From Polaribacter sp. Hel1_33_78 (GTDB lineage Bacteria > Bacteroidota > Bacteroidia > Flavobacteriales > Flavobacteriaceae), in contig NZ_LT629794.1 of NCBI RefSeq assembly GCF_900106075.1, forward strand, positions 682,001 through 746,000: 64,000 nucleotides of DNA, read 5' to 3'. Position numbers and translations under genes: made by a program. The notes under the pieces were generated by a model. It was not told where the DNA came from and made no database searches. It saw only the letters and a program-made list of their open reading frames with translations. Positions 1 through 64,000 of this stretch are shown piece after piece. Position 1 is the first letter of the stretch; each line of letters begins with the position of its first letter.

Positions 1-318
1 GCTGCCACGGATATTATTATCTCTAGAGCAGGAGCAAGCTCAGTTTCAGAGTTGTGTATCGTTGGTAAACCTGTCATTTTTATTCCGTCACCAAATGTAG
101 CTGAGGATCATCAAACAAAAAATGCAAAGTCCATAGCAGATAAACATGGAGCTATTTTGTTAAAAGAAAGTGAGTTAGAAACGTTTCCTATTGTTTTTGA
201 AACGCTTTTAAAAGATATAGGAAAGCAAGAGCATTTATCAGAGAATATAAAAGAATTAGCATTGCCAGGAGCAACAACAGATATTGTAAATGAGATTGAA
301 AAACTATTAAAAAAGTGA
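1..318 (+). CDS. murG: MurG glycosyltransferase, 3' part only
   Basis: C-terminal 105 codons of UDP-N-acetylglucosamine--N-acetylmuramyl-(pentapeptide) pyrophosphoryl-undecaprenol GlcNAc transferase, which makes lipid II at the inner face of the membrane. The frame is open from base 1, so the gene starts outside the window. The visible piece has the sugar-nucleotide-binding region of the family: [11 protein letters not shown] followed by [20 protein letters not shown], then the C-terminal helices. Its TGA stop overlaps the GTG start of murC by four bases, so the two are probably translationally coupled. The order murG-murC-ftsQ-ftsA-ftsZ is the usual dcw cluster tail of Flavobacteriia. Confidence 0.95.
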
Positions 319-1658
319 ATTTAAAAAAGATACAGACCATTTATTTTGTTGGTATTGGAGGTATTGGAATGAGTGCAATTGCTCGTTACTTTGCATCCAA
401 TGGAAAGCTTGTGGCTGGTTATGACAAAACTCCGTCTCAAATAATTTCGAGTTTAGAGGAATTGGGTGTTGAAATTCATTTTGAAGATAGTTTAAAGAAC
501 ATACCAATTTCTTTTTTAGATAAGGATAAAACCTTGGTTGTGTACACACCAGCAATTGCCGAAAATCATACAGAATTAAATTACTTCTTAAATAATAATT
601 TTAAGGTTTTAAAAAGAGCAGAAGTTTTAGGTAAAATTACAGAAAGCACTTTTTGTCTGGCTGTTGCTGGAACGCATGGGAAAACTACAACTTCTTCTAT
701 TTTAGGACATATTATGCATCAACAAAAAGCGACTTCTTTTTTAGGTGGAATTGCTGAAAATTACAATTCAAATTTAATTTTGGGTGAAGACAAAGTTTCG
801 GTTGTTGAAGCAGATGAGTTTGATCGATCTTTCTTACAATTGAGTCCTAATATTGCTTGTATAACTTCTATGGATGCTGATCATTTAGATATCTATGGAG
901 AAGCAGCAGTTTTAGAAGAATCGTTTGTAGAGTTTGCAAATAAAGTTTCAGGTACATTAATCATTGCAAAAGGATTGCCTTTAAAAGGGTTAACCTATGC
1001 TGTAAACGAAGCCGCAGATTACAGAGCCTTTAATTTAAAAATTGAAAGTGGAAAGTATATTTTTGATGTCCAAACACCATCAGAAAGTATAAAAAATATT
1101 GAATTCTATTTACCAGGTAAGCATAATGTAATGAATGCTTTAGCTGCATTTGCAATGGCAGATGTATATGGTGTTCCCGCAAAAAAAATTAAATTAAGTT
1201 TGTCAACTTTTAAAGGGGTGAAACGTAGGTTTTCTTATAAAATAAAAACGAGTGACTTTGTTTTGATTGATGATTATGCACATCATCCAACAGAAATAAA
1301 TGCAGTAGAAAATTCCATAAGAGAAATGTATCCCAAAGAAAAAGTATTGGCTGTTTTTCAACCACATTTATTTTCTAGAACAAGAGATTTTATCGATGAT
1401 TTTGCAACTGCATTATCAAAATTTGATGAAATCTTATTATTAGATATTTATCCAGCAAGAGAATTACCAATTGCTGGGGTAAGTTCTGAATGGTTATTTC
1501 ATAAAATAGAGAACAAGCATAAAAAATTGGTTCAAAAAAATAATTTAATAAAAGATATTAAAAAATCGACAGCAAAAGTAGTTGTAATGTTAGGTGCTGG
1601 TGACATTGGAGAAATGGTAAATGAAGTAAAAATAAACTTTTATAATTCAAGAAAATGA
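315..1658 (+). CDS. murC: UDP-N-acetylmuramate--L-alanine ligase MurC
   Basis: Cytoplasmic ATP-dependent ligase that adds L-alanine to UDP-MurNAc, the first step of the peptidoglycan stem peptide. The 447-residue protein has the family length. Visible motifs: N-terminal nucleotide-fold glycines GIGGIGM (13-19), Mur-ligase P-loop AGTHGKTTT (118-126), EADEFDRSF (165-173) and the C-terminal [10 protein letters not shown] signature. The start is GTG inside the murG stop (GTGA overlap), chosen because the N-terminal glycine fold follows directly. Its end overlaps ftsQ by ATGA, giving a tightly coupled operon. Confidence 0.96.
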
Positions 1659-2380
1659 AATTCAGAAAGGTTTTAAAATACTTGTTATTTCCAGCTTTGA
1701 TGGTGGGTTTAGGGTTTTTGTACAGTTTTTCATCAACAAGAAATCTGCAAATAAAAATAGCAGAGCCTATTGTAGAATTTGAAGAAGGGGATAATAATTT
1801 TTTAACATATTCAATGGTTAATAAATTGTTAATACAAAATAAAGAAACAGTGCAAAACCAAGCGAAATCTGTGATAAATTTATACGGATTAGAGAATAGA
1901 GTGTCCAAAAATCCATATGTAGAAAATGCAACCATTTTTTTAACGATTGATGGCAGACTAAAAACAATTATTAAACAACGGATACCTGTTGCTAGAATTG
2001 TTTTAAAAAGTGGCTCTTATTACATTGATAAACAAGGAGTAAAAGTCCCTTTGTCCAATAATTATTCTGCAAGAGTAATGTTGATTTCGGGAGTTGAAAA
2101 TGTGGAAGCTGTTAACGAGATTTTACCTTTGATTTCTTTAATATTAGGGGATGAATTTTTACATAAAGAGATTGTTGGAATTGAAAAATCTGAAGTTCAT
2201 GAGTATAAGTTTTCTGTGAGAAGTGGTGATTATAAAATAAATTTTGGAAAATTATCTGAAATGGAAACAAAATTTAAGAAGTTGAAAGCTTTTTACAGCA
2301 AAACATTTAAAGATAAAACTATTAAAAATTACAATTTAATAAATTTAAAATATCACAACCAAGTTGTGTGCATTAAATAA
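1655..2380 (+). CDS. ftsQ: Cell division protein FtsQ
   Basis: Bitopic inner-membrane divisome protein that links FtsA/FtsZ with the periplasmic septal machinery. The 241-residue protein has a short basic cytoplasmic start, one membrane segment at about residues 8-26, and then a periplasmic part with a POTRA-like region and a beta domain (for example YYIDKQGVKVPLS, matching the FtsQ pattern around the so-called D-x-x-G). Sequence conservation in FtsQ is weak, so position between murC and ftsA is a main support. It starts with ATG overlapping the murC stop by four bases, and ftsA follows after six bases. Confidence 0.9.
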   Translation: MKFRKVLKYLLFPALMVGLGFLYSFSSTRNLQIKIAEPIVEFEEGDNNFLTYSMVNKLLIQNKETVQNQAKSVINLYGLENRVSKNPYVENATIFLTIDGRLKTIIKQRIPVARIVLKSGSYYIDKQGVKVPLSNNYSARVMLISGVENVEAVNEILPLISLILGDEFLHKEIVGIEKSEVHEYKFSVRSGDYKINFGKLSEMETKFKKLKAFYSKTFKDKTIKNYNLINLKYHNQVVCIK

Positions 2381-2386
2381 ATCAAA

Positions 2387-3715
2387 ATGGAAGACAATAA
2401 AATAGCTGTTGGTTTAGATATTGGTACAACCAAGATTGTTGCCATGATTGGTCGTAAAAACGAATATGGCAAGATTGAGGTTGTTGGTATCGGAAAAGCT
2501 AAAAGCCTAGGCGTGAAACGTGGAGTTGTAAGTAATATTACACAAACGATTCAATCAATTCAACAAGCGGTAGATGAAGCACAAAGTGTTTCTGGTGTAA
2601 AGATTGAAGATGTTGTTGTTGGTATTGCTGGTCAGCATATAAGAAGCTTACATCATAGTGATTATATCACAAGAAATAATGCTGATGAAGTTATAGATGA
2701 AGATGATATTGAAGACTTAGTGAATCAAGTTCATAAGTTGGTGATGTTACCGGGAGAAGAAATTATTCACGTATTACCACAAGAATTTAAAGTAGATTCT
2801 CAAGCAGATATCAAAGAGCCAATAGGTATGTATGGTGGTCGTTTGGAAGCTAATTTTCATGTTGTTGTTGGTCAAGTTTCATCAATTAGAAATATTGGAC
2901 GATGTGTAAAAAGTGCGGGTTTAGGGTTAAGTGAAATTACATTAGAACCCTTAGCTTCGGCTTCAGCAGTATTAAGTCAGGAAGAAAAAGAAGCGGGAGT
3001 CGCTCTCATTGATATAGGAGGCGGAACTACAGATTTAGCAATTTTTAAAGACGGAATTATCAGACATACTGCTGTCATTCCTTTTGGAGGAAATGTAATT
3101 ACAGATGATGTTAAAGAAGGTTGTTCTATCATTGAAAAACAAGCTGAATTATTAAAAATTAAGTTTGGTTCTGCTTGGCCAGGAGAAAATAAAGAAACAG
3201 AAATTGTATCTATACCTGGGTTAAGAGGAAGAGAGCCAAAAGAAATCACATTAAAAAATTTATCAAAAATTATACATGCAAGAGTTCAAGAAATTATTGA
3301 GCATGTGTATTTAGAGATAAAAAATTACGGACATGAAACGGCAAAAGGAAAACTAATTGCGGGAATTGTTTTAACAGGAGGTGGTTCTCAACTAAAACAT
3401 TTACGTCAGTTAGTTGAATATATAACGGGTATGGATGCCAGAATAGGATTTCCTAATGAGCATTTAGCCGGAGATTCTGATGAAGGCTTGTCAAGTCCTT
3501 CTTACGCCACAGCTGTTGGTTTGTTGATGGTCGGTTTAGAGAAAGATATTAAAGTAGAAGATATTATTGAGGAGACTGTATCTGAATCAAATGCAGAGAC
3601 AGAAGAGCAAGAAGAAATTCAAGCAAAAAGTGAGGAAAAACCAAAACCTACGAAGAAATCTTTTTTCGAAAAATTTACAGAAGGTTTAAAGGATTTTTTA
3701 GACAACGCTGAGTAA
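2387..3715 (+). CDS. ftsA: Cell division protein FtsA
   Basis: Actin-fold ATPase that anchors FtsZ filaments to the membrane. It has 442 residues, with the phosphate-1 motif LDIGTTK (10-16), a second nucleotide motif IDIGGGTTDLAIF around residue 208, and the adenosine motif IVLTGGGSQL near residue 327. An acidic linker (EETVSESNAETEEQEE) leads to a basic/hydrophobic C-terminal amphipathic helix (KKSFFEKFTEGLKDFL), the expected membrane-targeting sequence. It follows ftsQ by six bases and precedes ftsZ by 66 bases of AT-rich DNA. Confidence 0.97.
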   Translation: MEDNKIAVGLDIGTTKIVAMIGRKNEYGKIEVVGIGKAKSLGVKRGVVSNITQTIQSIQQAVDEAQSVSGVKIEDVVVGIAGQHIRSLHHSDYITRNNADEVIDEDDIEDLVNQVHKLVMLPGEEIIHVLPQEFKVDSQADIKEPIGMYGGRLEANFHVVVGQVSSIRNIGRCVKSAGLGLSEITLEPLASASAVLSQEEKEAGVALIDIGGGTTDLAIFKDGIIRHTAVIPFGGNVITDDVKEGCSIIEKQAELLKIKFGSAWPGENKETEIVSIPGLRGREPKEITLKNLSKIIHARVQEIIEHVYLEIKNYGHETAKGKLIAGIVLTGGGSQLKHLRQLVEYITGMDARIGFPNEHLAGDSDEGLSSPSYATAVGLLMVGLEKDIKVEDIIEETVSESNAETEEQEEIQAKSEEKPKPTKKSFFEKFTEGLKDFLDNAE

Positions 3716-3781
3716 AATCAGCATGATTAGTAAAATTAAAAAGAATAAAATTAATAAAAATTTAAAAAGATAAACGTTATT

Positions 3782-5680
3782 ATGAGCTCAGAATTTGATA
3801 ACATTTTATTTGACATGCCAAAAACACAATCTAATACCATAAAAGTAATTGGTGTTGGTGGTGGTGGAAGCAATGCAGTAAATCACATGTTTACCCAAAG
3901 CATAAAAGGAGTAGATTTTGTAATCTGTAATACAGATGCACAAGCTCTAGAAAACAGCCCAATTCCTAATAAAATACAGTTAGGAGCAAACTTAACATCT
4001 GGTTTAGGAGCTGGTGCAAATCCAGAAATTGGGGCACAAGCAGCTAAAGAAAGTATGCAAGAAATACAGCAAATGCTAAATACCCAAACAAAAATGGTAT
4101 TTATTACTGCGGGTATGGGTGGTGGAACTGGTACTGGTGCGGCACCAATTATTGCTAAAATTGCCAAAGACATGGACATCTTAACTGTTGGTATTGTGAC
4201 AATGCCATTTGCTTTCGAAGGGAAAAGACGCTCAAAACAGGCTCAATTGGGAATTGATCAATTGCGCCAAAATGTGGATTCTTTAATTGTTATTAATAAT
4301 AATAAATTAAGGGAAGTTTACGGAAACCTAGGTTTTAAAGCAGGTTTTTCGAAAGCTGATGAAGTTTTATCTACTGCTTCTAAAGGAATTGCAGAAGTTA
4401 TTACGCATCACTACAAACAAAATATTGACTTGCATGATGCTAAAACGGTCCTTTCTAATAGCGGTACAGCAATTATGGGCTCTGCAAAAGAAGAAGGTCA
4501 AACCAGAGCAAAAACAGCTATTGTAAAAGCATTAGATTCACCGTTATTAAATGATAATAAAATTACAGGTGCTAAAAATGTATTATTACTTATTGTATCT
4601 GGGACTAATGAAGTTACCTTAGATGAAATTGGTGAAATCAACGATTACATTCAAGATGAAGCTGGATATGACGCTAATATTATTATGGGTATTGGAGAAG
4701 ATGCGGACTTGGGAGATGCAATTGCAGTAACAATTGTTGCTACTGGTTTTGCGGCAGATCAACAAAGTACAATTACAAATACAGAGGTAAAAAAAATCAT
4801 TCACACTTTAGAGGATGAACAAAAAGCTACGTATAACTTTACAGAAAAAACAGTAACGAAATCACCTACTTTAAATACTCCCATTTCTAATACGGGAGCA
4901 CAAAAAATTATACACGTTTTAGGAGATGAAATGGAAGATACTAAACCAAAAATGGATTTAGTGGCTACAAATCCAATTATTTCAAACATGCCAGTAACTT
5001 TTGATGAGGTTTCTAGTGATGTTGTTTCTGAAGATGATTTTATCATTACGGATGCTTTAAAAGTGGAAGAAAAAGTGGAAGAAGTATCGACGCAATTTCA
5101 AACAGATTTAATGTTTGATTTACCTTTAAATCCTGATGCAGAAATAAAGTCTGAAGACGAAATTAGATTTAATTTAAATATAGAGAAAGAATTAAATATC
5201 CATGAAATTGAGGTTTATGGAGCGCAAGAAATTAAGGCTGAAAAGAAAGAAGTTGAAAAAAGATATATTTTAGAAGATTTTGATGCTCAACCAACAATAG
5301 GTAAAAGTTCTAGTTTTGTGGAGAAAAAAGTAATTGAGGAAGAAGAATTTCAATTTGAATTAAAAACAACAAAACCGCAATCAGAAATTAATAAGATTGA
5401 AACCACGAGTGAGGAAGTTTCCCCATTAGACTTAACAATTTCTGAATTACAAAAGAGAGCAGAGGAAAGACGTAAAAAAATGAAAGGTTTTAATTATAAG
5501 TTTAATGATCAATTAGGTAAAAATATTGATGAAATAGAACGTCAACCGGCATATAAAAGAATGGGTGTGGATTTAGATAAAAATACATCCATAAGTAAAA
5601 CAGAAACTTCATTAAAAAAAGACAATGATGATTTAGGTTTTAAATCTAATAACTCTTTTTTACATGATAATGTAGATTAA
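3782..5680 (+). CDS. ftsZ: Cell division GTPase FtsZ with long C-terminal tail
   Basis: Tubulin-like GTPase that forms the Z ring. The GTP-binding fold shows GVGGGGSNAVNHM (24-36) and the tubulin signature GGGTGTGAA (113-121). A synergy-loop region (YDANIIMGIGED) lies near residue 298. The globular part ends near residue 325. After it comes an acidic, Glu/Lys-rich linker of roughly 300 residues, so the protein (632 residues) is much longer than the roughly 390 of model bacteria. The last residues (SFLHDNVD) may be the partner-binding tail. It is the last gene of the division cluster and is followed by a strong terminator. Confidence 0.97.
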   Translation: MSSEFDNILFDMPKTQSNTIKVIGVGGGGSNAVNHMFTQSIKGVDFVICNTDAQALENSPIPNKIQLGANLTSGLGAGANPEIGAQAAKESMQEIQQMLNTQTKMVFITAGMGGGTGTGAAPIIAKIAKDMDILTVGIVTMPFAFEGKRRSKQAQLGIDQLRQNVDSLIVINNNKLREVYGNLGFKAGFSKADEVLSTASKGIAEVITHHYKQNIDLHDAKTVLSNSGTAIMGSAKEEGQTRAKTAIVKALDSPLLNDNKITGAKNVLLLIVSGTNEVTLDEIGEINDYIQDEAGYDANIIMGIGEDADLGDAIAVTIVATGFAADQQSTITNTEVKKIIHTLEDEQKATYNFTEKTVTKSPTLNTPISNTGAQKIIHVLGDEMEDTKPKMDLVATNPIISNMPVTFDEVSSDVVSEDDFIITDALKVEEKVEEVSTQFQTDLMFDLPLNPDAEIKSEDEIRFNLNIEKELNIHEIEVYGAQEIKAEKKEVEKRYILEDFDAQPTIGKSSSFVEKKVIEEEEFQFELKTTKPQSEINKIETTSEEVSPLDLTISELQKRAEERRKKMKGFNYKFNDQLGKNIDEIERQPAYKRMGVDLDKNTSISKTETSLKKDNDDLGFKSNNSFLHDNVD

Positions 5681-5703
5681 TATTTTTTTAAATTATATAT
5701 AAG

Positions 5704-5732
5704 ATCACACCAGAAATGGTGTGATTTTTTTT
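5704..5732 (+). terminator. Rho-independent terminator after ftsZ
   Basis: Perfect 9-bp stem ATCACACCA/TGGTGTGAT with a GAAA tetraloop, followed by eight T residues. It ends the murG-ftsZ transcript. The following 250 bases (5733-5984) are very AT-rich and no gene was seen there; they should contain the promoter of the next small gene. Confidence 0.92.
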
Positions 5733-5984
5733 GTAATTAATTTACGAAACCTATTTATTGCATTAAATTATTTCATTTGTGATGCTTTTCTATAAACTAG
5801 CTATTTCTTATATTTTTCTTTCTTTTTATGCATAATTCTAAAATATATTTTTATTTTTTTTCTGATTGTCGTAAACCATCAATCCTGAGAGAATGAAGTT
5901 TTAGTGATGATTTCATGATATTTAGCCTGTAACATATTTTTTTTTAAGTCGTCTATTTAATGTAATCAATTAAACTTATACATC

Positions 5985-6200
5985 ATGAAATATTTAAAAA
6001 CGGTATCATTAGAAGAAAGAGGAATTTTAACATCTGCGTATAAAAAAGAAATTAAAAAGAACATGAAGTTAGAGAAATCTAAATCAGTATCTAGAATTAA
6101 GGATATGATTTTAAATCATCATGGAAAAATAGAAAGTCAAGTAGGAACTATTTTACAAGTTTCATTGTTTGCATTTGCTATTATTATGATCGTTTACTAA
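5985..6200 (+). CDS. Small membrane-anchored protein of unknown function
   Basis: A 71-residue protein that I do not recognise. The first 50 residues are strongly basic (KKEIKKNMKLEKSKSVSRIK), and the last 18 or so are hydrophobic (VSLFAFAIIMIVY), giving a C-terminal membrane anchor with a cytoplasmic basic part. It stands alone: a terminator lies upstream after ftsZ and a bidirectional hairpin lies downstream. The codon pattern looks coding and the ATG is well placed after an AT-rich leader. The function is open; a tail-anchored regulatory or structural peptide is possible. Confidence 0.6.
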   Translation: MKYLKTVSLEERGILTSAYKKEIKKNMKLEKSKSVSRIKDMILNHHGKIESQVGTILQVSLFAFAIIMIVY

Positions 6201-6368
6201 AAGGTAAAAGGATTTTGAATAGAGAAAGTAGCTTATAAATAAGTCCTGTTTAGTGATAGTAAGGATATCCTTTTAAATATCAGTTTGAGTAAATTTTGAG
6301 GAAAGAACAAATCTAAAATATATAAAATAACACATTTTAGATTGTTTTAAAAACACACAACATCAAAA

Positions 6369-6395
6369 AAAATCCATCTAAAAAAGATGGATTTT
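6369..6395. terminator. Bidirectional terminator hairpin
   Basis: Stem AAAATCCATCT/AGATGGATTTT (11 bp) with an A-rich 5-base loop and T/A runs on both flanks. It lies between the small plus-strand gene and the convergent aminotransferase gene and can end both transcripts. Confidence 0.8.
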
Positions 6396-6416
6396 ATAAT
6401 AGATATGTTTTTGCTT

Positions 6417-7604
6417 TTAATGTAAAGCTTTTTTTATTCTCTTAATAGCTTCACGAATTTGTAATTTAGAAGCTGCATAAGATATTCTGATGCAATTAGG
6501 AGCTCCGAAAGCATCTCCAGTTACAGTAGCAACATTGGCTTTTTCTAGGATGAACAAAGAAAAATCGCTGGCATTTTCAATTTTTATTCCGTCTATCGAT
6601 TTACCAAAGTAAGCAGAAATATCTGGAAAAACATAAAAAGCGCCCTCCGGAACATTTACTTTAAATCCATCAATTTCTCTCAATAACCCAATAATGATAT
6701 CTCTACGAGTTTTAAACTCATCTACCATAAATTGTATTTTAGAAACGGGCGCTAATACTGCTATAATTGCCGCTCTTTGAGCAATACAGTTTGTGCCTGA
6801 GGTAATTTGACCTTGCATCTTTGTACATGCTTTTGCAATCCATTCTGGTGCGCCAATATAACCAATTCTCCAACCAGTCATGGCAAATGCTTTTGCCAAA
6901 CCGTTTACGGTAATGGTTCTGTCATACATGCTTTCTATAGCTGCAAAACTAAACGGTTTTGAATCGTAATTGATATGTTCATAGATTTCATCTGATAATA
7001 TAAAAATCTTTGGATATTTTTCTAAAACTGCTGCTAATGCTCGATATTCTGATTCACTATAAATAGTTCCGCTTGGATTATTTGGCGAGTTAAAGAAAAT
7101 CATTTTAGTTTTAGGCGTAATTGCTGCTTCTAACTGAGCCGGTGTAATTTTGAAATCGTTGTCAATAGAAGAAGGAATTTCGACATAGGTTGCTTCACAT
7201 AAAATAGCAATTGCAGAATAACTTACCCAATAAGGCGCTGGTAATAAAATTTCATCACCAGGGTTTAACAAAACTTGTGCAATGTTGGCGATAGATTGTT
7301 TTGCGCCCGTAGACACTACTATTTGATTTGGTTTGTAGTCTAGACCATTATCACGTTTAAACTTAGTGCAAATAGCCTCTTTCAATTCTACATAACCATC
7401 TACAGGTGTATATGTATTGTAATTTTCATTGATCGCTTCTATTGCCGCATCTTTAATAAAATCCGGTGTATTAAAGTCCGGCTCTCCCAAACTTAAACCA
7501 ATAATATCTTTTCCTTCTGCTCTTAATTCTCTAGCTTTTGCAGCCATTGCCAATGTTTGTGATGTTGGTAGGCTGTTAATTCTGTCCGATAATGGATGTG
7601 TCAT
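6417..7604 (-). CDS. Class I/II pyridoxal-phosphate aminotransferase (aspartate-type)
   Basis: Cytosolic PLP enzyme, most likely an aspartate aminotransferase of the thermophile/AspB-like subgroup that moves amino groups between aspartate (or other amino acids) and 2-oxoglutarate. The 395 residues have the family length. Visible signatures: SLGEPDF (38-44), NSPNNPSGT (172-180), SDEIYEH (204-210) and NGLAKAFAMTGWRIGY, where K238 is the predicted Schiff-base lysine. The next gene downstream is convergent behind a shared terminator; upstream, 23 bases away, lies the desaturase end on the same strand, so the two may be co-transcribed. Substrate choice cannot be fixed from sequence alone. Confidence 0.9.
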   Translation of the reverse strand: MTHPLSDRINSLPTSQTLAMAAKARELRAEGKDIIGLSLGEPDFNTPDFIKDAAIEAINENYNTYTPVDGYVELKEAICTKFKRDNGLDYKPNQIVVSTGAKQSIANIAQVLLNPGDEILLPAPYWVSYSAIAILCEATYVEIPSSIDNDFKITPAQLEAAITPKTKMIFFNSPNNPSGTIYSESEYRALAAVLEKYPKIFILSDEIYEHINYDSKPFSFAAIESMYDRTITVNGLAKAFAMTGWRIGYIGAPEWIAKACTKMQGQITSGTNCIAQRAAIIAVLAPVSKIQFMVDEFKTRRDIIIGLLREIDGFKVNVPEGAFYVFPDISAYFGKSIDGIKIENASDFSLFILEKANVATVTGDAFGAPNCIRISYAASKLQIREAIKRIKKALH

Positions 7605-7627
7605 TTTACTGTTAATTGTTGTTTTAC

Positions 7628-8719
7628 TTATACTAATTCAGGGTTTTTACCTAAAACGCCTAAATGTCTAAAGTGCTCTATAATTGCTTTACGCATGGTA
7701 TCGTATTCATTATACGGCAAATTAAACTCTTTGGCAGTTTCTTTTACAATTTTAGCTAATTTTTCATAATGCACATGAGAAATATGTGGAAAAATATGAT
7801 GTTCAACCTGATGATTTAAACCTCCTGTATAAAAGTTTACTAACCAGTTGCTAGGTGCAAAGTTAGAGGTAGTGTATAATTGATGGACTGCCCAAGTGTG
7901 TTCTAAATTTCCTTCTTTATCTGGAATTGGCATTTCTGTATTTGGAACAATATGCGCCAATTGAAAAACCAAGCTTAAAATCATACCAGCAGTATAATGC
8001 ATAACAAAAAAACCTATTAATACTTTCCACCATGAAACGTCTAAAGCTAATAATGGTAAAACAATCCAAAGTGCATAATATGCAATTTTAGAGATTACCA
8101 ATTTCGTCCATTCGGTTGAAGGGTTTGGAAACTCACCATAAGATAGTTTTCGTTTCAAATACCGGTGCATTTGCTTAATATCTGTAGTAATTGCCCAATT
8201 AATGGTTAGCAAACCATATAAAAATATAGAATAATATTTCTGAAGTTTATGAATTCTTAACCATTTAGAATGCTTTGAGAAACGAATAATTCTACCAGCA
8301 TCTATATCTTCATCATGGTCTTTTACGTTGGTAAATGTATGGTGTAAAACATTATGTTGTACTTTCCAATTATAAACGTTACCAGCAAGAATATAGATAC
8401 TGCTACCCATTAGTTTATTAACCCATTTTCTTTTAGAAAATGATTCGTGATTGGCATCATGCATAACATTCATACCAACACCGGCCATACCAATACCTGT
8501 AACTACCATTAACAAAATCATTATCCACTGAGGCATAGATACCGTTAATACTAAAATAAAAGGAATTAAAAACAGCGAAAACATGATAATTGCTTTAGAA
8601 TATAATTTCCAGTTTCCTGTTCTCTTAATGTTATTTTCTTTGAAATATGTATTCACTCTTTTATTTAGAGTTCTAAAGAACTTAGCTTTATCTACTCTTG
8701 AAAAGTTTATTGCTTTCAT
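7628..8719 (-). CDS. Membrane fatty acid desaturase, three-histidine-box type
   Basis: Membrane di-iron acyl desaturase of the acyl-CoA/linoleoyl-type family (PF00487). From the chosen start (363 residues) the three histidine boxes are HDANH (87-91), HNVLHH (122-127) and HQVEHH (303-308); the last, with Q before the final HH, is typical of front-end (delta-5/delta-6-like) enzymes. Hydrophobic blocks flank the boxes. The frame is open for 37 more codons upstream, but the internal ATG at 8719 was chosen because MKAINFSRVDKAKF matches the family N-terminus and a promoter box lies 20 bases upstream. The likely role is membrane lipid unsaturation. There is no fused cytochrome b5 domain. Confidence 0.88.
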   Translation of the reverse strand: MKAINFSRVDKAKFFRTLNKRVNTYFKENNIKRTGNWKLYSKAIIMFSLFLIPFILVLTVSMPQWIMILLMVVTGIGMAGVGMNVMHDANHESFSKRKWVNKLMGSSIYILAGNVYNWKVQHNVLHHTFTNVKDHDEDIDAGRIIRFSKHSKWLRIHKLQKYYSIFLYGLLTINWAITTDIKQMHRYLKRKLSYGEFPNPSTEWTKLVISKIAYYALWIVLPLLALDVSWWKVLIGFFVMHYTAGMILSLVFQLAHIVPNTEMPIPDKEGNLEHTWAVHQLYTTSNFAPSNWLVNFYTGGLNHQVEHHIFPHISHVHYEKLAKIVKETAKEFNLPYNEYDTMRKAIIEHFRHLGVLGKNPELV

Positions 8720-8738
8720 ATGTATTATGTATAATAAA

Positions 8739-8820
8739 CAAAAATAATGTTTTTGAAATATCTTTCTGTAATAAACGTAGGATTTTGTTGCTAATTGTTT
8801 GTGAACAATAACTATTTTTG
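8739..8820. promoter_or_regulatory. Divergent TAnnTTTG promoter boxes (desaturase / rsmG)
   Basis: Minus-strand TATTTTTG (8746-8739) is 20 bases before the chosen desaturase start, and plus-strand TATTTTTG (8813-8820) is 17 bases before rsmG. Both match the Bacteroidetes minus-7 consensus. TTG-rich sequence lies upstream of each but a single minus-33 box is not clear. Confidence 0.6.
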
Positions 8821-8837
8821 TCGCTGACACTTAATTT

Positions 8838-9467
8838 ATGGAAATTATACAAAAATATTTTAAAGATTTAACACCGACTCAAATTGAACAGTTTTCGAAA
8901 CTTCAAGAGTTATATAAAGATTGGAACTTAAAAATAAATGTAGTTTCTCGTAAAGATATAGATGAGTTATACTTACGTCATGTACTACATTCATTGGGGA
9001 TAGCAAAAATAATTTCTTTTAAACCAGGCTCTAAAGTAATGGATGTAGGAACAGGAGGAGGTTTTCCTGGTATTCCTTTGGCAATTTTATTTCCTGAAAC
9101 CCAGTTTCACCTAGTTGATTCCATTGGGAAAAAGATCAAAGTAGTAAATGAGGTTGTTGCTGGCTTAGGATTAGTAAATGTAAAAACTACTCATGGCAGA
9201 GCAGAAGATGTAAAAGATACGTATGATTTTATTGTGAGTAGAGCAGTTGCCCAAATGGAAACTTTTGTTCGTTGGACAAAAGGTAGAATTGCTAAAAAGC
9301 AAAATCACGACTTAAAAAATGGAATTCTATATTTAAAAGGTGGAGATTTATCTGAAGAATTAAAAATATATACTTCAGCAACTATTTATGACCTACCTAA
9401 TTATTTCGACGAAACTTTTTTTGAAACAAAAAAAGTCGTTCATTTAGGTATGAAGTTTAAGGGGTAA
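8838..9467 (+). CDS. rsmG: 16S rRNA (guanine527-N7)-methyltransferase RsmG
   Basis: SAM-dependent methyltransferase that modifies G527 in the 530 loop of 16S rRNA (GidB). The 209 residues fit the family. The SAM-binding motif VMDVGTGGGFPGIPLAI covers residues 67-83; RHVLHS (47-52) and DFIVSRAVA near residue 131 are further family signatures. It is a single gene with its own promoter box 17 bases upstream and a hairpin terminator after it. Confidence 0.95.
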   Translation: MEIIQKYFKDLTPTQIEQFSKLQELYKDWNLKINVVSRKDIDELYLRHVLHSLGIAKIISFKPGSKVMDVGTGGGFPGIPLAILFPETQFHLVDSIGKKIKVVNEVVAGLGLVNVKTTHGRAEDVKDTYDFIVSRAVAQMETFVRWTKGRIAKKQNHDLKNGILYLKGGDLSEELKIYTSATIYDLPNYFDETFFETKKVVHLGMKFKG

Positions 9468-9489
9468 TTGTTTAAGATTATTGAAATAT

Positions 9490-9527
9490 TACAACTTTTA
9501 ATAAGTACTTGGTAAAGTTGTATTTTT
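9490..9527 (+). terminator. Terminator after rsmG
   Basis: Stem TACAACTTT/AAAGTTGTA (9 bp); the loop itself contains the small palindrome AAGTACTT. A TTTTT run follows. It separates rsmG from the convergent glutaminase gene. Confidence 0.75.
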
Positions 9528-9596
9528 AAAAGGGTGGCAACCAACTAAATGAAAATTAATCATATTATGGTCAGAAATCATGAATGTTGTAACGAA

Positions 9597-10514
9597 TTAA
9601 AAAATAGAAGAAGCCGTTTTTGTGGTAAAGGTTTCTAAAAACAGCATGCCTTTATAAGAATTTCCTTTTTTATTCAATTTTGGACTCCAAACTGCAATAC
9701 AATATTTATCGGGGTGTACCGCTACAATACCGCCACCAACACCGCTTTTTCCGGGTAAACCGACTCTAAAAGCAAACTCGCCAGATTCATCATAAAAACC
9801 ACAAGTAAGTAAAATTGCATTTACTCTTTTAGCTTGACTCATTGTAAGAATTTTATTTCCTTTATGACTCGTGAAGTTATCATCCGCTAAAAAAAGAGAT
9901 ATTTTAGAAAGTTCTTTACAGCTCATTTCTAAAGAACAGATATGAAAGTAAAAATCTAATACTTCATCTACATCATTTTTTATGTTTCCAAAAGATTTTA
10001 TAAAATTACAAAGGGCACTATTTCTATAGCCAGATTTTTTTTCTGATTGCGCTACTTTTTCATTATAATTTAGAGAAGAATTATTACTAAGCTCTTTACA
10101 GAAGTTTAAAAAATCTTCTTTTGGATTTTTAAGATGGCTCAATAAAACATCGCAAATTACAATTGCACCAGAATTTATAAAAGGATTTCGTGGTTTTCCA
10201 TGATCTGTTTCTAGTTGTAATAATGAATTAAAAGGATTTCCAGAAGGTTCAATACCAACTCTTTCCCATAATTTTGTATCCTCAAATTTGTAAGCTAGCG
10301 TCAGTGCAAAAACTTTAGAAACACTTTGAATAGAAAATTTCTTGTCAAAATCACCAATTCCAAAAGATTCCTTGTCAATTGTTGTTATATGTATTCCAAA
10401 ATTATGATTAGAAACATTTGCTAATTCGGGGATGTAATTGGCTATTTCGCCAGTATCATCAATGGTTTTTACTTCAAAATAAATGTCTTCGATTATTTTT
10501 TTATAATTTTCCAT
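9597..10514 (-). CDS. glsA: Glutaminase (serine-dependent beta-lactamase-like fold)
   Basis: Hydrolyses L-glutamine to glutamate and ammonia. The 305 residues match the GlsA/YbaS family (PF04960). The catalytic S-x-x-K is S64-VS-K67 in IQSVSKVF; other family blocks are GNPFNSLLQLE (91-101), NPFINSGAI near residue 110, and VGLPGKSGVGGGI near the C-terminus. The ATG start is supported by a TAnnTTTG box 26 bases upstream. It lies downstream of lysS on the same strand with 157 bases between them. Confidence 0.94.
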   Translation of the reverse strand: MENYKKIIEDIYFEVKTIDDTGEIANYIPELANVSNHNFGIHITTIDKESFGIGDFDKKFSIQSVSKVFALTLAYKFEDTKLWERVGIEPSGNPFNSLLQLETDHGKPRNPFINSGAIVICDVLLSHLKNPKEDFLNFCKELSNNSSLNYNEKVAQSEKKSGYRNSALCNFIKSFGNIKNDVDEVLDFYFHICSLEMSCKELSKISLFLADDNFTSHKGNKILTMSQAKRVNAILLTCGFYDESGEFAFRVGLPGKSGVGGGIVAVHPDKYCIAVWSPKLNKKGNSYKGMLFLETFTTKTASSIF

Positions 10515-10539
10515 TGATAATTTATGGTATTGGTTATCA

Positions 10540-10547
10540 CAAACATA
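10540..10547 (-). promoter_or_regulatory. Minus-7 box of glutaminase promoter
   Basis: Minus-strand TATGTTTG fits TAnnTTTG and lies 26 bases before the glsA start. It implies that glsA is transcribed separately from lysS. Confidence 0.5.
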
Positions 10548-10671
10548 TTAGAAAATTTTTTAAGAAACAACATAAAGCAGCGTTCAAAAAAAAGGGAACT
10601 ACATTGCTGTAATTCCGATTTTTACTATTCATTATTATGAAATTCTGAAACAAGATCAGAATTAGAAGTTT

Positions 10672-12369
10672 TTATAAAATCTCTACAAACAAACCTTCAT
10701 CGGTTTTAGATACTTTTGCAACATTTTTCTTTGTTAAACCTTTAATCGTTTTATCCCATTTTTTATTAGACAAACCAGATTGAGTTTTTAAAGAATTTAA
10801 AGCTATTTTTTCTGCTTTTGTGATGATATCAAGTAAGTCCTTTTCCTCAACAGTGAGTTCTACATCTAAAGCGATTCGCTTCTCTGGTCGCATTTGCGGG
10901 AAGAACAGCACTTCTTGTATCGATTGATTGTTAGTTAAGAACATAATTAGTCTGTCCATTCCAATTCCCATTCCAGAGGTTGGAGGCATACCATATTCTA
11001 AAGCACGTAAGAAATCTTCGTCAATAAATTCTGTAGCTTCATCATCTCCTTTTTGCGCTAACTTTAATTGGTGCTCAAAACGCTCACGTTGATCAATTGG
11101 GTCATTTAATTCAGAATATGCATTGGCAATTTCTTTACCACAAACCATCAATTCGAAACGCTCTGTTAATTCCGGATTGTCTCTGTGTTCTTTACAAAGT
11201 GGAGACATTTCCTTCGGATAATCTGTAATAAAAGTTGGCTGAATGTAGTTTCCTTCGCATTTCTCTCCAAAAATTTCATCAATCAATTTTCCTTTTCCCA
11301 TCGTTTCATCAACAGGAATATTCATTGATTTTGCAGCTTCTCTAATTTCATCTTCTGTTTTTCCAATAATATCGAAGCCCGTAAAATGTTTTATAGAGTC
11401 TGCCATCGTAACTCTTGCATAAGGCGCTTTAAAGTCAATTTTATGTTCCCCAAAAGTAGCTTCTGATGTTCCATTTACAGCAATTGCACAGTGTTCTAAC
11501 AATTGCTCAGCAAAATCCATCATCCAATTGTAATCCTTGTAAGACACATAGATTTCCATGGCTGTAAACTCAGGATTATGAGTTCTATCCATTCCTTCAT
11601 TTCTAAAGTTTTTGGAGAATTCATAAACCCCGTCAAAACCACCAACAATTAATCTTTTTAGATATAATTCATTGGCAATTCTCATATATAAAGGAATATC
11701 TAAAGAATTGTGATGCGTTATAAATGGCCTTGCAGCAGCACCTCCAGGAATTGGTTGCAAAACCGGTGTTTCAACTTCAAAATAACCAGCGTCGTTGAAG
11801 AACGAACGCATAGCATTAAATAGTTTCGTTCTTTTTATAAAAACTTCTTTTACATGTGGGTTTACAACTAAATCTGCATAACGTTGTCTGTAACGCATTT
11901 CTGGATCTGTAAAAGCGTCGTATGTAACACCATCTTTAACTTTTGGCATCGGTAAAGGCTTTAATGCCTTAGAAAGCATTTTAAAACTTTTTACCATGAT
12001 TGTTTTCTCGCCAACTTGTGTAGTGAAGAGTGTACCTGTAATTCCAACAAAATCCCCTAAATCTAATAGTTTTTTGAAAACGTTGTTATACAAAGATTTG
12101 TCTTCTCCTTCACAAATTTCATCTCTATTAAAATAAAGTTGAATCCTACCTTCACCATCTTGCAATTGGCCAAAAGAGGCTTTTCCTTGAATATTTATAA
12201 CCATTAATCGGCCTGCAATAACTACCTGTTTACCTTCAATATAGTTTTCTTTTATTTCTTTCGAATTAGAATTTATTGGAAATAAATCTGCAGGATAAGG
12301 GTTTATTCCCAAATCTCTTAATTTTGCTAGCTTTTCTCTACGTACAACTTCTTGTTCTGATAATTGCAT
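10672..12369 (-). CDS. lysS: Lysine--tRNA ligase
   Basis: Class II aminoacyl-tRNA synthetase that charges tRNA-Lys. From the chosen ATG at 12369 it has 565 residues: an N-terminal OB-fold anticodon-binding domain (VVIAGRLMVINIQGKASFG), then class II motif 1, motif 2 (FRNEGMDRTHNPEF) and motif 3 (GMGIGMDRLIMFLT). About 65 residues follow motif 3, a Lys-rich tail also common in Bacteroidetes LysS. The frame is open 19 codons further upstream, but MQLSEQEVVRREKLAKLRDLG is the usual start. A probable promoter (TTG, 20 bases, TATCTTCG) lies upstream on the minus strand. Confidence 0.96.
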   Translation of the reverse strand: MQLSEQEVVRREKLAKLRDLGINPYPADLFPINSNSKEIKENYIEGKQVVIAGRLMVINIQGKASFGQLQDGEGRIQLYFNRDEICEGEDKSLYNNVFKKLLDLGDFVGITGTLFTTQVGEKTIMVKSFKMLSKALKPLPMPKVKDGVTYDAFTDPEMRYRQRYADLVVNPHVKEVFIKRTKLFNAMRSFFNDAGYFEVETPVLQPIPGGAAARPFITHHNSLDIPLYMRIANELYLKRLIVGGFDGVYEFSKNFRNEGMDRTHNPEFTAMEIYVSYKDYNWMMDFAEQLLEHCAIAVNGTSEATFGEHKIDFKAPYARVTMADSIKHFTGFDIIGKTEDEIREAAKSMNIPVDETMGKGKLIDEIFGEKCEGNYIQPTFITDYPKEMSPLCKEHRDNPELTERFELMVCGKEIANAYSELNDPIDQRERFEHQLKLAQKGDDEATEFIDEDFLRALEYGMPPTSGMGIGMDRLIMFLTNNQSIQEVLFFPQMRPEKRIALDVELTVEEKDLLDIITKAEKIALNSLKTQSGLSNKKWDKTIKGLTKKNVAKVSKTDEGLFVEIL

Positions 12370-12466
12370 TTGATGTATAAATTTTCTGGTGTTTATTAAA
12401 GGTTGCGAAGATACAATCAAATGCATTAATAGGCAATTTAGATAATTGTAAAAAAGAATATATTTA

Positions 12467-12497
12467 TTTGTGAATAGTTAAAAACAGTGTATATTTG
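12467..12497 (+). promoter_or_regulatory. Two-part Bacteroidetes promoter of a small RNA
   Basis: TTTG (12467-12470), 19-base spacer, then TATATTTG (12490-12497). Both parts match the Bacteroidetes minus-33 and minus-7 consensus exactly. No start codon with a real gene follows for 290 bases; instead three hairpins and a terminator follow. The spacer carries AAAACAGT, a copy of the right arm of the first hairpin. Confidence 0.8.
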
Positions 12498-12500
12498 TAG

Positions 12501-12607
12501 ACTGTTTTTTGTTAAAACAGTATTAGTTGTGTTGTTTGGCACTTTATAAAAAGTGCCGTGGTTTTGTTAACCAATGGAAAGCTTCCCTGAAATGGGACGC
12601 TTTTTTT
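12501..12607 (+). ncRNA. Candidate independent small RNA, about 105 nt
   Basis: An unannotated transcript is inferred from the promoter upstream and the terminator at its end. Structure seen directly: 5' hairpin ACTGTTTT/AAAACAGT (12501-12508/12514-12521, loop TTGTT); central hairpin GGCACTTT/AAAGTGCC (12538-12545/12550-12557, loop ATAA); small hairpin TGGTT/AACCA (12559-12563/12569-12573, again loop TTGTT); and a terminator hairpin. The predicted transcript start falls at the base of the first hairpin. There is no open frame of useful length inside. It lacks the conserved SRP RNA tetraloop region and the tmRNA elements. It could be one of the Rfam families known from Flavobacteria (for example Flavo-1 or 6S-Flavo), but I cannot match it from memory. 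Confidence 0.65.
12578..12607 (+). terminator. Terminator of the small RNA
   Basis: AAAGCTTCCC pairs with GGGACGCTTT with one T/C mismatch, loop TGAAAT; the T run covers 12601-12607. Confidence 0.75.
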
Positions 12608-12765
12608 ATTTTAGCCAGTTTTTTCCTCATTTTAGCTTAAAATAATTATGGTTTTTTTCTTCCAACATTAATTTACTTTTTATTTCATTCAATCTCATAT
12701 AATTTTATTGCGGTAATTATTAGATTCTACAAATGTGGCTTCGAAATGTTCATAAATATTTTATT

Positions 12766-12773
12766 TACATTTG
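12766..12773 (+). promoter_or_regulatory. Minus-7 box before the isomerase lipoprotein gene
   Basis: TACATTTG lies 22 bases before the ATG at 12796. It supports that ATG over the in-frame ATG at 12733, which is upstream of the expected transcript start. Confidence 0.55.
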
Positions 12774-12795
12774 TTTAAATCAATTGAAATTAAAG

Positions 12796-13419
12796 ATGAA
12801 AAAAATATTTTTAGTAGGCAGTATTATTTTACTAAGTTCTTGCGCCACAGTGAAGTTTAAGGAGAAATGGTTAAAAGAAAATTCTCCAAATACTTTTAAA
12901 GCGAGATTTGAAACCACGAAAGGTAATTTTGATATCGTTGCACGAAGAGCTTGGTCGCCAAAAGGGGTAGACAGATTATATCAAATGATAAAAAATGACT
13001 ATTACCAAGATGTCGCTATTTACAGAGTTGTACCAAAATTTGTTGCTCAATTTGGCATTCACAATGATAGCATCATACACGGAAGTTGGAGTAAAGGAAT
13101 TGATGATGAACCTGTATTGGCTAAAAATGATTTTATGACCATTTCTTTTGCCAGAGGAGGCGTAAAGACAAGATCGAATCAAATATTTATCAACTTAAAA
13201 GAAAATCATAGATTAGATAAACTCACTTATTCAGGTGTAACAGGTTTTCCAGTAGTAGCAAAAGTAATTGCTGGTCAAGAAAATGTGTTGAAGTTCTATA
13301 ACGGTTATGGAGATGAATTAGGTTACAAACAAGACTCTATTACCAAATTTGGAAATAAATTTTTAAAAGATAAATTTCCTAAGGTAGATTATATTAAAAA
13401 GGCGTACATCATAAAATAA
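12796..13419 (+). CDS. Cyclophilin-type peptidyl-prolyl isomerase lipoprotein
   Basis: A 207-residue lipoprotein: signal sequence MKKIFLVGSIILLSSC with the lipobox LSSC (lipid-modified Cys at 16). The mature part is a cyclophilin fold: FETTKGNFDIVARRAWSP (strand 1), YYQDVAIYRVVPKFVAQFG, then FARGGVKTRSNQIFINL and FPVVAKVIAG. Cyclophilins speed proline cis/trans isomerisation, here presumably helping folding in the periplasm. Several catalytic positions differ from model enzymes (the usual F-x-x-Q-G-G-D block reads FVAQFGIHN), so activity is uncertain. The start is chosen by promoter position and signal peptide. Confidence 0.83.
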   Translation: MKKIFLVGSIILLSSCATVKFKEKWLKENSPNTFKARFETTKGNFDIVARRAWSPKGVDRLYQMIKNDYYQDVAIYRVVPKFVAQFGIHNDSIIHGSWSKGIDDEPVLAKNDFMTISFARGGVKTRSNQIFINLKENHRLDKLTYSGVTGFPVVAKVIAGQENVLKFYNGYGDELGYKQDSITKFGNKFLKDKFPKVDYIKKAYIIK

Positions 13420-13444
13420 TTTATGTAGCGTATTACTTTGAACT

Positions 13445-13480
13445 AAAAAAAACCAACAAATTAATTTGTTGGTTTTTTTT
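13445..13480. terminator. Bidirectional terminator, 36-bp perfect palindrome
   Basis: An uninterrupted palindrome: eight A, CCAACAAATT, AATTTGTTGG, eight T. It ends the isomerase transcript and the convergent ompA-family transcript. Confidence 0.9.
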
Positions 13481-13511
13481 AATGATTTTAAAAATAAGCT
13501 ATTATTAATCG

Positions 13512-14690
13512 TTAGTTGATTTTAAAAATAACTTTTCTTGCAAATTGTCTCGCTTTTGTTGTAACACTTTTATCTTCTCCACCACCTGCGTAAGATAGTC
13601 TATTAGCACTAATTCCTGCAGAAACTAAAATATCGAACACACTCTTTGCTCTGTTTTTAGACAAAATTTGATTTTGTTTTTCTTTTCCAGTTTCATCTGC
13701 ATAACCAATTAATAGCGCTGAAACATTTGGATTATCTTTCATAAACTGTGTTAAGTAATTTACAGAATTTAAAGAACCTTTTTGAACAGTTTTTTTATTT
13801 ACATCAAAGTAAACATTGATATAGCCATCATTTAATAATTTTCTTATCAAATCTACATTAGAACTCGTTACAACATTTGCATATCTATTAGATGCAACTT
13901 CTCCTTTTAAGGCATATCTGTTGTCTAATTCTTTCACTAATTCTACTTTGTTAATCGTTGCTTTTTTAGTTTTTAAAGTAGCTATTTCCGTTTCAGCTTT
14001 ATCTAAACGTTTTACAATATCGTCTATTTTGTCAGTAACTATAACTTCATCATTTTTTAAAAAATCTGCATTCTCTTTTTGTTTCCCTATAGAAATATTT
14101 ACTCCTAAGGATGTATTTATAATTGCAGGGTTAATTATTCTTGGCTCTTGTATGATAGCTCCGTCAAAAGTATAATGTTGGAATTGATGAAATATAATGG
14201 ATGTGTCGAAAAATAATGAAATACGATTTGATAATTTAAATTGAGGCGTCAAACCCAAAATAAAATTAGTCATAATATCAGTTTCCTGATTTATAGGTTT
14301 TATTGTGCTAGAGGTAGACATACCCACACCAGCGTGAAATAAAAGATTAAATCTTTTTGTCCAACTACTAAAATTTAAAAGATTACCCGCATTTACAATA
14401 CCTTCTATATTTATTCTGTAATAATTAGCTCTAAAAGGTAAACTGTTTTCACCTTCTGCAAACTCATTATAACCTAGACCAAGCCGAAACCCAAATTTTT
14501 CATTAAGCATATATCTAAGCCCTAAACTAGCTTGACCAAAACCAAAATTACCAGAATCATAATTTGGAGAAATATTTTTTGTAATTTGGTGAACTCCTGC
14601 TCCAAAATCTACTGACCACTTATTAAACTCTTGCGCATTTACTTGCATTATAAAGCAAAAGAATAATGCTCCTAAAAATATTTTCCCCAT
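13512..14690 (-). CDS. OmpA-family outer membrane protein
   Basis: A 392-residue outer-membrane protein. The signal peptide MGKIFLGALFFCFIMQVNAQ is cleaved before EF. Residues about 20-200 alternate as beta strands and look like an 8-strand OmpA barrel. A coiled-coil stretch (DDIVKRLDKAETEIATLK) follows. The C-terminal OmpA domain (about 270-392) includes LIGYADETG and the peptidoglycan-contact region NRAKSVFDILVSAGISANRL. It probably ties the outer membrane to peptidoglycan. A TAAATTTG promoter box precedes it on the minus strand. Confidence 0.9.
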   Translation of the reverse strand: MGKIFLGALFFCFIMQVNAQEFNKWSVDFGAGVHQITKNISPNYDSGNFGFGQASLGLRYMLNEKFGFRLGLGYNEFAEGENSLPFRANYYRINIEGIVNAGNLLNFSSWTKRFNLLFHAGVGMSTSSTIKPINQETDIMTNFILGLTPQFKLSNRISLFFDTSIIFHQFQHYTFDGAIIQEPRIINPAIINTSLGVNISIGKQKENADFLKNDEVIVTDKIDDIVKRLDKAETEIATLKTKKATINKVELVKELDNRYALKGEVASNRYANVVTSSNVDLIRKLLNDGYINVYFDVNKKTVQKGSLNSVNYLTQFMKDNPNVSALLIGYADETGKEKQNQILSKNRAKSVFDILVSAGISANRLSYAGGGEDKSVTTKARQFARKVIFKIN

Positions 14691-14712
14691 AATTATTTGT
14701 TTTTTTCATCGA

Positions 14713-14720
14713 CAAATTTA
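14713..14720 (-). promoter_or_regulatory. Minus-7 box of the OmpA-family gene
   Basis: Minus-strand TAAATTTG, 22 bases before the ATG. Confidence 0.5.
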
Positions 14721-14873
14721 TAACTTATTTTTAAAATAAATATAATTAATTATTTTAGCTGCGTAATTATTAAGATAAAATGCTCCTTGGGATAGTTAAA
14801 TTAAAAGATGTTTCTTTTATATCTTTGATATATTTAGAAATTTATTAAAAATATTTTTTTATCTAAATGCTGT

Positions 14874-16262
14874 TTATTTTGATAACGCTGTAAAATATTT
14901 ATAAAAATATGGAATTGTTTCAATCCCTTTTAAATAATTCCAAACTCCAAAATGTTCGTTAGGTGAGTGAATTGCATCTGAATCTAACCCAAAACCCATT
15001 AAAATTGTTTTGCTCTTTAATTCTTGTTCAAATAAAGCCACAATAGGAATACTACCGCCACTTCTTTGCGGAATTGGTTTTTTACCAAAACTAGTTTCAT
15101 AAGCTTTACTTGCTGCTTGGTAAGCAATATTGTCTGTTGGTGTAACATAACCTTGGCCTCCATGATGAGGTTTTACAACTACTTTTACAGCTTTAGGCGC
15201 GATACTTTCAAAATGATTTTTGAATAATTGGGTAATTTTTTTCCAATCTTGATTTGGTACTAAACGCATAGAGATTTTTGCAAAAGCCTTTGAAGCAATT
15301 ACTGTTTTTGCGCCTTCACCTGTGTAGCCTCCCCAAATTCCGTTTACATCTAAAGTTGGTCTAATAGCATTTCGTTCATTGGTAGAATATCCTTTTTCTC
15401 CATAAACGGTATCAATGTCTAAAGCTTTTTGATAGTTGTCTAAAGAAAAAGGAGCTTTTGCCATTTCAGCTCTTTCTTCGGTTGACAGATCTTCTACATC
15501 ATCATAAAAACCAGGTATGGTAATCCGATTATTTTCATCAAGTAAAGAAGCAATCATTTTGGTTAATATATTAATTGGATTGGCAACTGCACCTCCATAC
15601 AAACCAGAATGTAAATCTCTGTTAGGTCCTGTAACTTCTACTTCAACATAACTTAAACCACGCAAACCTGTGGTAATTGATGGAATATCGTTTGCAATCA
15701 TGCCAGTATCAGAAATTAAAATAACATCATTGGCTAATTTTTCTTTGTTTCTTGGCACAAACCAAGCTAAACCTTCTGAGCCAACTTCCTCTTCGCCTTC
15801 GATCATGAATTTCACATTACACGGTAGATTTCCTGTGGACGTCATATATTCCAATGCTTTTACGTGCATATACATTTGTCCTTTATCATCACAAGCACCA
15901 CGGGCAAAAATTGCTCCTTCTGGATGAATTGCTGTTTTTTTAATAACAGGTTCAAAAGGAGGAGAGGTCCATAAATCAATAGGATCTGCAGGTTGCACAT
16001 CATAATGACCATAAACCAATACTGTTGGTAGTTTTGGATCAATAATTTTTTCACCATAAATAATTGGATATCCAGGAGTTTCGCAGATTTCTACATGCTC
16101 ACAGCCTGCTTTTTTTAGACTTTCTAGTACAAAATCTGCAGTTAGTAAAACATCTTTTTTGTAAGCAGAGTCAGCACTTACAGAAGGTATTTTAAGTAAC
16201 TCTATTAATTCATTTAAGAATCGTTTTTTATTATCTTTTATGTACGATTGAATGGTGTTCAT
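14874..16262 (-). CDS. M20-family dipeptidase (carnosinase/CNDP-like)
   Basis: Zinc-dependent exopeptidase, 462 residues, that probably splits dipeptides in the cytosol. Metal-site motifs: VLVYGHYDVQP (H86, D88), ARGACDDKGQ (bridging D125), and EGEEEVGSEG (general-base glutamate and next ligand near 158-159), with the last histidine in IHSPNEHF near the C-terminus. The lid/dimer domain lies between (GLRGLSYVEVEVTG and HSGLYGG). There is no signal peptide. It is a single gene with a promoter box 22 bases upstream. An inverted repeat TTGGTAT/ATACCAA (16263-16269/16281-16287) overlaps that promoter region. Confidence 0.91.
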   Translation of the reverse strand: MNTIQSYIKDNKKRFLNELIELLKIPSVSADSAYKKDVLLTADFVLESLKKAGCEHVEICETPGYPIIYGEKIIDPKLPTVLVYGHYDVQPADPIDLWTSPPFEPVIKKTAIHPEGAIFARGACDDKGQMYMHVKALEYMTSTGNLPCNVKFMIEGEEEVGSEGLAWFVPRNKEKLANDVILISDTGMIANDIPSITTGLRGLSYVEVEVTGPNRDLHSGLYGGAVANPINILTKMIASLLDENNRITIPGFYDDVEDLSTEERAEMAKAPFSLDNYQKALDIDTVYGEKGYSTNERNAIRPTLDVNGIWGGYTGEGAKTVIASKAFAKISMRLVPNQDWKKITQLFKNHFESIAPKAVKVVVKPHHGGQGYVTPTDNIAYQAASKAYETSFGKKPIPQRSGGSIPIVALFEQELKSKTILMGFGLDSDAIHSPNEHFGVWNYLKGIETIPYFYKYFTALSK

Positions 16263-16284
16263 TTGGTATGTTTTTTTTCTATAC

Positions 16285-16292
16285 CAAAAATA
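16285..16292 (-). promoter_or_regulatory. Minus-7 box of the dipeptidase gene
   Basis: Minus-strand TATTTTTG. One arm of the inverted repeat TTGGTAT/ATACCAA overlaps its downstream edge, so an operator is possible but unproven. Confidence 0.5.
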
Positions 16293-16312
16293 GAAAAATA
16301 ATAACGAACTAC

Positions 16313-16342
16313 TTTGAAGTTTGCAACTATTGTTTATATTTG
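16313..16342 (+). promoter_or_regulatory. Promoter of tRNA-Leu
   Basis: TTTG (16313-16316), 18 bases, TATATTTG (16335-16342): a full two-part Bacteroidetes promoter 28 bases before the tRNA. Confidence 0.8.
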
Positions 16343-16370
16343 CACCCCGATTTAGCTGAATTGGAAAGTT

Positions 16371-16452
16371 GCAGGCGTGGTGGAATTGGTAGACACGCTA
16401 GACTTAGGATCTAGTGCCGCGAGGTGTGAGAGTTCGAGTCTCTCCGCCTGTA
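16371..16452 (+). tRNA. tRNA-Leu, anticodon UAG
   Basis: 82-base class II tRNA. The acceptor arms GCAGGCG and CGCCTGT pair with a terminal G-U, and the discriminator base is A as expected for leucine. The D loop has the normal GG; the anticodon loop CTTAGGA gives TAG (reads CUA and related codons). The long variable arm (TGCCGCGAGGTGT) and the T arm GAGAGTTCGAGTCTCTC are all present. The CCA end is not encoded in full (only CA follows). Confidence 0.96.
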
Positions 16453-16459
16453 CAGATAC

Positions 16460-16499
16460 AAACCTCATCATATTGATTTTCAATAAGTTGAGGTTTTTT
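16460..16499 (+). terminator. Terminator after tRNA-Leu
   Basis: Outer stem AAACCTCA/TGAGGTTT with a nested ATTGA/TCAAT hairpin, then a T run. Confidence 0.75.
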
Positions 16500-16885
16500 A
16501 ATTCAAAAAAAACCCTTCCTTTTACTTAAATTAGATCAGACTTAATACTAAATTAAATAAGTAGTTGATTTTAGTTGATTAAATTATAATCTATTTTTTT
16601 TTTTGAAGCTAGCAGTATATAAAATCAATTTTATTTTTAAAATTACAAGAGTTAGAATTTATTCTTTTTTAATCCTGAGACAGACCCTCGCGATAATTTT
16701 TATTTACTGAAAGTATCTTATTTTCAATAAAAAAAACCTGGCCAATACTAGCTTCACAACAAACGAATACAAGATGTATTAGGTTTAAAATTTATTTTAA
16801 AATGAAATCATAGGTTCTTTTTTAAAAACATTCTTCTCATATTTTGTATATTAGGTTCATAATTAATAAAACAAATTAGTAAAAG
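16500..16885. other. Gene-free AT-rich stretch
   Basis: No gene, RNA or repeat was recognised here on either strand. The end of it must hold the promoter of the two-gene small-protein operon that follows. Confidence 0.6.
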
Positions 16886-17056
16886 ATGAAAAAATTTATT
16901 TTAAAATGGTACCCAATTATTTTAGCATTCCTTTGTTTATTGTACTCTGTAGGGTACGGTATATTAGGCATGACTGCTGAGGCTCAATATTCAGCTCACT
17001 GGCCAGGTACAATACTATTATTTGCAATAGCAATTAGACAAAGACGAACAACATGA
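16886..17056 (+). CDS. Tiny membrane protein, first of a coupled pair
   Basis: A 56-residue ORF starting MKKFILKWYPIILAFLCLLY. Two hydrophobic segments (about 9-30 and 40-51) are separated by a short loop AEAQYSAHWPG; the end is basic (RQRRTT). I do not recognise the family. Support for coding: a good ATG after AAAAG, two typical membrane spans, and the stop TGA overlapping the next ATG as ATGA, an arrangement rarely seen by chance. It probably works in the inner membrane together with the next product. Confidence 0.68.
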   Translation: MKKFILKWYPIILAFLCLLYSVGYGILGMTAEAQYSAHWPGTILLFAIAIRQRRTT

Positions 17057-17181
17057 ATATAGGATTTTTTATAGTAGGTGGTTTAATATTCTCTATATAT
17101 ATGGGTTTAACCATATGGAATATTATTTACTCAAGTCGGAAACAAAAAGAAGAAAATTATCCAGACAATAAGAACAAATAA
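17053..17181 (+). CDS. Tiny membrane protein, second of a coupled pair
   Basis: A 42-residue ORF: MNIGFFIVGGLIFSIYMGLT, one membrane span of about 20 residues, then a charged tail (SSRKQKEENYPDNKNK). It starts inside the stop of the preceding 56-residue ORF (ATGA), so translation is probably coupled. The single span with a hydrophilic C-terminal tail recalls small accessory subunits of membrane complexes, but no homology is claimed. The next gene starts 148 bases later with its own promoter box. Confidence 0.65.
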   Translation: MNIGFFIVGGLIFSIYMGLTIWNIIYSSRKQKEENYPDNKNK

Positions 17182-17307
17182 GGTTGTTATTATAGATAAC
17201 AAGTGATGGTGATTTTATTTATTAACTATTGTTTTCTTGCAGGTTTTTAGTGCATAGATAGACTTTCGTAAAAAAGAATTTAGAAATAAGTATTTATTTT
17301 AAAGACT

Positions 17308-17315
17308 TATATTTG
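17308..17315 (+). promoter_or_regulatory. Minus-7 box before the oxidoreductase gene
   Basis: TATATTTG ends 13 bases before the ATG, so the mRNA leader would be only a few bases long. Confidence 0.55.
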
Positions 17316-17328
17316 AGAAAACTTTTTT

Positions 17329-18309
17329 ATGAAAGCCATCGTTTGCAATAAATTCGGAACTCCAGATACTTTAAGGTATCGGGAAATTGAAATTCCAAAC
17401 CCAAATGAGGGTCAGGTTTTAATCGCTGTAAAAGCATGCAGTGTAAATTTTCCTGACACGCTAATTATTCAAGGAAAATATCAATTTAAGCCATCATTTC
17501 CTTTTTCACCCGGAAGTGATGTTGCGGGGTTTGTAGAAAAGGTTGGTAAAAATGTAAAACATTTAAAAGTTGGAGATGAGGTAGTTGGCTTTATTCCCTT
17601 TGGCGGTTTTGCAGAGAAAGCAATTGTAAATGCTAAAGATTGTTTTCCTAAGCCTAGAGGAATGTCCATGGTAAATGCTTCGGCTTTTTTATTAGCTTAC
17701 GGCACCTCTTACCATGCGTTGAAAGGTAGAGCAAATTTACAAAAAGGAGAGACTGTTTTAATTTTAGGAGCTTCAGGTGGCGTTGGTTTAACAGCTTTAG
17801 AATTGGCAAAATTAATGGGAGCAAAAGTTATTGCCGCGGCATCTTCTGGAGAAAAATTAGATTTATGTAAACAATTCGGAGCAGATGAAGTCATTAATTA
17901 CACAGAGGAAAATTTAAAAGACAGGGTAAAAGAATTGACAAATGGAAAAGGAGTTGATATAATTTATGATCCTGTTGGAGGGCATTTTTCTGAATTGGCC
18001 TTAAGAGCTATTGCATGGAAAGGAAGACATTTGGTCATTGGTTTTGCAAATGGTGAAATCCCTAAAATTCCTATTAATTTAACTTTATTAAAAGGGGCGA
18101 GTATTGTGGGTGTTTTTTGGGGAGCTTTTGCTCAAAAACAACCCAAAGAAAGTCTAGAGAATATTAAACAATTATTAGCATGGTTTGCAAAAGGAGATTT
18201 AAAACCACATATAGATAAAACCTATTCTTTAGAAAATGCACCAAAAGCATTGGAAGATATGATGCAAAGAAAGACAAAAGGTAAAATTGTAATTGATATG
18301 GAAATTTAA
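17329..18309 (+). CDS. NADPH:quinone reductase-like MDR oxidoreductase
   Basis: A 326-residue medium-chain dehydrogenase/reductase of the zinc-free quinone-oxidoreductase (QOR/zeta-crystallin) branch. An N-terminal GroES-like domain (GSDVAGFVEKVGKNV, 62-76) is followed by a Rossmann NADPH site LILGASGGVGLTALELA (144-160). The cysteine zinc ligands of alcohol dehydrogenases are absent. It probably uses NADPH to reduce quinones or enones in the cytosol. It converges on the thioesterase gene; the two reading frames overlap by four bases at their stops. Confidence 0.87.
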   Translation: MKAIVCNKFGTPDTLRYREIEIPNPNEGQVLIAVKACSVNFPDTLIIQGKYQFKPSFPFSPGSDVAGFVEKVGKNVKHLKVGDEVVGFIPFGGFAEKAIVNAKDCFPKPRGMSMVNASAFLLAYGTSYHALKGRANLQKGETVLILGASGGVGLTALELAKLMGAKVIAAASSGEKLDLCKQFGADEVINYTEENLKDRVKELTNGKGVDIIYDPVGGHFSELALRAIAWKGRHLVIGFANGEIPKIPINLTLLKGASIVGVFWGAFAQKQPKESLENIKQLLAWFAKGDLKPHIDKTYSLENAPKALEDMMQRKTKGKIVIDMEI

Positions 18310-18755
18310 CTTTTTGATTTTAAAAGAATTTCTTCAAAATTTAAAGTTTTTTCTGTGTTTAAAAAGAGATGGGCTGCTTCTTTTGGAGGAGTAGTTAGTT
18401 TTCTTTTTGTTAGATCAATCCAAGCGCCATACACTTTTATGACCGCAGATAATTTTCCAGCTTCATTAAAAACTTCATGCACAATTTTCCACCGTTCATT
18501 ATTCATTGAAAGCGCGGCAAGTTTCATGTTTACCGTTATATTTTCTCCCAAATGAATTTCTTTTCTAAAAGAGGTTTCTTCCGTAAACAAAATAGGACCA
18601 ATATTGTGTTTGGTAAATTCTTCAATAGAAAAGTTTTGAGCCGCAAAATAACGGATTCTTACTTCTGCAGCATACTCATTATATGCCGTGTGACGCATGT
18701 GTCTGTTAGGGTCAAAGTCAGACCATTTTGTGGCGAAGGTTATTTGAAAACTCAT
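18306..18755 (-). CDS. Hotdog-fold acyl-CoA thioesterase
   Basis: A 149-residue protein of the YbgC/FadM-like 4HBT family. The signature SDFDPNRHMRHTAYNEYAAEVR (from residue 12) has the aspartate and the H-M-x-x-x-x-Y pattern of the catalytic helix. It probably hydrolyses acyl-CoA esters in the cytosol; the chain length is unknown. Its stop overlaps the stop of the oppositely oriented oxidoreductase gene by four bases. No terminator is visible between them. Confidence 0.85.
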   Translation of the reverse strand: MSFQITFATKWSDFDPNRHMRHTAYNEYAAEVRIRYFAAQNFSIEEFTKHNIGPILFTEETSFRKEIHLGENITVNMKLAALSMNNERWKIVHEVFNEAGKLSAVIKVYGAWIDLTKRKLTTPPKEAAHLFLNTEKTLNFEEILLKSKS

Positions 18756-18760
18756 AAGTA

Positions 18761-18798
18761 AAAATTAAAAATCCTGATGTGTAGCATACATATCAGGA
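18761..18798 (-). terminator. Terminator of the prc gene
   Basis: Read on the minus strand, TCCTGAT/ATCAGGA (7 bp, with partly paired inner bases) is followed by a T-rich tail (TTTTTAATTTTT). It separates prc from the thioesterase gene on the same strand. Confidence 0.7.
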
Positions 18799-18821
18799 CT
18801 TTATTGAAATAATTTATATTT

Positions 18822-20954
18822 TTAATGTTGAACGATTTCTACTTTATTTTTTAGCTTTAATTCGCTTAAAACATTTAAAGCTTCAGAGATGTAAATGTCT
18901 TTTGATAAGTTTTTATGCCATGCCATTCTTTTATCAGCTAAATCTTTATTGTCTTTAAATAATGATTGCTCATATTTTGGAGAAAAATAGGTAAGATTCG
19001 ATTTGTAATCGAAAACAGATTTAAATTTGTTAGCTTCTTTTTCTTTTTCTTCACTTTCCTTATAAAACTTTTTATAGTTTAAAGAATAAGAATTTTCTTT
19101 TTGATTTTTTTTGAGCCATTTTGCGTACTTATTTACTAACTTAAAATTGGTGTTAGAAGCAATTCTTTGTTTGCTACTATAAACAACATCTGCAAAATTA
19201 GCGTACGAATTTGTTTGAGAATACTTTGCTTGTGGCACTTTATCCCAAGCCAAAGCACCTTCTAAATCACGCTCACCTACTTTCATATAGCTATACCTGC
19301 TTGGCATTGCAATATCTGAATAAACGCCTTCTTTTTGGGTTGACCCGCCATTTACTCTATAGAATTTTTGGATAGTCATTTTTAAATATCCTAAATCTTC
19401 TTCGTAATTTGGATAGAATTGATTGATAGGTAAAATGTTTTGTACAGTTCCTTTTCCATACGTTTGATTTCCTCCTAAAATAACAGCTCTTTTATAATCT
19501 TGCATTGCAGCAGCAAAAATTTCTGAAGCGGAAGCAGAAAATTCATTCACTAAAATAACCAAAGAGCCTTCCCATTGAATTTGCGGATCTATATCATTTT
19601 TTATAATTGGATTTTCTCCTCTGTATTTTACTTGTACAATAGGGCCTTTATCAATAAATAATCCTGAAATTTCTATGGCAGTTTTTAAAGATCCACCACC
19701 ATTATTTCTCAAATCAACGATTAAACCAGTAACGTTTTCCGCTTTCAACCGCTCAATTTCTTTTTCCATGTCTTTCGCTGAATCTCTAGAAGCTTGGTCT
19801 TGAAAATCAATATAAAAGCTTGGCAAATCTATGACTGCATATTTCTTACCGTTTTTCTCTACAATGCTAGATTTTACAAAGGTTTCATCTAATTGAACAA
19901 CATCTCTTATAATTGATATTACCTTTATAGAACCATCTAGTTTTTTCTTGACCGTTAATCGCACTTCAGTTCCTTTTTTCCCTTTAATAAACTTTATGGC
20001 ATCATCTAAACGCATGCCAACAATGTCTAGAGGTTCATTGACTCCCTGTGCAACTTTTAAAATAATATCACCGGCTTCTAAATCTCCTTGTTTCCAAGCA
20101 GGACCTCCAGAAACCAATTCAAAAATATGTGTATAAATTCCTTTTTTCTGCAAACGAGCTCCAATGCCTTCTAACTTCCCAGACATACTTTGATCAAAAC
20201 GCTCCTTAGTTCTTGGAGCCATATAAGTGGTATGTGGATCAAACGCACCAACCACAGAGTTTAAGAAAGTAGAAAACCAATCTTCGTGCTCTAATTCTTC
20301 AATTTTAATGTACAATTCATCCATGTTTTTTAGAACTTCTGTTCTTGCTTCTTTTTCTAAAGTAGCAAGCGATTTCACTTTGAATTTTTTGTCTTTTTTT
20401 ACTTTTTCTTTCTGAAGTTCTGCTTCTTCTTGAACTCTACCTAGTGTTTGTAATTTCAATTGTTTTCTCCAGTAATCAACTAATTCATTATCGTTTTTTG
20501 CAAATGGAATTTCTTCATAATTTAAATCAATCGTTTCATTATTATTAAAGTTAAAAGGTTCTTCAAGTAAAGCTCCGTAATAAGATTTAGCATTCTTAAT
20601 TTTAGTTAAGAATCGATTATACACCAATTTGTAAAAAGTTAAATCGTCTTGCAGTAATTGATTGTCAATTTCATATTTATATTGAGAGAATTCTTTAAGA
20701 TCTTCTTGTGTAAAATAACGTTTACTAGGGTCTAAACCATCTACAAAAGAGTTGAAAACTTGTTCAGAAAAATCATCATTCATGTCTTTCACCACAAAAT
20801 GACCTCGCGTTAAAATGTTTTTTAATACATAAATTAGCACCTTATCTTTTTCAGGATCAGCAACGTTATTTTTATTAGATGCATTTATTGCAAAACTGTT
20901 TACTAATAAAGCCAGTGCTAAAAATGCAATACTAAACTTAATTTTAATTTTCAT
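18822..20954 (-). CDS. prc: Carboxy-terminal processing (tail-specific) protease, S41A
   Basis: Periplasmic serine/lysine-dyad protease that trims or degrades proteins from their C-terminal tails. It has 710 residues, with a signal peptide (MKIKIKFSIAFLALALLVNS). The N-terminal helical platform includes the family block VDGLDPSKRYFTQED (71-85). The PDZ domain covers roughly 255-345, and the S41 core follows with the block VDLRNNGGGSL (413-423), catalytic serine region NEFSASASEIF (probable S475) and lysine in TYGKGTVQ (K501). A C-terminal DUF3340-like helical region completes it. Length and order match E. coli Prc. Confidence 0.95.
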   Translation of the reverse strand: MKIKIKFSIAFLALALLVNSFAINASNKNNVADPEKDKVLIYVLKNILTRGHFVVKDMNDDFSEQVFNSFVDGLDPSKRYFTQEDLKEFSQYKYEIDNQLLQDDLTFYKLVYNRFLTKIKNAKSYYGALLEEPFNFNNNETIDLNYEEIPFAKNDNELVDYWRKQLKLQTLGRVQEEAELQKEKVKKDKKFKVKSLATLEKEARTEVLKNMDELYIKIEELEHEDWFSTFLNSVVGAFDPHTTYMAPRTKERFDQSMSGKLEGIGARLQKKGIYTHIFELVSGGPAWKQGDLEAGDIILKVAQGVNEPLDIVGMRLDDAIKFIKGKKGTEVRLTVKKKLDGSIKVISIIRDVVQLDETFVKSSIVEKNGKKYAVIDLPSFYIDFQDQASRDSAKDMEKEIERLKAENVTGLIVDLRNNGGGSLKTAIEISGLFIDKGPIVQVKYRGENPIIKNDIDPQIQWEGSLVILVNEFSASASEIFAAAMQDYKRAVILGGNQTYGKGTVQNILPINQFYPNYEEDLGYLKMTIQKFYRVNGGSTQKEGVYSDIAMPSRYSYMKVGERDLEGALAWDKVPQAKYSQTNSYANFADVVYSSKQRIASNTNFKLVNKYAKWLKKNQKENSYSLNYKKFYKESEEKEKEANKFKSVFDYKSNLTYFSPKYEQSLFKDNKDLADKRMAWHKNLSKDIYISEALNVLSELKLKNKVEIVQH

Positions 20955-21212
20955 AAATCTTTTTTCCTTTATTTTCTCTTTTATTTTTTTTCTAGAACTA
21001 AAATAGTGCCAAATGTTTAATTTTTATTTCTTTTTTTTTTTTAAAAATCTTTTGACGATTTTAAAAGCGACACTATTTTTTATGGTTTTAAGTTCTTCTA
21101 ATGCTCTCAAAAAAAAACACCTGTCGATAAATATTATACCATTACAATGTTACATAATTTTAGACCGTTCTATTCTTTACAAAATGTTAAAAAGAAAATC
21201 GTTTAAATAAAT

Positions 21213-21220
21213 TACATTTG
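21213..21220 (+). promoter_or_regulatory. Minus-7 box before surE
   Basis: TACATTTG, 17 bases before the surE ATG. It probably drives surE, the small membrane gene and lpxB. Confidence 0.55.
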
Positions 21221-21237
21221 TATTTAAAACAACAAGG

Positions 21238-22008
21238 ATGCAAGAAAAACCTTTAATTTTAATAACGAATGATGATGGAATTACGGCTCCTGGAATTAGA
21301 GCGCTCATCAAAATAATGAATAAAATTGGGGAAGTTGTTGTGGTTGCTCCTGACAGTCCACAAAGCGGAATGGGGCACGCAATTACGGTTGATAATGTAT
21401 TAACTTGTAATCCTATTACGATTGATGACGGTCCACAGCTAGAATATACATGTTCGGGAACTCCTGCAGATTGTGTAAAAATGGCAATTAGTGAGATTCT
21501 GAATAAAAAACCAGATTTATGTGTTTCAGGCATAAACCATGGCGCAAATTCTTCTATAAATGTTATTTATTCAGGAACAATGAGTGCTGCTGTTGAAGCG
21601 GGAATAGAGGGGATTCCTGCCATTGGTTTTTCATTATTAGATTTTAAATGGCATGCAGATTTTAAACCTGCAGAAGAATTTGTTAAAAATATAACTTTAA
21701 ATACCTTATTGAACGGTCTACCAGAAGGAATTGTTTTAAACGTAAACATTCCTAGTTTGCCAGCAGAGGAGATAAAAGGCACCAAAATTTGCAGGCAAGC
21801 AAATGGCGTTTGGAAAGAGAACTTTGACAAACGTAAGAGTCCATTTGGAAAAGAATATTATTGGCTTTCCGGCGAGTTTATTAATAAAGATAAAGGTCAA
21901 GATACAGACGTATATGCCCTAGAAAATGGATATGTTTCAATAGTTCCTGTTCAATTTGATATGACTGCGCATCATATGATTCAAAAATTAAACTCTTGGG
22001 AACTTTAA
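21238..22008 (+). CDS. surE: 5'-nucleotidase SurE
   Basis: Metal-dependent phosphatase acting on nucleoside 5'/3'-monophosphates; a survival factor in stationary phase. The 256 residues match the family. Motifs: ITNDDGITAPGI (9-20), with the two metal-binding aspartates, VVAPDSPQSGMGHAIT (37-52), the metal-site block SGINHGANSSINVIYSGTM near residue 98, and C-terminal TDVYALENGYVSIVP. It starts a plus-strand operon with the small membrane gene (13-base overlap) and lpxB. Confidence 0.95.
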   Translation: MQEKPLILITNDDGITAPGIRALIKIMNKIGEVVVVAPDSPQSGMGHAITVDNVLTCNPITIDDGPQLEYTCSGTPADCVKMAISEILNKKPDLCVSGINHGANSSINVIYSGTMSAAVEAGIEGIPAIGFSLLDFKWHADFKPAEEFVKNITLNTLLNGLPEGIVLNVNIPSLPAEEIKGTKICRQANGVWKENFDKRKSPFGKEYYWLSGEFINKDKGQDTDVYALENGYVSIVPVQFDMTAHHMIQKLNSWEL

Positions 22009-22283
22009 AAAAAGACATTCTTATTGGTTTTTTAATTTCTCTGTTTGCAACTGCAGCAGGAATTTTTTTCTACATAGAATATTTTTCCAAGTACAGTTTT
22101 AATGATACTTTAAAAATGATTGGTGAAGGAGATTTATATGGAAAAGTATTGTCGTTAGCCGCCATTCCTAATTTGTTTGTATTCTTTATTTTTATTAAAA
22201 AGAAACAAGATAATAGAGCAAAAGGAGTTTTATTGGCGACAATTTTAATTGCCTTAACAACATTAATTTTAAAGTTTTTCTAA
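21996..22283 (+). CDS. Small three-span membrane protein between surE and lpxB
   Basis: A 95-residue product with three hydrophobic segments (about 8-27, 51-67 and 77-94) and basic loops (KKDIL, KKKQDNRAK), so an inner-membrane protein. I do not recognise a characterised family. The start used is TTG at 21996, inside the end of surE; no ATG exists near the front, so translational coupling to surE is likely. Its stop TAA touches the lpxB ATG. Fixed placement between surE and lpxB suggests a role near lipid A or envelope stress, which is inference only. Confidence 0.72.
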   Translation: MGTLKKDILIGFLISLFATAAGIFFYIEYFSKYSFNDTLKMIGEGDLYGKVLSLAAIPNLFVFFIFIKKKQDNRAKGVLLATILIALTTLILKFF

Positions 22284-23396
22284 ATGAAATATTACATTAT
22301 TGCAGGGGAAGCTTCAGGAGATTTACATGGTGCTAATTTAATGAAGGCATTGTTTAAAGAAGATACAAATGCCGACATTCGGTTTTGGGGTGGCGATTTA
22401 ATGCAAAAAGTTGGCGGAACTTTAGTTAGTCATTTTAAAGAAAGAGCTTTTATGGGCTTTTTCGAAGTATTAAAAAACCTCACAAAAGTACTGGGTTTTA
22501 TTAAACTTTGTAAAGGAGATATTGCTCAATACCAGCCAGATGTAATTATTTTCATCGACAATTCTGGCTTTAATTTAAGGGTGGCTAAATGGGCAAAAAG
22601 GCATGGTTTTAAAACCAATTATTATATTTCACCTCAAGTATGGGCAAGCAGAGCAGGCAGAATTAAAGACATTAAAAGAGATGTTGATAAAATGTTTGTG
22701 ATTCTTCCTTTTGAGCAAGCGTTTTATAAAAAACACGAGTATGAGGTGGCTTTTGTTGGGCATCCTTTAATTGATGCAATTGCTGATAGAAAGCAAGTTG
22801 ATGCACATCAATTTAGAACAGCACATAATCTAGGAGATAAGCGAATTATTGCTTTATTGCCAGGGAGTAGAAAGCAAGAAATTACAAAAATGTTGTCCGT
22901 AATGTTATCTTTAGTTACTGATTTTTCTGAATATGAATTTGTAATTGCGGGTGCTCCAAGTCAAGATTTTTCTTTTTATCAGCAAATAATTGGTGATAGG
23001 AAAGTGAGTTTTATCAACAATAAAACATACGATTTATTAAGTATTGCTAACGCGGCAATAGTAGCTTCTGGCACTGCAACTCTAGAAACTGCTTTGTTTA
23101 AAGTGCCTCAAGTAGTTTGTTACAAGGGAGGAAATATTTCATATCAAATTGCAAAAAGAATTATCACATTAAAGTTTATTTCTTTGGTTAATTTAATCAT
23201 GGATAGAGAATTAGTGACGGAGTTAATCCAAAATGATTTTACAAAGGAAAATCTAAAAAGGGAGCTTTCTAAAATTTTAGACAAAGAGCATCGTGAAAAA
23301 TTATTCTTATCATATTTTGAATTAGAGGAAAAACTAGGAGGAAAGGGCGCTTCAGAAAAAACAGCAAAATTGATTATTAAAAATTTAAAAGCATAA
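22284..23396 (+). CDS. lpxB: Lipid-A-disaccharide synthase
   Basis: Peripheral inner-membrane glycosyltransferase that joins UDP-2,3-diacylglucosamine and lipid X to form the lipid A disaccharide. The 370 residues fit the family (GT19). Motifs: IIAGEASGDLHGANLM (4-19), FWGGDLMQ, VIIFIDNSGFN, YYISPQVWASRAGRIK near residue 113, ALLPGSRKQEI near residue 192, and ASGTATLE. It starts directly at the stop of the small membrane gene, with no gap. Confidence 0.95.
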   Translation: MKYYIIAGEASGDLHGANLMKALFKEDTNADIRFWGGDLMQKVGGTLVSHFKERAFMGFFEVLKNLTKVLGFIKLCKGDIAQYQPDVIIFIDNSGFNLRVAKWAKRHGFKTNYYISPQVWASRAGRIKDIKRDVDKMFVILPFEQAFYKKHEYEVAFVGHPLIDAIADRKQVDAHQFRTAHNLGDKRIIALLPGSRKQEITKMLSVMLSLVTDFSEYEFVIAGAPSQDFSFYQQIIGDRKVSFINNKTYDLLSIANAAIVASGTATLETALFKVPQVVCYKGGNISYQIAKRIITLKFISLVNLIMDRELVTELIQNDFTKENLKRELSKILDKEHREKLFLSYFELEEKLGGKGASEKTAKLIIKNLKA

Positions 23397-23403
23397 TTTA
23401 TCA

Positions 23404-23883
23404 ATGAAAAAAGCGCTGTTTTTGTCAATTATTTTTGCTGTTATTTTAAGCTCTTGTTCATCATCTAAAATAGCAGGAACAAACAATAAAAAGAATGCTT
23501 CAAAAGCAGATAAAATTGTTAGAAATGCGCTGAAATTTAAAGGTGTAAAATATAAATTTGGAGGCACCACCAAGAGAGGAATGGATTGTTCTGGGGTAAT
23601 TTATGTGGCTTTTGGAGATGAGAATTTTCAGTTGCCAAGAATTTCGAGAGATATGGCAAAAAGAGGCCGTAAAATTTCTTTAAGTAAAACCCAAAAAGGC
23701 GATTTGTTGTTTTTTAAAACTAGTAACAGCAGAAGAAGTATTAACCATGTTGGTTTAATAATTTCTAAGAAAAAAGACCAAATTCGCTTTATTCATGCTA
23801 CTAGTTCTAGAGGTGTCATTATTTCTTCATTATTAGAAAAATACTGGAAAAAAGCTTTTGTAAAAGCAATAAAAGTGCTTTAG
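23404..23883 (+). CDS. NlpC/P60 (C40) peptidase lipoprotein
   Basis: A 159-residue lipoprotein with signal MKKALFLSIIFAVILSSC (Cys 18 as lipidation site). The C40 domain has the catalytic cysteine in GMDCSGVIY (C62), the histidine in INHVGLIIS near residue 116, and a polar third residue region FIHATSSRG. It probably cuts stem-peptide bonds of peptidoglycan in the periplasm (endopeptidase of the Spr/NlpC kind). It lies seven bases after lpxB and ahead of comEC, so it probably shares the operon. Confidence 0.9.
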   Translation: MKKALFLSIIFAVILSSCSSSKIAGTNNKKNASKADKIVRNALKFKGVKYKFGGTTKRGMDCSGVIYVAFGDENFQLPRISRDMAKRGRKISLSKTQKGDLLFFKTSNSRRSINHVGLIISKKKDQIRFIHATSSRGVIISSLLEKYWKKAFVKAIKVL

Positions 23884-23919
23884 TTTTTTCTAATAATAAT
23901 TTTGTAACTTTATTTCGCT

Positions 23920-25947
23920 ATGAAAAGGTTACTTAATTATTTACCCTTCCACTTTGTGGTACTCCTATCTTTAGGAATTTATTCGCAATTTTACGATCAA
24001 TTTTGGAAAGTTGGATTTCTAAAAATAGTTATTTTAATTGCTATTCTTTTGATGTTTTTGGTGATTTTAAATCACAAGAAAATAAGTACTACTTTATCTT
24101 TTCTTTTGTTCTATTTGATAGGAGTCTCTGCGGTTTATTTTAATAATGATGTAAATTATAAAGACTACTATCAAAATTATGCAGAAAAGAATTCTACTAT
24201 AGTTTTAAGAGTTGATAAAGTATTAAAATCTGGTCTTTTTAATGATAAATATGAAGTAGAAGTCGTACAGATTGATAGCATAAAAACTAGAGGTAAGGTA
24301 CTGTTAAATATACAAGAAGATAGTTTAAGAGAACTGCTAGAAGTTGATGATTTGCTTTATGTGAAGTCAGTCTTTCAAAAAGTAAGTCCACCATTAAATC
24401 CACATCAATTTAACTACAAAGACTATTTAGCAAAACAAGGAATTCATCAACAGTTATTTTTAGAAAACAAGGAGTTTAAAAGAATCGGTTCACACGGTTT
24501 TTCTATACAAGGTCTTTCAGCAAAATTCAGAAACCATGTTCGAGAGTCACTGAATAATTATCAATTTAAATCAGATGAATTAGCGGTAATAAATGCGCTG
24601 TTGTTAGGGGAAAGAAAAGAAATTTCTAAACAATTAATTATCGATTATTCAAGAGCGGGAACCATTCATATTTTGGCAGTTTCTGGTTTGCATGTGGGTA
24701 TTATTTTACTCATTTTAACGTGGTTTTTTAAGCCTTTAGAAAGACTAAAAAGAGGAAAACAATTCAAGACACTTTTAGTGGTTTTATTTCTCTGGATGTT
24801 CGCCTTTGTTGCGGGGCTTTCGGCATCCGTTGTGAGAGCAGTTACTATGTTTACTTTTTTAGCAATCGGGTTGTCTTTTCAACGGAAGAATGTAGTTGAA
24901 TTTTCGTTAATTTCATCCATGTTTTTCTTGTTGGTTTTAAAACCTATGTTTTTGTTTGATGTAGGTTTTCAATTAAGTTATTTGGCTGTTTTCGGTATTA
25001 TTTGGGTACAACCAAAACTGTATAAAATTTACCAACCAAAATTTAAGATAGTTGATAAAATTTGGCAATTACTAACAGTTTCTTTTGCCGCTCAAGCCGG
25101 AATTTTACCATTGAGTTTGTACTATTTTCATCAATTTCCAAGTTTGTTTTGGTTGTCTAATTTAATCATAATTCCTTTTTTAGGAGGTATTTTAATTGGT
25201 GGAATTGTAATTATTTCTCTTGCATTATTTGGTTTTTTACCACAGCCTTTAGCAGCTATTTACGGATTTGTAATTACTCAAATGAACAATTTTGTAAGTT
25301 GGGTTTCTCATCAAGAACAATTTTTATTGAAAGATATTTCATTTTCATTTTTGGTGATGATAGCTTCCTATCTTTTTATCATTTTTCTTATCCGTTTTCT
25401 GATTGATAAATCACCTAAAAAAATGATCTACTTTTTGATTTCAATACTTATAGTCCAAACTGTTTTTGTATTTGAAAGGCATCAAAAGAAAGTAAAATCT
25501 GAATTTATAATTTTTCAAAAAAGCAGAAGTTCTGTGTTAGGAATTAGGGCAGGTGAGAAGCTTTTAGTAGATCATAATTTAGATAGTTTAGAAATTGAAA
25601 AGTCTAATTTAATGGCTTCCTATAGAATTGGAGAAAATGTACAGCAGTGCTTTAAAGCTTATAATTCTTCTATTTTTCAGTTTGAGAAACAACATATTTT
25701 ATTGGTAGATAGTTTGGGCGTTTATCAACTTAATAATTTGAAGAACCTTAGTGTAGTATTGCAGTATTCACCTAAAATAAATATGGAAAGGTTGATAAAA
25801 ACGATGCAACCGAAACTAATTATTGCTGATGGTAGCAATTATAAAAGTGATGTAAATAGATGGGAGATTATTTGTAATAAACAAAAAACTCCATTTTACT
25901 ATACAGGTAAAAATGGAGCTTATGTTTTACGAATAAACAGAGATTAA
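23920..25947 (+). CDS. comEC: ComEC/Rec2-family DNA-uptake channel
   Basis: A 675-residue polytopic membrane protein. Order: N-terminal spans and a DUF4131-like soluble part (about 90-190); then the competence domain with the family signature HILAVSGLHVGIILLIL near residue 246 and many membrane helices; and a C-terminal soluble region (about 530-675) in the place of the metallo-beta-lactamase domain. That last region lacks the H-x-H-x-D-H metal motif, as is usual for shorter ComEC forms. Its last bases overlap the convergent thioredoxin-like gene by four bases, and they carry a terminator used by that gene. Confidence 0.9.
   Translation: MKRLLNYLPFHFVVLLSLGIYSQFYDQFWKVGFLKIVILIAILLMFLVILNHKKISTTLSFLLFYLIGVSAVYFNNDVNYKDYYQNYAEKNSTIVLRVDKVLKSGLFNDKYEVEVVQIDSIKTRGKVLLNIQEDSLRELLEVDDLLYVKSVFQKVSPPLNPHQFNYKDYLAKQGIHQQLFLENKEFKRIGSHGFSIQGLSAKFRNHVRESLNNYQFKSDELAVINALLLGERKEISKQLIIDYSRAGTIHILAVSGLHVGIILLILTWFFKPLERLKRGKQFKTLLVVLFLWMFAFVAGLSASVVRAVTMFTFLAIGLSFQRKNVVEFSLISSMFFLLVLKPMFLFDVGFQLSYLAVFGIIWVQPKLYKIYQPKFKIVDKIWQLLTVSFAAQAGILPLSLYYFHQFPSLFWLSNLIIIPFLGGILIGGIVIISLALFGFLPQPLAAIYGFVITQMNNFVSWVSHQEQFLLKDISFSFLVMIASYLFIIFLIRFLIDKSPKKMIYFLISILIVQTVFVFERHQKKVKSEFIIFQKSRSSVLGIRAGEKLLVDHNLDSLEIEKSNLMASYRIGENVQQCFKAYNSSIFQFEKQHILLVDSLGVYQLNNLKNLSVVLQYSPKINMERLIKTMQPKLIIADGSNYKSDVNRWEIICNKQKTPFYYTGKNGAYVLRINRD
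25883..25918 (-). terminator. Terminator of the thioredoxin gene, inside comEC
   Basis: On the minus strand CTCCATTTT/AAAATGGAG (9 bp) plus inner AC/GT pairs and loop CTGTATA, followed by exactly six T. It lies wholly within the last codons of the oppositely oriented comEC gene, just past the stop of the thioredoxin-like gene, so one sequence serves as codons on one strand and a terminator on the other. Confidence 0.7.
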
Positions 25948-26492
25948 TCTGTTTTAAATACTGGTTTAAAAGTCTTGTAGTAAGCGTCAAATTTTTCTTG
26001 ACTTTTTAATTCTTTATGCTCATCGTTTAAAAACATTTTAAGATAGAACTCTAATTGTTGTGGTCCATAAAAACCTTTTAAAGGAATTATAAAGTCACCT
26101 TCTTCATTTAAAAAAGCAATTGTAGGATACGCACTTATTCCAATATAATTTGCAAATCCGTGTGAGCTATTTCTTTTGTTTGCTTTTGTTTTATCATAAT
26201 TAGGATTGCTATAAGCGTTTCCTTTATAATGTATGCTATCATTTCCTTCACCATTAAATTTAACGGCGTAATAATTTTTATTTACAAAAGCGACAACATC
26301 TTCGTTCTGGAAAGTTTTTTTGTCCAATAGCTTACAAGGGCCGCACCAATTGGTGTAAACATCCATCATTATTTTTTTAGGTTGCTTTCTCTGAAGCTCT
26401 AAAGCTTTGTTTAAAGAAATCCAATTGATTTCTTGTGCCTTTAGATGAATAGTAAAAGCGATGATTGATAGCGTAAAAATAATTTTTTTCAT
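25944..26492 (-). CDS. Secreted thioredoxin-like protein
   Basis: A 182-residue protein with a signal peptide (MKKIIFTLSIIAFTIHLKAQ). The thioredoxin fold carries the active site TNWCGPCKLLD (C50-GP-C53) and a cis-proline region AYPTIAFLNEEG near residue 127. It is a predicted periplasmic disulfide reductase/isomerase or a reductant donor for envelope proteins. It is the last gene of a minus-strand run after two POT transporters. The gene overlaps the comEC stop by four bases. Confidence 0.87.
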   Translation of the reverse strand: MKKIIFTLSIIAFTIHLKAQEINWISLNKALELQRKQPKKIMMDVYTNWCGPCKLLDKKTFQNEDVVAFVNKNYYAVKFNGEGNDSIHYKGNAYSNPNYDKTKANKRNSSHGFANYIGISAYPTIAFLNEEGDFIIPLKGFYGPQQLEFYLKMFLNDEHKELKSQEKFDAYYKTFKPVFKTD

Positions 26493-26529
26493 ATTTTATT
26501 GATTGCAATTGATATGCCAAATATATAAA

Positions 26530-28077
26530 TTATCGAATTCCATGCATTAGTTTTTTGATTAGTGGATTTAATACTAAAAAGATTAAACCGACTACTCCAG
26601 GAATAACAGTGAATATTAAAAAGAAATGAGACATCGAATATTTAGCAACTATTGTATCGATAGAACTTCCTACTAAACCAGCGATTAGGTTTCCTAAAAA
26701 GTTAACTAAATACCAAATACCAAACATCATCCCTATCTTTTTCGCTGGAACTAATTTTGATACATAAGATAACCCAACTGGCGACACACACAATTCTCCC
26801 ATTGTGTGCAATAAATATGCCAAAACTAACCATATTAAACTTACAGAAGCTGTTTTAGCTCCTTGTTCAATACCACTAGATCCATAAGCTAAAGCTCCAA
26901 AACCAACTCCTAAAAGAATCATTCCAATTCCGAACTTGACAGCTGCAGAAGGATTGAATTTACTTTCCCACCATTTAGAAAATAATGGCGCTAAAAAGAT
27001 GATAAATAACGAGTTTAAAATTAAAAACCAAGAAGCTTCAATTTCTGTGTTTTCTTGAGGAATAATTACATTAAGTTTCCAAATTACAATACCCCAAATA
27101 CTTAAAAAACTAATTCCTAATACAATGTTTGATAAAGATATTTTTTTAAATGTTTGTCCAAATAACTTTAATAAAACCCAAGAAATAATAAGCAATGGAA
27201 CTGTGGAAACTAATACATCTACAATTTTAAATATTAGCGCTGAGTTTCCGGTTAATGCCCTTTGAGTATAATCTCTTGCAAAAATATTCATAGAACCACT
27301 TGCTTGTTCAAAAGCAGCCCAAAAGAAAACTGTAAAGAAAGCCAAAATAGCAACCACAATATATCTATCTCTTTGAATATTTTCGGGAACTTGTTCTTCA
27401 GTGATTTCAGCATCAGTAGTTGCATTAGAAATATCGACTTTTTTGGAAGGAGTTACTCCAATACTTTCAAAGATTTCTCTACCAAACCAAAATTGTAAAG
27501 TTCCTAAAAACATAAAAATACCAGCCAAACCAAAGCCCCAAGAATAACTTAGGTTGCTTGCTAAAAATCCACATAAGAGAACACCTAGGAATCCACCAGC
27601 ATTTACACCCATATAGAAAATAGTAAAAGCGCCGTCCTTACGTTCAGGATATTTATCATACAAACCACTAACGATAGAAGTAACATTCGGTTTAAACAAT
27701 CCATTTCCTATAATTAGTAGACTTATACCAATATATAAAGTAATTTCTGTTTCTAAAGACATAGCAAGATGCCCAAATGTCATTGCCAAAGCACCTAGAG
27801 CCACAGCTTTTTGATACCCTAAGAATTTATCAGCAATTATACCCCCTATTAACGGTGTTAAATAAACAGAGCTAGTATAAATAGTTAGAAGACCAATGGC
27901 TCTTTCTCTGGTCCATTCCCAGCCACCATCAGAGAATGAAGCTGTTAAGAATAATACAAAAATGGCACGCATTCCGTAATAAGAAAAACGTTCCCACATT
28001 TCTGTGAAAAACAAAACAAAAAGTGCAGGTTTATGATTTAATAAACTAAATTCTTTTGAAGTAACTGTTGTGCTCAT
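26530..28077 (-). CDS. POT-family peptide:proton symporter, copy 1
   Basis: A 515-residue membrane transporter (PTR2/POT, major facilitator superfamily) that takes up di- and tripeptides with protons. The N-terminal signature FFTEMWERFSYYGMRAIFV carries the E-x-x-E-R-F-x-Y-Y motif for proton coupling; the second POT motif is visible in FTIFYMGVNAGGFLG. The usual 12-14 spans are present, and the C-terminal half has GELCVSPVGLSYVSKL. It is paralogous to the next gene (about 28.1-29.6 kb), which differs in the central loop. Together with the S9 dipeptidyl peptidase upstream it forms a peptide-use cluster. Confidence 0.92.
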   Translation of the reverse strand: MSTTVTSKEFSLLNHKPALFVLFFTEMWERFSYYGMRAIFVLFLTASFSDGGWEWTRERAIGLLTIYTSSVYLTPLIGGIIADKFLGYQKAVALGALAMTFGHLAMSLETEITLYIGISLLIIGNGLFKPNVTSIVSGLYDKYPERKDGAFTIFYMGVNAGGFLGVLLCGFLASNLSYSWGFGLAGIFMFLGTLQFWFGREIFESIGVTPSKKVDISNATTDAEITEEQVPENIQRDRYIVVAILAFFTVFFWAAFEQASGSMNIFARDYTQRALTGNSALIFKIVDVLVSTVPLLIISWVLLKLFGQTFKKISLSNIVLGISFLSIWGIVIWKLNVIIPQENTEIEASWFLILNSLFIIFLAPLFSKWWESKFNPSAAVKFGIGMILLGVGFGALAYGSSGIEQGAKTASVSLIWLVLAYLLHTMGELCVSPVGLSYVSKLVPAKKIGMMFGIWYLVNFLGNLIAGLVGSSIDTIVAKYSMSHFFLIFTVIPGVVGLIFLVLNPLIKKLMHGIR

Positions 28078-28090
28078 AATAATTTTTTGA

Positions 28091-28131
28091 AAAAGTAAAA
28101 ACCCTCATAAATTTTAATTTTTGAGGGTTTT
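28091..28131 (-). terminator. Terminator between the two POT genes
   Basis: AAAACCCTCA/TGAGGGTTTT (10 bp) with T runs on the minus-strand side. It probably lowers read-through from copy 2 into copy 1, so the two transporters may be expressed at different levels. Confidence 0.75.
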
Positions 28132-28144
28132 ATTGTTTTTTATT

Positions 28145-29554
28145 TTAGTTGTCTGCCAACTCGAAACCTTCTGTTTCGTCATGAATTATATGCTCATTGT
28201 CTTCAGCACCGTGCGTCAATTTCTCCAATCTCTTACGGAATAACATTACCACAAAACCAAAAATAACACACAAAATAGCAATTCCTGTGAAAATCACAAA
28301 TTCACCTAAATTCTCAGAAGCTTCACCTAACCATCCTGCTAGCTTATTACCAAAGCCTGTCATTGCAAAATAAACACCCATCATCAAAGAGGCGTATTTT
28401 ATAGGAGCTAGTTTTGTAATGTAAGATAAAGCAACTGGAGAAATACAGAGCTCACCAACTGTGTGGAACAAATACGCTAAAACTAACCAATACATCGCGG
28501 AAGCTCCATTGGTTTCATATTGTGCCGCAGCAGCCGTCATAAAAAAGAATCCTGTTCCCATGATAATTAGACCTAGTATCATTTTAAATAAGGATGTAGA
28601 AATTTTCCCCTTTAACTTTCTATTTGCCCAATATCCTGCTACTGTAGTTCCTAAAAATATAATAAACATCGCGTTTAAGGACTGAAACCAAGATGCTGGT
28701 ACTTCATTCCCTATAAAAGGTAGAGAAAAAGATAAAACTCTATCCGTTTTATCTGATGCATAAAGGTTCATCAAACCTCCAGCTTGTTCAAATGCTCCCC
28801 AAAATATAATAACCAATAGAAAAGAAAGTAATAAAACAACTACTCTATCTTTTTCTATTTTAGTTAAAGGTTTGTTCATTAGGTCTTTATCAGCTCTATT
28901 CTCTGAGGCTCCAAGAAAGTTACCAACGCTTTTTAAGTATTTTTGTCCAAAAAGATATTGAATTAAACCTGCTGCCATTCCTATTCCGGCTAGTCCAAAC
29001 CCATAATGCCACCCATAAACTTCTCCTACGGTACCAACGATTAAACTGGATAGAAATGCACCTACATTAATTCCGATATAAAAAATTGTAAAACCTTTGT
29101 CTCTTCTAATATCTCCTTGCTTGTATAACCCACCAACCATCGTAGAAATATTTGGCTTTAACAAGCCTACACCAGCAATAATTAGGCCTAATCCTGAATA
29201 AAACGCCCACATTTCTTCAATAGCCAAAACACTATGTCCAGCAACTAAAAGTATTCCACCATAGAGTACAGATTTCTTTTGTCCAAGAAATTTATCTGCG
29301 ATCCAGCCACCAGGAATAGAAGCAACATATACTAACATAGTGTACGTTCCATATAAAGATAAGGCTTCACCATTGGTCCAGCCTAGCCCTGAGTTTTCAC
29401 CTTGAGTTTTTGCTACCAAGTATAACACTAATATTGCTCGCATTCCATAATAAGAAAAGCGTTCCCACATTTCTGTAAAAAATAAAACATATAAGCCTGA
29501 TGGATGCCCAAATAGCTCTTTTTGATGTGGTAATTTCATAGTAGTATCTGACAT
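28145..29554 (-). CDS. POT-family peptide:proton symporter, copy 2
   Basis: A 469-residue POT transporter with signature FFTEMWERFSYYGMRAILV and second motif FTIFYIGINVGAFLS, and GELCISPVALSYITKL in the C-terminal half. It is similar along its length to the 515-residue copy 67 bases downstream, with a shorter loop after span 6. The C-terminus is acidic (HIIHDETEGFELADN). It takes up di-/tripeptides. It starts 31 bases after the S9 peptidase stop on the same strand and is probably co-transcribed with it. Confidence 0.92.
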   Translation of the reverse strand: MSDTTMKLPHQKELFGHPSGLYVLFFTEMWERFSYYGMRAILVLYLVAKTQGENSGLGWTNGEALSLYGTYTMLVYVASIPGGWIADKFLGQKKSVLYGGILLVAGHSVLAIEEMWAFYSGLGLIIAGVGLLKPNISTMVGGLYKQGDIRRDKGFTIFYIGINVGAFLSSLIVGTVGEVYGWHYGFGLAGIGMAAGLIQYLFGQKYLKSVGNFLGASENRADKDLMNKPLTKIEKDRVVVLLLSFLLVIIFWGAFEQAGGLMNLYASDKTDRVLSFSLPFIGNEVPASWFQSLNAMFIIFLGTTVAGYWANRKLKGKISTSLFKMILGLIIMGTGFFFMTAAAAQYETNGASAMYWLVLAYLFHTVGELCISPVALSYITKLAPIKYASLMMGVYFAMTGFGNKLAGWLGEASENLGEFVIFTGIAILCVIFGFVVMLFRKRLEKLTHGAEDNEHIIHDETEGFELADN

Positions 29555-29585
29555 AAGTTTATCCTTTTAGTTCTATTAATTTAGT

Positions 29586-31778
29586 TTACTTTTTATTTAA
29601 TTTTTTTTGTATAAAATTTGTCATTTTAGTATACAAATTTAAGCGTGTATTTTTTCCTTTATATATTCCATGTGTTCTGTCTGGAACCATGAACATTTCA
29701 AATTGTTTGTTGGCTTCAATAAGAGAATTTATCATTCTGTAGGAATTCTGTACATGTACATTGTCGTCTCCAGTTCCATGCACTAATAAGTAATTTCCTT
29801 TTAATTTTTCGGCATAATTAACGGGCGAATTTTCATCATATCCTGCCGGGTTTTCTTGAGGAGTTCTTAAAAATCGTTCTGTATAAACGGTATCATAAAA
29901 GCGCCAAGAAGTTACAGGTGCAACAGCAATCGCGGTTGTAAAAATATCATTTCCTTTTAAAAGTGCATTGGTGCTCATATGGCCGCCAAAACTCCAGCCC
30001 CAAATACCAATATTATTTTGATCAATGTAAGAATGTTCTGCTAATTTTTTGGCTGCAGCAATTTGATCTTCTGTTTCATATTTTACTAAATTTAAATACG
30101 TAGATTTCTTAAATTCAGCGCCTTTAAAACCAGTTCCACGTCCGTCTACACAAACTATAATCATGCCTGTTTGTGCTAACATATTGTGCCAGTAATCATT
30201 GCTTGCATTCCATTTGTTTGCCACTTGTTGTGATCCTGGACCCGAGTATTGAAACATCAACATTGGATATTTTTTATTTTCATCAAAATTTGCAGGTTTC
30301 AACATCCACATATTCAAATCGTTTCCATTAATGTTAATCGTTGAAAACTCTTTAGGACTCATTTTATAGGCTGATAAATCTTCTTTTAATTGAGTATTGT
30401 CCTTTATTACTTTTAACATTTCTCCTTCACCAGAAAATAAAGCATAGATTGGTGGAATTTCTGCAGATGAAAACGTATTGATAAAGTAGTTTAAGTTTTT
30501 GCTAAAAGCAGCAGTATTTTGACCATCTTTATTGCTCAATAACTTTTTCTTTTTGCCATCTATGCCAATAGCATAGACACCTCTATTTGTAGATCCATTT
30601 TCTACAGATTGATAGTAGATAGTATTTTTATTTTCGTTAAAGCCATAATACTGTGTTACCTCCCAGTTTCCTTTTGTAACTTGATTGATAAGTTTTCCTT
30701 TAAAATTATAATGATAAATATGATTAAATCCGTCTTTTTCACTTGTCCAAATAAAGCTATTGTCATTTAAAAAAGTAAGATTATTTGTGACATCGATATA
30801 TGCTTTGTCAGTTTCATTGAACAACAAAGTGGCGTTAGCTTTTGAAGCGTTTACTTTGTGTAATTTTAAATTATTTTGATGACGATTTAAAGTAGTTGCA
30901 ACTAAAATATTAGCATCATTAGACCATTTAATTCTTGGAATATATTCATAATCACCCAATGCTACTTGCTTGGTGTTATTTGAAGAAACTGTATACATGT
31001 GCAACGTTACATTTGCATTTTTCTCCCCAGCTTTTGGGTATTTAAAAACTTGCTGCTTAGGATAGTTTCCGGTGCCAACCAAATCCATAGAAAAGGTAGG
31101 AACATTTGTTTCATCAAAGCGTAAATAAGCTAAATTTTTGCTGTCATTACTCCATTCAAAAGCTCTTACAAAACCAAATTCTTCTTCATAAACCCAATCA
31201 GTAATTCCGTTGATAATACTATTTATTTCACCATCTTTTGTCACTTTACTGATGGTATTTCTTTTAATATTTTTTATAAAAATATTATTCTTCTTCGCAA
31301 AGGCAACTTTTTGATTGTCAGGAGAAAAAATAGGTTCTTGAATATTTTTCCCTATTAATGTGAGTTTTTTTGATCCAATATCATAAGCATAAAATGTTCC
31401 TTTAAAAGAACGTCTAAAGATTTTTTGAAAGTCAGTACCTAAAATAATTTTAGTTTCATCATTGTTAAAACTGTAAGAAGAAAAACTCTCTAAGTCTTTT
31501 AAATCATTACTACTTACAATCGTTTCAACTTTTTCTAAAGTTTTATAGCTGTATTTATCTACAGTTGTTTCGTTTGTTTCCTTATCCGTATTTAATAAAG
31601 AATAAAAATTGCCATTCATAGAGTTTAACGCATTCATTCTTACCGGTGAAAACGTGTCATTCCAAATTTCTTCGAGTGTAATTTCTTTAGATCCTAATGT
31701 TAAATTTGAAGATTTTTCTGGAGTTTTATTACAACCTATTAAAAGTGTGATGACTGTTAAAAAGAGTATTTTTTTCAT
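29586..31778 (-). CDS. S9 family dipeptidyl peptidase IV-like lipoprotein
   Basis: A 730-residue lipoprotein (signal MKKILFLTVITLLIGC, Cys 16). An N-terminal beta-propeller (DPPIV_N, about 100-450) includes DWVYEEEFGFVRAFEWS, which holds the paired-glutamate region that binds the free N-terminus of the peptide. The C-terminal alpha/beta hydrolase domain has GWSFGG (S596), GTGDDNVH (acidic residue near 672) and DRTHGIY (H703). It removes dipeptides, typically X-Pro, from peptides in the periplasm or at the cell surface, feeding the POT symporters encoded just downstream on the same strand. Confidence 0.94.
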   Translation of the reverse strand: MKKILFLTVITLLIGCNKTPEKSSNLTLGSKEITLEEIWNDTFSPVRMNALNSMNGNFYSLLNTDKETNETTVDKYSYKTLEKVETIVSSNDLKDLESFSSYSFNNDETKIILGTDFQKIFRRSFKGTFYAYDIGSKKLTLIGKNIQEPIFSPDNQKVAFAKKNNIFIKNIKRNTISKVTKDGEINSIINGITDWVYEEEFGFVRAFEWSNDSKNLAYLRFDETNVPTFSMDLVGTGNYPKQQVFKYPKAGEKNANVTLHMYTVSSNNTKQVALGDYEYIPRIKWSNDANILVATTLNRHQNNLKLHKVNASKANATLLFNETDKAYIDVTNNLTFLNDNSFIWTSEKDGFNHIYHYNFKGKLINQVTKGNWEVTQYYGFNENKNTIYYQSVENGSTNRGVYAIGIDGKKKKLLSNKDGQNTAAFSKNLNYFINTFSSAEIPPIYALFSGEGEMLKVIKDNTQLKEDLSAYKMSPKEFSTININGNDLNMWMLKPANFDENKKYPMLMFQYSGPGSQQVANKWNASNDYWHNMLAQTGMIIVCVDGRGTGFKGAEFKKSTYLNLVKYETEDQIAAAKKLAEHSYIDQNNIGIWGWSFGGHMSTNALLKGNDIFTTAIAVAPVTSWRFYDTVYTERFLRTPQENPAGYDENSPVNYAEKLKGNYLLVHGTGDDNVHVQNSYRMINSLIEANKQFEMFMVPDRTHGIYKGKNTRLNLYTKMTNFIQKKLNKK

Positions 31779-31888
31779 TTAAAACGTTAGATTTCATAAA
31801 TGTTTGCCAAGTTTACGTAAAAATCTGCAAAAAATAGTTGTAAAAAGTAGAAATCTTGATTAATTCATATTTTTTGATTGGTTTAAAT

Positions 31889-31896
31889 TATATTTG
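31889..31896 (+). promoter_or_regulatory. Minus-7 box before HMG-CoA reductase gene
   Basis: TATATTTG, 25 bases before the ATG at 31922. It probably drives the reductase, kinase and flavoprotein genes. Confidence 0.55.
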
Positions 31897-31921
31897 TTGT
31901 TGATAGTTTACAGATACATAA

Positions 31922-33655
31922 ATGAGCAAACTTATTTCAGGATTTTCTAAGTTTAGTAAGGAAGAAAAAATAAATTGGTTAACCGAAAATTACTTTCAGA
32001 ATGAAGCTGAAACAGTAAAAATTATTACCCAATATTGGAATAGTGACAAGGATTTACAGCAACTTCATGATGATTTCATAGAAAATACAATTTCTAATTT
32101 TTATATGCCTTATGGGGTTGCCCCCAATTTTATAATTAACGATAAGGAATATGCGATTCCTATGGTTGTAGAAGAAAGTTCAGTGGTAGCAGCTGCTTCG
32201 TTAGTTGCAAAATTTTGGAGTACAAGAGGAGGTTTTAAAACGATAGTTATTGGTACTGAAAAAATTGGTCAAGTACACTTTATGTTTTCTGGTGATAAAA
32301 GTGATTTAGAAAATTACTTCAATCAAAATAAAACAGAACTATTTGCCTCAACAGCTTCCATTACCAAAAATATGGAAAAGCGTGGAGGTGGAATTTTAGA
32401 TATCCAATTAGTTGACAAAACAAATAAATTATCGAATTATTATCAATTGCACGTAACCTTTGAGACTAAAGATTCAATGGGAGCAAATTTTATAAATTCT
32501 TGTTTAGAAGCTATTGCAACAAAATTTGAAAAAGAGGACATAGAAATTGTAATGAGTATCCTTTCAAATTATATTCCAAAATGTTTAGTAAGAGCAGAGG
32601 TAAGTTGTAAGATTGATGATTTAGGGGGCAATAATCCTCAGAAGTTTGCAGAAAAATTTTATCAAGCAGTTAAAATTGCAGAAATAGAACCTTATCGGGC
32701 AGTTACACATAATAAAGGAATTATGAATGGAATTGATGCTGTTGTGTTAGCTACAGGTAATGATTTTAGGGCGATAGAAGCAGGTGCTCATGCATATGCT
32801 TCAAGATCTGGAGAATATACTAGTTTGTCTCATTGTGAAATTAAAAATGATATTTTTAAATTTTGGATAGAAATCCCATTAGCTATAGGAACTGTTGGTG
32901 GTTTAACGGCATTGCATCCAATGGCAAAATTATCTTTAGAAATGTTACAAAAACCATCTGCAAGAACCTTGATGCAAATTATGGCTTCAGCTGGTTTAGC
33001 TCAGAATTTTGCAGCTTTAAGAGCTTTAACAACAAAGGGAATTCAGCATGGACACATGAAAATGCATTTGCAAAATATTTTAAATCAGTTTGAAGCAAAT
33101 GAAGAAGAAAAAGAAATTGTTACGGCTTATTTTGATAAAAGAACAGTTACGCATTCTGCTGTGGTCGAAAAAATAAATGCCTTAAGAAAACCTCAAATTA
33201 ATTGGGTTAATTTTTTAGATGAAGATTTTGTAAGAGCTCAATTATCAAAGTTAAATAAAAATACCAAACCTATTTTTGGGAGTATGAATGCCCAACAAAT
33301 GATAGAACATTTAAGTGATGTAACTCAGATTGCAAACGGAAATTGGAACGTGGATGTTTTTGTCTCAGATACAAAGGCCGCTCGTAGAAAACCATTTTTA
33401 GAGACAAAAAACGAATTGCAAATAGGTTTTAAAGCTTCTTTTTTAGCAGAAGAGCCTGATAAATTAAAATTTAGTTCTATTAAGGAATCAATTAATGATT
33501 TAATAAAGCAGATAGAAATATTTACCACCGTTTTTATGGAAGATAAAAATAGAACAGTAGTTCACCCGTTTTTTGGTGAGTTAGATTTTGAGTATTGGAA
33601 GAAGTTTCAAGTAAAACATTTTACACATCATTTTAAACAATTTAATTTGGTGTAA
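31922..33655 (+). CDS. mvaA: HMG-CoA reductase (class II) fused to a DUF1569/DinB-like domain
   Basis: Residues 1 to about 430 are a class II hydroxymethylglutaryl-CoA reductase, interconverting HMG-CoA and mevalonate, the entry to isoprenoids by the mevalonate pathway. Seen: VVEESSVVAAAS (catalytic glutamate at 84/85), KDSMGANF (184-190), NKGIMNGID (K265), GNDFRAIEAGAHAYA (D281), GTVGGLTALHP, and GIQHGHMKMH (H376/H378). Residues about 430-577 are extra: FGSMNAQQMIEHLSDV, then VHPFFGELDFEYWKKF and KHFTHHFKQF, the pattern of DUF1569 (DinB-like four-helix, histidine-rich). Usual class II enzymes end near 430, so this is a fusion in one open frame. It is followed by a GHMP kinase, consistent with the pathway. 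Confidence 0.88.
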   Translation: MSKLISGFSKFSKEEKINWLTENYFQNEAETVKIITQYWNSDKDLQQLHDDFIENTISNFYMPYGVAPNFIINDKEYAIPMVVEESSVVAAASLVAKFWSTRGGFKTIVIGTEKIGQVHFMFSGDKSDLENYFNQNKTELFASTASITKNMEKRGGGILDIQLVDKTNKLSNYYQLHVTFETKDSMGANFINSCLEAIATKFEKEDIEIVMSILSNYIPKCLVRAEVSCKIDDLGGNNPQKFAEKFYQAVKIAEIEPYRAVTHNKGIMNGIDAVVLATGNDFRAIEAGAHAYASRSGEYTSLSHCEIKNDIFKFWIEIPLAIGTVGGLTALHPMAKLSLEMLQKPSARTLMQIMASAGLAQNFAALRALTTKGIQHGHMKMHLQNILNQFEANEEEKEIVTAYFDKRTVTHSAVVEKINALRKPQINWVNFLDEDFVRAQLSKLNKNTKPIFGSMNAQQMIEHLSDVTQIANGNWNVDVFVSDTKAARRKPFLETKNELQIGFKASFLAEEPDKLKFSSIKESINDLIKQIEIFTTVFMEDKNRTVVHPFFGELDFEYWKKFQVKHFTHHFKQFNLV

Positions 33656-33676
33656 ACTAAATTTCAAAATAAGAAA

Positions 33677-34606
33677 ATGAAAAACTTTTATTCCAATGGG
33701 AAGCTTTTGTTAACAGGAGAATACCTCGTTTTAGACGGTGCAAAATCGTTGGCTGTCCCTACTAAATTTGGTCAAGATTTAAGTGTTGAAAAAATTAAAG
33801 AAACACAGCTAATTTGGGGAAGTTTTACACACACAGGAGAATGTTGGTTTGAAGCTATTTTTGATTTGCAGAAGTTACGTTTAGTAAGTTGCACATTTAA
33901 TTCTGATACAGAGGGAAATGCAGGTTTTATAGCAGAAACACTTTTAGAAATATTAAAAGAAGCCAGAATCTTAAATCCTGAATTTTTGAATTCTGAAAGT
34001 GGATTTGTTGTAAAAACCAGACTGACTTTTCCCAGAAATTGGGGCTTAGGAAGTTCGTCAACGTTAATAAATTCGATTGCCTCTTGGGCAAAAGTAGATG
34101 CTTTTAAATTACTTTGGAATTCCTTTAAAGGAAGTGGTTACGATATTGCTTGTGCTCAAAATGATATGTCAATTTTTTATGAAATAAAGGATGAAAAACC
34201 AATGGTTGAACAAGTATCGTTTAATCCAATTTTTAAAGAAAATTTGTTTTTTGTGCATCTAAATGAAAAGCAAGATTCTAAAGAAGGAATTGCGAAGTTT
34301 AGGGAAAGTAATCAGGATATTGAAAAAGAAATTAAAATGATTTCAGCTATTTCTGATGCGTTTTTAAAGGCAGAATCAATAGAAGATTTTGATAGGTTAA
34401 TTATAGAGCATGAAAGAATTATCAGTTCAATTATCAAGGTAAAACCTGTAAAAGAAAAATTATTTTCGGATTATTTTGGAGAAATAAAAAGTTTAGGAGC
34501 ATGGGGAGGAGATTTTGTTTTAGCAACAGGGAATTCAGCGACACCCGCTTATTTTAAAAATAAAGGATTTGAAACAATTCTTACATATTCAGAAATGATT
34601 TTATGA
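33677..34606 (+). CDS. GHMP kinase, probably mevalonate-pathway kinase
   Basis: A 309-residue GHMP-superfamily small-molecule kinase. The N-terminus GKLLLTGEYLVLDGAKSLAVP (from residue 8) matches mevalonate/phosphomevalonate kinases. The ATP loop is FPRNWGLGSSSTLINS (118-133), and SGYDIACAQ near residue 157 is the third motif. It probably phosphorylates mevalonate or phosphomevalonate; which one cannot be told from the sequence. It sits 21 bases after the HMG-CoA reductase gene and overlaps the next gene by ATGA, so one operon is likely. Confidence 0.85.
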   Translation: MKNFYSNGKLLLTGEYLVLDGAKSLAVPTKFGQDLSVEKIKETQLIWGSFTHTGECWFEAIFDLQKLRLVSCTFNSDTEGNAGFIAETLLEILKEARILNPEFLNSESGFVVKTRLTFPRNWGLGSSSTLINSIASWAKVDAFKLLWNSFKGSGYDIACAQNDMSIFYEIKDEKPMVEQVSFNPIFKENLFFVHLNEKQDSKEGIAKFRESNQDIEKEIKMISAISDAFLKAESIEDFDRLIIEHERIISSIIKVKPVKEKLFSDYFGEIKSLGAWGGDFVLATGNSATPAYFKNKGFETILTYSEMIL

Positions 34607-35814
34607 GTAAAGTAATAATTATTGGAGGTGGAGCAGCAGGATATTTTACAGCAATAAATGCAAAAGAAAATAATCCCGAATTAGATATTACTATCCTAGA
34701 AAAAGGGAAAGATGTTTTACAAAAAGTAAAAATTTCTGGAGGCGGAAGATGTAATGTAACCCATGCGTGTTTTGAGCCAAAAGAATTAGTGAAATTTTAT
34801 CCAAGAGGAGAAAAAGAATTACTTGGTCCTTTTCATCAATTTATGACGGGAGATACTTTTGAGTGGTTTGATGATAGAGGAGTGCCTTTAAAAATTGAAG
34901 ATGATAGTCGTGTTTTTCCAGAAGCAAATACCAGTCAAGCAATTATAGATTGTTTTCAAAAAGCTGTTGATAAATTAAAGATTAAAGTGTTAACAAATCA
35001 TGGAGTGAATTCTGTGTCTCCGCAAGAAAGCAAATGGATTGTTAATACGAAAGAACAAATTTTTGAAGCTGATAAATTAGTAATTGCAGCAGGAAGTTCT
35101 AAAAAAGTATGGGAGTTGTGTGAAAGCTTAGATCATGGGATTATACCACCGGTACCTTCTTTATTTACGTTTAATATTAACGATAAGAGATTGTTAGATC
35201 TACTAGGTACTGCCGTTCCGAATGCAACCGTAAAAATTGTAAACACAAAATTAGAAGCTTCAGGTCCTTTATTAATTACCCATTGGGGAATGAGTGGTCC
35301 CGCAGTTTTAAAACTTTCAGCTTTTGGGGCAAGAATTTTAGCAGATAAAAATTATCAATACAATGTAGAAGTAAACTGGTTATCTAGACCAAAGGATAAA
35401 GTATTGAATGTTCTTCTAAATTTAAAAAAGAAAGAACCTCGTAAAACCGTAATTTTAAAGTCGCCATTTGCAGAAGTTTCTAAAAGATTGTGGGAACGTT
35501 TTGTAGTCGCATCTGGCATTAAACCAATTCAAAACTGGGCAGATTTAAATAATTCTCAATTAGAAAATTTAGCAAATCAACTTACAAAAGGTGTCTTTAA
35601 TGCAAATGGAAGAACTACTTTTAAAGATGAATTTGTAACTGCTGGCGGAATTGATTTAAAAGAAATTAATTTTAAACGTTTTGAAAGCAAGAAACATGCA
35701 AACCTCTTTTTTGTGGGTGAAGTGTTAAATATTGACGCAGTTACTGGTGGTTTTAATTTTCAAAATGCTTGGACGGGTGGTTATATTTGTGCAAATGCAT
35801 TGGCACAAGACTAA
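34603..35814 (+). CDS. FAD-dependent oxidoreductase, HI0933/BaiN family
   Basis: A 403-residue flavoprotein. N-terminal Rossmann FAD site VIIIGGGAAGYFTAINA (4-20), and the family mark KVKISGGGRCNVTHA (42-56). The C-terminal end VGEVLNIDAVTGGFNFQNAWTGGYICANALA is the typical HI0933-family closing block. The true substrate of this family is mostly unknown; the BaiN name comes from bile-acid work on relatives and should not be taken as function here. It overlaps the kinase stop by four bases (ATGA). Confidence 0.88.
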   Translation: MSKVIIIGGGAAGYFTAINAKENNPELDITILEKGKDVLQKVKISGGGRCNVTHACFEPKELVKFYPRGEKELLGPFHQFMTGDTFEWFDDRGVPLKIEDDSRVFPEANTSQAIIDCFQKAVDKLKIKVLTNHGVNSVSPQESKWIVNTKEQIFEADKLVIAAGSSKKVWELCESLDHGIIPPVPSLFTFNINDKRLLDLLGTAVPNATVKIVNTKLEASGPLLITHWGMSGPAVLKLSAFGARILADKNYQYNVEVNWLSRPKDKVLNVLLNLKKKEPRKTVILKSPFAEVSKRLWERFVVASGIKPIQNWADLNNSQLENLANQLTKGVFNANGRTTFKDEFVTAGGIDLKEINFKRFESKKHANLFFVGEVLNIDAVTGGFNFQNAWTGGYICANALAQD

Positions 35815-35864
35815 AAATTTAAATTAATTTTATTAACGAGGTTCCTAAAAGTTTAAAATAAATT

Positions 35865-36422
35865 ATGGCATTAACAGCATCAAATGAGTTTCCTTTAGGA
35901 AGAAAAGCGCCAGACTTTCTTTTGTTGAATACAGTTGATAACACAGCGCTTTCTTTGAGCGAGGCAAAAGGCGAAAAAGGAACTGTTATTATGTTTATTT
36001 GTAATCATTGTCCGTTTGTAATTCATGTAAATGATGAATTGGTGAAAATGGCAAATGAGTACCAAGAAAAGGGTGTTAATTTTATTGCAATAAGTTCTAA
36101 TGATATTGAAAATTATCCGGAAGATGCTCCAGGTCTAATGAAGCAACTGGCTAAAGATGTAAACTATCCTTTTCCTTATTTGTATGATGAAACTCAGGAA
36201 GTAGCAAAAAAGTATGCTGCTGCTTGTACTCCAGATATCTATGTGTTTGATGAAGATTTAAAAGCCGTTTATCACGGTCAAATAGACAATTCAAGACCTG
36301 GAAACGGAAAACCTGTTACGGGAAATGATTTACGAGATTCTTTAAATAATTTAATAGAAAATAGAGCTGTTATAGAAAATCAAAAACCAAGCATGGGTTG
36401 CGGTATAAAGTGGCGGTTATAG
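35865..36422 (+). CDS. Redoxin-type (AhpC/TSA-like) thioredoxin-family protein
   Basis: A 185-residue cytosolic protein without signal peptide. Thioredoxin fold of the AhpC/TSA kind: PLGRKAPDFLLLNTVDN at the front, then TVIMFICNHCPFVIHVNDEL with a C46-NH-C49 pair, and AACTPDIYVFDEDLKAVYHG near residue 122 (cis-proline region with a further cysteine). It resembles the widespread redoxin proteins with CNHCP motif, whose physiological partner is not firmly known; a thiol peroxidase or disulfide role is likely. It is 50 bases after the flavoprotein gene. Confidence 0.82.
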   Translation: MALTASNEFPLGRKAPDFLLLNTVDNTALSLSEAKGEKGTVIMFICNHCPFVIHVNDELVKMANEYQEKGVNFIAISSNDIENYPEDAPGLMKQLAKDVNYPFPYLYDETQEVAKKYAAACTPDIYVFDEDLKAVYHGQIDNSRPGNGKPVTGNDLRDSLNNLIENRAVIENQKPSMGCGIKWRL

Positions 36423-36626
36423 TTTTTGACGTTCAGGTCGAAAGTAAAAACTAAAATTTTAAAGGAGAGATAAGATTTTTTTTTAATCATTAAAAAATGC
36501 ACGCTAGAAATACCACTAGAGTAAAAAAACACAGATTTAGATTGCATAAAATAGTTGTAAAGTGAAGAATAGCCTTTTTTAGGTTTAAAATTCTGTTAAA
36601 CCAAAATTTCGTTTATTAAAATTTTG

Positions 36627-36634
36627 TAACTTTG
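36627..36634 (+). promoter_or_regulatory. Minus-7 box heading the copper operon
   Basis: TAACTTTG fits TAnnTTTG and lies 8 bases before the ATG of the first gene, so the mRNA leader is almost absent. No clear operator was seen. The stretch 36423-36626 holds no gene that I can support. Confidence 0.55.
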
Positions 36635-36642
36635 TTTTTAGT

Positions 36643-37056
36643 ATGAGACAAGTCTTCCGTAAAATAATGTCAATTTTAATGGCTTTTGTAGTGTTATTTT
36701 CTACAATGTCATTTACGATTAATATGCATTATTGTGGCGATACTTTGGTAGAAACTGCTATGTTTCAAAAAGCAAAAGGATGTGGTATGGAAATGCAAAA
36801 GCCTTCTACTGAAGCCTGTGTCTTTGCAAAAAAGAACTGTTGTAAAAATGAACAATTAGTTATTGAAGGGCAAGATAAATTACAATTTCAAATTGATGTC
36901 ATTTCTTTAGAACACCAGATATTTATTGCATCATTCGTGTATACTTACCATAACCTTTTCTCAGGTTTCGATAGGAATATATCGCCTTATGAAGTATACA
37001 AACCACCACTCGTCATAAGGCCCCTATACAAGCTAGACGAGACCTATTTAATTTGA
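36643..37056 (+). CDS. HYC/CC/PP family small secreted protein
   Basis: A 137-residue protein with a signal-like N-terminus (KIMSILMAFVVLFSTMSFTI). It shows the three marks after which the family is named: HYC (29-31, in INMHYCGD), CC (66-67, in KKNCCKNE) and PP near 121 (YKPPLVIRP). Spaced cysteines, histidine and methionines suggest metal binding in the periplasm. Such genes usually stand in front of CusA-type efflux operons in Bacteroidetes, exactly as here, so a copper-handling or sensing job is likely but unproven. Confidence 0.8.
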   Translation: MRQVFRKIMSILMAFVVLFSTMSFTINMHYCGDTLVETAMFQKAKGCGMEMQKPSTEACVFAKKNCCKNEQLVIEGQDKLQFQIDVISLEHQIFIASFVYTYHNLFSGFDRNISPYEVYKPPLVIRPLYKLDETYLI

Positions 37057-37165
37057 TTTTTAAACAATAGATTATATCATCCTATAACTTGCATGTTATA
37101 AGGGTTAATTGTTGTGTTCGGTATTTTTCTAACACGAATGTGTAACTGTTTAATAATCAAAGCTA

Positions 37166-40100
37166 ATGCTAAATAAAAGCATCAAATTTTTAATAGAAAA
37201 TAAATTGGTAGCGGTGCTGCTACTCGTCCTTTTTGTGGGATGGGGAACTATTAATGCCCCTTTCAATTGGGATACAGGGTTTTTACCAAGCAATCCTGTA
37301 GCCGTAGATGCTATTCCAGATATTGGTGAAAACCAACAAATTATCTTCACAAAATGGGATGGTCGTTCACCACAAGATATAGAAGACCAAATTACCTATC
37401 CTCTAACGACTTCTTTACTCGGTATTCCTGGTGTAAAAACGATTCGTAGTTCTTCTATGTTTGGGTTTTCAAGTATTTATATCATTTTTGAAGAAGATAA
37501 GGAGTTTTATTGGAGTCGTAGTCGCATCCTCGAAAAACTGAATTCATTACCAAGCGGATTATTACCCGAGAATGTTAATCCTGCTTTGGGTCCAGACGCC
37601 ACAGGACTAGGACAGATTTTTTGGTATACACTTGAAGGGCGTGATGAAAACGGAAACGTTACAGGTGGTTGGGACTTACAAGAGTTAAGAAGCATACAGG
37701 ATTACTATGTAAAATATGCATTGTCATCTGCAAGCGGAGTTTCTGAAGTAGCCTCTATTGGCGGTTACGTAAAGGAATATCAAGTAGACGTAGATCCGGA
37801 GTTGATGCAACAATACAATATTGATTTAAGTGAAGTTGTAAAAGCAGTCAAGGAAAGTAATAAAGACATTGGTGCACAAACTTTAGAAATTAACCAAGCA
37901 GAATATTTAGTGCGCGGGTTGGGCTATGTAAAATCTATTGAGGATATAGAAAACGCAGTGGTTTCTTCTGAAGATTATACATCCCTACGAATTAAAGATA
38001 TAGGTAAAGTATCGTTAGGTCCTGCAGCACGCAGAGGCTTATTAGACAAAGAAGGTGCTGAAGTTGTTGGCGCCGTTGTAGTAGCTAGATATGGAGCTAA
38101 TCCAATGGAAGTCATTAATAATGTAAAAGAAAAAATCAATGAGTTAAGCGCAGGATTACCTTCTAAAGTGTTAGCAGATGGTAGAACCTCTCAAGTCACG
38201 ATTGTTCCTTTTTATGACAGAACAGAATTAATTCAAGAAACATTAGAAACACTAAATGAAGCATTAACCTTAGAAATTCTAATAACCATTCTTGTGATTA
38301 TCATTATGGTATTTAATCTACGAGCTTCTATATTAATATCAGGTCTTTTGCCCGCTGCTGTTTTGATGGTGTTCATAGCCATGAAGCTTTTTGGTGTTGA
38401 TGCTAATATTGTAGCGCTTTCTGGTATTGCTATTGCCATTGGTACAATGGTCGATGTAGGCGTCATACTTTCCGAAAACATTATTAGGCACCTCGATGAA
38501 GACGATGGTAAACTACCAATAAATACGGTAGTTTATAATGCTACAGCAGAAGTCTCTGGTGCCATAGTCACAGCAGTAATGACAACGATCATTAGTTTTA
38601 TTCCAGTCTTTACGATGATTGGTGCAGAAGGAAAATTATTTAGACCATTAGCGTATACAAAAACCTTTGCTTTAACCGCTTCAATTATTGTGGCTTTGTT
38701 TTTAATTCCGCCTTTTGCTGCCTTTTTATTCCGAAGAAAAAGTATAAAAAAGAATTTCAATTACATTATAAACGCAGCTTTAATTTTGGCGGGAATATTA
38801 GGAGTTATCTATAGTTCTTGGTTAGGCGTTATTTTGATAGGTTTTGGAATTACAGGCGCATTAAAACTTCAAGAAAAATTAAATGAAAAGCGGACGAATG
38901 GTATCAATATCATCATTACCGTAGCTGCAATTGTATTTCTTCTAGCTGAATATTGGAGACCTTTAGGTGTAGATAAAAGCATCTTTTGGAATCTCATTTT
39001 TGTAAGTATTATTTGCTTTGGATTATTAAGTGTTTTTATTTTATTCCAGAGGTATTATACACGTATTTTAAGATGGTGTTTAGATAACAAGTTGTTGTTC
39101 TTGTCAGTGCCAACAGCTATTGTTATTGCTGGATTTTTTATCATGAAGAATACTGGTAAAGAATTTATGCCTTCTTTAAATGAAGGTTCATATTTATTAA
39201 TGCCAACCTCAATGCCACATTCTGGTGTTGAAGAAAATAAGCGTGTTTTACAGCAATTGGATATGGCCGTAGCTAGTATTCCAGAAGTTAAAACGGTAGT
39301 TGGTAAAGCAGGTAGAACCGAATCTGCTCTAGACCCAGCACCATTATCGATGTATGAAAACATTATTCAGTATAAACCTGAATATATGCTGAATGCCGAA
39401 GGGGTTCGCCAGCGCTACAAAGTTAATGATGATGGCGAATATGTATTAAAAAACGGAATGGCATTGCGAGCGGAACAACGCGAAGCTTGGCAATCTTTCA
39501 ATGCAAAAGAACAACTCATTTCAGATAATGATGGTGAGTTTTATCGGAATTGGCGACCAGAAATTAAATCGCCAGATGATATTTGGAATGAAATCGTAAG
39601 AGTTACCAAATTACCTGGTGTAACGTCAGCACCAAAGTTGCAGCCCATTGAAACTAGATTAGTGATGCTTCAAACAGGAATGCGAGCACCTATGGGTATA
39701 AAAGTAAAAGGGCAAGATTTAAAACAAATTGAGGCATTTGGAGTTCAATTAGAAAACATACTTAAACAAGCTGAAGGTGTCAAACAAGAAGCAGTTTTTG
39801 CAGACCGTATCGTTGGTAAACCCTATTTGCTAATAGATATTGATAGGGCCAAAATTGCGCGCTACGGCATAAGCATACAGGATGTGCAAGATGTATTAAA
39901 AGTTGCTATTGGTGGTATGGTATTAACCCAAACCGTTGAAGGTCGAGAACGCTACGGAGTTCGTGTGCGCTATCCGAGAGAATTACGAGCTAATCCAACC
40001 GATTTAAAGCAAATATATATTCCTGTTGCAAAAGGTAGTTCAGTACCATTAAGTGAATTGGCAGCCATTCGATACGAACAAGGTCCGCAAGTTATTAAAA

Positions 40101-40867
40101 GTGAAGACACGTTTTTAGTAGGCTATGTTTTATTCGATAAATTAGATGGTTTTGCCGAGGTGACTGTTGTTGAAAATGCACAGGTTTTAATTCAGCAAAA
40201 AATTAATTCGGGTGAATTAATAGTGCCAAAGGGCATCAACTACAAGTTCACTGGAACTTACGAAAATCAATTAAGAGCAGAAAAAACGTTATCAGTTGTA
40301 GTGCCCTTGGCTTTAGTCATTATCTTTTTGATTCTATACTTTCAATTCCGTTCTGTCACTACATCGCTTATGGTATTTACAGGAATCGCGGTAGCATTTG
40401 CAGGTGGTTTTATAATGATTTGGCTCTATGGTCAAGATTGGTTTTTAAACTTCAATTTCTTGGGGGAAAATATGCGAGATTTACTTCAAATGCACCCTAT
40501 TAATTTAAGTGTAGCCGTTTGGGTTGGGTTTATAGCCTTATTTGGAATAGCAACCGACGATGGTGTAGTTATGGCGACTTATTTAAAACAAACTTTCGCC
40601 AGAAATATGCCAGAAAATAAGAAAGAAATTAGAGCATCAATAGTTGAGGCAGGAGAAAAACGTATTCGTCCGTGTTTGATGACTACAGCAACAACGATAC
40701 TGGCTTTATTGCCTATTTTAACATCAACAGGACGAGGAAGTGATATTATGATTCCTATGGCAATCCCAAGTTTTGGTGGCATGCTAATCGCTTTAATTAC
40801 ATTATTTGTTGTTCCAGTTTTGTACAGCTGGAAACAAGAATTTCAACTTAAAAGAACAGTAAAATGA
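37166..40867 (+). CDS. cusA: Heavy-metal RND efflux pump, CusA/CzcA type
   Basis: Inner-membrane proton-driven pump that exports Cu(I)/Ag(I) through a CusB-type adaptor and an outer-membrane channel. It has 1233 residues against about 1045 in E. coli CusA. The extra length is mainly additional hydrophobic segments near residues 530-620 (SSWLGVILIGFGITG, IIITVAAIVFLLAEYW) and an insert near residues 740-800. Family marks: GTMVDVGVILSENIIRH with the proton-relay acidic region, FGIATDDGVVMATYLKQ, and three methionine sites lining up with the CusA metal site (LLMPTSMP, PAPLSMYENI, LVMLQTGMRAPMG). It overlaps the next gene by ATGA. Confidence 0.93.
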   Translation: MLNKSIKFLIENKLVAVLLLVLFVGWGTINAPFNWDTGFLPSNPVAVDAIPDIGENQQIIFTKWDGRSPQDIEDQITYPLTTSLLGIPGVKTIRSSSMFGFSSIYIIFEEDKEFYWSRSRILEKLNSLPSGLLPENVNPALGPDATGLGQIFWYTLEGRDENGNVTGGWDLQELRSIQDYYVKYALSSASGVSEVASIGGYVKEYQVDVDPELMQQYNIDLSEVVKAVKESNKDIGAQTLEINQAEYLVRGLGYVKSIEDIENAVVSSEDYTSLRIKDIGKVSLGPAARRGLLDKEGAEVVGAVVVARYGANPMEVINNVKEKINELSAGLPSKVLADGRTSQVTIVPFYDRTELIQETLETLNEALTLEILITILVIIIMVFNLRASILISGLLPAAVLMVFIAMKLFGVDANIVALSGIAIAIGTMVDVGVILSENIIRHLDEDDGKLPINTVVYNATAEVSGAIVTAVMTTIISFIPVFTMIGAEGKLFRPLAYTKTFALTASIIVALFLIPPFAAFLFRRKSIKKNFNYIINAALILAGILGVIYSSWLGVILIGFGITGALKLQEKLNEKRTNGINIIITVAAIVFLLAEYWRPLGVDKSIFWNLIFVSIICFGLLSVFILFQRYYTRILRWCLDNKLLFLSVPTAIVIAGFFIMKNTGKEFMPSLNEGSYLLMPTSMPHSGVEENKRVLQQLDMAVASIPEVKTVVGKAGRTESALDPAPLSMYENIIQYKPEYMLNAEGVRQRYKVNDDGEYVLKNGMALRAEQREAWQSFNAKEQLISDNDGEFYRNWRPEIKSPDDIWNEIVRVTKLPGVTSAPKLQPIETRLVMLQTGMRAPMGIKVKGQDLKQIEAFGVQLENILKQAEGVKQEAVFADRIVGKPYLLIDIDRAKIARYGISIQDVQDVLKVAIGGMVLTQTVEGRERYGVRVRYPRELRANPTDLKQIYIPVAKGSSVPLSELAAIRYEQGPQVIKSEDTFLVGYVLFDKLDGFAEVTVVENAQVLIQQKINSGELIVPKGINYKFTGTYENQLRAEKTLSVVVPLALVIIFLILYFQFRSVTTSLMVFTGIAVAFAGGFIMIWLYGQDWFLNFNFLGENMRDLLQMHPINLSVAVWVGFIALFGIATDDGVVMATYLKQTFARNMPENKKEIRASIVEAGEKRIRPCLMTTATTILALLPILTSTGRGSDIMIPMAIPSFGGMLIALITLFVVPVLYSWKQEFQLKRTVK

Positions 40868-42102
40868 AACATAACAAGTTCAATATAAAATTAGTCTTGG
40901 CTCTTGGTTTTTGTTTCTTGGGTCTTTTAGGAAATGCACAAGAATTAGAAACCTTTATTGAAGAAGCATTAGCAAATAATCCAGAAATTCAAAAGTTTGA
41001 ATTGCAATACAATATTGCTTCTGAAAAAATAAATGAGGTAAATACGTTACCAAATACTGAATTTGGTATAGGTTATTTTTTAAGCGAACCAGAAACACGC
41101 ACAGGTGCACAGCGCTTTAAAGTTTCAGCTAAACAAATGTTGCCTTGGTTTGGCAATATAACTACAAGAGAGAATTATGTGAGTGCTTTGGCAAATGCTA
41201 AATACGAGGATATTGTTATTGCTAAGCGGAAACTAATGGCCTCAGTTTCAAAATCCTATTACAATCTCTATGCAAATAAAGCGAAACAGGCAGTATTAAA
41301 AGAAAACATCAAATTATTGGATACCTATGAAACATTGGCGTTGACTTCCGTTGAAGTTGGTAAAGCTTCAGCAGTTGATGTATTACGATTACAAATGCGT
41401 CAGAATGAAATGCAACAATCATTAGCTATTTTAAGGCAGCAATTTCTTTCTGAACAAACCACTTTTAATAAACTCTTAAATCGGGACAAAGCTATTATAG
41501 TCAATGTGATATATAAATTGAATATTCCTTCAGAAGATTTTGAAATATATTTGGAAAATTTAGCATTACATCCTGAATTACTTAAATATGATAAGCTCTA
41601 TCAATCAATAGAACAATCTGAATTGTTAAACCAAAACGAAAGCAGTCCAATGGTTGGTTTTGGATTAGATTATATCAGCGTAGACAAGCGTCCTAATATG
41701 GATTTTAGAGATAATGGTAAAGACATTATTATGCCAATGGTTTCATTATCAATACCTATTTTTAACAAAAAATACAAATCGAAAAGCAAGCAAAACGACT
41801 TGCAACAGCAGGAAATTGAATTTCAAAAACAAGAACGATCGAATACGTTAGAAACCCTTTTAAATAAAGCGATTAACGATAGAGTTTCATCAAGAATACG
41901 ACATGCCACCCAAACAAAAAACTTAAATCAGGCGAAAGATGCAGAAGAAATTCTCATTAAAAGCTATGAAACAGGTACGATTGATTTTAATGATGTATTA
42001 GATATTCAAGAATTACAATTGAAGTTTCAAATGAATCAAATAGAAGCGGTAAAGACCTATTATGTGCAAACCACGATTATTAATTATCTAACTCAGCAAT
42101 AA
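40864..42102 (+). CDS. TolC-family outer membrane efflux channel
   Basis: A 412-residue outer-membrane factor with a signal peptide ([15 protein letters not shown]). Two repeats of the OEP fold with long helical stretches ([20 protein letters not shown] and [20 protein letters not shown]). It should dock to the CusA pump and CusB adaptor encoded in the same operon and pass metal out of the cell. The start overlaps the cusA stop (ATGA) and the stop overlaps the start of the ATPase by one base, so translation is tightly linked. Confidence 0.9.
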
Positions 42103-44597
42103 TGACAAATACTTATCATATACACGGAATGACTTGTAAGGGTTGTCGCAGTCATGTTGAAGAAACACTATCACAAGTAGAGGGAGTTTCAAAAGCTAGG
42201 GTTGATTTAGAAAAGGCAGAAGCCACAATTGAAATGGAATCACATATTTCATTAGAAAGTTTTCAAGAAGCCTTAAAAAATGATGGTGATAGATATAGTA
42301 TTCATAATTCAGTAGAGGATCATCAACATTCTAAAGAAGAAAAAAAAGAACAACTAATAGGGAAAGGTACAGGGGTGTTTTATTGTCCAATGCATTGCGA
42401 AGTCGATAAAATCTATAATAAATCAGGCGTTTGTCTTGTATGCGGAATGGATCTGGTTGAAGAAATTAGCTTAACCTCGAAAAGCACAGAATTCACTTGC
42501 CCAAAGCACCCAGAAATCATGAAGGATGAACCAGGTTCGTGTCCCATTTGCGGCATGGATTTAGTCGCTTTGGAAGCAGATGTTTCCGAAGAAGATAAAA
42601 CATATAAAAGGCTTTTAAAAAAGTTTGGGATTGCAGTCGCCTTTACTGTGCCGATATTTCTAATAGCAATGTCCGAAATGATATATAACAATCCTTTGTA
42701 TGCTATTTTAGATCAAAAGCAATGGAATTGGATTCAATTTGGATTGTCTTTTCCAGTGGTTTTTTATGCCACTTCGATGTTTTTTAAACGTGCCTGGACT
42801 TCTATTAAAACAGTGAATCTAAATATGTTTACGCTTATTGGAATTGGTTCTGGTATAGCGTGGCTATTTAGTGTTTTTGCCATGTTGTTTCCTGAGGTGT
42901 TTCCGCAAGATTTTAAAACATCTGATGGTAACGTATTTGTGTATTTTGAGGCTGCTACTGTCATTCTTACATTAGTGTTATTAGGCCAGTTATTAGAAGC
43001 AAGAGCACATAGTCAAACCAGTGGTGCTATAAAAGAATTATTAAAGTTAGTGCCATCAACAGCGACCTTGGTTGCAGATGGTGTCGATAGACTAATAGCT
43101 ATTGATAAAATTGAACAAGGTAATTTATTACGTGTAAAACCTGGAGAAAAAATACCTGTTGATGGCAGTATTACAGAGGGGTATAGTAGTATTGATGAGT
43201 CCATGATTACTGGTGAGCCAATTCCTGTAGATAAAAATATTGGTGATAAAGTCAGTTCAGGAACAATTAACGGCACAAAGTCGTTTATAATGAAAGCTGA
43301 AAAAGTAGGTTCAGAAACTTTACTTTTTCAAATCATTCAGATGGTAAATACAGCAAGTCGTTCAAAGGCCCCTATTCAAAAATTGGCGGATAGAATTTCT
43401 AAATACTTCGTTCCTATAGTATTATTAGTTTCGTTAATAACGTTTACTGTTTGGGTGAATTTTGGTCCAGAACCACCTTATGTTTATGCATTTATAAATG
43501 CAATTGCGGTATTAATTATTGCTTGTCCTTGTGCGTTAGGTTTAGCGACACCAATGTCAGTAATGGTTGGTGTTGGAAGAGGTGCACAATCTGGTGTTTT
43601 GATTAAAAATGCAGAAGTATTAGAGAAAATGAATACCGTGGATATACTAATTATAGATAAAACAGGAACGATTACAGAAGGAAAGCCATCAGTTGAAAAG
43701 GTAATAGCAACTAATGCTGTGGAAGAAGCTACGTTAGTAAATTACATAACATCCTTGAACCAATATAGTGAGCATCCTTTAGCCGAAGCAATCGTGAACT
43801 ATGGTAAATCAAAAAAAGTATCAATTAGTAAAGTAAACGATTTTGAAACCATAGCAGGTAAAGGTGTTATTGGTACAGTTGGTGGTAAAAAAGTGGCTTT
43901 AGGAAATGCCAAACTATTAGAACAATTCTCTATTGTCATAACTGAAAGTCTAGCAAAAGAAGTAAAGGCTGAACAAGAACAAGGAAAAACAGTATCATAC
44001 ATAACAGTAGAAAATGAAGCGGTAGGTTATGTTACTATTTTTGATGCTATCAAAAAAACAAGTCAAAAGGCTATTAAAGAACTACAAAATAATGGTGTTG
44101 AAGTCATCATGTTAACTGGAGATAATAAGAATACAGCTAAAGCGTTAGCGGAACAGTTAAATCTAAAACACTATAAAGCCGAATGTCTTCCGGAAGATAA
44201 ACTCAAGGAAATAATAATACTTCAACAAAAAGGCAAAATTGTTGCGATGGCAGGCGATGGTATTAATGATGCACCTGCATTAGCACAATCCGACGTTGGT
44301 ATCGCTATGGGAAATGGCACAGACGTAGCCATTGAAAGTGCAACAATAACATTGGTTAAAGGCGATTTACAAGGGATTGTAAAAGCTAAAAAATTAAGTC
44401 ACGGTGTGGTTAAAAATATAAAACAGAACTTATTTTTTGCATTTGTTTATAATGTGGTGGGCGTTCCAATTGCCGCAGGTGTTTTATATCCGATTTTTGG
44501 CTTATTACTCTCGCCAATGATCGCGGCATTAGCCATGAGTTTTAGTTCAGTATCAGTAATAGCCAATGCATTAAGATTGCGAAATATTAAAATATAA
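42102..44597 (+). CDS. copA: Copper-exporting P1B ATPase with two extra metal-binding domains
   Basis: An 831-residue P1B-type ATPase. N-terminal HMA domain with MTCKGC (10-15); then two heavy-metal-binding domains of the CPMH...C-x-x-CGMDL kind (95-117 and 133-153); then eight spans. The ion-path motif CPC is at 475-477, the phosphorylated aspartate is in DKTGT (D519), and the actuator loop is MITGEPIP. The end spans contain [15 protein letters not shown] and [14 protein letters not shown], the tyrosine/asparagine and M-x-x-SS pattern of Cu(I)-specific pumps. It moves Cu(I)/Ag(I) out of the cytosol. Its start overlaps the tolC-like stop by one base. Confidence 0.94.
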
Positions 44598-44607
44598 TTA
44601 TATAATC

Positions 44608-45198
44608 ATGAAGAATTTAATAATAGTACTTGCAGTAATACTATCAGTTTTGAGTTGTAAAAATGAAACAAAACAAACCGATAAAGAGCAACATGAAAAT
44701 CATGTTACCCCATTAAAAAAAGAAGAAGCACCAAAAAAGAAAGTATTAAGTCCGCATACATCTGCTATGGCAATGATTGGGGATGCTCATATTCATATAG
44801 ATTACTCATCACCTGGAGTTAGAGGTAGAATTGTTTTTGGTGGATTAGTTGGTTATGACAATGTGTGGCAAGCGGGTGCACATAATGCTACGTGGATAGA
44901 AACTAATAAAGATTTAGTTATAAATGATGAGCTGCTACCAAAAGGAAAATATGGATTTTTTACAATTCCATCGAAAGACGATTGGACTATAATGATTAAT
45001 AAAAATTGGAATCAACACGGTAAAGATGATTATGATGAGAATGATGATGTTATTCGATTTAAAGTAACACCAAGTATTTCTGAAGAAATTACCGAGCATT
45101 TAGACTATAAAGTAAATAAAATTAGTGCAACAGAAGGTACTATTTCTCTAGCCTGGGAAAAGGTAACAATTAGCTTTCCTTTTAAAATTAATAACTAA
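44608..45198 (+). CDS. DUF2911 lipoprotein
   Basis: A 196-residue lipoprotein (MKNLIIVLAVILSVLSC, Cys 17) followed by a Lys/Glu/His-rich linker. The DUF2911 domain is seen in DAHIHIDYSSPGVRGR, VWQAGAHNATWIET, LPKGKYGFFTIPS and WNQHGKDDYDENDDV. The function of the family is not known; its histidine content and position among copper genes suggest periplasmic metal handling, which is inference. It starts 10 bases after the ATPase gene. Confidence 0.85.
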   Translation: MKNLIIVLAVILSVLSCKNETKQTDKEQHENHVTPLKKEEAPKKKVLSPHTSAMAMIGDAHIHIDYSSPGVRGRIVFGGLVGYDNVWQAGAHNATWIETNKDLVINDELLPKGKYGFFTIPSKDDWTIMINKNWNQHGKDDYDENDDVIRFKVTPSISEEITEHLDYKVNKISATEGTISLAWEKVTISFPFKINN

Positions 45199-45200
45199 TT

Positions 45201-45911
45201 ATGGTAAATAGGCATACAGCATTAAAAATTAGAAAAACACATCGTTATTTGGGTCTGTTTCTCGGGATTCAATTCTTGTTTTGGACCATTAGTGGTCTAT
45301 ACTTTAGTTGGACAGATATTGATGAGATTCATGGAGACCAATTTAAAAACTTGGAGTATGAACCTAAGGCATTTAATGACCTTATTAGTCCATCAGAACT
45401 TAATGTTTCAAAAGGTGTTAAAACTATTGAATTGAGGGACATTAATAATTTGCCATATTATTGGATTAACAAAAAGCTGCTATATAATGCGATTGATGGG
45501 AGTTTAAAAACTAAAATCACAAAAGAAGAAGCTTTATATATAGCAAAGCTCAATCTAAAAAGTGGATTAGTAGTAGCGTCTATTGAACAGATTAATGAAA
45601 CAGGTAAACACCATGAGTATAGAGAGAAACTCTTACCAGCTTATGTAATCTCGTATAAAACAGATGAAGCAATTAAGGCTTATGTATCTATTAATGATGG
45701 AAAATTTCAAACAGTAAGACATAGAGCTTGGCGTTGGTTTGATTTTTTATGGATGACACATACAATGGACTATGAAGGGAGAGATAACTTTAATACAATT
45801 ATATTAAGAGCCTTTTCGCTTTTAGGACTGATCACTGTATTAAGCGGATTCTTGCTTTGGTTTACATCATCACCATCAGTTAAAAAGTTATTTAAACGAA
45901 ATAAAAAATAA
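45201..45911 (+). CDS. PepSY-domain membrane protein
   Basis: A 236-residue protein with two membrane spans (YLGLFLGIQFLFWTISGLY at about 14-32 and ILRAFSLLGLITVLSGFLLWF near the end) enclosing a periplasmic region with PepSY-like repeats (KEEALYIAKLNLKSG; YVSINDGKFQTVRHRAW). The conserved RRW-x-x-F-D-F-L-W-M-x-H-T-M-D block matches PepSY_TM-type proteins often found beside metal transport or ferric reductase genes. It may be an electron-transfer or metal-reductase partner; no firm function. It is two bases after DUF2911 and three before the adaptor gene. Confidence 0.82.
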   Translation: MVNRHTALKIRKTHRYLGLFLGIQFLFWTISGLYFSWTDIDEIHGDQFKNLEYEPKAFNDLISPSELNVSKGVKTIELRDINNLPYYWINKKLLYNAIDGSLKTKITKEEALYIAKLNLKSGLVVASIEQINETGKHHEYREKLLPAYVISYKTDEAIKAYVSINDGKFQTVRHRAWRWFDFLWMTHTMDYEGRDNFNTIILRAFSLLGLITVLSGFLLWFTSSPSVKKLFKRNKK

Positions 45912-45914
45912 GAG

Positions 45915-47687
45915 ATGAAAAAGACACTAATTTATGTTGGAATATTAGCTATTGGCTTACTTTTAGGTTGGTTCCTTTTTGGCGGTTCATCTAATAATAA
46001 AACAAAATCTAATCACGATACAATTCAAGAAACGAATAAAATGTGGACGTGCTCAATGCATCCACAGATTATGCAACAAGAAGCTGGTAATTGTCCTATT
46101 TGTGGAATGGACTTAATTCCTGCGACAAGCACTTCTGAAGGATTAAGAGTAGACCAATTTAAGCTTACTGAAAATGCAATGGCATTGGCGAACATCCAAA
46201 CGTCTGTTGTCGGAAATGGTAAAATAGAAGATAACACTATTAAATTATCTGGAAAGATTGCAGAAAATGAAGAAGCTAATGCCGTTCAGGTCAGTTATTT
46301 TTCAGGGCGACTAGAGCAACTTAATGTAAGTTTCACGGGTGAAGAAGTGCAGAAAGGTCAACTACTAGCAACCATCTATTCCCCAGAATTATATGCAGCG
46401 CAGCAGGAATTAATAATAGCAGCATCGTTGAAAGAATCGCAACCTGAATTATACAAAGCAGTGCGTAATAAACTAAAACTTTGGAAATTGTCTGAAAGTC
46501 AGATAAATAAAATTGAAGAAACGGGAAAAGTAAAAGAAAACTTCCCTGTGTATGCAAACGTTTCTGGAACCGTTTCAGAAAAATTAGTAGCACAAGGCGA
46601 TTATATCGAACAAGGACAATCGTTACTTAAAATTGCAAATCTAAGTACCGTTTGGGCAAATTTTGATGTGTATGAAAATCAAATCAACTTATTTAAAAAA
46701 GGTCAAGACATTACCATAACTACCAATACGAGCGCTAATAAAGAATTTAAAGGAAATGTAGATTTTATAGATCCTGTTTTAGATACTAGAACGAGAACCA
46801 TAAAATTAAGAGTTGTACTTAACAATAAATCTGATGTATTTAAGCCAGGACAATTTGTAGAGGGAAAAATAAAAGGAATCACATCAAATAAAGGTCAAGT
46901 ATTAGCAATTCCATCAACTGCGGTTTTATGGACAGGTGAACGTTCTGTGGTGTATGTAAAACCAAATCCTGACCAGCCTGTTTTTGAAATGCGTGAAATT
47001 ACGCTAGGCAATCAAATTGGTGATAATTATGAGGTTTTAGAAGGTTTGAATAATGGCGACGAAATAGTAACAAACGGTGCGTTCACCGTGGATGCAGCAG
47101 CGCAATTACAAGGAAAAAAATCAATGATGAATAAAGAAGGCAAGAGAGTGATGACAGGTCATGAGGGACATCTTGGAATGGAAGAAACTGCTTCAAAAAA
47201 CGTTGAGAAGTATTCCAAGGGGAGTGAACGCGTAAAAGTGTCAGTTGCCTTTCAAAACCAATTGAAAGCAGTTTTTGATGATTATATTAAGTTGAAGGAT
47301 GCTTTCGTAAAAGAGGATTCAAATAATGTAATTATAGAATCAAAAAGACTATTAGATAAATTATCAAAAGTTGAGATTAAACTAGTAACAGATAAAGAAG
47401 CTCAGAAGCACTGGATGTCATTGGAAAAAGAAATAAAAATAGCAGCAACTTCAATTTTAAGCACAGCTAAAATAAAACGACAAAGAAATAATTTCAAAAG
47501 TCTTTCATTAGGCTTAAAGAATGCGATTGAGGTATTTGGGATTAATGAAAAGGTATATCATCAATTTTGTCCTATGGCAGATAATAATAATGGTGCATTT
47601 TGGCTGAGTAAAGAAAAAAAAGTAATTAATCCTTATTTTGGGAGTGTAATGCTAAACTGTGGAGAAGTAAAACAAGTGATAGAATAA
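45915..47687 (+). CDS. cusB: CusB-type periplasmic adaptor with metal-binding and DUF3347 domains
   Basis: A 590-residue membrane-fusion protein linking CusA to the outer-membrane channel. Order: membrane anchor (about 5-20); heavy-metal-binding domain MWTCSMHPQIM...CPICGMDL (43-66); barrel-sandwich/lipoyl and helical hairpin (LNVSFTGEEVQKGQLLATIY); beta-barrel and membrane-proximal parts (to about 400); and then a C-terminal DUF3347 domain (about 430-590) with FQNQLKAVFDDYIKLKDAF and a metal-type end HQFCPMADNNNGAFWLS. E. coli CusB is about 407 residues, so the last 180 are an extra fused domain, also known in other Bacteroidetes. Confidence 0.92.
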   Translation: MKKTLIYVGILAIGLLLGWFLFGGSSNNKTKSNHDTIQETNKMWTCSMHPQIMQQEAGNCPICGMDLIPATSTSEGLRVDQFKLTENAMALANIQTSVVGNGKIEDNTIKLSGKIAENEEANAVQVSYFSGRLEQLNVSFTGEEVQKGQLLATIYSPELYAAQQELIIAASLKESQPELYKAVRNKLKLWKLSESQINKIEETGKVKENFPVYANVSGTVSEKLVAQGDYIEQGQSLLKIANLSTVWANFDVYENQINLFKKGQDITITTNTSANKEFKGNVDFIDPVLDTRTRTIKLRVVLNNKSDVFKPGQFVEGKIKGITSNKGQVLAIPSTAVLWTGERSVVYVKPNPDQPVFEMREITLGNQIGDNYEVLEGLNNGDEIVTNGAFTVDAAAQLQGKKSMMNKEGKRVMTGHEGHLGMEETASKNVEKYSKGSERVKVSVAFQNQLKAVFDDYIKLKDAFVKEDSNNVIIESKRLLDKLSKVEIKLVTDKEAQKHWMSLEKEIKIAATSILSTAKIKRQRNNFKSLSLGLKNAIEVFGINEKVYHQFCPMADNNNGAFWLSKEKKVINPYFGSVMLNCGEVKQVIE

Positions 47688-47708
47688 TATTAATTAAATT
47701 TTTAAATA

Positions 47709-48149
47709 ATGAAGAAAGTAATTTTGAGTGTAGCTGTAATAATAGCGATGAGTTTGATAAGTTGCAAAAACGAAACCAAACAAAAAGAAGTAACATCAAC
47801 TACCGAAGTATCTAAAGAAATAGCTATGACAGACCTGTCTTTTGGAGTGAGAGGAAACTGCGGAATGTGTAAAAATACCATCGAAAAAGCAGCCAATGGT
47901 GTTGAAGGAGTTGCGAAGGCAACTTGGAATGTTGATAAAAAGAAAATTGAGGTGTCTTTTGATGATACAAAAACAAATTCAGAGGCAATTCATAAAGCAA
48001 TTGCGGCGTCTGGTTATGATACTGAAAAAGTTTTGGGAAATGCAGAAGCTTACGAAGGTTTGCCAGGTTGTTGCAAATACGACCACGAAATGGTAATGAA
48101 TCAAGCTGTTGAAATGAAAGAAGATGACCATTCAAACCACAATCATTAG
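47709..48149 (+). CDS. HMA-domain copper-binding lipoprotein
   Basis: A 146-residue lipoprotein: MKKVILSVAVIIAMSLISC (Cys 19), a short linker, then a heavy-metal-associated domain (about 40-105) with GNCGMCKNTIEKA, where C51 and C54 form the C-x-x-C metal site. Further potential ligands are LPGCCKYDHE (CC near residue 121) and a histidine-rich end (DDHSNHNH). It is probably a periplasmic copper chaperone or buffer for the pump encoded upstream. It is the last gene of the operon and is followed by a strong terminator. Confidence 0.87.
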   Translation: MKKVILSVAVIIAMSLISCKNETKQKEVTSTTEVSKEIAMTDLSFGVRGNCGMCKNTIEKAANGVEGVAKATWNVDKKKIEVSFDDTKTNSEAIHKAIAASGYDTEKVLGNAEAYEGLPGCCKYDHEMVMNQAVEMKEDDHSNHNH

Positions 48150-48156
48150 AAACTAA

Positions 48157-48196
48157 AAATTAAGAGTCCTTTTTAGGGCTCTTAATTTATTTTTTT
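48157..48196 (+). terminator. Terminator of the copper operon
   Basis: 14-bp stem (AAATTAAGAGTCCT / AGGGCTCTTAATTT, one G-T pair), TTTT loop, then a long T-rich tail. Confidence 0.92.
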
Positions 48197-48249
48197 TACA
48201 ATCCTAAGCTTTTTATTTTTAGCTAGTTGCGGTTTGCAGCCTCTTTTTT

Positions 48250-48510
48250 TAGTAATTGTTTTGTAATATGGAATATCTAATGATTTAAGTCTTTTTGAAT
48301 GTATTCTTTAATCAATGCTAGCATATGTTTTTTGAATATGCCTTCGCAAATTCATTGAGTTCAAATATTTCAATTATTAATTCTCTTTGAGAGGTGTTTT
48401 TGGTCTTAGAAATAATTAAACAATTCCATTTTCTATCAATAATGTAAACCTCATAATCTTAGTAGATTCTTAATGGCCTCATTTACATGAATTAGGACAT
48501 TATATATTCA
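48250..48510 (-). pseudogene. Decayed short gene of unknown function
   Basis: Read on the minus strand, three neighbouring frames join into a protein-like string: NVLIHVNEAIKNLLR, shift, DYEVYIIDRKWNCLIISKTK and on to NEFAKAYSKN (about 46 codons open), shift, MLALIKEYIQKDLNH and stop. No family is recognised. The rest of the interval between the copper operon terminator and the metallo-hydrolase gene holds nothing that I can support. It could also be chance open frames in AT-rich DNA. Confidence 0.35.
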
Positions 48511-48546
48511 ATATTTCAGTGGGATAGTGATTAAAAATAGACTTAT

Positions 48547-49473
48547 TTACAAGTCAAAATTATCATCTTCGTTGGCAAAACGAAAACCTAGCTTTTCAAT
48601 TCGCTTTCGTTCTTTGCTATTTTCTTGCAGTGCAGGATTTGTATGGTTAAAATGAATAAAAATAATTTTATTTTTAGTAGCTAAAGTTTCGTGTTGAAAT
48701 AAGGTTGTAGTTTCTTGTACGAATGGATGAGGAACTTCAGACATCGCTCTTTTTACTTCATACTGATTTAAAAAAGTGGCATCTAAAAAAGCATAATCTA
48801 CTTTTTTAACTTCTTCAATAATATTTTTATGCCATGTTTTCCATTTATCAATATCGGGTATAAACAAAGCTGTTTTTTTTGAACCTTCAATTTTGTAACC
48901 TACAGTTTCAGAAAATTCATCTCTATGTGGCACTATAAAAGGCGTTACTTTTAGTTTCTCATTTAAAACCATGGTAGAATCGTGCTGTAAATTTTTAAGA
49001 ACAATATTTTGAATAGAAACCAACTGACTCCATGGACCGTTATTCGTTAAAAAATTTTTCATTTTTGGCATTGTAAAAACAGGAATGTTTTTTTTACCAT
49101 AAGCTTCTCGTCCGAAATACATTAGGCCGGTATAATGTCCAATATGGGCATGTGTTAAAAATACGCCATCAATAATGGCTGATTTTTTAAGATGATTTTG
49201 TTCCAACTTCGCTAATTGGGTATGCATATCAGGAGTAGCTTCAAACAACCATTTTTGTTGATTCTCTAAATCAATCAAACCCAAAGAAACGACACTTTTT
49301 CTGTCTTTTTTTTCATCGTAAAAATCAGCACAACATATTTTTTGACAACCAATATGGGGGTAACCTCCATCTTGCGCAACTCCTAAAATAGTTATGTATT
49401 GTTTGAGTTCTGTTCTTTCATTGCAAGTAAATAAACTTAATGCAATGCTAAAATAAATTAGTTTTTTTATCAT
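48547..49473 (-). CDS. PqqB-like metallo-beta-lactamase-fold hydrolase
   Basis: A 308-residue protein, probably a lipoprotein (IYFSIALSLFTC, Cys 17). The MBL fold shows TILGVAQDGGYPHIGCQKICC (28-48) with a cluster of cysteines (C43, C47, C48), then FLTHAHIGHYTGL (H108, H110, H113). Here the usual H-x-H-x-D-H motif has G in place of the aspartate. Downstream are FIVPHRDEFSETVGY, FIPDID and FIHFNHTNP. It resembles PqqB-type proteins, but no other PQQ gene is in the window, so a role in PQQ synthesis is not supported. Its start lies eight bases after the stop of the lipoprotein gene upstream. Confidence 0.8.
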   Translation of the reverse strand: MIKKLIYFSIALSLFTCNERTELKQYITILGVAQDGGYPHIGCQKICCADFYDEKKDRKSVVSLGLIDLENQQKWLFEATPDMHTQLAKLEQNHLKKSAIIDGVFLTHAHIGHYTGLMYFGREAYGKKNIPVFTMPKMKNFLTNNGPWSQLVSIQNIVLKNLQHDSTMVLNEKLKVTPFIVPHRDEFSETVGYKIEGSKKTALFIPDIDKWKTWHKNIIEEVKKVDYAFLDATFLNQYEVKRAMSEVPHPFVQETTTLFQHETLATKNKIIFIHFNHTNPALQENSKERKRIEKLGFRFANEDDNFDL

Positions 49474-49481
49474 CCTTATTC

Positions 49482-50174
49482 TTAATTTAGGACAAAGACT
49501 ATTATGCCTTCATGATCAAAGGTTGTGTAATTGTGTTCTTGAATGATATTAGCTGCTTTAAACCTATTTCTAAAAACTTTCCATTCTTTAGTTTCCTTCA
49601 TTTTCTTTAAAGCTTCATTAAAAGAAACAAGATAATGCAGTTCGTCCTCAATACTGAAAGCTCCAGTAGACACGAAAACAGGGTTATTTAAATTACTTGT
49701 TATTTTATGTGCGGGAAAAATTCTTCCATGATTATTGATTGTTTTTGGGTCTTCTTTATCTGACCATGTTTCTTTGTATTGCGGTATCCAATTATTGTTT
49801 TCAAATAACCCGTAATAACCAACAGACGATCCATTTCTGATAAGAAAATCGTTGGCATTTAAAAAGGTGGTGATATTTTCTCGTGCTTCATTCTTAGTAT
49901 TAGCTTTGTAATCGACCCAAATTATGTTAATAGGTTCTAAAATACTTTTGCCTTTTTGTTTTATGCCTATCCAGTTTGCAATAGCATCTACTTCTAGTTT
50001 TCTTTCATTAAACATCCACATTCCAAAATCAAAGCTAATGGTTTCATTACGATTGTTAAAAACGGTAATATTGTTCCTTAAATTTATTGCTTTTTTTTGA
50101 TATTCTAAATACGGTTGTTTCTTTGAACAAGAGAAAATAAACATAATTAAAAATGCAGAAAATATATTTTTCAT
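49482..50174 (-). CDS. Lipoprotein of unknown function
   Basis: A 230-residue protein. The ATG at 50174 was chosen over an in-frame ATG 42 bases upstream because it gives a clean lipoprotein signal MKNIFSAFLIMFIFSC (Cys 16). The mature part is mixed alpha/beta with many aromatic residues (FDFGMWMFNERKLEVDAIANW, NNWIPQYKETWSDKEDP, IFPAHKITSNLNNPVFVSTGAF). No family is recognised. It is followed after eight bases by the metallo-hydrolase gene on the same strand, so the two are probably co-expressed and may act together in the periplasm. Confidence 0.7.
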   Translation of the reverse strand: MKNIFSAFLIMFIFSCSKKQPYLEYQKKAINLRNNITVFNNRNETISFDFGMWMFNERKLEVDAIANWIGIKQKGKSILEPINIIWVDYKANTKNEARENITTFLNANDFLIRNGSSVGYYGLFENNNWIPQYKETWSDKEDPKTINNHGRIFPAHKITSNLNNPVFVSTGAFSIEDELHYLVSFNEALKKMKETKEWKVFRNRFKAANIIQEHNYTTFDHEGIIVFVLN

Positions 50175-50204
50175 GAAACAGTATATAATTCTTAAATCTA
50201 CAAA

Positions 50205-50236
50205 AAAAAACATCAATTATTAAATTGATGTTTTTT
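50205..50236 (-). terminator. Terminator of ilvE
   Basis: 14-bp stem (AAAAAACATCAATT / AATTGATGTTTTTT) with ATTA loop and an eight-to-nine base T run on the minus strand. It separates ilvE from the lipoprotein gene. Confidence 0.85.
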
Positions 50237-50260
50237 GACTCTTATAATACTGTTTAAAAA

Positions 50261-51316
50261 CTACACAAAAACTCTCCATCCATAAGGATCTTCTACCTTA
50301 TTTGTTTGTATGTCTGTTATTCGTTTTTTTAGTTGCGCAGCAAAAGGATTGTCTAATTCTGGTAAATCATAATCTTTTTCTTGATATCCAAAACCAGCTA
50401 TTGGCGATATTACTGCAGCAGTTCCAGTTCCAAACATCTCCTTTAACGTTCCGTTTTTAGCAGCTTCTACAACTTCGCCTACAGAAATTTTTCTAACTTC
50501 TGTATTAATACCAGCGTCTTCTGCTATTTGCAAAATACTTTTACGGGTAATACCATCTAAAATACGATCGCTTGTTGGGCTCGTAATCAAAGTATCATTT
50601 ATTCTGATAAAAATATTCATTGCCCCCGCTTCTTCTATAAATTGGTGAGTATTATCATCAGTCCAAATTACTTGATTGTATCCTTTTTCTATCGCTAATT
50701 GTGTTGGGTAAAATTGGGCAGCATAATTACCTCCAGCTTTTGCAAAACCAACACCACCATTCGCAGCACGTGCAAATTTTTCTTCAATTAAAACTTTTAC
50801 TTTACCAGCGAAATAAGCACCAGAAGGAGCTGTACAAATTATAAATTTATAAGCATCTGCAGGGGAAGCATGAAAACCATTACCTGAAGCAAATATAAAA
50901 GGTCTTATATATAAAGAGCTTCCTTCATTTTTAGGAATCCAATCGCTATCAATCTCTAGTAATTTTGTTAATCCTTCCATGAAAATAGATTCGGGAATTG
51001 AAGGAATAACCAAACGTTCCGCAGATTTATTTAAACGCTTACAATTTTCTAAGGGTCTAAAAAGCATCATGTTTTCATCAGCATCTTTATAGGCCTTCAT
51101 CCCTTCAAAAATAGATTGTCCGTAATGAAAAATTTTGGCAGAAGGATCTAAAGTTATTGGCGAGTAAGGTTTAATTACCGGAGTTTGCCATTCGCCATTC
51201 TTAAAATCACACTCTAACATGTGATCAGAATACACACTACCGAAAGGTAAATTATCAAAATCTACAGAGTCTATCTTCGATTTTTCTACACGTTGAATTT
51301 CTATATTAGATTTCAT
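50261..51316 (-). CDS. ilvE: Branched-chain amino acid aminotransferase
   Basis: PLP fold-type IV enzyme that makes or degrades Leu, Ile and Val. It has 351 residues, the longer (eukaryote-like, BCAT group II) form. Seen: FHYGQSIFEGMKAY (63-76), RPFIFASGNG, GGVGFAKAGGNYAA (K193 as PLP lysine), EEAGAMNIFI and GTGTAAVISPIAGF. The ATG start is supported by a promoter box 27 bases upstream on the minus strand. It is divergent from the DUF4920 gene. Confidence 0.95.
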   Translation of the reverse strand: MKSNIEIQRVEKSKIDSVDFDNLPFGSVYSDHMLECDFKNGEWQTPVIKPYSPITLDPSAKIFHYGQSIFEGMKAYKDADENMMLFRPLENCKRLNKSAERLVIPSIPESIFMEGLTKLLEIDSDWIPKNEGSSLYIRPFIFASGNGFHASPADAYKFIICTAPSGAYFAGKVKVLIEEKFARAANGGVGFAKAGGNYAAQFYPTQLAIEKGYNQVIWTDDNTHQFIEEAGAMNIFIRINDTLITSPTSDRILDGITRKSILQIAEDAGINTEVRKISVGEVVEAAKNGTLKEMFGTGTAAVISPIAGFGYQEKDYDLPELDNPFAAQLKKRITDIQTNKVEDPYGWRVFV

Positions 51317-51342
51317 TCTTTTTTGTTGATTAATTTCAGAAA

Positions 51343-51401
51343 CAAATGTACATAATTTATTTATCCATTGTCCATGAGCACTCGCAATTTTCTTACATTT
51401 G
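51343..51401. promoter_or_regulatory. Divergent TACATTTG promoter boxes (ilvE / DUF4920)
   Basis: Minus-strand TACATTTG (51350-51343) is 27 bases before ilvE; plus-strand TACATTTG (51394-51401) is 27 bases before the DUF4920 start, with a TTG 23 bases further upstream. The two identical boxes face away from each other. Confidence 0.6.
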
Positions 51402-51427
51402 TAGTAATTCTATTAAATATGTGTAAG

Positions 51428-51940
51428 ATGAAAAATTTGATTAAATTTTGTGCAGTTACTTTGTTGGTTTTTACAGCTTGTAAAAATGAAAAAGTAGCCA
51501 AGGAGACAAAGCAAGAGGCAGTGCAAGAAATTTTAGCGTTTGATTCTTTTGGAGCTAAAATAACAAAAGACGCAGCATTAAATTCAGATGAAATGTTGGC
51601 AAAGTATCGTGATTTGAAAGTAGGTGACACAATTAGCGTAAAATTTGCTTCTAAAATAAAAGAGGTTTGTTCTAAGAAAGGCTGTTGGATGAAATTACCT
51701 TTAGATGATAAAACGGAAACGATGGTGCGTTTTAAAGATTATGGTTTTTTTATGCCTTTAGATGCTAATGATAGAGAAGTTATTATAGAAGGAAAGGCTT
51801 TTGTGCAAGAAACGTCTGTAGAAACTTTACAACACTATGCAGAAGATGCAGGGAAAACAAAAGAAGAAATAGCAAAAATTACAGCTCCTAAAACTGAATT
51901 TTCTTTTGAAGCGAATGGCGTTTTAATGAAAAAAATATAA
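51428..51940 (+). CDS. DUF4920 lipoprotein
   Basis: A 170-residue lipoprotein. The ATG at 51428 was chosen because MKNLIKFCAVTLLVFTAC is a clean lipoprotein signal (Cys 18) and the promoter box lies just upstream; the frame runs 20 codons further but that part includes the promoter. The mature protein matches DUF4920: FDSFGAKITKDAALN, VKFASKIKEVCSKKGCWMKLP with two cysteines, and DYGFFMPLDANDREVIIEGKA. The domain is small and OB-like; the cysteines may bind metal. The function is unknown. It is 30 bases before mnmD. Confidence 0.82.
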   Translation: MKNLIKFCAVTLLVFTACKNEKVAKETKQEAVQEILAFDSFGAKITKDAALNSDEMLAKYRDLKVGDTISVKFASKIKEVCSKKGCWMKLPLDDKTETMVRFKDYGFFMPLDANDREVIIEGKAFVQETSVETLQHYAEDAGKTKEEIAKITAPKTEFSFEANGVLMKKI

Positions 51941-51970
51941 AGAATTAAAACAAATATTAACTCCATACGT

Positions 51971-52633
51971 ATGAAAAGAGAAATATTAATTACTTCAGAT
52001 GGTTCTTCAACAATCCATTTACCAGATTGGGATGAACAATATCATTCTAAAAATGGTTCAATTAATGAAACGTATCATGTTTTTATTAATAGTGGATTAA
52101 AAGAAGTTTTATCTGATGAAGTTTCCATTCTAGAAATAGGTTTTGGTACTGGTTTAAATTGTTTTATTACCTATTTAGAAAGTAAAAGATCAATTAATTA
52201 TGTTGGTGTAGAAGCCTATCCTGTTACTCCTGAAGAAGTTGAAAAAATGAATTTTATAGCTGTATTAGATGCTGAAAAAGATCGTACAGTTTTTAATAAA
52301 ATACATAATGTTTCTTGGGATGAAAAACATCAAATTACTGATAAATTTTCACTCACAAAAAGAAAACAATTTTTTGAAGATATTGATGACAAAGATACTT
52401 TTAACTTAATTTATTTTGATGCATTTGGCGCTCGTGTTCAACCACAATTATGGACTGAAGACATTTTTCTAAAAATGTATAATGCATTAAAAAAAGACGG
52501 AATTTTAGTAACTTATTCAGCAAAAGGAAGTGTAAGAAGAGCCATGCAAGCTGTTGGTTTTATAGTAGAACGTTTACCTGGTCCTCCAGGGAAAAGAGAA
52601 ATGCTACGGGCAACAAAAGTGGTTGCCAGTTAG
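51971..52633 (+). CDS. mnmD: tRNA wobble-uridine methyltransferase MnmD
   Basis: SAM-dependent methyltransferase that finishes mnm5s2U34 in tRNAs for Lys, Glu and Gln (the methyltransferase half of E. coli MnmC, alone). The 220 residues show the family start TSDGSSTIHLPDWDEQYHS, the SAM motif ILEIGFGTGLNCFITYL near residue 57, FNLIYFDAFGARVQPQLWT near residue 145, and YSAKGSVRRAMQAVGF. No MnmC oxidase domain is present, as in many Bacteroidetes. Confidence 0.9.
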   Translation: MKREILITSDGSSTIHLPDWDEQYHSKNGSINETYHVFINSGLKEVLSDEVSILEIGFGTGLNCFITYLESKRSINYVGVEAYPVTPEEVEKMNFIAVLDAEKDRTVFNKIHNVSWDEKHQITDKFSLTKRKQFFEDIDDKDTFNLIYFDAFGARVQPQLWTEDIFLKMYNALKKDGILVTYSAKGSVRRAMQAVGFIVERLPGPPGKREMLRATKVVAS

Positions 52634-52661
52634 CCGTATTCAATTAGAAATGCCAGTTTAG

Positions 52662-52689
52662 TTGAGTCTTGTAAGAATTACTAAATTTG
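52662..52689 (+). promoter_or_regulatory. Two-part promoter before a tiny membrane gene and ruvC
   Basis: TTG (52662-52664), 17 bases, TAAATTTG (52682-52689). The next ATG is 25 bases on, at 52715. Confidence 0.65.
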
Positions 52690-52714
52690 CTTTTCGTATT
52701 AATTAGAGATACAT

Positions 52715-52846
52715 ATGGAATTTAAAAGAAAGTTTGGTAGACAGAAAGAAGCAAAACCTACAAAAGGATTGTTGCTTGTTTTACTATTAGTTATTGCAGT
52801 CATTCTTTGGTTTAAGGCAGACGAAATAATGAATGCATTGTTTTAA
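52715..52846 (+). CDS. Tiny single-span membrane protein
   Basis: A 43-residue ORF: basic cytoplasmic start (MEFKRKFGRQKEAKPTK), one span (GLLLVLLLVIAVILWF) and a short acidic end (KADEIMNALF). It has its own two-part promoter, and ruvC starts 24 bases after its stop, so they probably share a transcript. I do not recognise a characterised family, and the short length leaves some doubt. Confidence 0.6.
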   Translation: MEFKRKFGRQKEAKPTKGLLLVLLLVIAVILWFKADEIMNALF

Positions 52847-52870
52847 TAGTAGAAAAATCAATTTGAAGTT

Positions 52871-53425
52871 GTGGTAGTAGAAAAAATTATTTTAGGGATT
52901 GATCCAGGAACGACCATTATGGGTTTTGGACTGATAAAAATAGTGGGTAAAAAGATGGAGTTTATTCAGATGAATGAATTACTACTTCAAAAATATGATG
53001 ACCATTACCTAAAACTAAAGCTTATTTTTGAACGCACAATTGAACTGATAGACACTTACAATCCAGATGAAATTGCTATTGAAGCACCTTTTTTTGGAAA
53101 AAATGTGCAATCTATGTTAAAGTTAGGCAGAGCGCAAGGAGTTGCGATGGCCGCAGGCTTGTCCAGAGAAATACCAATTACAGAATATTTGCCAAAGAAA
53201 ATTAAAATGGCAATTACAGGAAATGGAAATGCTAGTAAAGAACAGGTGGCTTTAATGTTAAAATCTTTATTAAATTTACAGACCCTGCCCAAAAATTTGG
53301 ATGCCACGGATGGTTTAGCAGCAGCAGTTTGTCATTTTTATAATTCAGGAAAGGTAGTTGGAGGTAAAAGCTACACAGGTTGGGCGAGCTTTGTGAAACA
53401 AAATGAAAAACGAGTTAAGAAATAA
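52871..53425 (+). CDS. ruvC: Holliday junction endonuclease RuvC
   Basis: Dimeric nuclease that cuts four-way DNA junctions during recombination with RuvAB. The 184 residues fit. Acidic active site: [13 protein letters not shown] (D11), [10 protein letters not shown] (E71), and [13 protein letters not shown] (D144, D147 and H155). The start is GTG at 52871 ([11 protein letters not shown]), chosen because the first active-site strand begins right after it. It is downstream of the tiny membrane gene. Confidence 0.95.
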
Positions 53426-53522
53426 TATTTAAAATAAGTAAGTTCATGAGTTAGAAGATTAATAATTCTAGTGAATTGGCAGTTAAGCAACTGCAAACTT
53501 AAACTGTAAACTTAAAATTATA

Positions 53523-54656
53523 TTGGCCGGAATCTACATTCACATACCATTTTGCAAGCAAACTTGTTTTTATTGCAACTTTCATTTTTCAACATCTCTA
53601 AAAAATAAAGAAGAAATGATTGCTGCTTTAATTCGTGAAATCGAATTAAGAAAAGCTGAAATACAAAATGAAATCATTGAAACAATTTATTTTGGAGGTG
53701 GCACTCCTAGTGTTTTATCGGTAAATGAAATTCAATTGTTATTGGATGCTATTTATAAAAATCATGCAGTTATCGATCATCCAGAAATTACTTTAGAAGC
53801 AAATCCTGATGATTTATCAGAAGTTAAAATCATTGAACTTTCTAAATCACCGATCAACAGACTAAGTATCGGAATTCAATCTTTTTTTGAGAAAGATTTA
53901 AAATTGATGAATCGAGCGCACAACGCACAAGAAGCAAGAGAATCTTTGTCTATAGCAACGCGATATTTCGATAATATTTCGGTAGATTTAATTTATGGCG
54001 TTCCAGATTGTACAGATCAAGAATGGTGCGAAAATATAAAAATTACCTTAAGTTTCGGAGTGTCACACATTTCTAGTTATGCACTTACGGTAGAGCCTGA
54101 AACAGCTTTAGAACGTTTTATTGAGAAAGGAATTATTAAAAATGTAGATGAGGATAAAGCAGAAGCACAATTCAATATTTTAATTGATGAATTAACCAAA
54201 GCTAATTTTATACATTACGAAACTTCTAATTTTGGAAAAGAAAATTTCTTTAGCAAAAATAATTCTTCTTATTGGTTAGGGAAAAGCTATTTGGGTATCG
54301 GACCCTCCGCGCATTCTTTTGATGGTAAGCGGAGAAGTTGGAATGTACAAAATAACACAAAATATATTAAAAGTATCGCCCAAAACGATTTGCCGATTCA
54401 AAGAGAAACGCTTTCTGTTACAGATAGATATAATGAATATGTTATGACTGGTTTACGCACAATTTGGGGAGTTTCTTTGAATAAAATTGATACAGATTTT
54501 GGAGAAAATTACACGAAATATTTAAAGATGCAATCGAAAAAATACATTGAACAAAAATTATTGTATATTGAAAATAAAGTTTTAAAAACAACCCATAAAG
54601 GAAAGTTTTTATCTGATGGAATTGCATCCGATTTATTTATGATAAACTTGATTTAA
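53523..54656 (+). CDS. hemW: Radical SAM protein HemW (heme chaperone)
   Basis: A 377-residue coproporphyrinogen-III-oxidase-like radical SAM protein. The iron-sulfur motif is C11-KQT-C15-FY-C18 in IHIPFCKQTCFYCNFH. The cysteine that follows CxxxCxxC directly in true HemN (C-x-x-x-C-x-x-C-x-C) is absent, which points to HemW, a heme-insertion chaperone. Other marks: IYFGGGTPSVL, LEANPDDLSEV, INRLSIGIQSF and LGIGPSAHSF. The start is TTG at 53523; no ATG fits, and AGIYIHIPFC is the family N-terminus. Confidence 0.92.
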   Translation: MAGIYIHIPFCKQTCFYCNFHFSTSLKNKEEMIAALIREIELRKAEIQNEIIETIYFGGGTPSVLSVNEIQLLLDAIYKNHAVIDHPEITLEANPDDLSEVKIIELSKSPINRLSIGIQSFFEKDLKLMNRAHNAQEARESLSIATRYFDNISVDLIYGVPDCTDQEWCENIKITLSFGVSHISSYALTVEPETALERFIEKGIIKNVDEDKAEAQFNILIDELTKANFIHYETSNFGKENFFSKNNSSYWLGKSYLGIGPSAHSFDGKRRSWNVQNNTKYIKSIAQNDLPIQRETLSVTDRYNEYVMTGLRTIWGVSLNKIDTDFGENYTKYLKMQSKKYIEQKLLYIENKVLKTTHKGKFLSDGIASDLFMINLI

Positions 54657-54676
54657 AAAAGCAATTTATACCACAA

Positions 54677-55426
54677 ATGAAAGCAATTATTGAATACAAC
54701 TCAAGAAAAATACAAATCGATGTATCAAAACCTCTAGATATTTCTATACCTATAGATACTTCAAAAAAAAATGTAAATGCTTGGTATATCGAGGATCCAA
54801 AAATTGCTCCTGAAAAAATAGATGATTATGAAGTAAGTGTTGCAAATGGTGCAGTAGTTAATTTTAATACCATTCATTTTAATCCTCATGCACATGTTAC
54901 ACATACAGAATGTGTAGGGCATATCACTGAAAAAGTGCATTCTATTAATAAAAACTTAAAACATTATTTCTTTGTTGCTGAGGTAGTTACAATAGCTCCT
55001 TTGCATCATAATGGAGATTTTCTAATTGGAGTAAAACAATTGAGAACTGCCTTGCGAAACAAGAAACGGGATGCTATCGTAATTCGTACATTGCCCAATT
55101 TAGAGGATAAAAAGAGTATGCAGTATTCAAATACAAATCCAACGTATTTATCTGAAAAAGGGGCTATCTATTTAAGAGAAAAAGGAATTAAACACTTGTT
55201 AATTGATCTCCCTTCTGTAGATAAAGAAAAAGATGAAGGAAAATTATTGGCTCATAATGCTTTTTGGAATACAGCAGGAGAAGTAAGAATGGATGCCACA
55301 ATTACAGAGCTTATATACGTTCCAAATACTGTTGAAGATGGTGAGTATCTATTGAATTTAATGATTGCTCCTTTTGAAAATGATGCTACACCCAGTAAGC
55401 CCATGCTATATAAAATTATGAAGTAA
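54677..55426 (+). CDS. Cyclase-family (kynurenine formamidase-like) hydrolase
   Basis: A 249-residue protein of the cyclase/KynB family (PF04199), metal-dependent amide hydrolases. The metal-site region appears as HFNPHAHVTHTECVGHI (histidines near residues 72-80), followed by later conserved blocks AIYLREKGIKHLLIDLPSVDKEKDEG and HNAFWNTAGEVR. The usual H-x-G-T-H-x-D motif is replaced by N-P-H-A-H-V-T-H, so the substrate may not be N-formylkynurenine. It is six bases upstream of the hydrolase gene. Confidence 0.8.
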   Translation: MKAIIEYNSRKIQIDVSKPLDISIPIDTSKKNVNAWYIEDPKIAPEKIDDYEVSVANGAVVNFNTIHFNPHAHVTHTECVGHITEKVHSINKNLKHYFFVAEVVTIAPLHHNGDFLIGVKQLRTALRNKKRDAIVIRTLPNLEDKKSMQYSNTNPTYLSEKGAIYLREKGIKHLLIDLPSVDKEKDEGKLLAHNAFWNTAGEVRMDATITELIYVPNTVEDGEYLLNLMIAPFENDATPSKPMLYKIMK

Positions 55427-55432
55427 TTTATT

Positions 55433-56371
55433 ATGAAAAATTTTAAAAAGAGATATATTTTCTATGCAGTTGCAGTAATAACCATAATGCTAATAAAGGG
55501 CGCTATATACTCAGATGTTTCTTTAGAAGAATTAAAAAAGGAATACACAAACGAAGCTTCTCAATTTATAGAAATTGATGGAATGCAAGTACATTATAGA
55601 GACGAAGGGCAGGGTTTTCCGATTGTTTTAGTGCATGGTACTGCCTCTTCCTTGCATACTTGGAATGACTGGACAAAAGACCTCAAAAAAAAATATAGAG
55701 TTATTAGAATGGATTTGCCAGCATTCGGAATTACAGGTCCCAACAAAAATGCAGATTATTCCATAGAAAATTACACGTATTTTTTACAACAGTTTTTGAT
55801 GAAAATAAATGTTGCTAAATTTCATTTGGCAGGTAATTCTTTAGGAGGTAATATTGCGTGGAACTATGCCGCTGAACATCCTGAACAAATAGAAAAATTG
55901 ATTTTAATTGATGCAAGTGGTTTACCAACAAATAAACCACAGCCTGCTGTATTTAAGATGGCAAAAACACCTGTGTTAAGTTCCTTGTTTTTGTATGTTA
56001 CACCGAAGTTTTTTATTAAAAAAAATATGGAAGAAGTATATGCAGATAATAGTAAGGTTACAGATGCTATAATTACGCGGTATCACAAAATGGCTTTGAG
56101 AGTGGGTAACAGACAAGCCTTTATAGACAGAGCAAAAACTGATTTTAAATTAGGGGCAAAAGCAAATTTAGAAAAACTAAAAAGCATACAAACTCCTTCA
56201 TTATTAATTTGGGGAGCTCAAGATTCTTGGATTCCATTGGATAATGGCAAACAAATGGACCGTATGCTAACAAATTCTAAATTAGTTATTTTAGAAAATT
56301 CTGGTCATGTGCCTATGGAAGAAAATCCAGCTGAAAGTTTGGAGGCTTTGAATGGTTTTCTGGAGGATTAG
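55433..56371 (+). CDS. Membrane-anchored alpha/beta hydrolase
   Basis: A 312-residue alpha/beta hydrolase with an N-terminal span (YIFYAVAVITIMLIKGAIY, 8-26). Oxyanion region VLVHGTASSLHTW (65-77), nucleophile elbow LAGNSLGGN (S136), acidic residue in WGAQDSWIP near residue 259, and histidine in NSGHVPMEENP near residue 287. It probably hydrolyses an ester or similar small substrate at the membrane; the substrate cannot be told. It follows the cyclase gene by six bases and converges on corA. Confidence 0.87.
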   Translation: MKNFKKRYIFYAVAVITIMLIKGAIYSDVSLEELKKEYTNEASQFIEIDGMQVHYRDEGQGFPIVLVHGTASSLHTWNDWTKDLKKKYRVIRMDLPAFGITGPNKNADYSIENYTYFLQQFLMKINVAKFHLAGNSLGGNIAWNYAAEHPEQIEKLILIDASGLPTNKPQPAVFKMAKTPVLSSLFLYVTPKFFIKKNMEEVYADNSKVTDAIITRYHKMALRVGNRQAFIDRAKTDFKLGAKANLEKLKSIQTPSLLIWGAQDSWIPLDNGKQMDRMLTNSKLVILENSGHVPMEENPAESLEALNGFLED

Positions 56372-56398
56372 GCTCTTCTTTTTTTCAAAACTAATCAA

Positions 56399-57379
56399 CT
56401 AAAACCACTTCTTTCTTTTAAAATACCAAACAGAAATAAGGGTAATAATTACCATAGCTGCTAGTAAAATAAAGTAGCTGTATTTAAATTTAAGTTCTGG
56501 AATATTCTCAAAGTTCATTCCGTAAATTCCTGCTAAAAAAGTTAACGGAATAAAAATGACGGATAAAATAGTCAATGTTTTCATTACTTCATTTAAACGA
56601 TGACCTTGTATACTAAAAATTAAATTTATTTTGCTTTCTAACTCTTGTAATTCAAAATCAATATTAGAAATCAAGTTGGTAGTTTGTTCTTTTAATTCGC
56701 TAAAATACTTCACCTCAAAACCATCAATTTCCATTTTTTCTAATTTAGTAATGGTATCTCTTAAGCTCAAAGTTGCTTTTTTAAAATTGAATAATTCTTG
56801 CTTTCTTTTTTCTACTAAAGAAGTAAATTCTGGAGTTGGTTTGATGTGCGTAGAGTTTAGCTTATCAGCACTTAGTTCTGCATTTTCTTCATAAGTGTCT
56901 TGATAATTATCAACAATAGATTCTAACAATAAAAACAATAAATAATCAGCTTTCTTCTTTCTAACAATACCTTTGTTTCCCCCTAAACGCTCCCGAATCC
57001 AATTAAAATAATCACCCGATTTTTCTTGAATAGACCATAAAAAATCCGAAGAAACAATAAAAATCATCTGTTCAGAATCTGATTTTTGACTTTCTGTTAT
57101 TAAAACACGTGTGGTAACAAATAATAAGTCATCTAACAAGATTACCTTGTTGGGATGCTCTTCATCACTCAATAATTTTATTAAAAAATCGTCTAATTTA
57201 TTTTGATAAATAACTTTTTTATAAGCTTCTTGGTAATGAATGCCATAGGTGTTTACCCATTTTATAACTCCTTTGTTTTCTGTTAATTTAATTTCTGAAA
57301 TTGCTGTAAAGTCAGTTTTTTCATAAATATTATTAGAATAGCTAATTAGGGATGTATTGTCTAAAAATTCATTTTCCAT
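56399..57379 (-). CDS. corA: CorA-family magnesium/cobalt channel
   Basis: A 326-residue homopentameric divalent-cation channel. A long cytoplasmic alpha/beta and helical funnel comes first, then two C-terminal spans with the selectivity signature IYGMNFENIP (YGMN) between them: LSVIFIPLTFLAGIYGMNF and YFILLAAMVIITLISVWYF. The basic end RKKWF follows. It imports Mg(II). It is a single gene, convergent with the hydrolase gene; no strong hairpin was seen between them. Confidence 0.92.
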   Translation of the reverse strand: MENEFLDNTSLISYSNNIYEKTDFTAISEIKLTENKGVIKWVNTYGIHYQEAYKKVIYQNKLDDFLIKLLSDEEHPNKVILLDDLLFVTTRVLITESQKSDSEQMIFIVSSDFLWSIQEKSGDYFNWIRERLGGNKGIVRKKKADYLLFLLLESIVDNYQDTYEENAELSADKLNSTHIKPTPEFTSLVEKRKQELFNFKKATLSLRDTITKLEKMEIDGFEVKYFSELKEQTTNLISNIDFELQELESKINLIFSIQGHRLNEVMKTLTILSVIFIPLTFLAGIYGMNFENIPELKFKYSYFILLAAMVIITLISVWYFKRKKWF

Positions 57380-57539
57380 CGTATAAAATAGTTGTAAATT
57401 TGATATATAAAGATACTTTTTAAATTAGAAAAAAAAGATTTTTAAAACGAAGAGTTTATGCACATAGTACAATTTCGCAATTTTTGTATTGCAAAAAAAA
57501 GGAGTCACAGAACATTTTCTCATAAAGTTTGTTCACATA

Positions 57540-57905
57540 ACTAGAATCGTTAGGTTTATATTCATTTTTTCTACTTCTAGCTTTTTAATGAGTTCTCCAG
57601 GTATCAATCCATAACGTTTTCAAATACTTTATTGAAATTGAACGGCTATTTAATCCTATAGTATATAAACTTCACTAATAGTTTTCAACTTTGTTCATTG
57701 CCGTTCTTAATTCGTGCCCGTCCATTAGTGGCATTCATAAATCGGTTAAGATAATGTTATACTATGTTTTTTAGCAAATTTTAATGTTTGTACTCGATCA
57801 AATGCGAACGTGCAGTTTAGTGTTGGAGATAATAATTCTTTTAGATAACCAATCATCTATATGCTGGCATCTATAATTAATTAGTTTTAAACGTGAGCAA
57901 TAAAT
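57540..57905 (-). pseudogene. Broken response-regulator receiver + AraC-HTH gene
   Basis: Read on the minus strand, a clear receiver domain survives in pieces: LIIDASI-stop-MIGYLKELLSPTLNC, then TFAFDRVQTLKFAKKHSIT, a frameshift, ILTDL-stop-MPLMDGHELRT and AMNKVENY-stop. A large internal loss follows, and then AraC-type helix-turn-helix remains: FNFNKVFEN, shift, YGLIPGELIKKLEVEK. The paired active-site acids are damaged (DD reads DA) and two in-frame stops are present. It was probably the regulator part of a hybrid two-component system. No working product is possible. On the minus strand it lies downstream of the remnants at 58-60 kb. Confidence 0.75.
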
Positions 57906-58218
57906 TATCGAAATTAAAAACAGAAAGTATGTTTCATGCTTATATATCATTTCGTTACTTCTTTCAGAATCGAATTCACAAAATATAAACTGAATAGAAA
58001 AGTCGTCAATATTTTATTAAGTATGCCTTCACTAGCAATAAATCATGCAAATTGTTAAAAGCAATATTTTTGTAACTAATGTAGTATTTGTTTTGTAGGA
58101 TAGTTATGTGCAGTTAAAAAAGACATATAACAAAGTATAAAAGTAATGTTAATCATGGAGCTAAAAATCACACACACTTTTAGTTGTTCTTCATTGTTTC
58201 TTTTCGTTATAAGCTATC
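57906..58218. other. Gene-free stretch
   Basis: No supported gene on either strand; it is probably eroded upstream sequence of the broken receiver gene. No hairpin terminator is clear. Confidence 0.5.
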
Positions 58219-58377
58219 TCAAATTTTATAGCCATAATCATTACTAATAATATTTTTGCCGAAAAAAAGTACCGCAGGTAATAATATAAAAAAAGCGACT
58301 GTAGCAACAAGTGCAATTAAAATACCTCCTGCAATAGCAGCTAGAGTTTCTGTTAGGTTATTTTTGTTATTTTTCAT
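58219..58377 (-). CDS. Tiny membrane protein, longer tandem copy
   Basis: A 52-residue ORF: MKNNKNNLTETLAAIAGGIL, a span of about 27 residues (LAAIAGGILIALVATVAFFILLPAVLFF), and the tail GKNIISNDYGYKI. A second, shorter version lies 239 bases upstream on the same strand, with the block ETLA-x-IAG-x-ILI-x-L-x-A-x-V-x-FFIL kept and clear DNA similarity that extends upstream of the start. Conservation of frame in both copies supports coding. The function is unknown; a short hydrophobic toxin-like peptide or a small membrane regulator are possibilities, not claims. Confidence 0.55.
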   Translation of the reverse strand: MKNNKNNLTETLAAIAGGILIALVATVAFFILLPAVLFFGKNIISNDYGYKI

Positions 58378-58775
58378 TCCCCTGTTTATTAGATTCTCTT
58401 ATTAGTTTATTTTAACAATTCTTATACTCTGCAGTAATAAAACGTTATTTTATGATTACAGTTTCGACTATTTCAGACTTGTTACGTCAAAGATATTTTA
58501 TAATGCCACCTTGTTCAATAGGATATTCTCTTAGTTTATAATCTAAAAATAAATCTTATTTCGTTTATCTATAAAATTTAGACGTATGCATTAATAATTT
58601 TCTGTGGGATTAGCATTACAATATGAAAAACGATACTACAGCAAAAAGTGTAATTAAAATACTTCCTGCAATAACGGCTAGAGTTTCTATTTTTTTATGT
58701 ATTTCTTTTTTCATTCCCTGTTTATTAAATTCTTTTATGAATATATTTTAACAATTCTTAAACTCTTCAGTTGCT
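58285..58775. repeat. Tandem duplication of a small gene with its upstream region
   Basis: Two diverged direct copies, about 58285-58440 and 58624-58775. Shared DNA includes GTGCAATTAAAATACCTCCT versus GTGTAATTAAAATACTTCCT, GCTAGAGTTTCT in both, CCTGTTTATTA in both, and TTTTAACAATTCTTA in both. Each copy covers the small ORF and about 60 bases ahead of its start. Confidence 0.75.
58616..58714 (-). CDS. Tiny membrane protein, shorter tandem copy
   Basis: A 32-residue ORF: MKKEIHKKIETLAVIAGSIL then ITLFAVVSFFIL and stop. It aligns with the first 32 residues of the 52-residue copy but ends at TAA where that one continues. It has a basic N-terminus and one span. It is either a real short paralog or the copy in decay. 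It lies directly downstream of the signal-peptidase-like remnant on the minus strand. Confidence 0.45.
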   Translation of the reverse strand: MKKEIHKKIETLAVIAGSILITLFAVVSFFIL

Positions 58776-59018
58776 AAAGTAAATTTTATATCTAATTAAG
58801 AATGTCACAATCATAACAATTAATAGCACAATCTTCCAAACAATCCTTGAATCTTCTGAAACAAAAATTTTATTACTTGGTATTTTAAGAGGTCCAAAAT
58901 TATCTAAATTCCAATTTTCTTTGAATATTTCTTGAACTATCGAGTTTTTATCCATTTTGCCGGCTGTTATGCATCTTAATTCAAATTTGTCTTTTTGAGT
59001 ATACCTAATCGAAAGCAA
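58767..59018 (-). pseudogene. Signal-peptidase-I-like remnant with C-terminal membrane span
   Basis: An 83-codon open frame whose only early start is TTG. FELRCITAGKMDK resembles the lysine block of S26 signal peptidases (usual pattern VKRCIG-x-PGD), but the catalytic lysine position reads L. NWNLDNFGPLKIPSNK then FVSEDSR resembles the DNFGPL-x-IP and GDNR...DSR blocks of Bacteroidetes LepB. The N-terminal part with the catalytic serine is missing. A hydrophobic span (IVWKIVLLIVMIVTFLI) ends it. It begins six bases after the response-regulator stop. Either a decayed peptidase or a repurposed small membrane protein. Confidence 0.5.
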
Positions 59019-59023
59019 AATTA

Positions 59024-59386
59024 TTATTGAATTTTATTTTTGATGACACTCACCAAATCATCAATATTTACTGGTTTCCTTAAATAATCTTCGGCTCCAA
59101 GATTCATACCAATTCTAATATCCCTTTTTTCGCCTTTTGCAGAAAGAAAAATTAATGGAATACTTTTTGTTTTCTTATTTTTATTCAGTTTTTCAAACAT
59201 TTCAAAACCGTTCATTTCTGGCATTAGTATATCAGAAATAATAAGATCTGGCTTTTCTTTTAAAGCCATTTTAAAACCAATTTCTCCATTTTCAGCCTGA
59301 AAAACGGCGTATCCCTCCATTGTTAGAATATCAAAAATTTCTTCTCTAATGGGTAATGTATCTTCAACTATTAAAATTTTATGCAT
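59024..59386 (-). CDS. CheY-like single-domain response regulator
   Basis: A 120-residue stand-alone receiver. Acid pocket D9 region (ILIVEDTLP), phospho-acceptor D52 in LIISDILMPEMNGFEMF, switch S82 (IFLSAKG) and K104 in YLRKPVN; all key residues are present, so it should be phosphorylated. There is no DNA-binding domain. Its start overlaps the end of the kinase gene by eight bases, so the two were built as a coupled pair, but that kinase is broken. It may now be driven by another kinase, or be on the way to loss. Confidence 0.88.
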   Translation of the reverse strand: MHKILIVEDTLPIREEIFDILTMEGYAVFQAENGEIGFKMALKEKPDLIISDILMPEMNGFEMFEKLNKNKKTKSIPLIFLSAKGEKRDIRIGMNLGAEDYLRKPVNIDDLVSVIKNKIQ

Positions 59387-60005
59387 AATATGTGTTTGGC
59401 TTTTTTGGAATTTTTACGATAAAGAAAGTTCCATTTCCAATATTTCTTTGAACAATTATTTTTCCTTCAATAACGTCTATGGCATCTTTTACAATCGATA
59501 ATCCAAGACCTGAGCCTTGAATTAAATCTACGTTTTTTTCTCTAGCAGAAGGTTTACATATATCTGAAAGCTCTGCTTTAGGAATTCCAATACCAAAATT
59601 GGTAACTGAAATAATGGTATAATTGTCTTCAGAAGAAAATTTTACAGCATTACTAAGTAGGTTTATAAAAATATTTCGTCCTAATTTTTCATCAATAAAA
59701 ATAGTTGCGTTTTTTAATTCTTCGGGATCAATTAATATTAATTTGTGCAAGTTTTTTATAGAATTACTTACTTCATCAACTATTTCAGACATAAAATCCC
59801 CTAGATTAATCTCTAATGGGTTGTATATATTTTTACTAGCTTCAGTCTGTCCAACAATTAAAATATCATCTAACAATTTAGTCATATGTAATACTTGATC
59901 TTCTATTCTCTTCAGTTTTTGTTTTATTTTACTTGGTTCCATATTTCTCCAATATTTTTTAATAGAGCCGGCAGCAAAGTTAATAGCAGATAAGGGCGTT
60001 CTAAA
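59379..60005 (-). pseudogene. Histidine kinase, 3' part only, phospho-site lost
   Basis: From the ATG at 59942 an open frame of 187 codons gives the end of the dimerisation helix and the ATP domain: N box NIFINLLSNAVKFS, G2 box GSGLGLSIVKD. The same frame continues upstream as FRTPLSAINFAAGSIKKYWRN to 60005, clearly the HisKA helix. There it breaks: the expected codons for H-E-F read AAT GAA, then two extra bases, then TTT (60013-60003), so the phospho-accepting histidine codon is changed and the frame is shifted. The G1 box reads NFGIGIP, without the usual aspartate. Phosphotransfer from this product is not expected. Confidence 0.82.
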
Positions 60006-60360
60006 GTTTCATTTTCCAATAAGGAAAGTTTATGAGTTCTCGAATTATTCCTGATCTTCCATTTTGACTTTTGTAGCAAACAAAATCTCCAATTTTCGGT
60101 TCCATTAGATTCGAAGCGACTCTTTTAGAATTCAGTTCTAAGGTTGATAAATTAGATGTTGTATTACTATAAACTTTAAAACCTTCTCCGACTCAAAATA
60201 TAATATTGCCTGAATAAAATTCCGAGAAAGATTAATGCAATTCTTAGAAATTTCTTAATCTTGGTGAATAACTGCTCATGTTTAAAGTTACTTTGTTATT
60301 ATGGCTTGTTCTTAGAATATCAAAAATAAGTGCTATTGGCTCGAATATTTTTTTACTTTT
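59998..60360 (-). pseudogene. Eroded coding remnant upstream of the kinase
   Basis: One minus-strand frame stays protein-like with only three internal stops: KIFEPIALIFDILRTS, NMSSYSPRLRNF-stop, SFSEFYSGNIIF-stop, then VGEGFKVYSNTTSNLS and KIGDFVCYKSQNGRSGIIRE, closing INFPYWKMKL-stop just where the kinase homology begins. It may be the eroded sensor/linker part of the same kinase or a different gene joined by deletion. No domain can be named. Confidence 0.4.
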
Positions 60361-60665
60361 ATGTTTATGTCATGCATTAAAAGTGTGAGGAAATTTGTTT
60401 AATTTATCATTAATTTTATGGCTGTTAAACGATAAAACTGAATAGTGAAACAATCCACTTATTTGAAAAGTGGACTGCTCATTAAATGGCTAAACTTCAA
60501 AATCATAAACCCCCACAGATTGGATTTTTACTGTTGCCAATTCTATATTTTTTTCTCCATGGGTCATGTTGGAATCCAATTATGAATTTTCATGGTAGAA
60601 AGATATCAATCCTTGTCTTAATCTTAAACAATAAAGTAAAATACGTTAAATTGTTACAAAAGAAC
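60361..60665. other. Stretch without a supported gene
   Basis: It contains a short hairpin TCCACTT/AAGTGGA (60454-60474) without a T run, and short open frames on both strands that do not look like known proteins. Confidence 0.5.
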
Positions 60666-60714
60666 TTCACGCCTAGGCGTGAATATGACCATTTTCACGC
60701 CTAGGCGTGAAAAT
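60666..60714. repeat. Twin perfect palindromes TTCACGCCTAGGCGTGAA
   Basis: The 18-base palindrome TTCACGCCTAGGCGTGAA occurs at 60666-60683 and again inside a 24-base perfect palindrome at 60691-60714. Centres are 28 bases apart. A degenerate third copy (15 of 18 bases) lies at 61100-61117, at the matching place beyond the end of the intact TPR regulator. The GC-rich cores stand out in this AT-rich region. They could be binding sites for a dimeric protein or, if transcribed, RNA hairpins. Confidence 0.9.
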
Positions 60715-60753
60715 TATTTGGTCTAAATTTATTGATAATTACTGTTTTATATA

Positions 60754-60945
60754 CTAGCCGTTGAAGCCCTTGATTCCTACTAGTAACAATGAAAATTTTT
60801 TATACTTGGATTCTTTAAGATTAAAATACTCTCACATTCTCGGAAGAGAAGAACCAATTCCATCAATACTTTAATAAACTTTATTAGAGATTTCTTTATT
60901 GGTAAGGACGGTGCTTTAAATTAATCATGTTGTGTATTAATTTTA
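60754..60945 (-). pseudogene. Decayed copy of the 3' end of the TPR/LuxR-like regulator
   Basis: Minus strand: TNKEISNKVY-stop-SIDGIGSSLPRM-stop, then EYFNLKESKYKKFSLLLVGI and KGFNG-stop. It lines up residue by residue with the C-terminus of the intact regulator at 61162-62805 (TNKEIAQKVFLSADGVGSS onward). There are two in-frame stops, and homology fades upstream near 60945. About 70 bases past the stop are also shared, including the palindrome. It cannot make the HTH. Confidence 0.88.
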
Positions 60946-60981
60946 TGCCCTTAGCATTATGTTTCAATAAGATTATCAGAT

Positions 60982-61025
60982 AAAATAAAACTCCACAAAC
61001 AAGATTGCTTGTAGAGTTTTATTTT
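60982..61025. terminator. Bidirectional terminator-like hairpin
   Basis: Outer stem AAAATAAAACTC/GAGTTTTATTTT (12 bp) with an inner ACAAG/CTTGT hairpin. It lies downstream of the intact TPR regulator (minus strand), between it and its decayed copy. T-rich bases on both sides. Confidence 0.7.
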
Positions 61026-61161
61026 GCTATAAATTATATTCAATAGAAATTACAACCATTGAGCGTTACATAAATTTCTTAAAATTGTTTTCAAAGTATT
61101 TCAGGCCTAAGGGTGAAAAGTTGCTTTGGGTAGAAATTATTTGTAATTATAGCGGTCTATG

Positions 61162-62805
61162 CTAGCTATTCGAGCGCTTGATTGTCTCCAGTAACAATGA
61201 AACTTTTTTATACTTCGATTCTTTGATATTAAAATACTCATACATTCTGCGAAGCGAAGAACCAACGCCATCTGCACTTAAAAAAACTTTCTGGGCAATT
61301 TCTTTATTGGTCATTACGGGCTCTACCAATAATACATTTAGCACCTTCCAATCGGTTTCATTTAATTTTCTTTTAATGGAGTGCTCAATTTTTTCTCTAA
61401 CCAGTTCAAATACAGTAGTAGCAGCTACAACTTGATTTGAACTGTTTTTGAGACGCATTATTTCATCCAACATTGCAGCTCGTATTGCTTTATCTTTTTT
61501 GGTTTTAGATCTAAAATAGAAAATAACACAAAAAATGAATAGGGCAGAAATTATGACTACGGCAAACGTTCTTTTAAGTTGTGTGATTTTGAGTGCTGCT
61601 TTTTCGTTTTCGCTTTTTAGTTTACTTTCAGAGATTCGATGCTCATAGTCTTGTTTTACCAATTCTCTCGTAACGGCTAAACGATCTATTTCTAAGTTTA
61701 TACTATCTTTATAAACAGTAGAGCGTTCGAGCATTTCTACAGCTAACTTTGAATTATTTTGTGACTTGTAGCCTTTGTAAAGTAGGTTGTATATGTCTTT
61801 TTTAATACTATAAAATCCATCATTAGGAAGACGGTTTAAAATAGCTTTTGCTTGTTTTAATGCAGAAGGTATATCCGTTTTAAAGGTAATTTCAGCAAGT
61901 ATGAATTCTGCCATATCTACATCCATTTCGGATTTAAGTTCTTTGCTAAGTGCTAAGTTTTTTTGAGCATAATTGGTTGCTTTGTCAAGTTGGTTTAACT
62001 TTGTATGTATTATCGCTAAAAATTTAGAAGAATCTTTCATTTTATACTTTATTTCGAGCGACGTAAAATGTTTGAACGCATTTTCAAAATAAATTAGAGC
62101 GTCTTCGTATAATTCTTTTTCAAGATAAACCCTTCCAATTAGCTCTTGATTATAAGCAAAAGATTGGTCGTTTGGAAAGTTATACGTATCATGAGCTGTT
62201 TGATATTGCTGAAAATATTCTAAAGCTAGGTCATAATTACCTAAATATAGATTGATATTGCCTAAATTTTGTAATACCCAGGCTGCCTCGCTATTCATTT
62301 TTAACTCCCTAAAAATAACCAATGCTTCATTTCCACTTTGAACTGCCTCTAAATACTTATATGTTTCCTGAAATAATAGTGCTTTTCTTGAAATTATTAT
62401 AGCTTCAAGATTACGTTTATTAAGCTCTTTTGCAATTACTAATGCATCATTGAATAGTCTTAAGCATTTTTCATACTCGCGCTTTGGTCCGTATATCAGT
62501 GCCGCTCTTATTAGAGATTTACAAATCTCTTCTTTATTATTGTTTTCCTCAGCGAGCTGTTTGTGGTAATTTATGGCTTTTAAAGTAGAATCTGGTTCTT
62601 TATAATAATACTTAAAAAACAAGGTGTCTAAAGCCATGAATCTCACAGAATCCGTTTGTTTTACATCTGTATAAATGATTCTAAGTGAATCACGTTGCGA
62701 ATACACTTTAGAAAAGGAAATACACACTAAGCAACATAAAACTAATTTAAGTTTTATGTTTGTAATATTATATCTATTCTTATTAATATGTCTAGGATTA
62801 ATCAT
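61162..62805 (-). CDS. TPR-repeat membrane regulator with LuxR-like C-terminal HTH
   Basis: A 547-residue signalling protein. Signal peptide/anchor (LKLVLCCLVCISFSKVYSQ, about 19-37); a periplasmic run of tetratricopeptide repeats (about 75-380, for example AAWVLQNLGNINLYLGNYDLALEYFQQYQ); a membrane span (FAVVIISALFIFCVIFYF, near 415-432); a cytoplasmic coiled coil (KAIRAAMLDEIMRLKNSS); and a C-terminal helix-turn-helix (LNETDWKVLNVLLVEPVMTNKEIAQKVF). It probably senses an envelope or peptide signal and binds DNA from the membrane. A decayed duplicate of its 3' end lies downstream. Confidence 0.87.
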   Translation of the reverse strand: MINPRHINKNRYNITNIKLKLVLCCLVCISFSKVYSQRDSLRIIYTDVKQTDSVRFMALDTLFFKYYYKEPDSTLKAINYHKQLAEENNNKEEICKSLIRAALIYGPKREYEKCLRLFNDALVIAKELNKRNLEAIIISRKALLFQETYKYLEAVQSGNEALVIFRELKMNSEAAWVLQNLGNINLYLGNYDLALEYFQQYQTAHDTYNFPNDQSFAYNQELIGRVYLEKELYEDALIYFENAFKHFTSLEIKYKMKDSSKFLAIIHTKLNQLDKATNYAQKNLALSKELKSEMDVDMAEFILAEITFKTDIPSALKQAKAILNRLPNDGFYSIKKDIYNLLYKGYKSQNNSKLAVEMLERSTVYKDSINLEIDRLAVTRELVKQDYEHRISESKLKSENEKAALKITQLKRTFAVVIISALFIFCVIFYFRSKTKKDKAIRAAMLDEIMRLKNSSNQVVAATTVFELVREKIEHSIKRKLNETDWKVLNVLLVEPVMTNKEIAQKVFLSADGVGSSLRRMYEYFNIKESKYKKVSLLLETIKRSNS

Positions 62806-62984
62806 TTTTTAAAAATTACTCGTTTTTAAGTTTGTTATGTAACAATCATGTTATTAAAAGTACTGAAATTTATTTGATTTGTTTTTTCGATTCTAATGAT
62901 TTAACAGTTGATTCAGTATGAGAATTCATCAATCATTTTTATGATATGATTTTCAAGGGATTGACTAAAGTGCTGAAACTTGAA

Positions 62985-63833
62985 TTAGATAATTTGTAAT
63001 TTTTTAAAATTTAAAGGCGTCATTTTCTTAATTTCTTTAAATTTTCTATTAAAATTAGAAATGTTATTAAAACCAGTAATATAAGCAATTTCATTGATAG
63101 ATATTTCTTTTTTAATCATAATTAGTTTACTAGCATTTTCAATTCGTATTTCATTTAAAAAATTGAAATACGTTTTATTTGTTCTGTTTTTAAAATATTT
63201 GCAAAAAGCATTTTTTGTCATGTTTGCTTTATTTGCGACTTCTTGCAAAGTTATTTTTTGATGATAATTTTCTAAGGTGTATTCAAAAATAGTACGCATC
63301 CGTTTTCCTTCCATATCAGAATATATTTTTTGATACACAAAACTAGAAAGTGGGGTTGTTTCTGATATAGCTAATAGTTGTAAGATTTCTAAGAAATGCA
63401 TAAATCGTTTTATTTTAGAAACCTTCTTCATTTGCAAGAAAATAAAAATGATCGCATCAATATTAGATTTTAAAACAAAACCGCGAGAAGATTTCTCAAA
63501 AAAAATATCAATTTCAGCAAACTCATCTAATTCAAAAAATGTTTCACCGAAAGAAGATTTTGTGAAAAACAAACTCAACATTTTAGATTTTTGTGCAACA
63601 TTTTTATCACTTTTAAAAGCATGCGGAATGTTACTTCCTATTACAAAAACACTGCCTTGAGTATAATTACAAATCTTATCGCCAATAAATAAAGTTCCGC
63701 TTCCTCTCTCTATAAAACTAATTTGAATTTCATCATGTTGATGTAGTTTATCATAAAATAAAATTTCAATATCTTCCTGATAAATCAATCCAATATTTGC
63801 TGGTTTCGGAATTTTAAATGGAAAAACTTTCAT
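62985..63833 (-). CDS. AraC-family transcription regulator
   Basis: A 282-residue cytosolic regulator. The N-terminal cupin domain binds a small ligand (HDEIQISFIERGSGTLFIGDK, then VIGSNIPHAF). The C-terminal AraC domain has two HTH motifs: ITLQEVANKANMTKNAFCKYFKNRT and ISINEIAYITGFNNISNFNRKFKEIKKMTPLNF. The cupin pattern with H-x-E and GSxIPHAF resembles sugar-responsive members. The target is unknown. A promoter box and a small palindrome lie just upstream. The remaining bases to the window end (63889-64000) hold no gene that I can support. Confidence 0.92.
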   Translation of the reverse strand: MKVFPFKIPKPANIGLIYQEDIEILFYDKLHQHDEIQISFIERGSGTLFIGDKICNYTQGSVFVIGSNIPHAFKSDKNVAQKSKMLSLFFTKSSFGETFFELDEFAEIDIFFEKSSRGFVLKSNIDAIIFIFLQMKKVSKIKRFMHFLEILQLLAISETTPLSSFVYQKIYSDMEGKRMRTIFEYTLENYHQKITLQEVANKANMTKNAFCKYFKNRTNKTYFNFLNEIRIENASKLIMIKKEISINEIAYITGFNNISNFNRKFKEIKKMTPLNFKKLQII

Positions 63834-63855
63834 CTCTACGAAATTTGTTTCAGTA

Positions 63856-63888
63856 TCTCATAATGAGAAGTTATATAATACAAAAATA
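63856..63888 (-). promoter_or_regulatory. Promoter box and palindrome before the AraC gene
   Basis: Minus-strand TATTTTTG (63888-63881) fits the minus-7 consensus, 47 bases before the ATG. Between it and the ATG lies the palindrome TCTCAT-A-ATGAGA (63856-63868), a possible autoregulatory operator or leader hairpin. Confidence 0.5.
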
Positions 63889-64000
63889 TTCAAATAAATT
63901 ACATTAAGTATTAATTTAGATAATATAATATCAAATTAGAGTAATTTAAGGCTATTTTTAAAAACTTGATTTCTTTAATTTTAGCATATATAAAAAAGCA

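Follow-up and report, generated by a model that had tools for sequence, protein, structure and literature searches.

A predicted small RNA gene divergent from lysS

The window, i.e. the whole stretch of 64,000 nucleotides that was analysed, contains a segment between lysS and a peptidyl-prolyl isomerase gene in which we identified the elements of a putative short, structured transcription unit. These elements and the two flanking genes are as follows:

10672..12369, minus strand: lysS, the divergent neighbour (its longest frame opens at 12426)
12467..12470, plus strand: −33 promoter element TTTG (sequence; in 26 of 30 genus loci, TTG and the −7 box are separated by 18 or 19 bases)
12490..12497, plus strand: −7 promoter element TATATTTG, of the TAnnTTTG type (sequence and genus loci)
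12501..12521, plus strand: 5' hairpin ACTGTTTT/AAAACAGT, 8 pairs, loop TTGTT (sequence, fold, 25 genus rows)
12525..12537, plus strand: unpaired linker AGTTGTGTTGTTT (AGUUGUGUUGUUU in the RNA), a proposed antisense seed (conservation and target ranking)
12538..12557, plus strand: second hairpin GGCACTTT/AAAGTGCC, a covarying stem (paired changes)
12559..12573, plus strand: third hairpin TGGTT/AACCA, loop TTGTT (sequence, fold)
12574..12582, plus strand: ATGGAAAGC, which joins the third hairpin to the terminator (at least 90% identical at every position)
12576..12607, plus strand: intrinsic terminator, a stem with one mismatch followed by seven T (sequence, fold, alignment)
12796..13419, plus strand: gene for a cyclophilin-type peptidyl-prolyl isomerase, the downstream neighbour (annotation)

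All elements of the two-part promoter proposed in the initial annotation are found in the sequence where it had placed them. The two boxes are separated by a spacer of 19 bases, the −7 box reads TATATTTG, TACATTTG or TATATTCG in all 30 loci from the window's genus, and the spacer sequence drifts among these loci while the boxes stay; the transcript is predicted to start at about 12499-12501. The right arm of the 5' hairpin, AAAACAGT, does recur in the promoter spacer, as had been noticed, but inspection by eye shows this repeat in just one of the 29 other genus loci (L003, whose own hairpin arm differs), so that the repeat looks accidental.

Folding of positions 12501-12607 yields −35.6 kcal/mol (z = −4.57), and 0 of 200 shuffled sequences were equally stable. 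The three hairpins and the terminator lie at the positions first given for them, although the terminator stem is not perfect and includes one T.C mismatch. This mismatch (12583 and 12598) is shared by many relatives, where it reads T.C or T.T, and adjoins an invariant AAAGC/GCTTT stem; the run of T occupies 12601-12607. A generic scan for sigma-70 promoters and terminators missed the terminator at 12576-12607 and listed the second hairpin in its place. The loop TTGTT is common to two hairpins in the window, as claimed, but is not kept outside the genus.

When the alignment is read on the plus strand, 821 of 857 core cells are paired, compared to 725 on the minus strand. An RNA from the minus strand would also fold stably, but the G-U pairs, the promoter and the T-run favour the plus strand. 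The segment was originally described as free of coding frames, and this holds across 45 aligned rows (two of them repeats), in which the frames opened by a conserved ATG or GTG stop after 5 to 50 codons. A small ORF starting at the conserved ATG was ruled out, given that the frame length varies between relatives, and a search of the ATGGAAAGC segment for a conserved ORF found none.

Conservation and covariation in Flavobacteriaceae

At E ≤ 0.001, the window's own genome contains one copy; the covariance model R1 yields one additional weak match there (E = 0.007), which is at noise level. Searches with blastn identified orthologues throughout the window's genus and, in the family, matches at E ≤ 1e-4 in 18 of 299 genomes; these include at least one non-orthologue (L047). 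The core alignment, A1, consists of 36 rows; there were 39 distinct cores before selection, and six duplicate cores as well as three distinct ones (L015, L020 and L026) were excluded. In A1, 95.8% of the cells are paired, and the covariation score was reached by 0 of 500 shuffles.

The individual elements differ in how they are conserved. The second hairpin covaries most extensively, with 97.5% of cells paired and both bases changed in 7 of 8 pairs among the 36 rows, and with double changes in 8 of 8 pairs in a set of 83 rows (A2) that was fitted to the covariance model and contains five weak extra matches. For the third hairpin, 89.4% of cells are paired, with no double changes in A1 and double changes in 4 of 5 pairs in A2, and for the terminator stem the paired fraction is 97.5% (36 rows). 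The linker AGUUGUGUUGUUU is at least 90% identical at 11 of 13 positions over the same 36 rows. The 5' hairpin, aligned from 25 of the 30 genus loci, has 98.5% of cells paired and three pairs changed on both sides; it is specific to the window's genus and is missing or different in the other genera examined, where the RNA either starts in the immediate neighbourhood of the linker or opens with another hairpin.

With model R1, matches at E ≤ 0.01 were found in all 97 sampled genomes of the window's genus, with E ≤ 4e-8 in 92; the remaining five genomes are incomplete (53-82%) and their scores are at noise level. Of the 397 sampled Flavobacteriaceae genomes, 268 match at E ≤ 0.01, representing 174 of 237 genera, some of them by chance. 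A class-wide draw of 295 genomes produced 22 matching genomes outside the family at the same threshold, the best at E = 4.1e-4; we count these as noise, and part of the weak matches within the family must therefore be counted as noise as well. In genus g152, which we take to be Flavobacterium because its loci resemble named ones, the model matches 235 of 249 genomes at E ≤ 0.01, and looser filters recover two of the 14 misses at E ≤ 1e-5.

The initial annotation had made its RNA depend in part on conservation of the stems in relatives, and comparison shows that pairing is indeed maintained there through paired changes. The comparison thus supports a real RNA, beyond chance. The conservation of the promoter, the covariation and the lack of an Rfam match (below) likewise support the original proposal, a small RNA that is independent of its neighbours and has both a promoter and a terminator of its own.

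Relation to known RNA families

As the initial annotation had suggested checking, the sequence was compared to Rfam, and no family matches at its cut-off. This includes Flavo-1 (RF01705) and 6S-Flavo, RNA families of the same bacterial group, whose covariance models match neither the window nor the RNA in 15 loci (its own and those of 14 relatives). A single Flavo-1 match lies in the F. psychrophilum locus L217 (3861-3932, minus strand), apart from the RNA. At low thresholds, Phe_leader (RF01859) and STnc230 (RF02075) match near the terminator with weak scores (27.4 and 28.6 bits vs. cut-offs of 55 and 50); however, there is no phe gene downstream here, and the STnc230 match falls on the opposite strand. 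The RNA would form a new Rfam family.

A literature search, with supplements outside its scope, turned up a study of F. psychrophilum (PMC9723704) as the one paper that deals with an RNA of this type. According to the available text of that study, Rfp11, 13, 15 and 18 are structured and conserved, and Rfp18 is conserved in the genus, strongly folded and affects metalloprotease mRNA levels via its third stem-loop, its deletion lowering two metalloprotease mRNAs. The same text places Rfp11 at 182,564, Rfp36 at 840,245, and the pair formed by dxs and its preceding ORF at 356,002 in strain OSU THCO2-90 (PMC9723704). In F. psychrophilum DSM 3660 (L217, genome G1062), the RNA occurs twice on one contig, and dxs with its preceding ORF lies about 22-32 kb away; this map position interpolates to about Rfp16-Rfp19 under the assumption that the numbers are evenly spaced along the genome. 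As far as that text allows, the RNA is probably a relative of Rfp15 or Rfp18, and we do not assert that it is Rfp18 itself. Like the present RNA, Rfp15 and Rfp18 are described there as structured and conserved across species; compared to them, the present RNA lies beside lysS and has its own promoter, an extra 5' hairpin and a linker that is a candidate seed for nucleotide genes. Because RNA-seq has probably already detected a relative in F. psychrophilum (PMC9723704, available text), the term 'unannotated' applies to the genome of the window rather than to the whole family. We thus describe a Flavobacteriaceae-wide family that has no matching Rfam entry and that was probably seen before in F. 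psychrophilum.

FopS of Bacteroides thetaiotaomicron offers a further comparison. The available text of PMC11697453 describes an unpaired 5' seed, an intrinsic terminator and a Bacteroidota promoter for FopS, and gives polysaccharide uptake genes as targets of FopS/GibS. The present RNA resembles FopS, as described there, in its unpaired seed, terminator and promoter, and in its predicted pairing at the 5' regions of functionally grouped mRNAs. FopS, however, binds RbpB, an RRM_1 protein (PMC11697453, available text), whereas no RRM_1 protein was found in the present genome at E ≤ 0.001 (positive control: a Bacteroides genome). Hfq was likewise not detected in this genome at E ≤ 0.001, in a search that works in control genomes. 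No family of the Rfam release used, in which FopS may or may not have an entry, matches the present RNA.

Two genomic settings and integrative elements

In the window's genus, lysS adjoins the RNA in 30 of 30 loci, while the isomerase gene is near the RNA in just one other locus, L011 (tblastn, the latter with 1.5 kb flanks). The RNA is likewise divergent from lysS in several further genera. Still other genera carry it 3' of tRNA-Asp (GTC), in most cases after a DUF58 gene; the RNA is present in 78 of 80 loci found via the DUF58 protein, most of them from Flavobacterium. In the 77 loci caught by pattern, the RNA lies 60-132 bases 3' of tRNA-Asp, and in 76 of them six consecutive T separate the two. 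Two loci of the genera without adjacent lysS, L073 and L135, depart from this arrangement in that the RNA is not immediately preceded by tRNA-Asp. Inspection by eye found no TAnnTTTG box upstream of the tRNA-linked copies. In L054, L061 and L074, the RNA begins only about 9-11 bases after the tRNA, and since no terminator lies between the two, it is possible that the RNA is processed from the tRNA transcript.

Four elements with a tyrosine recombinase gene at tRNA-Asp were identified, in F. psychrophilum (L234), G960, G336 and G488 (L239-L243); the recombinase was confirmed by Pfam in F. psychrophilum and by eye in the other elements. The direct repeats that flank the elements are 163-214 bp long, 98.8-100% identical, and contain the 3' end of tRNA-Asp together with the whole RNA gene (on the F. 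psychrophilum contig L234, they span 4242-4454 and 13734-13947). The arrangement looks as if the recombinase elements bring a copy of the RNA along with them.

Complementarity of the linker to starts of nucleotide genes

What appears to be new here is a link between the linker AGUUGUGUUGUUU and the translation starts of genes for de novo nucleotide synthesis, suggested by sequence complementarity. We searched 16 genomes for the exact complement of the linker, AACAACACAACT (12 bases), and found 43 sites, 17 of them being the genes for the RNA. The other 26 sites compare with 19 for the reversed pattern, which is no clear excess; the reversed pattern is, however, a poor control because the seed core GTTGTGTTG reads the same backwards. 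In a reversed-seed control, the seed was also without advantage (mean energies were alike and the numbers of strong sites equal); this control was dropped in view of the mirror symmetry, and shuffles were used instead. Among the 26 sites, 18 fall within 30 loci examined, and five of these lie at most 150 bases before an ORF on the same strand: purH (G041), purC (G910), pyrD (G858), pnp (F. psychrophilum) and a 67-codon frame (L271). One more begins 8 bases inside an ORF (L247). The protein families of purH, purC, pyrD and pnp were checked, and it is because exact complements precede these four genes that nucleotide synthesis was considered; the hypothesis was recorded before the stretches of the window's own genome were ranked.

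For that ranking, we scored the start region (−40..+15) of 959 ORFs of at least 100 codons, covering 39% of the genome, against a 17-base linker probe. The genes pyrF, purM, guaA and purF ranked 1, 2, 5 and 17. With its start set by hand to GTG, purK ranked 30 (462 with the ATG chosen by the script), and purE, which lies behind purK, ranked 117. Further nucleotide genes ranked lower (PNP 107, but with a high score once the window is widened; Udk 249, Hpt-Adk 391, NrdA 532), and the other top ranks are mostly held by genes unrelated to nucleotide synthesis. Both pyrF and purF were picked out from the head of the ranked list, and since motifs served to locate the enzymes, others may be missed. 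An NCBIfam scan, from which purK and purE were excluded, supports the annotations, with purF and purM below the curated cut-offs. The candidate sites overlap the start codon or closely precede it.

Shuffled probes did not reproduce this result: the four-gene ranks were reached by 0 of 400 shuffles and the five-gene ranks by 0 of 350, where shuffles containing GTTGTG, TTGTGTT or GTGTTG were rejected. The match is also confined in position. The rank sum of the five genes is 55 at −40..+15 vs. 1409-3142 in seven other windows, in which high ranks are isolated (purF 3 and 20, guaA 38); mean energies near 97 in some windows of this analysis are probably due to masked letters. Moving the probe along the RNA gave rank sums of 363, 44, 183 and 737 for windows starting at 12516, 12521, 12526 and 12531, respectively, and of 1750-3704 for windows clear of the linker.

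The result in a second genome, G838 (g152), is mixed. Among its 693 ORFs (27% of the genome), folD came first and prs about 11 (tied 8-13), with pnp tied second in the wider window; no linker site was found for pyrE and pyrH in this set. A prs leader from a different genus, in G237 (L073), gave −13.3 kcal/mol with the linker.

Proposed function and alternative explanations

We favour, with some reserve, the reading that 12501-12607 on the plus strand encodes a trans-acting antisense small RNA that restrains nucleotide synthesis and belongs to a Flavobacteriaceae-wide family. In the window's genus, it would be transcribed from its own TTG-N19-TAnnTTTG promoter, divergently from lysS, and end at the intrinsic terminator, with the hairpins keeping the linker AGUUGUGUUGUUU open. 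The linker would then pair with the translation-start regions of the pyrF, purM, guaA, purF and purK mRNAs in the window's own genome, and with those of purH, purC and pyrD in relatives. Base pairing is favoured because the linker is fixed and unpaired and because the start regions are complementary to it rather than identical. Such pairing would most likely block translation initiation, given that each site either covers the start codon or ends a short distance upstream of it. We infer accordingly from sequence that the RNA is made, that it pairs in the cell and that its effect is repression. A broader version of this proposal appeals to us by a narrower balance of judgement: as a family-wide, Hfq-independent RNA of the Flavobacteriaceae, it may control the de novo synthesis of both purines and pyrimidines post-transcriptionally, being situated behind tRNA-Asp in Flavobacterium and with its own promoter beside lysS elsewhere, and carried by integrative elements that insert at tRNA-Asp.

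Other explanations account for part of these observations. The RNA could be an Rfp18-type small RNA whose main targets, reached via the third stem-loop, are secreted metalloproteases and an adhesin rather than nucleotide genes. The genus-wide conservation and strong fold of Rfp18 and the lower levels of two metalloprotease mRNAs on its deletion, as reported in the available text of PMC9723704, speak for this, as does the map position corresponding to numbers 16-19; yet Rfp15 may fit equally if the numbers are unevenly spaced. In a crude accessible-window pairing test against 50 ORFs of the F. psychrophilum contig, two protease leaders (one a confirmed M36, the other alike by eye, with fpp1/fpp2 outside the test) ranked 12 and 15, and did so via the linker rather than the stem-loop, a result that does not favour the proteases. 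A ranking of full-length duplexes on this contig was uninformative. We regard this explanation as unlikely. Slightly less credible still is that the small RNA is real and the match to nucleotide genes a product of chance, or of the composition of A/C-rich leaders: the sample is small, two of the genes were recognised after the ranking and the G838 result is mixed, but seeds of equal composition gave no match in 750 shuffling trials, and the controls for position and RNA segment are sharp.

A role as a decoy or scaffold, in which UUGUU/GUUGU repeats in two loops and the linker titrate a regulatory protein, appears improbable. The copy in the window does contain UUGUU in both loops and the linker, and the linker is strongly conserved; however, the loop motifs are lost outside the genus, neither an Hfq nor an RRM_1 candidate was found in the window's own genome, and a decoy leaves the complementarity to gene starts unexplained. 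That the segment is a local element of lysS, either a divergent promoter region or a regulator of the lysine-tRNA synthetase, is suggested by the adjacency to lysS in the window's genus and in several other genera. This explanation is largely refuted by the second location, since Flavobacterium and other genera carry the same RNA downstream of tRNA-Asp, where the examined flanks contain no lysS, and by the outward direction of the RNA, which is transcribed away from lysS; we give it hardly any credence.

To our knowledge, the post-transcriptional coordination of nucleotide synthesis and the Hfq-free action of small RNAs are open questions in Bacteroidota. A conserved RNA with a named seed and named target sites, and with no detected Hfq or RRM partner, provides a directly testable case in a large group of marine and freshwater bacteria.

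Additional copies and sites

The model matched two to six times at E ≤ 0.01 in each of the family genomes G178, G439, G156, G213 and G110; in G439, the one examined closely, the RNA copies are near tRNA-Asp. The stretch L238 of G826 contains a partial second copy of the RNA region (117 bp, 94.9% identity) at a distance of 4.7 kb; the copies are at 1502-1618 and 6164-6280, and no recombinase gene was seen between them. In the pnp leaders of F. psychrophilum (L248:1501-1512) and G838 (L342), the sequence CAACAACACAAC, complementary to the linker, lies about 45-51 bases before the PNPase start in both cases. In L131 (914-1715), five tRNA-Asp genes occur within about 800 bases, one of them 5' and four 3' of the RNA.
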